From: Promethearchaeota archaeon
GTDB taxonomy: Archaea; Asgardarchaeota; Lokiarchaeia; Sigyniarchaeales; SOKP01
Length of the DNA stretch: 35,581 nt
Reading direction: 5' to 3'
NCBI GenBank assembly: GCA_016926735.1
Contig: JAFGOA010000225.1
Coordinates: 1 to 35,581, forward strand
This document shows positions 1-35,581 of this stretch, piece by piece. Below the pieces are notes generated by a model that saw only the letters and a program-made list of their open reading frames with translations, was not told the DNA's origin and made no database searches. Made by a program: the position numbers and the translations under genes. Every line of letters starts with the position of its first letter. Positions within the stretch are counted from its first letter, which is position 1.

Positions 1-140
1 TAATAACATTTAATTTTAGTATAAAAAAATTGATTAATGTTTACTTTTTCAAGTAATAAACAAAAAATTTTAAATGTTTTTCAATCTAATAAATTAATTA
101 ATCATATTTGTGTTATAGCTTTTGACGAAGTTGTTTTAAT

Positions 141-593
141 ATGAAAAGAGATTTTGATGATATTGATAAAGATATAATAAGAATTCTTCAAGATAACGCA
201 AGAACCTCATACCGTGAAATACAAGATAAATTAGGTATTTCTATAGGAACAATTCATAATCGAATAGCAAAACTAAAGAAAAATGAAGTTATTGAAGGAT
301 ATACAATTAAACTAAATAATATGAAATTGGGTTATAAACTCACTTTTCTCATTAGGATACAAATAAAAGGGAAATCCACAGAAGCAATTCTAAATGAAAT
401 TAAAAAAAAACCAGAAGTTTGTTCTGTATTTCACACTACTGGAGAGCAATCCGCAGCTCTTATATGTAGGTTTAGAGAAAGTGATGATGTACATAATTTT
501 ATAAGAGAGCTTAATGAAAAAGACAATGTAACAAGAACTGTTTCAAATATGGTGTTAAAAGAATATAAAAATACATCTTATGTACAAATCTAA
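141..593 (+). CDS. Lrp/AsnC family transcriptional regulator
   Basis: A 150-residue protein of usual Lrp/AsnC length. Residues about 7-60 form the N-terminal winged helix-turn-helix: the opening IDKDIIRILQDNARTSYREI and the recognition-helix region GTIHNRIAKL are typical. Residues about 65-145 form the alpha/beta RAM domain, which in this family binds amino acids or other effectors and drives dimer/octamer assembly. It is a cytoplasmic DNA-binding regulator. The ligand and targets cannot be read from the sequence. The ATG start leaves a complete HTH; no strong ribosome binding site precedes it. The downstream neighbour is convergent, so this gene is probably monocistronic. Family assignment is secure. 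Confidence 0.93.
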   Translation: MKRDFDDIDKDIIRILQDNARTSYREIQDKLGISIGTIHNRIAKLKKNEVIEGYTIKLNNMKLGYKLTFLIRIQIKGKSTEAILNEIKKKPEVCSVFHTTGEQSAALICRFRESDDVHNFIRELNEKDNVTRTVSNMVLKEYKNTSYVQI

Positions 594-636
594 GTATTAT
601 TTTATCTACATTTGAGATTTAAAAACAATCTATTAT

Positions 637-1602
637 CTAATTCAAGGTCCAATCCTTAAGAGATTTGAAATTTTCGTCTTTTTTTAAAATCTCTTTAGTA
701 TTTTTATCAAATATTATTGTTATTGTATAAGATCTTTTTCTCGAAAAAGCCTCTGCTAAGATAATTTTTACCTTTACAAATCCATTTTCATATTTAAATA
801 GTGGAATCATTGCATTCCATTTATAAAAAAAACGATATGATTTACTATATTCAATTGCTTTTTGAAAAAATTCTACCTCAATTGAATTTGTATTATATGA
901 TTTATGAATTAATTCTATTGATTTTGATGATAAGATTCTCTTTTTTATTAATCTATAATCGATTATTTCCTCATTTTCTTTAAATTTATAAATCATATAA
1001 AAAATTGGATTGATTTCTGGGATAAATAAGCTATTGTTTGGTAATTTATGTTGGATATATAATTTAATAATTGCTCTATATCCAAAATATGTTATATAAC
1101 TCAAGATAAAAATATAGAAGAGTAGATTAAATGCGAAGATATTAGCTTTAAATATAAAAAATATAATTAAAATTAGATTATTAACTATAGAAATTGATGC
1201 TAATAAAGGGTTTACTGCTTTATCCCCAAGAAACCTATATTCTTTTTTAGTAATTGGATATAAAATGGGAATTTTAGATGATGTAAAAAAATCAAGAAAA
1301 GTGTGCATTGAATAACCAATCATTCCTCCTAACCATGCAAAAAATATAGATATATTTGGATAGACTAATTTTATAACAAAACTAATAAAACCTGTAAATA
1401 TAAATCCAATAATTATTGAATGAGAAGCTGCTTTATGTGAGAACATATAATTTTTTGTTTTTCTCTGTATGGGTTCTAAAATAATATCAAAATCTGGTAA
1501 GAATGACATTAACCATATAAATATGATTGTTTCTGGAGGTGCATGTCCTAACAATGGTATTGGTATTAAGATTCCCATTAAAATATGTGTAAAAAAATCC
1601 AT
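637..1602 (-). CDS. YdjM/DUF457-type membrane-bound metal-dependent hydrolase
   Basis: A 321-residue protein starting MDFFTHILMGI, the typical opening of the YdjM (DUF457) family of membrane proteins annotated as metal-dependent hydrolases. Candidate metal ligands are visible in order: H6 in FFTHIL, the LPDFD acidic motif near residue 36-40, the SHKAASHS histidine cluster near 55-62, and the YSMHTFLDFFT motif near 97-107. About five hydrophobic segments lie in residues 1-190; the remaining C-terminal part is soluble and lysine-rich. The last part of the hydrophobic domain contains the conserved GDKAVNPLL-like turn. The stop is TAG. The true substrate of the family is not established, so the hydrolase label is a family name. 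It is convergent with the Lrp gene. Confidence 0.82.
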   Translation of the reverse strand: MDFFTHILMGILIPIPLLGHAPPETIIFIWLMSFLPDFDIILEPIQRKTKNYMFSHKAASHSIIIGFIFTGFISFVIKLVYPNISIFFAWLGGMIGYSMHTFLDFFTSSKIPILYPITKKEYRFLGDKAVNPLLASISIVNNLILIIFFIFKANIFAFNLLFYIFILSYITYFGYRAIIKLYIQHKLPNNSLFIPEINPIFYMIYKFKENEEIIDYRLIKKRILSSKSIELIHKSYNTNSIEVEFFQKAIEYSKSYRFFYKWNAMIPLFKYENGFVKVKIILAEAFSRKRSYTITIIFDKNTKEILKKDENFKSLKDWTLN

Positions 1603-1756
1603 CTTAAATCAAATTATAGAACTAATATTGGTTTAAAACTTTCACTCTAATATTTTGGAATTATACTATTTTGTTATAAAAAAAAATTCATCCAAAGATC
1701 TAAAAAAAAAAGTCAAGAAAATTATAAATTAATATTATTTCAACTCTTCACTGAAA

Positions 1757-1766
1757 TTTTATAAAA
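1757..1766 (+). promoter_or_regulatory. TATA box for the structured RNA locus
   Basis: The sequence TTTTATAAAA is a strong archaeal TATA element, preceded by purine-rich GAAA like a BRE. Initiation about 25-28 nt downstream would fall near 1787-1792, just before the first long stem (left arm from 1796). No protein-coding start follows on this strand before 2955, which suggests it serves a non-coding transcript. Confidence 0.5.
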
Positions 1767-1789
1767 ACTTATTATTTTTTATACAAACC

Positions 1790-2310
1790 AAAAAAATCAT
1801 CTCTCTCCCTTATTTTAAATATCAATCTCACTTAAAATAAAAGTAATTCATATCTTATATTATAAAATAACAAGGGAGATGATAACACAAGTATCGAAAA
1901 TAAAATCATTGGAGGTAAATATCTTAGAATAAAACGTCTCAACGATAAATACTGCCAACAATTCTTCTTACAATTACACTATTCATTAATATTCACGATC
2001 ACATAACTTATTCCTTTATTGATATCAAAATAGGTATGTGTATACTTAGAAGGGTGATAAATGTTTGGAATTTATTCCAATTTATTCTATGCGGGTATTC
2101 TCACAAGTCAAGGATTTTGAGCCTTGTTTGAAAAAGAATAGTCCCTCCTTAGAATACTATAACATTTATTAGACGGATAAGTATTGCGGGATAACTTCCT
2201 TTAAAACTTCGGAGAGAGTACTCGAGGTACGATCGATGATGTATGTTTTGAACTCAGTAATGAGCGAACAGCCTGATAACCCTAGGGCTGGTCTTTTTGA
2301 AAAAAAAAAG
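1790..2310 (+). ncRNA. Unrecognised structured non-coding RNA (candidate)
   Basis: This stretch between a TATA box (1757-1766) and a hairpin/T-run is less AT-rich than other intergenic DNA here and has no credible reading frame. Paired segments read by eye: 1796-1802 plus 1807-1811 with 1872-1883 (12 bp, 4-nt bulge), enclosing a perfect 9-bp stem 1810-1818/1832-1840 as an alternative; 2000-2005/2035-2040 around a hairpin 2013-2034; then a long rod with 2042-2048/2178-2184 (7 bp), 2057-2065/2161-2169 (9 bp), 2083-2089/2150-2156 (7 bp), 2093-2100/2136-2145 (8 bp with a 2-nt bulge) and an apical hairpin 2104-2130 with stem CAAGG/CCTTG. A short hairpin 2253-2264 has a GTAA (GNRA) tetraloop. The end is a hairpin 2269-2290 (CAGCC/GGCTG) followed by GTCTTTTTG. 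I do not see the conserved blocks of RNase P RNA, SRP RNA, 5S rRNA or tRNA. Strand is chosen from the TATA box and the terminal T-run. Confidence 0.6.
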
Positions 2311-2360
2311 ATTAATAATTAGAATAGAAATTGGTGATTTTTGTAGAAATTACCAGATTT

Positions 2361-2546
2361 TTATAAATAATTTGAAGGTTCTCTTGATAACATTACTTTT
2401 TTATTTTTTTTTTTTAATATTTTCTTTATAAGTAGCATTACATTCTCAGAATCATTTGTTCTGTAAGCTTTTTTTAAGTCTTCAAAAATTACTTGCAAAA
2501 ATGTCACTATGGAAATATTAGTTTTTTTTAAAATGTATGTATCCAA
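2361..2546 (-). CDS. Small hypothetical protein (61 aa)
   Basis: A 61-residue reading frame with a TTG start. It is predicted helical, with the positively charged segment KKILKKKNKK near residues 42-51. I do not recognise it. In its favour, a TATA element (TATTTAAATA on the minus strand, 2566-2575) is centred about 25 nt upstream of the TTG, which would give a leaderless transcript starting at the codon. Another small minus-strand gene with the same promoter layout ends 44 nt upstream. Against it are its shortness, the TTG start, no visible domain, and the ease with which A-runs give lysine-rich frames in such AT-rich DNA. Confidence 0.4.
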   Translation of the reverse strand: MDTYILKKTNISIVTFLQVIFEDLKKAYRTNDSENVMLLIKKILKKKNKKVMLSREPSNYL

Positions 2547-2590
2547 TAATCTAGTTGACTAAAATTATTTAAATATTTTTTATTAATAAT

Positions 2591-2764
2591 TTAATATAGA
2601 TTCCTGTATTTCTCTTTTATTTTTTTTTCCTTAATCTGAAATTCTGGACAAATTTTATAGTTTGGAAATTTACATATTAATTCTGTTTGTGGAAGTATGC
2701 AACTATAATTAAAAGGACAATACAAAATATGGATTTTTTCAAGAGATTTACTTTCAACTATCAT
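2591..2764 (-). CDS. Small four-cysteine (probable zinc-binding) protein, 57 aa
   Basis: A 57-residue frame from ATG (complement of 2762-2764) to TAA (complement of 2591-2593). Four cysteines at residues 16, 22, 31 and 39 lie in the order YCPFNYSC, ICKFPNY and KICPEF, an arrangement (C-x5-C-x8-C-x7-C with aromatic and Pro neighbours) seen in many tiny archaeal metal-binding proteins. The rest is a short basic C-terminal helix. A TATA element (TATTTAAATATA on the minus strand, complement of 2784-2795) sits about 25 nt before the ATG, so the mRNA is probably leaderless. Zinc rather than an Fe-S cluster is my inference. Partner and function are unknown; it may be cotranscribed with the 61-residue gene downstream. 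Confidence 0.62.
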   Translation of the reverse strand: MIVESKSLEKIHILYCPFNYSCILPQTELICKFPNYKICPEFQIKEKKIKEKYRNLY

Positions 2765-2954
2765 ATCTAATGAATAATATAGTTATATTTAAATACAAAA
2801 TTAAAATTTGAATTTCTAATACTTAAGAGATAGAAGGATTTGTAATTTTCTATAATATATTAAAATGATCTCTATATCACCAAAAATTTTTTTAATTTTA
2901 AGATATTATTTTAGAATTAATACTAAGAAATACATAAAAAAGATTTGAATAAAT

Positions 2955-4538
2955 ATGTCAAATATTCCAGTTATTATTTTAAAGGAAGGAACAGAAGAGG
3001 TTCGTGAAAAAGAAGCTAGAACTCAAAATATTAATGCTATGATTGCAATAACAGATGCTGTTCGTTCTACTATGGGTCCTAAAGGCATGGATAAGATGCT
3101 TGTTGACTCATTAGGAGATGTAACTATCACTAATGATGGAGCTGAAATTCTTGATAAACTTGATATTGAAAATGTTGCCGCAACTATGATGGTTAATTTG
3201 GCAAAATCAATTGATAAGGAAGTAGGAGATGGTACAACGTCTGCAGTCGTATTTTGTGCAGCATTATTAAAAAATGCTCTTGAATTAATTGAACAAGATA
3301 TTCATCCAAAACCTATAATTCAAGGATATAAATTAGCAACGGATAAGGCAATTGTAATTATTAATGAAATAGCTGAAAAAATATCAAAAGATGATGAAAA
3401 AATATTAAAAGCCGCAGCTCTTACTTCTATGAATTCTAAAGATATTGCTTCTGCAAAAGATTATTTTGCCGAATTAGTATTAGAAGCTGTTAAACATATC
3501 GCTGAAAAAAATACGGGTTCAATTTATGACAAAATAAATAATATTAAAATTATTAAAGCATCAGGTAAATCTTTAAAAGATTCAGAATTAATTAATGGGA
3601 TTTATATCCAAAAAGAAAAAGTTAGCTCAAGTATGCCTAATAGTATAAAAGGTGCTAAAATAGCTGTTATTAGGAAGAAATTAGATATTGGAAAATCCAC
3701 TTATGATTCTAAAATAGAGATATCAAGTCCAGAAGATATTCAAAAATTCTTAGACCAAGAAAAAACTATGTTAATGAATTTCTTGCAATACTTTAAAAAT
3801 TTAAATGTTAATATGATTGTTAATAATCAAGATATTTCTGATAAGTTTGGAGCTCTCTTAAGTAAAGAAGGAATTGCTGCAATTAAAAATGTTAGTGAAA
3901 GTGATCTTAAGGCTATATTAAATGCAACAAATGCAAATCTTGTTGATGATCTTAAAGGATTAACCGAGGAAGATCTAGGCAGTGCTGATAGCGTTAAATT
4001 TGAAAAGATTGGAGATGATGACTATACTCTATTTACCGGATGTGAACATCCAAAATCAGTTGCAATTCTGTTAAAGGGGGGTCTTGAAAAAATTTTAAAT
4101 ACTGCTGAAATTGCATTACACGACGTAATAAGTGTATTGGCTAAAATAATTGATACGCAATTAGTTGTTGCTGGTGGTGGCGCGATTTATATGGAATTAG
4201 CCAAAAAATTGAAAGTATTTTCTAATGAAATTAGTGGAAAAGAACAATTAGCAATCCAAGCATTTGCTGTTGCCCTTGAAGAAATCCCAAAGACTCTAAT
4301 TCGAAACGCAGGACTAGATGAGATTAAAAAGATTACAGATCTCAGAGCAGCACATAAAACTCCACAAGATAAATGGATAGGTATCGATACAATTAAAAAT
4401 AAAATAGTTGATAATTTTGAAAATGGAATTGTGGAACCTGCAGATTTAGTAAAACACATCATAATGGCTTCAAGTGAGCTTTCTACTCTTGTATTAAGAG
4501 TAGACAGAATAATAAATGCTAAATCAGCAAAAAAATAA
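2955..4538 (+). CDS. Thermosome subunit (group II chaperonin)
   Basis: A 527-residue member of the archaeal thermosome/CCT family, which forms a double-ring ATP-driven folding chamber with a built-in lid. The equatorial domain shows STMGPKGMDKMLVDS near residues 37-51, the NDGAEIL loop, and the nucleotide-binding/catalytic GDGTTS near residue 91-96. The intermediate and apical domains cover roughly 145-400, including GIYIQKEKV and the long EDIQKFLDQEKTML helix of the lid region. The second equatorial half has VVAGGGA near residues 400-406 and the ALEEIPKTLIRNAGLD segment. Compared with common thermosomes it is slightly short and divergent in the apical domain, and it ends in basic ...AKSAKK instead of a GGM-rich tail, so it is probably one paralogue of several. 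It stands alone; a long T-run follows the stop. Confidence 0.96.
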   Translation: MSNIPVIILKEGTEEVREKEARTQNINAMIAITDAVRSTMGPKGMDKMLVDSLGDVTITNDGAEILDKLDIENVAATMMVNLAKSIDKEVGDGTTSAVVFCAALLKNALELIEQDIHPKPIIQGYKLATDKAIVIINEIAEKISKDDEKILKAAALTSMNSKDIASAKDYFAELVLEAVKHIAEKNTGSIYDKINNIKIIKASGKSLKDSELINGIYIQKEKVSSSMPNSIKGAKIAVIRKKLDIGKSTYDSKIEISSPEDIQKFLDQEKTMLMNFLQYFKNLNVNMIVNNQDISDKFGALLSKEGIAAIKNVSESDLKAILNATNANLVDDLKGLTEEDLGSADSVKFEKIGDDDYTLFTGCEHPKSVAILLKGGLEKILNTAEIALHDVISVLAKIIDTQLVVAGGGAIYMELAKKLKVFSNEISGKEQLAIQAFAVALEEIPKTLIRNAGLDEIKKITDLRAAHKTPQDKWIGIDTIKNKIVDNFENGIVEPADLVKHIIMASSELSTLVLRVDRIINAKSAKK

Positions 4539-4756
4539 TTTTTTTTTTCTATTTTTTGTTATAATAATTGTATTCTGAATGTTTTATAGCTAGAAATTTT
4601 TTAAATCTAATCAATAACCAAATAATAACCTTATATTTCTCATTATTATCATATTTTAAAATCTATGTTTTTTTTTAAAATTATAAATTGAAAGATTTAT
4701 AAATACTAATTTTATCAATCATTATACAAATAATATAAAATAAAAAGAAAATTAAA

Positions 4757-5584
4757 TTGAATGATTCAAAAAATTATGTGAAAATCCTCTATATCTCAGT
4801 TATAGCATTCATAATATTAATGATTACTTTTTGGTTAATCGGAAATAATATATTTCCTGAAGATTGGGCTTTCAGTATCTCCTTAATTCAGTCAATCCTT
4901 CTATTATCTTCATTATGTATTGGTACTATGATATTGATATACGCGGGAATGATGTATAAACTTAATACGATTTCAGGTAAGATATGGATTTTATTAGGAT
5001 TAGGAATGTTAGGATGGTTTTTAGGAGAACTAATATATACTTATTATGACCTTTTCACAGCAGAAGCACCTTTCCCAAGTATTGCTGATTTTTTCTATCT
5101 AATTGCTTATTTACCTTTATCTATTGGGTTAATAATACAAATGCGTCTAATTAAAATAAAACTTTCTAAATTAGAGATCATAATAGTATTGATCTTATAT
5201 ATTATCATTTGTATTTTAGTTAGTTTGTTCGTAATAATCTTTCCTATTCAAGATACATATAATTGGAGCATTCCTTCTGAAGATATTATACCTCTATTGA
5301 TCTCAATGTCTTATCCAATAGTAGACTTAATTTTATTATTTTTTACTATGTTTGTTCTTGCAAAATTACGTCATGGAAAAATAAGCATTGCTTGGTTATT
5401 AATGCTAATTGGATTAATATTTACAATTTTAGCAGATATATTATTTAATTGGGTTGAAAATGTTGTATCAGAAACACAATTATTCGAGCTTTATGACTTA
5501 ATCTTTCTAATTGGGTATATCTTTATCTGTCTTAGTGGTCTTTCGATAATTAATGTTATGTCAAAATCATTTGTGGAAAAATAA
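4757..5584 (+). CDS. Eight-TM membrane protein, sensor-like
   Basis: A 275-residue integral membrane protein with about eight hydrophobic segments near residues 9-28, 42-65, 76-98, 107-128, 138-162, 178-203, 210-230 and 244-266. The motif PFPSIADFFYLIAY (105-118) and the GWFLGELIYTYYD segment before it resemble the multi-TM input domains found in front of archaeal and bacterial histidine kinases and GGDEF proteins. Here no output domain follows: the protein stops 9 residues after the last segment. The start is TTG; a frame-shifted ATG four bases later is not used. Only 30 nt separate it from the longin-type gene, so the two are likely cotranscribed. I would call it an orphan membrane sensor or scaffold; this is inference from topology and motif. 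Confidence 0.75.
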   Translation: MNDSKNYVKILYISVIAFIILMITFWLIGNNIFPEDWAFSISLIQSILLLSSLCIGTMILIYAGMMYKLNTISGKIWILLGLGMLGWFLGELIYTYYDLFTAEAPFPSIADFFYLIAYLPLSIGLIIQMRLIKIKLSKLEIIIVLILYIIICILVSLFVIIFPIQDTYNWSIPSEDIIPLLISMSYPIVDLILLFFTMFVLAKLRHGKISIAWLLMLIGLIFTILADILFNWVENVVSETQLFELYDLIFLIGYIFICLSGLSIINVMSKSFVEK

Positions 5585-5614
5585 ATAAATTTTCAATATA
5601 AGAGGTTAAATTAG

Positions 5615-6280
5615 ATGACATTAAATGGATTTATTGTATTGAATAATGGAGGCATTCCATTATATTCAAAATTTATAGATATTGATTTAACAATAGATTC
5701 ATTATTATTAGGGGGATTCTTTTCAGCGATACAGACTTTTGTAAAAGAGCTTGATGATACAAAAGAGTCTTTTATAAATGAAATGCAAGTTCATCAAATC
5801 ATTTTTCTATATAGAGAAATAGAATCACTATTATTCGTCGGTATTAAAAATAGTAAAGAAGACTTCAAATCAACTTTAATAGTATTTGAATATATGATTT
5901 GGATATTTATCTCTAAATATCAAAATACACTAAAAAAAAATGATACAGAAGTGTCTCTATTTAATAGTTTTGATGATTTATTCATAAAATATCGAACATC
6001 TAAAGAAAAAGATTTGAAAAAATTATTGCTAAAAGAATCTATTGGGAAAAATTTATTACAAGGTATTCTTAATAATTTAACCAATTATTTTCCTATAAAA
6101 GAATTGATAAAATTAGAGCCTGATTATTTAAAAATTATAGGAAAGGAATTAATTTTAGTAAGTTTTAATATTACAAGTGAAAAAGAAGAATCTATTATTG
6201 AAAATTTAAAAATGAAAGTCACTAATTTATATGGTCCTGGTATGTTCGAGTCACTTTTAAAATCTCTAAAAAATAAATAA
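5615..6280 (+). CDS. Longin-type domain protein
   Basis: A 221-residue cytoplasmic protein. Residues 1-90 show a pattern typical of archaeal longin-like proteins: a first strand GFIVLNNGGIPLYSK, then LLLGGFFSAIQTFVKEL as the first helix, then strands ending LLFVGIKN. The C-terminal half is helical and not recognised. Longin and roadblock folds in Asgard archaea are thought to scaffold or regulate small GTPases; a small GTPase is encoded 7.5 kb away but not adjacent. The ATG is preceded by AGAGGT at 8-nt spacing, a good ribosome binding site. Operonic with the 8-TM protein upstream. Fold assignment is by pattern recognition only, so moderate certainty. Confidence 0.6.
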   Translation: MTLNGFIVLNNGGIPLYSKFIDIDLTIDSLLLGGFFSAIQTFVKELDDTKESFINEMQVHQIIFLYREIESLLFVGIKNSKEDFKSTLIVFEYMIWIFISKYQNTLKKNDTEVSLFNSFDDLFIKYRTSKEKDLKKLLLKESIGKNLLQGILNNLTNYFPIKELIKLEPDYLKIIGKELILVSFNITSEKEESIIENLKMKVTNLYGPGMFESLLKSLKNK

Positions 6281-6289
6281 AAAATATTA

Positions 6290-7075
6290 TTATTTTTTTA
6301 CTATAAAAAGTCCGAATCCTGATTGATTTTGATAAGAGATTGTTTTAAAACCTGTTTTTTCTATTAATATTTGCCAATAATTTTTATTTTTAAAAACAAA
6401 GCAAAAAATTCCTAGTGTTGAGATTAATTGCCATGAATTTCTATTCCATTCACTTATATACGCATATCCTCCTTTTTTTAAAACACGATATATCTCTTTC
6501 AAAGCTTTTTCTTTTCCTTCAGAATTATGTATCTCATGGAGCACTGAAGATATATTTATCATATCGAAATAATCATCTTCAAATGGAATCTTGGTGGCAG
6601 AACCATATAGAAAAGTAGTCTTTTCTTCAACACCTTCAATTTTTGCATTATTTTGAACTGTATATAACGAATTTCCAGAAATGGCCATTTTTTCATAAAT
6701 ATCAATCCCATATAAATGTCCACCATTTTTAAGCTCTTTTGCTATTTTAATTGCTGCTCTTCCAGTTCCACATCCAATATCTAAAATCAGAGGATTTTCA
6801 AGTTTATTTATAACAAAATCTTTTCCAATTACATCAATAGTGTTTATTTTGTTAATTAATGCTATTTGCATCGTAGATAATCCAATAGCTGGCCAAAGAA
6901 ATATTAATATGATTAAAAATCCGATAACTCCTAAAATTATTCCTATAATATTTCTTATATAAAATCCAGATATGAAAAGAATTAATCCCGTAAACCCTAA
7001 TAAAAAGAAATATAACATTAAATCTCTGACATACCATCCATATTTTGGTTTTTCTTCTTTAATATTTATCACCAT
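6290..7075 (-). CDS. Membrane-anchored class I SAM methyltransferase (copy 1)
   Basis: A 261-residue protein. Two hydrophobic helices at about 20-40 and 43-66 form an N-terminal membrane hairpin. A Rossmann methyltransferase domain follows: motif I LDIGCGTGRAA at 98-108, the acidic SAM-ribose end of strand 2 in YGIDIYE, motif IV FDMINISSVLHEI, and post-motif VLKKGGYAYISEW. The layout is that of Methyltransf_11/25 small-molecule or lipid methyltransferases; the membrane hairpin suggests a lipid, quinone or other membrane substrate (inference). It is a paralogue of the protein at 8427-9182 with the same architecture and the shared opening EEKPxYGxY. It is divergent from a TrmB-like regulator at 7388 across a 312-bp promoter region. 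Confidence 0.88.
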   Translation of the reverse strand: MVINIKEEKPKYGWYVRDLMLYFFLLGFTGLILFISGFYIRNIIGIILGVIGFLIILIFLWPAIGLSTMQIALINKINTIDVIGKDFVINKLENPLILDIGCGTGRAAIKIAKELKNGGHLYGIDIYEKMAISGNSLYTVQNNAKIEGVEEKTTFLYGSATKIPFEDDYFDMINISSVLHEIHNSEGKEKALKEIYRVLKKGGYAYISEWNRNSWQLISTLGIFCFVFKNKNYWQILIEKTGFKTISYQNQSGFGLFIVKK

Positions 7076-7387
7076 TATCTTTTAGTCCATTAGAAATCAC
7101 GATTAAAGAAAGGATTATTAGTTTATCCAAAATCCATACTGATTATCATTTAATAAATTATATCCTCAATGGAATGAATATTTAAATCTTATTCGATCAC
7201 AGAATACTAATCTTAAATTAACTTTAAATATATTTATAGATCTTTCTCTCTTCATAATCCTCATGTCTATCATAGATTTCTAATTATCTATTACTAATTA
7301 TTATTAATAGAAACATATTTATAAAGTTTATTGTGTCGAAAACAGATCAACAAATCTTAAATATCATAAAACAATTTATTAATAACT
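7076..7387. promoter_or_regulatory. Divergent promoter region, module 1
   Basis: This 312-bp stretch separates the methyltransferase (-) and TrmB-like regulator (+). ATATTTATAAAG at 7315-7326 is a good plus-strand TATA box and predicts initiation near 7347, leaving a leader of about 40 nt. TTTAAATA-like boxes near 7178-7190 could serve the minus strand but with a leader of about 100 nt. A short inverted repeat CTATTA/TAATAG lies at about 7288-7310. There is no long perfect palindrome like the one in module 2, and no gene is visible. Confidence 0.5.
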
Positions 7388-8332
7388 ATGTCTAACAAAA
7401 AAGATCAAAATATTTTAGAAGGATTACATTTAGTAGGATTAAATAAAAATGAATCCAAAGTCTATTATTATCTTATTAAATGTGGTCAAAAAGGTACTAT
7501 TGTAAAACAACTTACTGATAATCTAAATCTAAAAAGGACTACAGTATATTCTATAGTAAAAAAACTTGAAAGAAATGGTTTTGTAATGGAACTTGGAAAT
7601 TCATCTCAATCAAAATGTGCGACCATTTTTGCTGCAATAAATCCCTTAAAATTCTTTGATAAGATTGTATCAAATAAAAAAAAAGAATTAGAATTACTTG
7701 AAGAATTGAGATTAATGTATTCTGATCGTTTAGAAAATATATATAATCAGGATGTAGAATATTCTTTAGAAGATATTGATGAGAATTTAAAACTTTATTT
7801 TGTACCACTTATGAATAAAGGATGGAAACTTATTTCATATATCAGAGAATATAAAACACCACTTATAGATCATGATACGTATGATTGCAAATTAGAGTCA
7901 CCTAATAAAACATTTTATCCACATGTTGGTTTTCTTCTATTTAATTTTGATCATAATATTGAAAATGATAATATTACACAGAGGTATTTCATGAAAATGC
8001 TTAAGAAAAAAGGAAAAGAAGAAATTTTATTTAATACTGACTTAGAGGATATTAATCTAATAGAAACCAAAATCAAATTCAATAATATATCATTTCCAGG
8101 CTTTAAATTTGAATTAAATGTTGATTTGGTTGAAAAATCTAATGATTTTTACTTCCTGAATGAAATAATAAAAAAACATCCAAGAAATAATATCACAAAT
8201 TCTTTAATCATTGGAATTTCAATAGTGATAATAATATCAAATCAAATGTTCGTTCTATGGGGTGAAAATAAAAAAATTCTAAATGAAATAGTGAATTTGA
8301 TATTTAAAGTCCATAATATTTCTAAAAGTTAA
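7388..8332 (+). CDS. TrmB-like transcriptional regulator (copy 1)
   Basis: A 314-residue protein. The N-terminal winged helix (about 10-75) matches the TrmB pattern: GLNKNESKVYYYLIKCG as first helix, RTTVYSIVKKLERNGFV as recognition helix, then the wing ending FAAINPLKFFDKI, the usual TrmB transition into a coiled-coil dimerisation helix (about 85-115). The remaining 200 residues form an alpha/beta effector domain I do not recognise; it lacks an obvious sugar-binding TrmB C-terminal domain. It shares this entire layout, including GWKL/GWKI and GFLLFNFDHNIEND-type segments, with the protein at 9314-10195, so the two are paralogues. It is divergent from a membrane methyltransferase and may control it. 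Confidence 0.82.
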   Translation: MSNKKDQNILEGLHLVGLNKNESKVYYYLIKCGQKGTIVKQLTDNLNLKRTTVYSIVKKLERNGFVMELGNSSQSKCATIFAAINPLKFFDKIVSNKKKELELLEELRLMYSDRLENIYNQDVEYSLEDIDENLKLYFVPLMNKGWKLISYIREYKTPLIDHDTYDCKLESPNKTFYPHVGFLLFNFDHNIENDNITQRYFMKMLKKKGKEEILFNTDLEDINLIETKIKFNNISFPGFKFELNVDLVEKSNDFYFLNEIIKKHPRNNITNSLIIGISIVIIISNQMFVLWGENKKILNEIVNLIFKVHNISKS

Positions 8333-8426
8333 AAAAAAATGTTTTATATTTAAAAATTTCAGTTTTAGATTTTTTAATTTCTTATATATCTATAATTAAT
8401 CTATATGCCTTTTTTATGGAAATACT

Positions 8427-9182
8427 TTATTTTTTAGCAAAATATCTTATAAATGGACCCTTGTTAAGCATCTCTATCTCTTTAAATCCGTTATTTATTA
8501 GAACATTATTCCAATATTTTTTATCTTTAAACACTAACGAAAATATTCCATTTATAAGAATCGATTGAAATGAAAATCGATTAAATTCAGTTAAGCAAAA
8601 TATTCCATTTTGCTTTAATACTCTTTTAATTTCATTTAGAGCATTCTCTTTCTCTGAAAATTCATGTAATACAAAACTAGTATTTACTAAATCAAATTCA
8701 TTATTATTATAAGGAATATCTAGAGCAGAACCATATTTAAATTCAGTTTTATTATCCACATTTTCAATCTTTGCATTTTTTTGTATAGTATGTATTGAAT
8801 TATTAGATATTATATGTTCATTAAAAATATCTATACCACAAACTATACCTCCATTTTTAAGATTTTTTGCAATACTAATAGCTGCTCTACCCGTTCCACA
8901 ACCTACATCTAATAGTTTAGGTTCATTATTTCGAAGGTTTTCGATGATTTGATATGCTTGATATCTATCATTATTAACCGTTAGATTAACAGTAATTAAA
9001 CCTAGAGCAGGCCAAAGAAAAATAATAGCAATTGTTACTCCCACAATAATTACTATAAATTTTAGAATATTATTCATAAAGAATCCAAAAATACATATAA
9101 TAATACCAAGAATACCAAGAATTGATAAATAAATCATTAGATTCTTGTGGTATAATCCATAATTTGGTTTTTCTTCTTTCAA
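8427..9182 (-). CDS. Membrane-anchored class I SAM methyltransferase (copy 2)
   Basis: A 251-residue paralogue of the protein at 6290-7075. Two membrane helices at about 15-35 and 40-60 are followed by motif I LDVGCGTGRAA at 91-101, CGIDIF, motif IV FDLVNTSFVLHEF and RVLKQNGIFCLTEF. The cysteine-containing glycine loop, the NNAKIE/KNAKIE segment and the C-terminal KYW repeat in both copies. The start is TTG (complement of 9180-9182). An ATTATAAA box (complement of 9201-9208) lies about 20-25 nt upstream, so the message is probably leaderless. A 30-bp perfect palindrome begins right behind that box, so the gene is likely regulated at initiation. Substrate unknown. Confidence 0.87.
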   Translation of the reverse strand: MKEEKPNYGLYHKNLMIYLSILGILGIIICIFGFFMNNILKFIVIIVGVTIAIIFLWPALGLITVNLTVNNDRYQAYQIIENLRNNEPKLLDVGCGTGRAAISIAKNLKNGGIVCGIDIFNEHIISNNSIHTIQKNAKIENVDNKTEFKYGSALDIPYNNNEFDLVNTSFVLHEFSEKENALNEIKRVLKQNGIFCLTEFNRFSFQSILINGIFSLVFKDKKYWNNVLINNGFKEIEMLNKGPFIRYFAKK

Positions 9183-9211
9183 TTATTACACTTTTTTTTA
9201 TTTATAATATT

Positions 9212-9241
9212 GTAAATTGTTATTGTGACATAACAATTTAC
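9212..9241. promoter_or_regulatory. Perfect 12-6-12 palindromic operator
   Basis: Left arm GTAAATTGTTAT (9212-9223) and right arm ATAACAATTTAC (9230-9241) are exact reverse complements around the spacer TGTGAC. It sits immediately upstream of the minus-strand TATA box of methyltransferase copy 2 and about 45 bp upstream of the plus-strand TATA box of TrmB-like copy 2. A dimeric winged-helix regulator, most simply the adjacent TrmB-like protein, is the likely ligand (inference). Confidence 0.75.
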
Positions 9242-9284
9242 CATTATATTTAAGTTTATCTGTCAAGTCACCCTAACAAAAACC

Positions 9285-9292
9285 TTAAATAT
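9285..9292 (+). promoter_or_regulatory. TATA box of TrmB-like copy 2
   Basis: TTAAATAT within a longer A/T block (9283-9300) is centred about 25 nt upstream of the ATG at 9314, implying a leaderless transcript. Confidence 0.5.
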
Positions 9293-9313
9293 TATATATT
9301 CATTCCTTAGCAT

Positions 9314-10195
9314 ATGCTTAATGATTCTTTTAATAATTTTGAAAAAAAGTATATTCAAGGTATAGAAAAATTTAATATGAGTTATGAGGAGGCTAAAATA
9401 TATTTTAAAGTGATTAAATATGGTAAAGAAGGTTGTATGGCAAGAGAATTGAATGAGGAAATACCTGATATTGAGAGAACGACAATTTATTCAATTTTGA
9501 GAAGATTAATAGATTATGGTTGTATTTTTGAGATTGAACGTCAAGCTGGAAGTAAAGTAAAAAAATTTTATGCTCTTAATCCAAAAAAATATTTTGATAC
9601 TATAATATCAATGAAAGAAACAGAATTAGCACAATTAAATGAAATTAAAAAAAAAATCTCAAATGATTTAGAAGATTTCTATAAAAATGGATTAGAATTC
9701 TCATTAAATCAGATAGAAAATGAAATGAAAAAATATCTTGAACCATTAATAGCGAACGGATGGAAAATTCTTCATCAAAATATCAAAAAATACATAGAAT
9801 TATTTGGTTTTAAATTGTATGATTATAGATTAAAAATACCACTTTCAGAAAGTGAAAAATATGATAAAGCAGGATTTCTCCTTTTTATATTTGATTATGA
9901 TATAGAGAACGATGATCTATCCCTAAATTATTATTTTAAACAATTAAAAAGAATATTAATAAGAATACATGAGACTCCTGAAGAATTAATTGAAGTTATA
10001 GAGAATAAGACAACAGTATTTGGAAAGGAATTTCCATCATTTTTAATCAAATTTATAGACAGAAAGAATAAAAAATGTCTTTTAGAAAGTAGGACAATAA
10101 TATTTCCTAATAAAAATAAGATTTTTTTCGTATGGAGTGAAGAAAGAGTAGAAGAAATTATTAAGGTAATATTTCAAATTGAAAATATTAATTAA
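9314..10195 (+). CDS. TrmB-like transcriptional regulator (copy 2)
   Basis: A 293-residue paralogue of 7388-8332. The winged helix (about 18-85) contains MSYEEAKIYFKVIKYGKEG and ERTTIYSILRRLIDYG, then FYALNPKKYFDTI leading to a coiled coil (about 95-125). The C-terminal alpha/beta domain has GWKILHQNIK and GFLLFIFDYDIEND, aligned with the same positions in copy 1, and ends with an IFFVWSEERVEEI segment matching FVLWGENKKILNEI in copy 1. The TATA box and the perfect palindrome upstream suggest autoregulation together with the divergent methyltransferase. The DUF998-like gene starts 48 nt downstream and may be cotranscribed. Effector unknown. Confidence 0.8.
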   Translation: MLNDSFNNFEKKYIQGIEKFNMSYEEAKIYFKVIKYGKEGCMARELNEEIPDIERTTIYSILRRLIDYGCIFEIERQAGSKVKKFYALNPKKYFDTIISMKETELAQLNEIKKKISNDLEDFYKNGLEFSLNQIENEMKKYLEPLIANGWKILHQNIKKYIELFGFKLYDYRLKIPLSESEKYDKAGFLLFIFDYDIENDDLSLNYYFKQLKRILIRIHETPEELIEVIENKTTVFGKEFPSFLIKFIDRKNKKCLLESRTIIFPNKNKIFFVWSEERVEEIIKVIFQIENIN

Positions 10196-10243
10196 AAATA
10201 TAAAGTTTTGAATCTTTTTTATTAAAAAAAAGAATATTTCATA

Positions 10244-10858
10244 ATGAAGTTAGATAGATTAAAATATTCCATAACTACGATAACAGGAATATCATTGATT
10301 ATTTCATATGTTACTTTTACAATATTCTCAATTCTTTTATATAGAGAAAATTGGACACCAATCATTACGAGGATAAGTGATCTCGGAAGTATAGATTATG
10401 GAAATACTCCTTTAGGTGCATTTTTATTCAATTTAGGTGCAATTATAACAGGATTTTTACTCTATCCTTTTTATTTAGGGCTTTGTATTTGGTACAAAAA
10501 TTTAAAAGAAGAAAAAAAGAGAAAACTACTTATTATCACATTGTTGTGTGGGTGTTTATCAGCTACTTGTTTGATATTACTTGGAGTCTTCCCCATTCAT
10601 ACTGATCTAATTCATATTTTTTGGGCAAGTGGTTTTTTTCTCTTATATCAATTAGTATCAATTTTAATTGGGATATCACTTCGATCTCACGAAAAATTTA
10701 TGAAAATAATAGCTTATTATGGATGGAGTATAGGTATTGTTAATTTCTTATTTATAGTAACTCAAGCGCCTATTTTAGAATGGCTTTCTGTTCTATCAGC
10801 TTTACCCCTTGTTGGACTTCTTGCTTATAATACTTATAAATCTTATCTACCAAATTAA
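10244..10858 (+). CDS. DUF998-like six-TM membrane protein
   Basis: A 204-residue membrane protein with about six hydrophobic helices. The pattern ISDLGSIDYGNTPLGAFLFN in the first periplasmic loop, the GAIITGFLLYPFYLGL second helix and the GVFPIHTDLIHIFWASGFF third-loop motif with two His and one Asp fit the DUF998 family, whose function is unknown. The ATG has no clear ribosome binding site. It follows the TrmB-like copy 2 by 48 nt on the same strand and closes the duplicated-module region. With a membrane methyltransferase next door, a shared lipid or envelope role is conceivable but unproven. Confidence 0.7.
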   Translation: MKLDRLKYSITTITGISLIISYVTFTIFSILLYRENWTPIITRISDLGSIDYGNTPLGAFLFNLGAIITGFLLYPFYLGLCIWYKNLKEEKKRKLLIITLLCGCLSATCLILLGVFPIHTDLIHIFWASGFFLLYQLVSILIGISLRSHEKFMKIIAYYGWSIGIVNFLFIVTQAPILEWLSVLSALPLVGLLAYNTYKSYLPN

Positions 10859-11130
10859 ACAGTTTTAAAATAGATCAATTCTTCTGTGAATTATAATTTT
10901 CTATTTAATAATTTTAATATTTGATATTGATAATCTATAGAATCATTTAAAATAAAATTAAAAATATTTCATTTACACACATAAATTTTAAATAAGATAG
11001 TTAAGAATTTTAAAAAATAGCTTTAATTTTAAGAAAAATAATGAAAAATATTCAATAAACCCCAACTTTAAATGAATAAAATCATTAATCTTTTTAAAAA
11101 AAATAGAATTTTTTTTAATACTAATGGAAT

Positions 11131-13044
11131 ATGAAAATGGACTTAAAATATTATCTAAAAGATATTGTTGATCTAAATGTTATAGATCAAGAGAATATAA
11201 AAAAACTTGAAGCATTGAATAATCACTATATTTTAGAGATTATTAATGAGTATGTAGCATTATGTAAACCAAGCAAAGTTACAGTTATTACAGATTCTCA
11301 AGATGATATAAATTATGTGCGTAATAAAGCTTTGGAATTAGGAGAAGAATTAAAGCTTGGAATTGAAGGTCATACTGTCCACTTTGATGCATTTGTCAAT
11401 ATGAGTAATCATGATCAAGCAAGAGATAAAACAAATACTAAAGTATTAATTTCTGCTGGTCAATATAAATCTCCTTGGATCAACACAATAGATCGCGAGG
11501 AAGGATTAAATGAAATATTAAAAATTATGGATGGATGCATGAGAGAACATGAATGTGTAGTTCGATTTTTTTGTTTAGGGCCTAAAAATTCAAAATTTTC
11601 ATTGCTAGCACTTCAACTCACTGATAGTTTTTATGTATGTCATTCTGAAGATCTCTTATATAGGTCTGGGTATGAAGAATTTAGAAAATTGGATGGTTCA
11701 AAGAAATTCTTTTCATTCATACATTCTTCGGGAGAATTAACAGGAAAACCTCCTGTAACAAAAAACCTTGATAAAAGGAGAGTATATATTGATTTACAAG
11801 AAGGAAAAGTTTTAACTGTAAATAATCAATACGCTGGAAATTCATTGGGATTAAAAAAACTCGCACTTAGATTAGCGATTCACAAATCAAATAATGAAGA
11901 TTGGTTAGCTGAACATGATTTTATTTTAGGCGTACACCCAAAAGGAAAAAATAGAGTATCTTATTTTTGTGGTGCCTATCCAAGTGCTTGTGGCAAGACT
12001 AGTACGGCGATGTTACCAAATCAGACAATAGTGGGTGATGATATTGCATATTTACGCCCATGGAATGATGGATATGCTCATGCTGTAAATATTGAGCAAG
12101 GTATATTTGGAATAATAAAGGATGTAAACCTCAATGATGATCCTGTTATATGGGATGCTATAACAACTCCTCGAGAGACTATTTTCTCCAATATCCTTGT
12201 CTTAAATGGAATTCCCTATTGGTTAGGAGATGGTAGAACTATTCCCGAAAAAGGAATGAACTTTTCAACTAATTGGGTTAAAAATAAAAAAGATGAAAAC
12301 GGAAAAGAGATTCCTCATGCTCATCCAAATGCTCGCTATACAATAAGAATTGAAGAATTGAGTAATGCAGATAAAAACTTACACAATCCTGATGGTGTTC
12401 CCATCGAAGGAATCTTTTATGGGGGAAGAGATAGTGATACTATGCCTCCTATTTTAGAGAGTTTTAATTGGAACCATGGTGTGTTTTTAGGAGCATCAAT
12501 AGAATCAGAAACAACTTCTGCAACAATAGGTAAGGAAGGTGTTAGAGATGCAAGTCCAATGGCTAATTTGGATTTTATTGTTGTACCATTAGGTAAATAT
12601 TTAGAAAATCATAAAAATTTTGGAGAACGTCTAGAACACCCTCCAAAAGTATTTGCAACAAATTATTTCCTTAAAAACGAAGATGGTAAATATCTAAATG
12701 GTATGCTTGATAAATTATGTTGGGTTCTTTGGGCAGAAGGACGTGCTCATGGTGATTATGGTGCTATAGAGACTCCTATTGGCTATATCCCAAAATATGA
12801 AGACTTAAAAATTTTATTTGAAGAAAATCTAAATAAAACTTATACAAAAGAAAATTATGAACAACAATTTTCAATAAGAATTTCTAAACTTATTGCTAAA
12901 TTAAATCGTATTGAAAATATGTATAAAAAAGAGGATAATGTTCCTCAATTCTTCTGGAATATTTCTGAAGAACTTAATAACAAACTTAATAAACTAGCTA
13001 GTGAAAAAGGAATAGATATAGTTTCTCCATTTCAATTTAAATAA
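11131..13044 (+). CDS. pckG: Phosphoenolpyruvate carboxykinase (GTP)
   Basis: A 637-residue protein of the GTP-dependent PEPCK family, which interconverts oxaloacetate + GTP with PEP + CO2 + GDP in the cytosol. Signature elements occur in the expected order: the substrate loop GELTGKPPV (about 206-214), the P-loop kinase-1a GAYPSACGKTSTAM (about 287-300) with the reactive cysteine of GTP-type enzymes, the kinase-2 metal site VGDDIAYL, the FGIIKDVN segment, the substrate-binding PHAHPNARY, and GGRDSDTMPP. Length is normal for the family. In an anaerobic archaeon with the Wood-Ljungdahl pathway it may run in either direction. A second in-frame ATG lies two codons after the chosen start. No operon partner: 130 bp or more flank it on each side. 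Confidence 0.97.
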   Translation: MKMDLKYYLKDIVDLNVIDQENIKKLEALNNHYILEIINEYVALCKPSKVTVITDSQDDINYVRNKALELGEELKLGIEGHTVHFDAFVNMSNHDQARDKTNTKVLISAGQYKSPWINTIDREEGLNEILKIMDGCMREHECVVRFFCLGPKNSKFSLLALQLTDSFYVCHSEDLLYRSGYEEFRKLDGSKKFFSFIHSSGELTGKPPVTKNLDKRRVYIDLQEGKVLTVNNQYAGNSLGLKKLALRLAIHKSNNEDWLAEHDFILGVHPKGKNRVSYFCGAYPSACGKTSTAMLPNQTIVGDDIAYLRPWNDGYAHAVNIEQGIFGIIKDVNLNDDPVIWDAITTPRETIFSNILVLNGIPYWLGDGRTIPEKGMNFSTNWVKNKKDENGKEIPHAHPNARYTIRIEELSNADKNLHNPDGVPIEGIFYGGRDSDTMPPILESFNWNHGVFLGASIESETTSATIGKEGVRDASPMANLDFIVVPLGKYLENHKNFGERLEHPPKVFATNYFLKNEDGKYLNGMLDKLCWVLWAEGRAHGDYGAIETPIGYIPKYEDLKILFEENLNKTYTKENYEQQFSIRISKLIAKLNRIENMYKKEDNVPQFFWNISEELNNKLNKLASEKGIDIVSPFQFK

Positions 13045-13213
13045 TTATTTAAAATATTAAATAGAATATCGTTTCCTTATTTTCTTTTTTTTTTCAATAG
13101 AATATTAATTCTATTATCTTAAACCAGATTCTTATTTTTTCATCATATTTTTATTAGATCATACTTACTCTATAATGAATATTCATTCAAATTATATAAT
13201 TGAGGAAAAAAAA

Positions 13214-13714
13214 ATGCCAAGTTTTAAAGAAACATATGAAGCTATTAAAAATGATTGGGAAAAGGGAGAAAAGAATTTTAACATAGAATGTGAAATGCTC
13301 CATGAAGGAATGCAGATAAAATGCACAATGGATACTAAACCATTTGAATTAATAATAGATGCTCCTGAAGGATTAGATGGAACTAATATGGGTCCATCTC
13401 CATTATTGGTGATATTATCTTCAATTGGGGCGTGTATTATAGCTGTAACTAAATTTTGGGCTAAAATAATGGAAATAGAAATTGAAGAAATGAAAGTGTT
13501 TTCTCGTGGACATATCAACTTAGGAGCTATATTTGGTTTAGATGATTCAAAATTAGCAGGTTATGATAAACTGGAGCCTGTAATTAGAATTAAAGCAAAT
13601 GCTTCTGAAGAAAAAATTAATGAGCTTATGGATAAAGTTTTTTCCCATTGTCCTATAATCAATAATATGGGTGGAGCCTCTCCAATAAATCCTAAAGTCC
13701 AAATAAAGAAATAA
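13214..13714 (+). CDS. OsmC-like family protein
   Basis: A 166-residue OsmC/Ohr-superfamily protein, a group that includes thiol peroxidases. The two conserved cysteines are visible at C74 (SSIGACIIAV) and C146 (VFSHCPI). The PEGLDGTNMGPSPLLVILSSIGAC stretch, cut here only for description, covers the central helix entry. I chose the ATG at 13214 because GAGG at 13202-13205 gives an 8-nt spaced ribosome binding site and because the family normally begins near there. An in-frame ATG at 13175 would add 13 residues and cannot be excluded. It faces the small GTPase gene across a T-rich 30-bp gap that probably terminates both transcripts. A role in organic hydroperoxide reduction is family-based inference. 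Confidence 0.87.
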   Translation: MPSFKETYEAIKNDWEKGEKNFNIECEMLHEGMQIKCTMDTKPFELIIDAPEGLDGTNMGPSPLLVILSSIGACIIAVTKFWAKIMEIEIEEMKVFSRGHINLGAIFGLDDSKLAGYDKLEPVIRIKANASEEKINELMDKVFSHCPIINNMGGASPINPKVQIKK

Positions 13715-13744
13715 AATTTTTTCTTTTTTTTATTAGAAGAAATC

Positions 13745-14416
13745 TTAATTCAAAACATTTTTTACTTTATAAGTTTTATTAGATCTATCTATTTCAATTA
13801 ATTTCCTAATCTCTAATTTATTTAGGAAATCTTTAATCTCAATTTTATCTTTTTTTAATTTATCTGCAAGACCCTTAATGTTATTTTCATATGATTTTAG
13901 AATTTCTAAAAGATCCTTATAATTCATAAATATCTTTTCAAAAATAATCTTCAAGGATTCTGTTATATTTAATCCTGTTTTTACACTAATAGGTAACATC
14001 TTAATTTTATTTGATAAATTATTTTGTTTTATAATTTCTTTAGGCGTACGAGCATTCTCTAAATCTTGTTTATTAGCTAAAAAGAGAACTGGTAATTGAT
14101 CTCCAAGTATCTTATATAGGGAATTTAATATATTTATTGCTTCTTTATCTTTTTCTGGTTCTGAAGCATCGAAAATAAATATTATACCATCTGAACCACT
14201 TGAGATAATTTCTCTTATAGTAGAGAATCTTGTGAGACCGGGAGTTCCAAAAAGATAAATTCTATAATTATTGATTTTGACTGATCCTAAATCCATCCCT
14301 ACAGTATATAATTTTTCATCTGCTCCTTTTGCTTGAATGTTCAGTGAATTAGGATCAAAATTTCTGATATAACTAGATTTACCACTCTGCACCGGACCTG
14401 ATATTAGAATTTTCAT
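13745..14416 (-). CDS. Small Ras-like GTPase (FGTPG/COG2229 type) with Leu at the catalytic Gln position
   Basis: A 223-residue protein. G1 is GPVQSGKSS (7-15), a G2 threonine is at T38, G3 is FGTPGLTRF (56-64), G4 is NKQD (115-118) and G5 SVKTG (144-148, normally SAK). The family usually reads FGTPGQERF in G3; here the glutamine needed for hydrolysis is L61. Residues about 165-223 form an extra helical, winged-helix-like C-terminal extension instead of a lipid-modified tail. A TATA element TTTATATATAAAAG (complement of 14447-14460) lies about 35 nt before the ATG, giving a short leader of roughly 12 nt. Such GTPases are abundant in Asgard archaea and act as polarity or trafficking switches elsewhere. 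Partner unknown. Confidence 0.88.
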   Translation of the reverse strand: MKILISGPVQSGKSSYIRNFDPNSLNIQAKGADEKLYTVGMDLGSVKINNYRIYLFGTPGLTRFSTIREIISSGSDGIIFIFDASEPEKDKEAINILNSLYKILGDQLPVLFLANKQDLENARTPKEIIKQNNLSNKIKMLPISVKTGLNITESLKIIFEKIFMNYKDLLEILKSYENNIKGLADKLKKDKIEIKDFLNKLEIRKLIEIDRSNKTYKVKNVLN

Positions 14417-14822
14417 TATATAATTTCCAATAGAAGTAAGAAAGATCTTTTATATATAAAAATATTAATTAAAATTCCTAATAAATATTGATATTTTTCA
14501 AATTTGAAGAAATTTAAGATTTTTTTAATTAAAATAATTTCCATTACCCAAAATTATAGATAAAGGAAAGAATCATAAAATCCTTATATTTTCATCAAAT
14601 TTTTTTATTATTAAATTCCTTACTATGAATAGAACTATGAAATAATTTAACAGTAATCTTATAGCATAGATTACTTTTTTTTTATTATTTTAATTGAAAA
14701 AGATCCTTTGTTTTAAATGTCCTAATTTCCAGATAAATATTAATAGTAAATTCATTTTTTATTTATTCACATTTGAAAATTTATTTTAACTTTTAATATT
14801 CAAAAAAAAAAATGACATACTT
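14417..14822. other. 406-bp intergenic region with an orphan hairpin/T-run
   Basis: It contains the minus-strand promoter of the GTPase at its left end. At 14652-14675 the perfect arms AGTAATCT and AGATTACT enclose an 8-nt loop and are followed on the plus strand by nine T residues, a terminator-like arrangement. No plus-strand gene precedes it, so it may end a short transcript or be an incidental repeat. AAGGA/TCCTT arms occur at about 14563-14585. No reading frame of note is seen. Confidence 0.4.
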
Positions 14823-16331
14823 ATGAATAAAACTATAGATAAAGAATTAAAAAAAATCATCAAAGCAGAAAGAACTCAAGTAAAACTTGTTAATTATATG
14901 GTTAAAGTAGGACGCTGGTTATTATTTATTTTTCCTTTGATTCTTGTAATAATAACTCTATATGCAATAATAATTACTTGGGATATTGAAAATGTTAATT
15001 TCTGGACGCAAAATTTAGATTATCAAATATTGATGATTCTCTATCTTATTCTAATTGCACTATATTTTTTAAATTCTATTATATTACTATTAGGCGCTTT
15101 TAAAACAAATCAATCCCTCACTAAACGATTAGAATTTGAGAGAAAAAGGGGCCGACCTATAGATAGCCTTGATGGATTTAAAACACTATCTAATAATGTA
15201 ATGCGGGTTGTTAATCTTCTTAAACTTATTTCATTAATATGTATAACCTCTGTAATTTTGTTTTTAATAATGCTAACGATTAGTAACCTAACTTTAGGAT
15301 ATGCTGCAATGAGTACCGCATTAGTTGGGCTTGGACTAGCATTGCTTGTAAGAAGCTTAAATCTTAATATTCATGATGTTAATGGATTGCAGGATTTCTT
15401 TAAACCTACAACACATCAAATTTTTTTAGATAATTTCTTTGCCGAAATATTTTCTAATCATTTAGATCCTGTAACTTTTTTAAAATGGGATGAATTTGTT
15501 TTAGGATTAAGCAATATTTTAAATCTTAAATTTGTTGAGAAAATTAAGAATCAGGAGGGAAATGAATTACCTATTACCTTTGCATTAGAGAAAATCCTCT
15601 TTCTCTATTATTTAAATTATCAAGGAGTTTTAAATAAAGATCTACTTATTCAAGAATTTAAAGAAGTTATTAACTTAGATGCAGAACAATTTGATATTGA
15701 AAAGGGGCTTTTTATAGATGGTGCTTGGTATTTTTCTAGTAAGGATATAAATAAGCTTTTTAATTTTATAAAAGATTACAATCCTGGATTCTTTAAAATT
15801 ATTGATCGCCTCCAATTAGAGCTTGCTGACAATATTACTAGATTATCTAAAGATCCAATTTATATGGATTCAACTGCTCAAGAATTAGTATATACTGGAA
15901 GTGAACTTAATATCATGGTTTTTCTCTACAATAATAATTTAGAACCAAAAAAATTTAGAGTAAGAATCTCAGCTCCGGGATTTGAACCAAGTAATACTAT
16001 TTTAAATATTGAGGTTGAAGGTCGTGGAAAATTTATTATTCCTGATCACCCTATTCCCTTAACATCTGATAATAAAGAAGACATTACAGAAGTTCTTTCT
16101 AATATGCTCGAAAATGGGGATACACTCTGGCTTACTCTAGAACCACGAGAAAAAGGAGAACAGACAATTCAAATATTTTTAGAAAATGAAGATGGCACTA
16201 TTATCGAAGGTAAAACCCGAAATATAAAGGTAACTAAAAATTTTAAAGATAATCTTAAAAAATTATCATCATTAGGGTCTTTTATTGGTGGAGTGGGAGT
16301 AGTAATTAGTAGGTTAATCACTTCAATGTAA
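14823..16331 (+). CDS. Four-TM membrane protein with large cytoplasmic domain, unknown function
   Basis: A 502-residue protein I do not recognise. Hydrophobic segments lie near 31-52, 68-92, 133-153 and 158-177, with an arginine/lysine-rich loop (100-111) between the second and third that should face the cytoplasm. Residues about 185-350 are helical and soluble. Residues about 355-470 look like a beta-rich domain (repeated short strands such as ELNIMVFLYNN, FRVRISAPGF, GEQTIQIFLEN), similar in feel to an Ig-like or CARDB fold. The last 20 residues are hydrophobic with glycines and could form an amphipathic or membrane-dipping helix. It starts with ATG; a small hairpin plus T-run follows the stop. 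Function unknown. Confidence 0.7.
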   Translation: MNKTIDKELKKIIKAERTQVKLVNYMVKVGRWLLFIFPLILVIITLYAIIITWDIENVNFWTQNLDYQILMILYLILIALYFLNSIILLLGAFKTNQSLTKRLEFERKRGRPIDSLDGFKTLSNNVMRVVNLLKLISLICITSVILFLIMLTISNLTLGYAAMSTALVGLGLALLVRSLNLNIHDVNGLQDFFKPTTHQIFLDNFFAEIFSNHLDPVTFLKWDEFVLGLSNILNLKFVEKIKNQEGNELPITFALEKILFLYYLNYQGVLNKDLLIQEFKEVINLDAEQFDIEKGLFIDGAWYFSSKDINKLFNFIKDYNPGFFKIIDRLQLELADNITRLSKDPIYMDSTAQELVYTGSELNIMVFLYNNNLEPKKFRVRISAPGFEPSNTILNIEVEGRGKFIIPDHPIPLTSDNKEDITEVLSNMLENGDTLWLTLEPREKGEQTIQIFLENEDGTIIEGKTRNIKVTKNFKDNLKKLSSLGSFIGGVGVVISRLITSM

Positions 16332-16359
16332 TTTTTTTTTATTTTTATTATTTATTTTT

Positions 16360-16383
16360 GAATAAATAATATTCTGTTTTTTT
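16360..16383 (+). terminator. Hairpin plus T-run after the four-TM gene
   Basis: GAATA (16360-16364) and TATTC (16370-16374) form a weak 5-bp stem followed by seven T residues. It lies 29 nt after the stop codon. T-runs alone suffice for archaeal termination, so the hairpin may be incidental. Confidence 0.35.
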
Positions 16384-16572
16384 GAAAGAAGAATCAATTT
16401 TATAATAAAATTATGTATAAATAGTATCAGAATCTATGATGATATTCATAAAACAAATAATTATTAATAATTAACCTTTAATGGATAAATTAATTTCATT
16501 TCAATAATATATTTCTATATTTCTATACAATTTATTTTAATCTTCAAATTTTAAAAACAAGAGAAATGAAAA

Positions 16573-17244
16573 ATGGTTGTAATAACAACAAGAAAACCAG
16601 ATGAGGAAATATTTGATACTCTTGAAAAATACAATGCAAAAAAAATAGTAATAATATCTTGTGGAACGTGCGCTGCTTTATGTCAAACAGGTGGAACTCA
16701 AGGATTGGAAGAATGGACAGAAAAACTTGAACAAAAAGGATTTAAAGTTCTAACAGGGATTGTTTCAGAAGATATTTGTGATAATAGAGTGATGAAAAAA
16801 GATTTACGAAAAATTGATGATGATATTGGACAATCAGATCTTATTATGACATTGTCTTGTGGTGTTGGTACTCAATCTGTTATAGAAGTATTACAAAAAA
16901 GCCATCCAAAAATACCTGTAATTGTAACAAATAATACCGAATTTATAGGAATGACTGAACGTATTGGACGGTTCTATATGAGGTGTAGAGGGTGTGGAGA
17001 TTGTCTCTTAAATGAGACTGGAGGCATTTGTCCAGTGACTACATGTGCAAAAAGCTTAATGAATGGACCTTGTGGTGGTTCTATTGAGGGTAAATGCGAA
17101 GTTGGAGATTATAAAATTGCTTGTGGTTGGATTTTAATATATAATCGTCTTAAAGAAATAGGGAGACTTGATTTATTTAGTAAATTAAGACCTCCTGCAG
17201 ATTGGAGTGAAATTGGTCATCAAAGAGAAGTTGTATGGAGATAA
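16573..17244 (+). CDS. metV: MetV, zinc-binding partner of methylene-tetrahydrofolate reductase
   Basis: A 223-residue protein of the MTHFR C-terminal (MetV) family. In acetogens and archaea MetV forms a complex with MetF that reduces methylene- to methyl-tetrahydropterin in the methyl branch of the Wood-Ljungdahl pathway. The cysteines are arranged as expected: CGTCAALC near 29-36, LSCGVG near 95-100, then the C-terminal cluster CRGCGDC near 137-143, GGICPVTTCAKSLMNGPCGG near 150-169, and KCEVGDYKIACGW. The last part (RLKEIGRLDL, PPADWS) is a common MetV ending. The metF gene follows after 231 nt on the same strand, close enough for a functional pair though perhaps with its own promoter. Confidence 0.92.
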   Translation: MVVITTRKPDEEIFDTLEKYNAKKIVIISCGTCAALCQTGGTQGLEEWTEKLEQKGFKVLTGIVSEDICDNRVMKKDLRKIDDDIGQSDLIMTLSCGVGTQSVIEVLQKSHPKIPVIVTNNTEFIGMTERIGRFYMRCRGCGDCLLNETGGICPVTTCAKSLMNGPCGGSIEGKCEVGDYKIACGWILIYNRLKEIGRLDLFSKLRPPADWSEIGHQREVVWR

Positions 17245-17475
17245 ATTATCCTTATTATTATACTCCAAATTCTATACAGATAATTTAAAACCTAATTTTA
17301 AACCCTTTTTAAATTTTAATTCATTAAAAGTGAAAACTATTCATATATATAATAATTAAATTTTAAAGTTTGATATAATTTTTAATTTCAATATTATCAA
17401 TCATATTTTCATTAAATTAATAAAAAAGCAAACAAAATGTTAATTTTTCTTTTATATTAGTAAAGGTGTTAGATT

Positions 17476-18405
17476 ATTACAATAAAAAATATATTTTCGA
17501 AATTCGGAAAAGCCCTTTCAAATGGATCTTTTATTTTAACTGGAGAACTTGAGCCTGAAAAGACTTGTGATTTAAGTAAAACTATAAAAGAAGCAAGAGA
17601 AATGGCACCTTATGTCATAGCTGCAAATGTCACTGATAGTCCATTAGGAATTGTCACAATTAATTCTATGGCAGCTTCTCATATAATTCAAAGAGAAACA
17701 GGATTAGAAACGATATGGCAATTAACTGTTAGAGATGTAAATAAATTAGGTATTGCAGGTATGATCATGGGAGGTCATGCACTTGGATTGAGAAATATTT
17801 TATCTCTAACTGGCGATCATCCAAAATTAGGGGATATGCCAGAATCAAAACCCGTTTTTGATTTAGATTCTGCCACTTTAATTTCCTTTATCCGTGAAAT
17901 GGTTGATAATGGTAAAATAAATAATAAAGAAATTAATTGTCCTCCTCAATTTCATATTGGAGCTGCTGCAAATCCAAATTCAGATCCTATGGAAGCGGAA
18001 ATATTAAAAATTGGGAGAAAAGTACAAGCAGGGGTAGAATTTTTACAGACTCAAGTAGTTTATGATTTAGATAAATCTATTGAATTTTTTAATGAATTAA
18101 AAAAATATAATATTCCTATTCTTCTTGGAATCTTTCCTATGAAAAGTTATTCCATAGCGAAAGGTTTTGATGAATTTGTTCCCGGAGTTAATGTTCCAAA
18201 AGAAATATTATCTCGATGGAAATTAATTAAAACAGAGATTTTAGATAAAAAATTACAAAGCGAAGAATATGACAAAGCGAATTATGAATTTTTTAAACCA
18301 TTTATATCGGAATTAAGGAAAAATAAACTTATTTCAGGAATTCATTGTATGGCTGTTCATTATACCAAATTTTTCCCTTATTTATCTAAAATAATCAATT
18401 CTTAA
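17476..18405 (+). CDS. metF: Methylenetetrahydrofolate reductase MetF, ATT start
   Basis: A 309-residue TIM-barrel flavoprotein that reduces methylene- to methyl-tetrahydropterin, working with MetV just upstream. Evidence includes the first strand TGELEP with the catalytic glutamate, ANVTDSPLG, the LTVRDVN loop, GITGDHP-like LSLTGDHPKLGD near 115, GAAANPN, and FLQTQVVYDL; the end SGIHCMAVHY is typical. The first canonical start is the ATG at 17602, but it lies after the essential first strand and glutamate. The frame continues upstream to a stop at 17470-17472 with no ATG, GTG or TTG. AGGTG at 17464-17468 is a Shine-Dalgarno sequence placed 7 nt before ATT at 17476 (or 4 nt before ATT at 17473). 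I therefore infer an ATT start. Confidence 0.88.
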   Translation: MTIKNIFSKFGKALSNGSFILTGELEPEKTCDLSKTIKEAREMAPYVIAANVTDSPLGIVTINSMAASHIIQRETGLETIWQLTVRDVNKLGIAGMIMGGHALGLRNILSLTGDHPKLGDMPESKPVFDLDSATLISFIREMVDNGKINNKEINCPPQFHIGAAANPNSDPMEAEILKIGRKVQAGVEFLQTQVVYDLDKSIEFFNELKKYNIPILLGIFPMKSYSIAKGFDEFVPGVNVPKEILSRWKLIKTEILDKKLQSEEYDKANYEFFKPFISELRKNKLISGIHCMAVHYTKFFPYLSKIINS

Positions 18406-18423
18406 AATATATATTTTCTATTT

Positions 18424-18439
18424 TGAATCAAATGATTCA
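18424..18439. repeat. Short palindrome after metF
   Basis: TGAATCA (18424-18430) and TGATTCA (18433-18439) are exact reverse complements around two A residues, 19 nt after the metF stop. It could aid 3'-end formation or be part of an operator. A TATA-like CTATTTATAAAT follows at about 18460-18471, and long T-runs at 18540-18560, so a short transcript from here is possible but no gene is visible. Confidence 0.35.
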
Positions 18440-18679
18440 TATATCACTATCCCCAGTTCTATTTATAAATCATTCTGGATTGGTATTTATCTTATTATTT
18501 TTAGCACAAAAAACCATATTATACAAAATTTTAAATATTCTTTCTTTCTTTTTTTTTTTTAGTTCAATATAATCGTACAATAATTTACTCATTTCATAAT
18601 TTTAATTTCTATTATGGTTGAGTTCTAAATAAGAATAAAAATAATTCTTGCATTTTGAAGTATAAAAAAGTGATTTCTT

Positions 18680-20962
18680 CTGAATAACACACCTACTAAT
18701 TTAAATGCTAAGGATCTTACAATTGATAAATATAATGTAATATATAAGAATCTATTTGAACAAACTCCTTATTATATATTATTGATTAATCAAGAGGGAA
18801 GAATCATTGATTGCAATAAAGCAACAGAGACAATCTTAGGATATAAAAAAGAAGAATTAATTTCCAAGTTATTGAAAGATATTAAGATTATTTCTGCAGA
18901 AATGTATTCTAAATTAGAATGCAAATATGCTGGCGTATTTGATAGTACAATCTTTGAACCCGATGAAATGAAAATTTTAAGAAAAGATGGAAAAAAACTC
19001 TGGATAAATTCGCGTTTATATATTTTAGAATTAGAAAATGAATATATAACTTTAATAATAGGTCAAGATATAACTGAAAAAAAGAAAGCAGAAATAAAAT
19101 TAAATAATTCTAAAGAAAAATATCATGATTTATTTAGCAATTCTCCTCTAGGAATATTTATTTTAGACGATAAGGGAAACCTCATTGATTCTAATGAAAA
19201 ATCAAAAATTATTTTTTCTCATTTATCTCTAAAAGAATATTATGGAAAAAATTTTGCTAATATTCTATCTGATTTCAAAAATTCAGATGAACTAAAGGCT
19301 ATTTTTAAAGAATGGAATAATCTGTGGTCTATAGGAGAAAATGTAGTACCTATTGATATCAAATTCATAGAAAAGGATGGTAAGGAGAAATGGCTACAGT
19401 GGCAAAGTTCTATGTTAAATCTTAAGAAAAAAACAATATTTAAGATAATAATACAAGATATTACAGAAAGAAAATTAGTAGAAATAAGATTAAAAGAATC
19501 TGAAGATAAATTTAAGACAATTTCAGATCAAACTATGATAGGTATTTGTATTGTTCAAGATGGAGTTTTTAAATATCTTAATTCTCATATGGAAACTCTT
19601 ACAGGATACACGATTAATGAAATGACATCATGGAATGCAAATTATCTTTTTAATTTAGTAGCTCCAGAATTTTTAGATACTGTAAAAGAGCAAAAGAAAA
19701 AAAAAGAACTTGGATTGAATGACGTAACCCCTAAATATGAAATAAGAGGAATACAAAAATCTGGGAAGGAAATATGGGTTGAAAATTATTCAAAACATTT
19801 AATATATAAAGGGAAACCAGCAATATTAGCTATATTTATTGATATTACTGAAAAAAAAAAAGCTGAGAAAGCACTTGAAGAATCTGAAATCACATTAAAG
19901 ACAGCTGTCGAGAGTCTACCTTTTGATATTTTTATATTAAATAAGAATAAAGAATGTACATTACAAAACACGGCTTCTAGAGAATTTTGGGGAAATGTTA
20001 TTGGAAAAACCCCCGAAGAAGTGGCATCAAATAGTGAAATCTTAGATATATGGAAAGAAAACAATGATAGGGCATTATCTGGTCAAATAACAAAAAAAGA
20101 GATTAAAATAAAAATAGAAGAAAAAGAAAAATATCTTTACAATATAATTTCTCCTATTAAAAAGGATGATAATATACGAGGAATTCTTGGTGTAAATATT
20201 GATATTACTGATCAAAAAAACATTCAAAACAAATTAAAAGAATCTGAAAAAAAATATCGTGAAGCTTATAGAAAAGCAAATTTATATGAAGATCTATTTG
20301 CTCATGATGTTAATAATATTTTACAAAATATAAAATCCTCTATTGAACTTAGTAAAATCTATCTAAACGAACCTAATAAATTTGAAAAGATTCGTGAATT
20401 TTTTGGTATTATTGAAGAGCAGATAATAAGGGGTTCAAATTTGGTCTCAAATGTTGTAAAATTATTTAAAATGGACGATACCTTAAACATTCCCATAGAG
20501 GAGGTAGATTTAATATCCTCTATAAAAAAAGCAGTAGATTTTGTTAGACAAAGCCATCAAATTAGAAATTTATCAATAAAAACAGAAATATATGAAAATA
20601 ATACTACTGTTAAAGCGAATAATTTTCTGATTGATATATTTGAAAACATTTTATTTAATGCCGTTATGTACAATGATAATATATTGATTAAAATTAGAAT
20701 AAAAGTTCAAAAATATGAAAAAGATAATTCTTTTTTCAAAATAGAATTTATTGATAATGGTCGTGGCATTTCAAATAGAAGAAAGAAAATTATTTTTGGA
20801 GAAAATATAGAAGGAAAAAGAAAAGGAGGTATGGGATTAGGATTATCGCTTGTAAAAAAAATTTTAGAGAGTTATAATGGAAGAATCTGGGTTGAGGATA
20901 GAATTGAAGGAGATTTTACACAAGGAAGTGATTTTATAATATTAATTCCCGAATCAGATTAG
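18680..20962 (+). CDS. Multi-PAS sensor histidine kinase, probable CTG start
   Basis: A cytoplasmic histidine kinase of about 760 residues, without membrane segments. Four PAS domains follow each other: the first begins YKNLFEQTPYYILLINQEG, the second YHDLFSNSPLGIFILDDKG, the third FKTISDQTMIGICIVQDG, the fourth TLKTAVESLPFDIFILNK; each ends in DITEKKKAE-like linkers. Then comes the dimerisation/phosphoacceptor helix FAHDVNNILQNIKSS (His in HDVNN), the N-box ENILFNAVMYN, DNGRGIS, and GMGLGLSLVKKIL of the HATPase domain. The only canonical start, TTG at 18782, would cut into the first PAS. The frame is open to 18674 and GTGA at 18670-18673 is 6 nt before CTG at 18680, so I infer a CTG start. 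No receiver is attached or adjacent. Paralogue of 32211-33728. Confidence 0.85.
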   Translation: MNNTPTNLNAKDLTIDKYNVIYKNLFEQTPYYILLINQEGRIIDCNKATETILGYKKEELISKLLKDIKIISAEMYSKLECKYAGVFDSTIFEPDEMKILRKDGKKLWINSRLYILELENEYITLIIGQDITEKKKAEIKLNNSKEKYHDLFSNSPLGIFILDDKGNLIDSNEKSKIIFSHLSLKEYYGKNFANILSDFKNSDELKAIFKEWNNLWSIGENVVPIDIKFIEKDGKEKWLQWQSSMLNLKKKTIFKIIIQDITERKLVEIRLKESEDKFKTISDQTMIGICIVQDGVFKYLNSHMETLTGYTINEMTSWNANYLFNLVAPEFLDTVKEQKKKKELGLNDVTPKYEIRGIQKSGKEIWVENYSKHLIYKGKPAILAIFIDITEKKKAEKALEESEITLKTAVESLPFDIFILNKNKECTLQNTASREFWGNVIGKTPEEVASNSEILDIWKENNDRALSGQITKKEIKIKIEEKEKYLYNIISPIKKDDNIRGILGVNIDITDQKNIQNKLKESEKKYREAYRKANLYEDLFAHDVNNILQNIKSSIELSKIYLNEPNKFEKIREFFGIIEEQIIRGSNLVSNVVKLFKMDDTLNIPIEEVDLISSIKKAVDFVRQSHQIRNLSIKTEIYENNTTVKANNFLIDIFENILFNAVMYNDNILIKIRIKVQKYEKDNSFFKIEFIDNGRGISNRRKKIIFGENIEGKRKGGMGLGLSLVKKILESYNGRIWVEDRIEGDFTQGSDFIILIPESD

Positions 20963-21037
20963 AATAATTTAAAAAAATTACAAGAGATTAACCAAGAGAC
21001 AAAAAATCTTATAAGAGATATTAAGAATTCTTTATTA

Positions 21038-22984
21038 TTGATAGATTTAAATTATTATAATAGAAATAAAAGATTAGGTCAATTTTTTACGCCTGAATAT
21101 ATTGCGGCATTTATGGTCAAAAATAGTTATGATTATATTATCAAATATATACATAAACCCATAGATGAAATTTCTATTTTAGAACCTTCTGCCGGAAAAG
21201 GAATATTTCTTCAATATTTAATAGATTTCGGATTTAAAAATATTACTGCATATGAAATAGATCCAAAATTGATACTTCTTCTTAAAAAGAAATATCCCAT
21301 TGTAGATTTTAGGTTTGAAAATATTTTAACGGCATCTATTAATAAAAAATATGATCTAATTATTGGAAATCCTCCTTATTTAGGTCAAAATTATCATTCC
21401 AAATTATTCCAAGATTATATTAAAAAATCACCTTTTTGTCAGAAATATTTTGTTGGAAATATGGATTTATTCTATTATTTTATCCACATTGGAATTGAAA
21501 AACTTTATCCTAAAGGAATTTTATCATTTATTACTACAAATTATTGGATTACTAAACATAAAAATACAGGTATTAAATTCTTAAAACCCCATTTGGTAAA
21601 GAACTGTTATTTTCTTCAATATATAGATTTATCAAATATGATCTTATTCAATGAAGCTAAAGGGCAACATAATTGTATTTTTACTATTCAAAAAAAAGAT
21701 TCAAAAAATTATTATCAAAAAGGACCAAAAATTGAAGTAATAAGAATAAGAAAATCTAAAAATCAAAAAATAAAAGAAGCTAAAGAAATTAAATCTATTT
21801 TTAATTATCTAATTGATGGAAAAGAATATTGTTTAATTGATAAATATAATTCAGCTTTAAATCAAAAAGAATTGATGATTAATTTGAATTGGAATATTCT
21901 TTATCCAGAAGTTGTAAGAAATATAATTGATAAATTTGAAGAATTATGTAAAAAAGATAATAAAATCACAACCCTAAAAGATTATTTCATAATACGAAAT
22001 GGTATTATTTTCATTAAAGATGATATATTTATACTTGAAAAATCAAAGAACCTTATTATTAAAAATAGTGATTTTTATATTAAAATAAATGAAAAATACT
22101 ACAAATTAACAGAAAATGAGAAAAAAAGATTAAAAAAAATTTTTAAAAGTAAGGCTATTCGAGAATATAATTATTGTAAAGACGATTACATCGGTTATGG
22201 AATATTTATTAATAAAAATGAATTTCTCTTTAAAACTAAAAAAGAGAGAAATCAAAACATCAAAGAATGTTATCCTCATTTATCAAAATATATATTAAAT
22301 CATAGTGATGAACTAAAAAAGATATTAATTAATGCTAAAGAGAATCAAGATGATTTTTATTTTCCAAGAAGAGGAGTTTTTATCAGAAATTTTTCTACGA
22401 ATTCTCTGAATAAAATTGATCTAGAGAAGTCATATGAAAAAAGAAAAAAAATCTTTTTTAAATTTATTTCTGAAAAAAATGTCTTTGGTTATTCAGAAAC
22501 CCAATATTATGCAACCTCTGATACATATTTTTTATGGCCAAAAATTAATGAGGAATATATTGATTATCCTTTATTTATAGCTTATTTGAATTCCAAATTT
22601 GTCTATTTTTTATTTAAAGCAAAAGGGATTTCAATAAAAAGAAGTAAATCAAAGTTAGAAGAAAATTTACCTATTCCTAACTTTTCTCTCTTAAATTCTA
22701 ACAATGACAAATTAATCCTTTCATTTATTAGAATTCTTGCTCAATATTTATCTAAAAGTACAAAATTTAATTTTAAAGAAAAATCTTCTACTCTTTTGGA
22801 AAAAATAAAAACCCTTATCAATAAATCTAATTCTCCTCATTTTAATTTTTTAAAACAAATTCAAGATGCAATAAAATGTAATGATAATATTAAAATTAAA
22901 GATATTATTGATGAAATGTTTTTTTTATTATTTAAAATTGAAAAAGAAACTATAATGGAACTACTCTATAAATATTATAATTGA
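21038..22984 (+). CDS. N6-adenine DNA methyltransferase (TaqI/Eco57I-like, NPPY)
   Basis: A 648-residue protein. The Rossmann SAM site begins RLGQFFTPEYIA (about 12-23), typical of gamma/N12-class and type IIG enzymes, with motif I LEPSAGKGIFL (48-58) and the catalytic motif IV IIGNPPYLGQ (108-117, NPPY at 111-114), specific for N6-adenine methylation. Residues 300-560 resemble the TaqI-like C-terminal target-recognition domain (RRGVFIRNFS, FFKFISEKNVFGYSETQYYATSDTYFLWP). No nuclease motif or restriction partner is visible nearby, so it looks like an orphan methylase. The TTG start at 21038 is the first canonical one, but the frame stays open back to the TAG stop of the kinase at 20960-20962, with coding-like sequence between, so the true start may lie upstream. 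Confidence 0.86.
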   Translation: MIDLNYYNRNKRLGQFFTPEYIAAFMVKNSYDYIIKYIHKPIDEISILEPSAGKGIFLQYLIDFGFKNITAYEIDPKLILLLKKKYPIVDFRFENILTASINKKYDLIIGNPPYLGQNYHSKLFQDYIKKSPFCQKYFVGNMDLFYYFIHIGIEKLYPKGILSFITTNYWITKHKNTGIKFLKPHLVKNCYFLQYIDLSNMILFNEAKGQHNCIFTIQKKDSKNYYQKGPKIEVIRIRKSKNQKIKEAKEIKSIFNYLIDGKEYCLIDKYNSALNQKELMINLNWNILYPEVVRNIIDKFEELCKKDNKITTLKDYFIIRNGIIFIKDDIFILEKSKNLIIKNSDFYIKINEKYYKLTENEKKRLKKIFKSKAIREYNYCKDDYIGYGIFINKNEFLFKTKKERNQNIKECYPHLSKYILNHSDELKKILINAKENQDDFYFPRRGVFIRNFSTNSLNKIDLEKSYEKRKKIFFKFISEKNVFGYSETQYYATSDTYFLWPKINEEYIDYPLFIAYLNSKFVYFLFKAKGISIKRSKSKLEENLPIPNFSLLNSNNDKLILSFIRILAQYLSKSTKFNFKEKSSTLLEKIKTLINKSNSPHFNFLKQIQDAIKCNDNIKIKDIIDEMFFLLFKIEKETIMELLYKYYN

Positions 22985-23045
22985 TATTAAATATTAATAC
23001 AAAAATTAGAAAAACTATTTTTTTATTTTAAAATTATAGAAATTA

Positions 23046-24110
23046 ATGAGTTTCTTTCCATTATATGATGATGTGGGTAGTTATCCTTTACCCGAATATA
23101 TAGATAATAAGACCTTTAATCAGTTTTATTGGACAGCATATAAAGCAATAATAAATAAAGCAGAAATTTCCGAACATAGAGGAATTCAAAATTATTTTAT
23201 AACACCAGTTATCAATTCATTTAAACAAAAACTTGAAGCTGGAGTTGAGATAATAAATTATCCCCAACATATGGATATGTATAATCAATTTTTAATACCA
23301 TTAGCGGATTATGAATTGGAGCCCAATTTAATTGACCCTAAAGGAGCAATAATTCCTGAGGTTAGAGTAATCAAAGAATTTGCAAAAGAGTACTATGAAA
23401 AAAATGAAGAAAAATTAAAACTTAAAATTTGCATAACAGGTCCTATAGATTTATATATTAAAAAACACGATTTTACTATATATAAGGATTTAGCTATTAA
23501 TCTTTCTCAATCTATAAACAATTTTATTAAAAACTCTATTATTGATCAAAAATACTTAGAAACTTCAATTATTGCTATTGATGAACCATCATTAGGATTT
23601 ATAGATATCGTAAATATAAACGATGATGATATTATAGATATATTTGATAGATGTTTTGAGGGAATAAATTCAAAAATAGATACTCAAATCCATCTTCATT
23701 CTTTAAAAAAAGCACAATTAGCATTAGAAAGTAAAAAAATTAATGTTTTAACTTGTGAGTATGCTTCAGATAAAACTAATACGATCCCTAAAAACAATCT
23801 AGATAAATATGATAAATTTATAAGAGTTGGGATAACTCGCACTAATATTGATGGTATTATTGGAGAAAATATTGATATAGGAACAAGTTGGGATAGTTTA
23901 AAGTCAATAGAAGGAACATTAAAATTAATTGATTCAAAAGAAAGAATCAAACATTGTTTTAAGGACGCTTTGATACATTATGATGATCGCCTTAAATATA
24001 TAGGGCCTGATTGTGGACTATCTGGATGGAAGCCTCCTGAAGTTGCTTATGAGCTTTTAAAAAGAACTAAAGATGTCATTATGCAATTTAGATCGGAAAT
24101 GACTAAATAA
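23046..24110 (+). CDS. MetE-core (cobalamin-independent methionine synthase C-terminal) family protein
   Basis: A 354-residue protein of the MetE C-terminal/MesA-like TIM-barrel family. It has GSYPLPEYI at the start, CITGPIDLY near 129-137, AIDEPSLGF near 177-185, IHLHS at 215-219, CEYAS at 237-241 and the PDCGLSGW motif at 321-328. In this family zinc that activates homocysteine is bound by His-x-Cys, a Glu and the Cys of PDCGL. Here H216, E238 and C323 are kept, but the Cys of His-x-Cys is H218. It lacks the N-terminal half of MetE, so it probably takes methyl groups from a corrinoid protein or another carrier, as reported for short MetE homologues. Whether it makes methionine is inference. 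The ATG has no clear ribosome binding site. Confidence 0.83.
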   Translation: MSFFPLYDDVGSYPLPEYIDNKTFNQFYWTAYKAIINKAEISEHRGIQNYFITPVINSFKQKLEAGVEIINYPQHMDMYNQFLIPLADYELEPNLIDPKGAIIPEVRVIKEFAKEYYEKNEEKLKLKICITGPIDLYIKKHDFTIYKDLAINLSQSINNFIKNSIIDQKYLETSIIAIDEPSLGFIDIVNINDDDIIDIFDRCFEGINSKIDTQIHLHSLKKAQLALESKKINVLTCEYASDKTNTIPKNNLDKYDKFIRVGITRTNIDGIIGENIDIGTSWDSLKSIEGTLKLIDSKERIKHCFKDALIHYDDRLKYIGPDCGLSGWKPPEVAYELLKRTKDVIMQFRSEMTK

Positions 24111-24239
24111 ATTATACATTAGAATGTTTCTTATCTCTTCTATATTTAAAAATTCATTTTTTTTTATAAAAAATACTTTGAGAATAATCGTATTCTGTAA
24201 TCTGAACCTTCCTTTTTCTTTAGAAAAAAAAGAATAAAA

Positions 24240-24267
24240 TTTTTATATGTAAAAAACCATATGTAAA
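24240..24267 (+). promoter_or_regulatory. TATA box and direct repeat upstream of the Hsp20-CDC48 operon
   Basis: TTTTTATATG (24240-24249) is a TATA-type element predicting initiation near 24270. The nonamer ATATGTAAA occurs at 24245-24253 and again at 24259-24267, 14 bp apart, overlapping the TATA element, so a regulator bound there would affect initiation. Confidence 0.4.
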
Positions 24268-24301
24268 TTAAATCTTGACAACAAATAATAGGTGAAAATA
24301 A

Positions 24302-24340
24302 ATGTTAAAAAATCGATTGGAAGTGAAATATCATGGTTGA
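24302..24340 (+). CDS. Leader peptide ORF overlapping the Hsp20 start (candidate)
   Basis: ATG at 24302 opens a 12-codon frame (MLKNRLEVKYHG) ending with TGA at 24338-24340. It is preceded by GGTGA (24291-24295), the best Shine-Dalgarno match in this operon, at 6-nt spacing. The Hsp20 gene starts inside it at 24333 in another frame, with its own GTGA 6 nt upstream that lies inside the leader ORF. Ribosomes finishing the leader would stop 5 nt past the Hsp20 ATG, an arrangement suited to translational coupling. Confidence 0.42.
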   Translation: MLKNRLEVKYHG

Positions 24341-24953
24341 TAATAATGATTTTAAAGATTTTTTGAAAAAATTTAAAGATTATTTCAATATAGACACAGA
24401 TATGTTTGATGCAGAATTTTTTCTATTTTCTGATAAAGATTCTGATAAAAAACCCGAAATCAATTCAAATAATGAAAATAATTTTAGAATTTCTTATCAC
24501 TTTGAAAATGGGATGGATAAACCAGATATAAAAATAAATGGAAATATTGATGATATTGATATTAATGAATACTTGAATAATATAGATTTTTCAAAGATTT
24601 TTGATCTAAATAAGAAGAATAATAAGCAAGATCTTTCTTTTGAAATAATAGATACAGAGAAATTATCAGTTCTTCCAGAGGAACAAAAAGAAGAATTAAA
24701 TTTTGAGGAGCCACACATCGAAATTTATGACTCAAATGATACAATTGAAATTTTAGTTGATGCTCCAGGGATTGAAAAAGATGATATTTTAATAACTAAC
24801 CATAGTGATAAAAAGTCTATAATATTTGATGCTGAAACTAAAGAAAAAAGATATTATAAAAAAATTAAGCTTCCAAGTAAGATATCTTCGATTTTGAATG
24901 ATACTGTTGAAGTTAATAATGGTATAATAACATTTAAATGTAAAAAGAAATAA
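24333..24953 (+). CDS. Hsp20/alpha-crystallin-like protein
   Basis: A 206-residue protein. Residues 1-120 are very acidic and low in complexity (Asp, Asn, Lys, Phe), probably disordered. Residues about 125-206 form an alpha-crystallin/CS-type beta sandwich: PHIEIYDSNDTIEILVDAPG, IEKDDILITN, KYYKKIKLPSKI-like YYKKIKLPSKI, and VEVNNGIITFKCKKK; the A-x-x-x-n-G-x-L motif is represented by NNGIITF. It lacks a C-terminal I-x-I oligomerisation motif. GTGA lies 6 nt before the ATG. The next gene, CDC48, starts 49 nt downstream on the same strand. It may deliver or guard substrates for CDC48; this is inference from position. Confidence 0.82.
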   Translation: MVDNNDFKDFLKKFKDYFNIDTDMFDAEFFLFSDKDSDKKPEINSNNENNFRISYHFENGMDKPDIKINGNIDDIDINEYLNNIDFSKIFDLNKKNNKQDLSFEIIDTEKLSVLPEEQKEELNFEEPHIEIYDSNDTIEILVDAPGIEKDDILITNHSDKKSIIFDAETKEKRYYKKIKLPSKISSILNDTVEVNNGIITFKCKKK

Positions 24954-25002
24954 ATTTAAGGGAAAAATTTAGATATATATTATTAAAAAAGTGAATATTA
25001 AT

Positions 25003-27228
25003 ATGAGTAGAATAGCTGAAACAGGTGGAAGAGAAGGGAGAAAAGTTAAAGTTAAAGACGCGTTCAAACAAGATGCAGGGAGAGGGATTATAAGAGTAGA
25101 TCCTGATCTTAGTAATCTACAAGGTTGGAAAACTGGTGATGTCATAGAAATTATGCATACTCAGACATTAGAGAAAACAGCAGCACTTTTATATCCTGGA
25201 AGGCCCGAAGATCAAGGTTTGGGGATTATAAGAATGGATGCATCTCTTAGAAGGAATCTAGGTGCATCTTTAGATGATATTGTATCTATTCGTAAAATTG
25301 ATGCAGCATTAGCCGAGAGGGTTGTATTTGCGGGATTAGAAGAAGCTGTAATCTTGAGAAATTCTCAACAATTAGCTAGTAAACTAGAAAATAGAATAAT
25401 TACAAAAAATGATATCTTAAGTTTCTATGCATATGGTAGAAGAGTAGATTTAATTGTTGTTAATTTTTTTCCAAAGGCAGATGCTGTTAGAATTCATTTG
25501 AAAAGTCAGATAATACTTAGTGAAAAAAGTCATAAAGAATTAGTACAGATTGAAAAATCAAGAGTCACTTATGAAGATATTGGTGGACTAGAGGATGAAA
25601 TTCAGAAAATAAGGGAAATGATAGAATTACCGATAAAGCATCCAGAGTTATTTACGAGAATAGGTATTGATCCTCCTAAAGGTGTATTATTACATGGTCC
25701 TCCTGGGACAGGAAAAACTTTGTTAGCTAGAGCTGTTGCATATGAAACTGATGCAAATTTCATTACAATTAGTGGTCCTGAAATTATGAGTAAATTTTAT
25801 GGGCAAAGCGAAGAAAATTTGCGTAAAGTATTTGAAGAAGCAAAGGAAAATGCTCCTTCTATTATCTTTATAGATGAGTTAGATTCTATTGCTCCAAAAA
25901 GAGGTGAAGTAACTGGGGAAGTAGAGAGAAGAGTTGTTGCTCAATTATTATCCTTGATGGATGGATTAGAAGGACGAGGTGAAGTAATTGTTATCGGGGC
26001 TACAAATAGGGTAAATGATATCGATAGTGCTTTAAGAAGGCCTGGACGATTTGATAGAGAAATTGAAATTGGTGTCCCTAATGCTGATGGCAGGCTCGAA
26101 ATACTTTTAATCCATACTAGAGGTATACCTCTAAAAAAGGATGTAAACCTGAGAGAAATAGCTGAAAAAACACACGGTTTTGTTGGAGCTGACGTAGAAT
26201 CTCTTGCTAAAGAAGCGGCAATGTTAGCAATACGGGAAATATTACCTAAGTTAAATTTAGATGAACCAATTCCAGCTGAGATTTTAAATGAAATTAAAAT
26301 AAGCAGTGAAAATCTTCATGATGCATTAACTAACATCGAACCATCTGCTCTTAGAGAAGTACTTATAACTAAACCAACAGAAACCTGGGATGATATTGGA
26401 GGATTGGACGATGCAAAATTGCAATTAAAAGAAGTTGTAGAATGGCCACTTAAATATCCAGAATTATATACTCATTTGAAATCTAAACCTCCGAGTGGAA
26501 TTTTATTGCATGGAATTCCTGGAACCGGAAAAACATTAGTAGCAAAGGCCTTAGCTCATGAAAGTGAAGTTAATTTTATTTCTGTAAAAGGACCTGAGTT
26601 TTTATCAAAATGGGTAGGTGAAAGTGAAAAGGCTGTCAGAGAAACATTTAGAAAAGCAAGGTCTGCCTCTCCATGTATTATATTCTTTGATGAGATTGAT
26701 GCTATTGCAGGAATGAGAGGAAGAGGTTCAGGTTCGCAAGTTAATGAACAAGTTGTATCTCAATTGCTAACTGAAATGGACGGACTTGAAGATTTACGGG
26801 GAGTTATTCTCTTAGCAGCTACTAATCGTCCAGATATGCTTGATCCTGCATTATTAAGGGCAGGAAGATTTGGTAGACATATAGAAATACCAGCACCAGA
26901 CGAAAAAGCCAGAGAACAAATTTTTAAAATACACCTAAAAGAAAAACCTTTAGCTATTGATGTTTCAATTCAAGATATGGTTAAAAAGTTAGAAGGATAT
27001 ACTGGAGCAGATATCTATGCTCTATGTGAAGAAGCTACTTTATTAACAATAAGGAGAGCTATTTCAGATATTTCTATTGATACTCATGATAAAGAATCTG
27101 TGTCTAAAATTAATATCGGAAAAGAAGAATTTGACTTTGCTATTGAAAAAACCTTAAAAAGTGCTGATAGGGCTCAGAAAGCATATAAAGATGCTTCTAA
27201 GGAGCCTAAAGAAGATTTATACAGATAA
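25003..27228 (+). CDS. CDC48/VCP-type AAA+ ATPase
   Basis: A roughly 741-residue double-AAA unfoldase. The N-terminal double-psi barrel and following small domain cover about 1-180 ([20 protein letters not shown]). D1 has Walker [12 protein letters not shown], Walker [15 protein letters not shown] and arginine-finger region [14 protein letters not shown]2 has Walker [12 protein letters not shown] (Ile instead of the usual Pro), Walker [12 protein letters not shown] and [11 protein letters not shown], where the usual Asp of GRFDR is Gly. The last three residues are Leu-Tyr-Arg, a hydrophobic-Tyr-X end like that docking ATPases on the 20S proteasome. I prefer ATG 25003, 8 nt after GTGA, over the GTG at 24991, which is part of that ribosome binding site. 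It is second in the Hsp20 operon. Confidence 0.95.
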
Positions 27229-27270
27229 TAAATTTAATTTTATAAATAAATATTATGGGGTTGAAATAAT

Positions 27271-28047
27271 ATGGAGTTAAATGAAGAAAAACAAAAAATA
27301 AGTTTAGATAATCTATTAGAAATATTAGGAAATCCTACGAGAAGAGTTATAATTTCTAAATTAGCAAAAGTACCTCATTCAACTTCAGAATTAAGTAGAA
27401 TTTTAGGTATTTCAAGACAAGCAGTACATAGTCAACTTGAGATTCTAAAAAATTATAAGATTATTGAAAGAATAACCCCTGAAGAGCGTGGGAGTAAATA
27501 TCGGATAAAAAGCAATTTATCTTTAATAATTGATATTTCTCCTGATTATTATCATATTAAATACAAATTAACAAATATTGATCCTAAGTCTGAAGCTATT
27601 TTTCTAAAGAGTTCTAAAGATTCAGAAACATATGATAAATTAGATAATCCTAATAAAAAAATGAAATATTTAGGAGAAAATATTAAAGAAATTGAACAAA
27701 ATCTTTTTAAATTAGAACGAACTCGTAGACAATTATTACAAAAAAAAGAAAGTTTTATAATTGAACTAAAACATTTAATGGAACAACAATACAGGGATAA
27801 ACTTAGAAAAGAGAAATCAATGCTGGATAATTTAGAAATGGAAATTTTCTATACACTGTTTTTTAATCCTGTAAAATTCCACAGTAAAATAAATATTGAT
27901 AGTTTACTTGATGAATTATTTTTTTCAGACCTCGATAGAATTTCAAGAGCAAGTCATAGAACTTCAATTGAGCATCTCCTCAGAGATTTAGCAAAATCAA
28001 TGGATATCCTAAGAAAGGTAGATGATAATTGGTTCTTTGATATATAG
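27271..28047 (+). CDS. ArsR-like winged-helix protein with coiled coil
   Basis: A 258-residue protein. Residues about 10-85 form an ArsR-type winged helix: LLEILGNPTRRVIISKLAK, then HSTSELSRILGISRQAVHSQLEILKNYKII with the recognition helix, then a short wing. Residues about 125-180 are a charged coiled coil rich in Glu, Lys and Arg; the last 75 residues are helical and unrecognised. GTTGA lies 6 nt before the ATG. It starts 42 nt after CDC48 on the same strand, so it is likely in that operon and may be its regulator or an adaptor. No metal-binding cysteine motif of true ArsR sensors is present. Confidence 0.8.
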   Translation: MELNEEKQKISLDNLLEILGNPTRRVIISKLAKVPHSTSELSRILGISRQAVHSQLEILKNYKIIERITPEERGSKYRIKSNLSLIIDISPDYYHIKYKLTNIDPKSEAIFLKSSKDSETYDKLDNPNKKMKYLGENIKEIEQNLFKLERTRRQLLQKKESFIIELKHLMEQQYRDKLRKEKSMLDNLEMEIFYTLFFNPVKFHSKINIDSLLDELFFSDLDRISRASHRTSIEHLLRDLAKSMDILRKVDDNWFFDI

Positions 28048-28139
28048 GATGATTTATTAGATTATTTTATTTTAGTTTTTTTTATTTCAAACTTATAATT
28101 ATTACCTAATTTACATATATTATAAAAAAGGGTGAATAT

Positions 28140-28640
28140 ATGGATTTAAAGGATTTTAAAAAGGAATTACCAAAAATTTTCGAAAATGTTAAAAAAGATG
28201 TAGAAAAGATTTATGGGAAACACAGAGCAGGATTAAGCTTAGGTCTTGCAGAAATGGGGATATCTCGAGATGATTTTATAGGAGGTATGCACTTTTATCC
28301 CGGTACGGATATAATTATGAATAAAACTCCTTTAAGGTTAATTCTAAAAGAACAATCACATAAAATTAGTTGGGCATACGCATACCACATACTTTTACAT
28401 GAATATATACATTCTCTTGGGATTATAGATGAATATCAATGCCGTATGTTAACTAAACATATAACAAAGAAGATATTTAAAGAAGAAAATCATCCTGCGA
28501 TAATTCTTTCTGAAAAAGGAATTGGAGCTTATATTCCTAATTTTAATCTAATATATAATTCTATTGGACTAAATCGAAATGATTTGAATATTGAATATAT
28601 CTATGGGTTTGATGAAAATAGTTATACGTATTATTCTTAA
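28140..28640 (+). CDS. Small zincin-like protein with HExxHxxGxxD motif
   Basis: A 166-residue cytoplasmic protein with no signal peptide or membrane segment. HEYIHSLGIID at residues 87-97 gives the zinc-metallopeptidase pattern HExxHxxGxxD, with an aspartate at the third-ligand position as in some compact zincins. A preceding helix ISWAYAYHILL carries the motif and the C-terminal half is mixed. GGGTGA lies 4 nt before the ATG, a strong ribosome binding site. It is 92 nt after the winged-helix gene on the same strand and ends the Hsp20-CDC48 block. A role as a peptidase acting on CDC48-unfolded products, or on ubiquitin-like conjugates, is speculation; the motif itself is clear. Confidence 0.7.
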   Translation: MDLKDFKKELPKIFENVKKDVEKIYGKHRAGLSLGLAEMGISRDDFIGGMHFYPGTDIIMNKTPLRLILKEQSHKISWAYAYHILLHEYIHSLGIIDEYQCRMLTKHITKKIFKEENHPAIILSEKGIGAYIPNFNLIYNSIGLNRNDLNIEYIYGFDENSYTYYS

Positions 28641-28843
28641 GATTATAAAGATTACAAATAGACTTTTTTTTTTCAAAATAATTTTACTATTCAAATAATT
28701 TGATGATATATTTGAAACATTAAAAATAATTACAATAATTTTTTTAAATTAATTAGACATTATTTTAACAAAAAGATAGTTGATTACTAATTTCAGAAGA
28801 TATATCAATTGATAAGAAGAAAGAGGAGCATATTGAAAAAACA

Positions 28844-29854
28844 ATGGAAGTAAGCCAAGAACAGATTATCATTAATTGGCAATTTAAAGACGTTAAAAAA
28901 AAACTTACTTATGATATTAAAAAATGTGTTGGATGCAGTCTCTGTATGATCATTTGTCCTGTAGAAGCAATTGATCTTGGACCAATTCCTCAAATTGTTC
29001 AAAATATATTAGATGAGACTAATCCTAAAATATTAATAAATGACAACTGTATGAATTGTATGCTCTGCGCAATTGTTTGTCCTAATAATGCTTTTCATGA
29101 ACATATAACTCCAGAAGGTATAATTGATCTTGATGAATATCCTTCAATTGGTAAGTTCTATGAAATAGATGATAAATTATGTACAGAAGATAAAAAAGAT
29201 CCAATATGTCTTCTTTGTAAAGAATCACGTAATATGAATTCCATAAAAGACTATCATAAAATATCTTTAAATTGTCCTAAAAAATGTTTCAAAATAAAAT
29301 CTCCATTAAAAGGAAAAGTCCATATAAAAAAACCTATGTTATGGAAATGTGATCCACAAGGTTGTAAAGCATGTGTTAATATATGTCCTGTAGAAGCCTT
29401 TTATATTCCAGAAAAGGCTGAAGATGTAAAGAAATTTGGAAAAATTGCTTGTAATGAAGATGATTGTTTATACTGTGGAGCTTGCGAAAATGCTTGTCCA
29501 GATAATTTGATATTTATTGAAAGAAATAATATTGAAATTTTAGATCCAAAAAGAAAAGGAGGATATCCTTGGGTAGATGGATGGATTAATAGTTTTAAAA
29601 ATATACTAAGAAATAATTTATTAACCGGAAAGACTCAAATCAAATTATTTATTAATGAAGAGAGTAAAAAACTTGAAGATACTATTGAAGAACAACTTCC
29701 TCATATAAATGAGAATGAACAAAAAGAACTTAATAAAATTAACAATATTATACAGAGTCTACTCAAAACAAAAAAAATTCGATATTGGATTAAAGATAAT
29801 AGACTTGATAAAATTGGTTTAGAAATTAAAAAGATATTAGACAAAAAAAAATAA
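28844..29854 (+). CDS. Polyferredoxin (multiple 4Fe-4S), FwdF-like
   Basis: At least four 4Fe-4S cysteine groups are visible: CVGCSLCMIICP, CMNCMLCAIVCP, CDPQGCKACVNICP and CLYCGACENACP, plus a less regular middle set (CTEDKKDPICLLC and CPKKC). The length of 336 residues and this spacing fit polyferredoxins such as the F subunit of formylmethanofuran dehydrogenase or hydrogenase-associated polyferredoxins. It moves electrons between soluble redox enzymes. Residues after about 235 are helical without cysteines. The frame is open upstream to a stop at 28781: ATT at 28790 lies 6 nt after GTTGA and would add 18 residues beginning SEDISIDKKK, so this start is uncertain. The exact partner enzyme cannot be told from the window. 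Confidence 0.85.
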   Translation: MEVSQEQIIINWQFKDVKKKLTYDIKKCVGCSLCMIICPVEAIDLGPIPQIVQNILDETNPKILINDNCMNCMLCAIVCPNNAFHEHITPEGIIDLDEYPSIGKFYEIDDKLCTEDKKDPICLLCKESRNMNSIKDYHKISLNCPKKCFKIKSPLKGKVHIKKPMLWKCDPQGCKACVNICPVEAFYIPEKAEDVKKFGKIACNEDDCLYCGACENACPDNLIFIERNNIEILDPKRKGGYPWVDGWINSFKNILRNNLLTGKTQIKLFINEESKKLEDTIEEQLPHINENEQKELNKINNIIQSLLKTKKIRYWIKDNRLDKIGLEIKKILDKKK

Positions 29855-29880
29855 TACGATTTTTATAATATGTAAAAGAG

Positions 29881-29982
29881 TGGGAGGAACGGGATTCGAA
29901 CCCGCGACCTCCTGGTCCCAAACCAGGAATCAGTTTGGAAAAATTAAAGTATAATTTTTATACCAAGCTAGACTACCCTCCC
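29881..29982 (-). tRNA. tRNA-Pro (anticodon TGG) with a D-loop intron
   Basis: On the minus strand the acceptor arm GGGAGGG (29982-29976) pairs with TCCTCCC (29888-29882), discriminator A at 29881. The anticodon arm is CCTGG-TTTGGGA-CCAGG with anticodon TGG. The variable loop is AGGTC and the T-arm GCGGG-TTCGAAT-CCCGT. The D-arm GTCTAGCTTGGTA...TGAT is interrupted by 28 nt (29960-29933). Removing them gives a 74-nt tRNA whose D-arm reads as in other proline tRNAs. CCA is not encoded. The gene lies between the polyferredoxin (+) and an ADP-ribosylglycohydrolase homologue (-). Confidence 0.95.
29933..29960 (-). other. Bulge-helix-bulge intron in the tRNA-Pro D-loop (between positions 21 and 22)
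   Basis: Central helix TTGG (29966-29963) with CCAA (29938-29935), 4 bp; 3-nt bulges TAT and ACT on the two 3' sides; inner helix AAAAATT/AATTTTT, 7 bp, closing a 7-nt loop. Cutting each bulge after its second base removes exactly 28 nt and joins GGTA to TGAT. The outer helix is weak, so this is a relaxed form of the motif. Confidence 0.85.
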
Positions 29983-30118
29983 GTTTTTAAAAAGAGAGAT
30001 GATCTCTACAATAATCCAATGATAAAAGTAAAAATGTTTTTTTGGTTTTTAATTTTTTTATTTCTCAAAAAAATACTTACTCTAACCGTATTTTTATTCT
30101 TCAAATTTTATTAATTAT

Positions 30119-31129
30119 TTATATAAATTTTCTAAATTGTTTTGTATATGTATTATATAGATTCTCAGAAATACTTAAAATATATTTCTTGTTTTTTACA
30201 ATCCTTATCATTCTTGATGATATTTTATTATATCCAAAATACGCTCCTGCTAGTCCCCCTCCAATTGCTCCAACTGTATTTGTATCACCACCTGCGGTTG
30301 CAAATGAGATAATGGATTCTTCGAAAGAACTAAGATTTTTTAGAAAGATAAATAAAACACAAATCAATGTACTGAGACTAAAGGGGTGAATAAATGCTTT
30401 ACCTAAATATTCTTCAATAAAATATGGGGATTTTACTCCAATTTGAGAAAATTTAATCAGTCCTGCTTCGAGAGATAAATCTAAATTTTCATTTAATTTT
30501 TTTAGGGCATCAATATAAATTTCTTGAATATCATTGTCTATATCTGAAATTGAATGAATCAATATTTTAAAAAAATTATCTATTGGAAATTCATCATTAT
30601 TTTGCAGTTTTATTACATAAGAAATTGCACTCGCAATAATTATCGATCCTGCTATTGCTAAAGGATCACAATGAGTGATCATACTTGATATTTCAGCTGT
30701 TTTTTTTAATAATTCAAGATTATTATTATATAGTAATCCAATAGGTGCTATTCGGCTCATACTCCCATTTCCTTTACTTCTTGTGGCGGCATTCTTATAT
30801 TCTATTCCCCTTTCTAATCTTTTTATAGCAGTTAGACGTTCATAACTTGGATTTATAGGAGGATCATATAACCATAAAACAAATTCTTTAATGGTATTAT
30901 CAACCCTAAATCCGTTTCCTTTTATTAATGATTCTGCCAGATGTAATGTTAATTGAGTTTCATTAGTATAAGTCTTAAAAGCATGAATATTACTATCCAA
31001 AAAATCCTTAAAATCATCGAATTTTAGAGTAATGTCTTCTCTTAGTTTTCCTTTAAATGGAAAACCTAATGTATCCCCAATAGCAATACCTGTTAATGTT
31101 CCTTTGAATTTATCTAAATAATTTTGCAT
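30119..31129 (-). CDS. ADP-ribosylglycohydrolase (DraG/ARH) family protein with altered metal site
   Basis: A 336-residue all-helical protein. GTLTGIAIGDTLGFPFKG (10-27), the TNETQLTLHLAESL segment (55-68), GNGSMSRIAPIGLL (120-133), THCDPLAIAG (152-161) and GGDTNTVGAIGGGLAGAYFGY (280-300) are the ordered signatures of this family, which removes ADP-ribose from proteins or other targets. The two metal-binding motifs differ from the standard TDDTQ and GGDTDT: Asp-Asp is Asn56-Glu57 and the second Asp of the latter is Asn284. It may therefore have changed or lost activity. No NAD-dependent ADP-ribosyltransferase is encoded nearby. It is convergent with the polyferredoxin and separated from it by the tRNA. 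Confidence 0.87.
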   Translation of the reverse strand: MQNYLDKFKGTLTGIAIGDTLGFPFKGKLREDITLKFDDFKDFLDSNIHAFKTYTNETQLTLHLAESLIKGNGFRVDNTIKEFVLWLYDPPINPSYERLTAIKRLERGIEYKNAATRSKGNGSMSRIAPIGLLYNNNLELLKKTAEISSMITHCDPLAIAGSIIIASAISYVIKLQNNDEFPIDNFFKILIHSISDIDNDIQEIYIDALKKLNENLDLSLEAGLIKFSQIGVKSPYFIEEYLGKAFIHPFSLSTLICVLFIFLKNLSSFEESIISFATAGGDTNTVGAIGGGLAGAYFGYNKISSRMIRIVKNKKYILSISENLYNTYTKQFRKFI

Positions 31130-31179
31130 AATTAATATTCATTTATATTAATAATTAGATTTTTTGAAATTAAAAGCTA

Positions 31180-31545
31180 CTACTCTTTTTTAATCGTTTT
31201 ATTTATATGTTTAATTAAATTGTCAAGATTGAAAGGTTTTTCCAAAAAACCTTTAATTCCTATAGATAGAGCCTCATTTTTTATTGATCTATCTGCACTT
31301 GCAAAAATAATGTTAGATTTTTTATCTAGTCTAAGAATTTCTTTAGTTGCAGAAAGACCATCTTTCAAAGGCATTCTATGATCCATAATTATAATATCAG
31401 GTTTTTTAATAAATAATTTAAACTTATCAATTGCTTCTATACCATTATTAGCAATGTCTAAAACAACATATCCATATAGATTCAAATATTTTTGATATAA
31501 TAATTGTATGGATTTATCATCTTCTACAATGAAAACAGATCTCAC
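31180..31545 (-). CDS. Single-domain response regulator (receiver) 1
   Basis: A 121-residue stand-alone receiver (REC) domain, with no DNA-binding output. The acidic pair is in IVEDDKS (7-13), the phospho-acceptor aspartate in IIMDHRMP (D55 region), the switch Ser in FASADRS, and the conserved lysine in LEKPF. The start is GTG (complement of 31543-31545), with AGGAG about 10 nt upstream. It is a paralogue of the receiver at 31853-32224, sharing MDHRMP, FASAD.SIK and KPF. It lies 307 bp downstream of that gene on the same strand, so it may have its own promoter. Likely phosphorylated by the kinase at 32211-33728 or its relative at 18680-20962. Confidence 0.92.
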   Translation of the reverse strand: MRSVFIVEDDKSIQLLYQKYLNLYGYVVLDIANNGIEAIDKFKLFIKKPDIIIMDHRMPLKDGLSATKEILRLDKKSNIIFASADRSIKNEALSIGIKGFLEKPFNLDNLIKHINKTIKKE

Positions 31546-31852
31546 TTTAGAGGAAACTCCTTATTATAGTTATTTAATGCTAATCTATTCACTGTTGTTG
31601 TTATTAGATATAAACATTATATGTATGATTTCTCAAAGATTATTTCTCTATAATGATCGAAATTCCTTTAAAAATCAAAAGAATAGAAATATTATTTTGC
31701 TTAGTATCAGATTTACGATTTTATCCTATTAAAAAAATTATATTCCTATATTTAATATTTTTGTTTTAATAGAAAAAATTAAGGTCCTATTTTTTAGTTT
31801 TATATCTATATTCTAAAAAATAAAATTAACATAAAGATTAATTAAAGTACAA
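31546..31852. other. Intergenic region between the two receiver genes
   Basis: This 307-bp stretch holds the AGGAG ribosome binding site and a weak TATA-like ACTATAATAA for receiver 1 on the minus strand. Otherwise it is simple A/T sequence. A plus-strand frame of 74 codons covering its left part and the start of receiver 1 has the look of a chance frame. No repeat or RNA structure is seen. Confidence 0.4.
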
Positions 31853-32224
31853 TTATTTTGAATTTAAACATGCATTTATTTCTTCTATCAAATCTTCATA
31901 ACTAAAAGGCTTTGATAAGAATTTAGATGCTCCTACAGCAATTGCTTTTTCTTTAATACTTTTATCCGCACTTGCAAAAATAATAATGGAAGTATGGTTT
32001 AATTTTATAATTTCTTCAGTAGTGTCAATTCCATTTTTAATCGGCATTCTATGATCCATTAAAATAATTTCTGGTTTTTCATGAAATTCCTTATACATTG
32101 TTAATGCTTCTTCTCCGTTATTTGCTTTTCCAACTACTTCAAATCCATAATTTGTAAGCATTAATTCATATAACCTTTGCAAAGAGAAATCATCCTCCAC
32201 AATTAGAATTTTAGTCAGTTTCAA
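31853..32224 (-). CDS. Single-domain response regulator (receiver) 2
   Basis: A 123-residue receiver domain with IVEDDFS (8-14), acceptor aspartate in ILMDHRMP, switch Ser in FASADKS and lysine in LSKPF. No output domain. The start is TTG (complement of 32222-32224), which lies inside the last codons of the histidine kinase gene: the two overlap by 14 nt, so translation is probably coupled and the pair forms a two-component system. The signal probably passes on through protein contact or further phosphotransfer, as with CheY-like proteins, since there is no DNA-binding domain. Confidence 0.93.
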   Translation of the reverse strand: MKLTKILIVEDDFSLQRLYELMLTNYGFEVVGKANNGEEALTMYKEFHEKPEIILMDHRMPIKNGIDTTEEIIKLNHTSIIIFASADKSIKEKAIAVGASKFLSKPFSYEDLIEEINACLNSK

Positions 32225-33728
32225 TCGCCTCTGGTATCATTATTTTAAAATTACTTCCTTGTGTATAATCTCCTTCTATTCTATTCTCAACCCAGATTAT
32301 CCCCTTATAACTCTCTAAAATTTTTTTTACAAGTGATAACCCTAATCCCATGCCTCCTTCAATATTAAATTTATCTTCACCTCTTTGGAAGATTTGCTCT
32401 TTTCTCTGGTCTTTAATTCCAATTCCATTATCCATAAATTGAAATTGAACAAAATTACCCTCTTTATTAATAATCTTTTTAATATCTATATCAATTCTTA
32501 TAATTGGACTTTGATTATATTTAACAGCGTTAATGAGAATATTTTCAAACACATCTAGTATAAATTCATTCCCAAACACAACTAAATTTGCATTAAAAGG
32601 GTGAACCCGTATTCGTATATCTCTTTCTTGGAACATTTTTTCAATAAAAGTAATAGCACTTTCCAATAATAAATTAAATTGTATTGGTTTTATTTTTTTA
32701 CTAAATTCTTCAAGTAGAGAGGACTTACGAATATTAGAGACTAAATTAGCTCCTCTCATAACTTGAGTATTAATAATTTCATTTACTTCAGCAAGTCTTT
32801 CCTCTTTATTAATATCATTACGAAGTATCTGACGTAATTCATTTGCAGATCTTATATTTTGAAGGATATTATTAATATCATGAGCGAATAAATCTTTATA
32901 AAACTCAGCTCGATTATATGCTTCACGATATTTTAATTCTGATTCTTTTAACTTTATTTCAGCATTTTTTTTTTCTGTAATATCTAAAACAACTACTAAG
33001 ATAAATTCCTCATCAGAAAGAGATATTTTACTCATATGAGATAGTAACCAAATTTTTTTTCCTTCTTTTGCCTCAACTAACACTTCTATTGGTTCAATTT
33101 GTTCTCCTTTCTTTAATAATTTTAATCTTTTTTTTAAATTTGGTACTAAAGATTCATTATACAAATGTAATTCTAAGTAATTTTTACCAATAAATAAAGT
33201 TTTATCATATCCCGTTAATTCTTTGATTATAGAATTAACTTCCATAATTTTGCCTTCTATATCAAGTAATGCTATGATATAAGGAGAATTCTCAAATAAA
33301 TTACGATATCTCTCTTCAGATTCTTTTAATTTTTGCTCAGCTGTTTTCCATTCTTCCTCTCTATGTATGATGTCAGTATGAACAAAAATAACATCGGGAG
33401 GAATATAGATATAAGAACACATAAGTCTCTTTGAAAGATTTATTGATTGATAATGGTAATCTATTTCTTTTGGAGGAATAAATTTTCCTTCCAAACAATG
33501 ATTTAAATCCTTTAAAATTCCTGGATTATCCTTGTATAGTTCAGAAGCTTTTATTCCGAGGAATTTTTCCATTTGATTATTTACTATCTCATCAGCTTCT
33601 ATATTATAATTAATTAGAATAAGATCATTTCCTTGTTTTCTCCATATGTAACTGGGTGTTGGTATTTTTTCAAAGTATTCCCGGAAATATTTATCCTCTA
33701 TTGAATCTCTAGGTCTTTTATCATTCAA
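32211..33728 (-). CDS. PAS-domain histidine kinase paired with receiver 2
   Basis: A 505-residue cytoplasmic kinase. An N-terminal PAS-like region (about 14-115, IPTPSYIWRKQGNDLILINYN) is followed by a clear PAS domain (about 135-255, YRNLFENSPYIIALLDIEG to VLDITEKKNAE). The phosphoacceptor helix is FAHDINNILQNIRSANEL, the N-box ENILINAVKYN, then DNGIGIKDQR, an inserted FQRGEDKFNIEG lid, and GMGLGLSLVKKIL. The start is TTG. The 3' end of the gene matches the kinase at 18680-20962 almost base for base over about 90 nt. Overlap of 14 nt with the receiver gene downstream defines an operon. Ligand or cofactor of the PAS domains is unknown. Confidence 0.92.
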   Translation of the reverse strand: MNDKRPRDSIEDKYFREYFEKIPTPSYIWRKQGNDLILINYNIEADEIVNNQMEKFLGIKASELYKDNPGILKDLNHCLEGKFIPPKEIDYHYQSINLSKRLMCSYIYIPPDVIFVHTDIIHREEEWKTAEQKLKESEERYRNLFENSPYIIALLDIEGKIMEVNSIIKELTGYDKTLFIGKNYLELHLYNESLVPNLKKRLKLLKKGEQIEPIEVLVEAKEGKKIWLLSHMSKISLSDEEFILVVVLDITEKKNAEIKLKESELKYREAYNRAEFYKDLFAHDINNILQNIRSANELRQILRNDINKEERLAEVNEIINTQVMRGANLVSNIRKSSLLEEFSKKIKPIQFNLLLESAITFIEKMFQERDIRIRVHPFNANLVVFGNEFILDVFENILINAVKYNQSPIIRIDIDIKKIINKEGNFVQFQFMDNGIGIKDQRKEQIFQRGEDKFNIEGGMGLGLSLVKKILESYKGIIWVENRIEGDYTQGSNFKIMIPEAIETD

Positions 33729-33874
33729 AATTAGATGATCTCTTATTGGTTAATAATAGATCTAATATGTTTATTAAAATATTTAATCTTTTTTCAAATT
33801 GATAAATAGATTATAGTAAAAATTAATTTTATCCAAATATTTTTTATAATATTATTCTAAAGAGAATTTAAATT

Positions 33875-35119
33875 ATGAGTCGATTAGGACCAAAAAAACA
33901 AGAATATGAGAAAATCTTACTTCTTTATAGTGGTGGGCTTGATACTTCATGTATGGTAAAATGGTTACAGGAAAAATATAATGCTAAAATCTATACATTT
34001 ACAGCAGATCTAGGTCAAGAGTTTGCGGATCCATCCCGATTTAAATTAATTGAGGAAAAAGCGTATAATCTTGGAGCTGTTAAACATTTTACTATGGATT
34101 GTAAAGAATCATTTGTAAATGACTATGTTTTTCCTACTATAAAAGCAAATGGATTATATCAAGGGATATATCCACTCAGTACCGCTATCGGACGACCTCT
34201 TATTGCTATTGAAGCCGTTAAAATAGCAAAAAGGGAAAATATATCGGTTTTAGCTCATGGTTGTACAGGAAAAGGAAATGATCAGATTAGAATAAATGTT
34301 ACAGCTCAAGCATATGCTCCTGATATAGAAGTCCTTCAACCTATGATTGAATGGAATATGGGAAGAGATGAGGAAATTAGATATGCAGAAAAGAATGGAA
34401 TTCCTATCTCTAATCAAAATAAAAAGTATAGCACTGATGAAAATCTTTTTGGAAGAAGTGCAGAATGTGATATTTTAGAATATCCAAATGAAATTCCTCC
34501 AGAAGATTCTAGAGAGTGGACTATCTCTCCAAATAAGGCACCTGATAAACCAGAATATTTAAAAATAGACTTTAAAGAAGGAATTCCTGTAGGTATTAAT
34601 GGTATAAATATCAAATCAATTGATTTGATTAAAAAACTTCATGATATTGGATGTAAGCATGGAATAGGTAGAATTGAACATATGGAAGATCGAGCAATAG
34701 GATTAAAATCAAGAGAAACATATGAAGTACCTGCAGCTTTAATATTAATCAAAGCTCACAAGGATCTAGAGAAGTATGTGTGTACTAAACATGAAAACTC
34801 TTTTAAAACAATAATAGACCAAAAATGGACTGAATTAGTATATGATGGTCTTTGGGTAGATCCATTAAGAGAAGATTTGGAAGCATTCATTAATGAATTA
34901 AATAAAAAAGTCACTGGGACTGTTACTATTGAATTATTTAAAGGAAGTGCTAATGTAGTTGCCAGAGAATCTCCTTATGGATTATATGATTTAAATCTTG
35001 CCACTTATGATACAAAGAGTTCCTTTGATCAACAACTAAGCTATGGTTTTATACCTATATGGGGATTACAAAGTAGAATGGGATTTATTATTAAAAAGAA
35101 AGCTTCAGTTGAAAAATAA
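33875..35119 (+). CDS. argG: Argininosuccinate synthase
   Basis: A 414-residue protein that joins citrulline and aspartate with ATP to argininosuccinate, the penultimate step of arginine synthesis. The PP-loop LLLYSGGLDTSCMVKWL (residues about 15-31) binds ATP. YQGIYPLSTAIGRPLIA, LAHGCTGKGNDQIR (citrulline/aspartate site) and EVLQPMIEWNMGRDEEI follow as expected, then DENLFGRSAECD and EWTISP. Length is normal. The N-terminus has a short extension (MSRLGPKKQEYEK) before the first strand. ATG start with weak GAGA upstream. No other arginine gene is in the window; argH may lie beyond the right edge, but 460 bp without a gene follow. Confidence 0.96.
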   Translation: MSRLGPKKQEYEKILLLYSGGLDTSCMVKWLQEKYNAKIYTFTADLGQEFADPSRFKLIEEKAYNLGAVKHFTMDCKESFVNDYVFPTIKANGLYQGIYPLSTAIGRPLIAIEAVKIAKRENISVLAHGCTGKGNDQIRINVTAQAYAPDIEVLQPMIEWNMGRDEEIRYAEKNGIPISNQNKKYSTDENLFGRSAECDILEYPNEIPPEDSREWTISPNKAPDKPEYLKIDFKEGIPVGINGINIKSIDLIKKLHDIGCKHGIGRIEHMEDRAIGLKSRETYEVPAALILIKAHKDLEKYVCTKHENSFKTIIDQKWTELVYDGLWVDPLREDLEAFINELNKKVTGTVTIELFKGSANVVARESPYGLYDLNLATYDTKSSFDQQLSYGFIPIWGLQSRMGFIIKKKASVEK

Positions 35120-35581
35120 TTCAAAGTTTTTTTTTATATTATTATTTAAATTATTCGAGTCGGTAATGTATTATTAAAAAATAGCAGGATTTCTCCCAAA
35201 GGAAAAAAATTTATTATGTAAAACATATTAATCTATTTGTATTATGATAAAAATAATTAATAATTTTAAACTTAAGGATAAGGCCCCTTTAATGGGGTAA
35301 ATTCACATTCACTGCTAAATTTTCTAAATCTATATCTTTAAATTGATTATTAATTATTTGGATTACTTCTATTAGATTTAACAATCCATACTATTTGATA
35401 TACGATATAGTTAGAAATATAACAGTAGATATAATAAAATTACAATGTTCTTTTCAAGTGTGTATTATCTTTAGCGTAATTCAATTTAGGTTAGTAAAAT
35501 AAGCGTTACAGACGTAGGATTTAAATAAAATCTCCCCTTATAAATAAATTAATCATAAAAATAAAACAAAATATGATAAGA
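35120..35581. other. Gene-free right end of the window
   Basis: A 462-bp region with no convincing gene. GCCCC/GGGGT arms (35283-35287 and 35294-35298) form a short GC stem around TTTAAT, unusual in this AT-rich sequence. On the minus strand a 31-codon frame ending at about 35291 looks weakly coding but has no start signal. The region may carry the promoter of a gene beyond the edge. Confidence 0.35.

Follow-up and report, generated by a model that had tools for sequence, protein, structure and literature searches.

Positions ~1733-2380 of the window (the whole 35,581-nucleotide stretch of DNA analysed, a contig of a Promethearchaeota archaeon) most probably derive from an Asgard transposon of the tnpB-only (IS1341) type in the IS200/IS605 superfamily: a PATE-like, non-autonomous element that has lost its ORF but kept its two ends and a ~340-nt omegaRNA-like scaffold. 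Its neighbours are a 321-aa ORF on the minus strand (637-1602) and a thermosome gene (2955-4538). An earlier sequence-only reading had placed an RNA of unknown class at 1790-2310. Its structured region is real, although the limits were slightly off, and a large, covarying archaeal RNA with no Rfam match was indeed found. The assignment to an intergenic RNA gene of unknown class was wrong, however. The region forms the right-hand end of a mobile element present in several copies; it is homologous to the 3' part of tnpB and is laid out like a TnpB omegaRNA. An apparent "new ncRNA" can turn out to be a piece of a mobile element. The features are collected in Table 1.

Table 1. Features of the element and of its predicted RNA, in window coordinates
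Feature	Position	Strand	Basis or remark
Whole non-autonomous mobile element	1733..2380	+	Sharp match limits, conserved ends TATTATTTCAAC...GAAGGTT in many copies, empty site in G001; left boundary uncertain by a few bases
Left end, common to TnpB-encoding relatives	1733..1820	+	75-80% identity to left ends of the ~1.75-kb elements
Small left-end hairpin TTTCA/TGAAA	1738-1742/1752-1756	+	
TATA-like sequence, candidate promoter for the RNA	1757..1767	+	Read from sequence
Palindromic hairpin near left end, ORF-less copies	1796..1883	+	z=-4.4; near-perfect in sister copy L012
Decayed 3' end of tnpB ORF (aa 383-500)	1990..2343	+	tblastn E=7e-23, 45% identity, six stop codons
RNA rod domain	2044..2182	+	Covariation in 24 intact elements; model R2 hit, E=2.3e-12
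Rod helices, outer part	2044-2054/2172-2182, 2067-2070/2075-2078, 2081-2089/2149-2157	+	
Rod helices, inner part	2093-2101/2135-2145, 2104-2113/2122-2130	+	
Right-end multi-hairpin domain	2186..2356	+	RNAalifold and pair counts, 53 elements; model R1
Right-end domain helices	2200-2207/2245-2252, GNRA hairpin 2253-2264, 2269-2290, 2292-2311, subterminal hairpin 2331-2356	+	
Conserved right terminus ATTTTTATAAATAATTTGAAGGTT	2357..2380	+	Shared by about 50 copies; variable flank directly after
Predicted guide segment, ~16 nt of flanking DNA	2381..2396	+	Analogy with ISDra2 geometry (PMC8612924)

A repeated element and its TnpB-related ORF

The element is ~650 bp long and was found in five full-length copies in its own genome (G000), which are 75-95% identical. 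Beyond the window copy, three of these share 89-95% identity and one 75%, and there are many partial copies, several of which sit at contig ends, as repeats tend to. The limits of the match in the full-length copies are sharp, at 1731 and 2380. The ends are conserved among copies, with TATTATTTCAAC... on the left and ...TATAAATAATTTGAAGGTT on the right, after which comes unrelated flanking DNA, and hairpins lie close to both ends. Moreover, in a genome of the same genus (G001) the same two genes are adjacent and the element is missing, with ~139 bp in the place of ~757 bp of the window. Both marks of mobility, several copies and an empty site, are therefore present. No target duplication was seen on by-eye inspection of the element copies, and no relatives were found in viral contigs. 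Readings as a group II intron or another self-splicing element were dismissed, since a tnpB element accounts for the ends, the homology and the empty site.

Further copies showed two peculiarities. In a minimal copy of ~48 bp (L029, G000:C93), the left end is joined directly to the right at a shared TTTATAAA, as internal recombination would give. The long palindromic hairpin near the left end (1796-1883) is also found in the ORF-less copies L012 and L016, and was not evident in those intact elements that were folded. A second, unrelated repeat is found elsewhere in the window, at 2607-2808. It shares 69-73% identity with three further genomic loci (L023-L025), and its minus strand resembles a small Cys-containing protein.

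Relatives carry these left and right ends around 1.7-1.85 kb (~1.75 kb) of DNA with one ORF of ~506 aa. Two of the three proteins scanned were above the cut-off for TIGR01766 ("IS200/IS605 family accessory protein TnpB-related") and the third was just below it; together with the shared ends, this makes the window unit a homologue of IS200/IS605-superfamily elements that encode a TnpB-family protein. The match to NF040570 (RNA-guided TnpB) is partial and below cut-off, therefore RNA guidance by this TnpB-related lineage is putative. The window was found to align with the C-terminus of the protein in a frame broken by stop codons (Table 1), and the RNA of the sequence-only reading thus overlies the dead 3' end of a tnpB gene.

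The ORF family occurs in Lokiarchaeota, Borrarchaeota, and Sifarchaeum. Its bacterial relatives are partial and 26-50% identical, save for a 77% identical, Asgard-type TnpB-related gene on a contig binned as Patescibacteria (L225, JANBVM010000002.1), which reflects either mis-binning or transfer. The bacterial relatives align only to ~residue 420-437 of the protein. The C-terminal tail that lies over the RNA (aa ~420-506) seems to be confined to the Asgard family, as though reading had been extended through the RNA. In the alignment (L074 protein numbering), the RuvC residues D266 and E327 are invariant, the RuvC-III Asp appears to be replaced by an invariant histidine (H392), and no zinc ribbon is evident. 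An AlphaFold model was of low confidence (pTM 0.30) and is too weak to judge the RuvC triad, and a PDB sequence search with the TnpB profile gave no relative.

An intact TnpB ORF is absent from the element's own assembly of 238 contigs, where only fragments at contig ends were found; contigs C10, C115, C58, C111, and C69 end within stop-free frames of the TnpB-related ORF. A search of the same assembly for the Y1 transposase (PF01797) gave no match. The TnpA loci of relatives were rejected as the source of the mobilising enzyme since their ends are unlike those of this element. Haloquadratum IS1341-type elements present the same difficulty over the mobilising enzyme (PMC3119063).

Conserved RNA structure at the tnpB 3' end

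The helices were found at the positions that the sequence-only reading had given, and they are stronger than chance. The whole region folds with z=-2.9 and beats 100/100 dinucleotide shuffles, and no shuffle was as good as the rod (2040-2190, z=-3.5), the right end (2190-2380, z=-4.3) or the 5' palindrome (1796-1883, z=-4.4). The nested rod, claimed at 2042-2184, lies at 2044-2182; the GNRA-capped hairpin is CTCA-gtaa-TGAG at 2253-2264; and the TATA box corresponds to TATA-like boxes at 1757-1767 and 1775-1783, which form a candidate promoter. The sequence-only reading had also reported no conserved blocks of RNase P, SRP or 5S RNA. Rfam, which includes these families and sotRNA, agreed, as the sole match in the window at the gathering threshold was a tRNA elsewhere. 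At the relaxed threshold, the structured region gave only plant microRNA matches, at chance level, and so has no family match at either setting. The tRNA itself (29881-29982, minus strand) was missed by ARAGORN. With UUUGGGA in the anticodon loop it is probably a tRNA for Pro (TGG), and it contains 34 nt near the D arm where the model has 4, perhaps an intron in an unusual place.

Covariation in relatives, which had been suggested as a check, was then found in two-sided changes above controls in which the pairing partners were slid. In the right ends of 53 elements, including the subterminal hairpin, 13 pairs show two-sided change and 93.2% of cells are paired, against 5-8 pairs and 31-55% of cells in the controls. 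For the rod (24 intact elements) the corresponding values are 12 pairs and 97.9% of cells, against 3-5 pairs and 32-53%. RNAalifold applied to the 53 right ends recovered three hairpins, the GNRA one and the two that follow it, and two-sided changes were present. In intact elements alone the signal from these three hairpins is weaker (4 two-sided pairs, a number reached by 23 of 500 shuffles). When 27 intact ORFs were folded in 150-nt windows, the consensus energy ranged from -4 to -17 in the first ~1150 nt but from -31 to -68 in the final ~350 nt. No comparable structure signal is therefore seen in the 5' two thirds of the ORF, and the last ~345 nt of intact elements, comprising the rod and the right end, is a conserved and covarying RNA.

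Covariance models built from intact relatives only were able to detect the copy in the window. The right-end model (R1) matched 2229-2380 with 124.8 bits (E=4.5e-25) and the rod model (R2) matched 2038-2188 with 63.3 bits (E=2.3e-12). The right-end model found 10 copies in the element's own genome, 26 in G001, and 18 in Borrarchaeum (G103), with matches in 24 of 117 genomes. In intact elements nearly the whole structure is inside the ORF, whose stop codon in most copies precedes the end of the element by ~17 nt. A conserved structured RNA thus covers the tnpB 3' end and terminates at the right end. Based on this position and its size, both shared with known IS200/IS605 omegaRNAs, we infer that the ~340-nt structure is an omegaRNA.

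Pairing after loss of the ORF

Measured against the intact consensus, 84 of 96 pairs in the window copy are still canonical. Placing its own substitutions at random (the neutral expectation) would leave 70.2 +/- 2.4. Of the 23 pairs with a change on both sides, 18 can still form. This excess could predate the loss of the ORF, so ORF-less copies were compared with each other. L013 and L009-L012 have several stops and their general layout in common. Compared with the L009-L012 consensus, L013 keeps 82 of 88 pairs (expected 76.7 +/- 1.2; a fraction of 0.0008 of simulations was as high), and 4 of 5 double changes are paired (expected 0.56). In L072, an ORF-less copy from another genus in which the ORF may have been lost independently, 83 pairs are kept against 72.8 expected, with 10 of 11 double changes paired against 1.97. 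These pairing simulations ignore phylogeny and are indicative only.

One objection is that such copies are decaying pseudogene fragments whose structure was merely inherited and has no role in the absence of the ORF. The six stop codons agree with this, as do the four youngest copies (L009-L012), whose deviations from their own consensus are those of neutral change; for that reason the window copy itself may be inert. Isolated broken copies gave a varied picture, with L073 and L181 neutral, L182 and L214 mixed, and L196 not neutral. However, the ORF-less copies form a multi-copy family that has moved, compensatory changes are found between them, and they score well for structure whereas most isolated broken copies (L073, L181, L182) score poorly. 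Simple decay is therefore rather unlikely. Since L013 keeps its pairing while the young copies drift neutrally, the comparisons indicate that the structure is maintained in the spreading ORF-less lineage, though not visibly at each insertion.

Alternatively, the maintained structure could be a signal in single-stranded DNA at the transposon right end, read by a Y1 (TnpA-like) transposase. IS200/IS605 ends have subterminal hairpins bound by TnpA (PMC10278001), the hairpin at 2331-2356 fits this description, and mobility requires that the ends be kept. The structured region, with ~340 nt and a long rod, nevertheless reaches far beyond end hairpins. Moreover, the sense strand folds better than its complement (-148 vs -124), and on it G-T pairs outnumber A-C pairs by 310 to 28, a count to be read knowing that the structure itself was predicted with G-U allowed. 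The lack of a Y1 gene in the host assembly points the same way. Because of the size of the structure and the sense-strand bias, a role as RNA is favoured, and a DNA signal is judged improbable.

Protein-coding constraint on the C-terminus of TnpB is very unlikely to have produced the structure signal as a side effect. Almost the whole signal does fall inside the ORF in intact elements, but the rest of the ORF, under the same kind of constraint, serves as an internal control and has no such signal; in addition, the two-sided changes are far above the slid controls and the structure persists in copies that have no frame. An independent host regulatory RNA belonging to a new class, in line with the sequence-only proposal, would account for the strong structure and the missing Rfam match, but can hardly be reconciled with a multi-copy unit with sharp mobile ends, and is already contradicted by its absence from the orthologous place in the same-genus genome and by the homology to tnpB.

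Proposed working and comparison with known systems

Taking the window copy as an ORF-deleted tnpB element, a mechanism can be proposed. The RNA would be transcribed from a left-end promoter; in ORF-less copies the TATA-like boxes of the left end are now close to the RNA and could drive it directly. As the RNA reaches the right terminus, its 3' end would continue into the flanking DNA, which would serve as the guide. A TnpB-related nuclease from an intact copy elsewhere would bind the RNA in trans and cut the empty donor or sister site, and repair would then restore the element. An ORF-less copy could borrow the nuclease but not the guide RNA, because the guide is the copy's own flank, and this would explain why the RNA is kept after the protein is lost. 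Whether ORF-less "guide-RNA-only" Asgard transposons parasitise a TnpB-related nuclease in trans, with selection on the scaffold after protein loss and with parents whose ~340-nt guide RNA lies almost wholly inside the nuclease frame, is a finely balanced question, and we put this forward tentatively.

What is new is the Asgard family, a ~340-nt structure almost wholly in the ORF, and evidence of its conservation in ORF-less elements. In an incomplete literature search, no paper on omegaRNAs of Asgard TnpB elements was found, nor any report of RNA guidance for this TnpB-related lineage. These elements provide a test case for why elements lacking TnpB would keep its RNA, and they point to a long omegaRNA-like structure in a TnpB-related lineage with no evident zinc ribbon. 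The Asgard host adds to this, as TnpB relatives there are relevant to how the eukaryotic Fanzor nucleases arose.

IS200/IS605 omegaRNAs match the tnpB 3' end and the right end, and their last ~16 nt are flanking DNA (PMC8612924). TnpB excises them from the tnpB mRNA, and their reported lengths are 79 to 466 nt (PMC10278001). The Asgard RNA falls within the reported lengths (PMC8612924, PMC10278001) and, similar to the omegaRNA/reRNA of ISDra2 and AmaTnpB, is hairpin-rich, lies over the tnpB 3' end and terminates at the right end. Unlike in those two systems, its ~340 nt are almost entirely inside the ORF, the TnpB-related protein, a putative binder of the RNA, has no evident zinc ribbon, and the subterminal hairpin stops ~24 nt short of the element end rather than within 10 nt of it. 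The RAGATH-18 RNA found with IS607 TnpB is a TnpB guide RNA as well, but it is independent of the coding sequence (PMC11061315), whereas the putative Asgard guide RNA overlaps the ORF. Haloarchaeal sotRNAs (RF02656, RF02657) are sense RNAs in IS200/IS605 tnpB which were later recognised as omegaRNAs (PMC12558985); unlike these, the Asgard RNA matches no Rfam family. The haloarchaeal PATEs, for example HqIRS71 of Haloquadratum, are also ORF-less derivatives of IS605-type elements, and HqIRS71 holds a piece of the disrupted C-terminal coding region (PMC3119063). The Asgard elements differ from PATEs in their host and in having retained an RNA structure with compensatory change after the ORF was lost.
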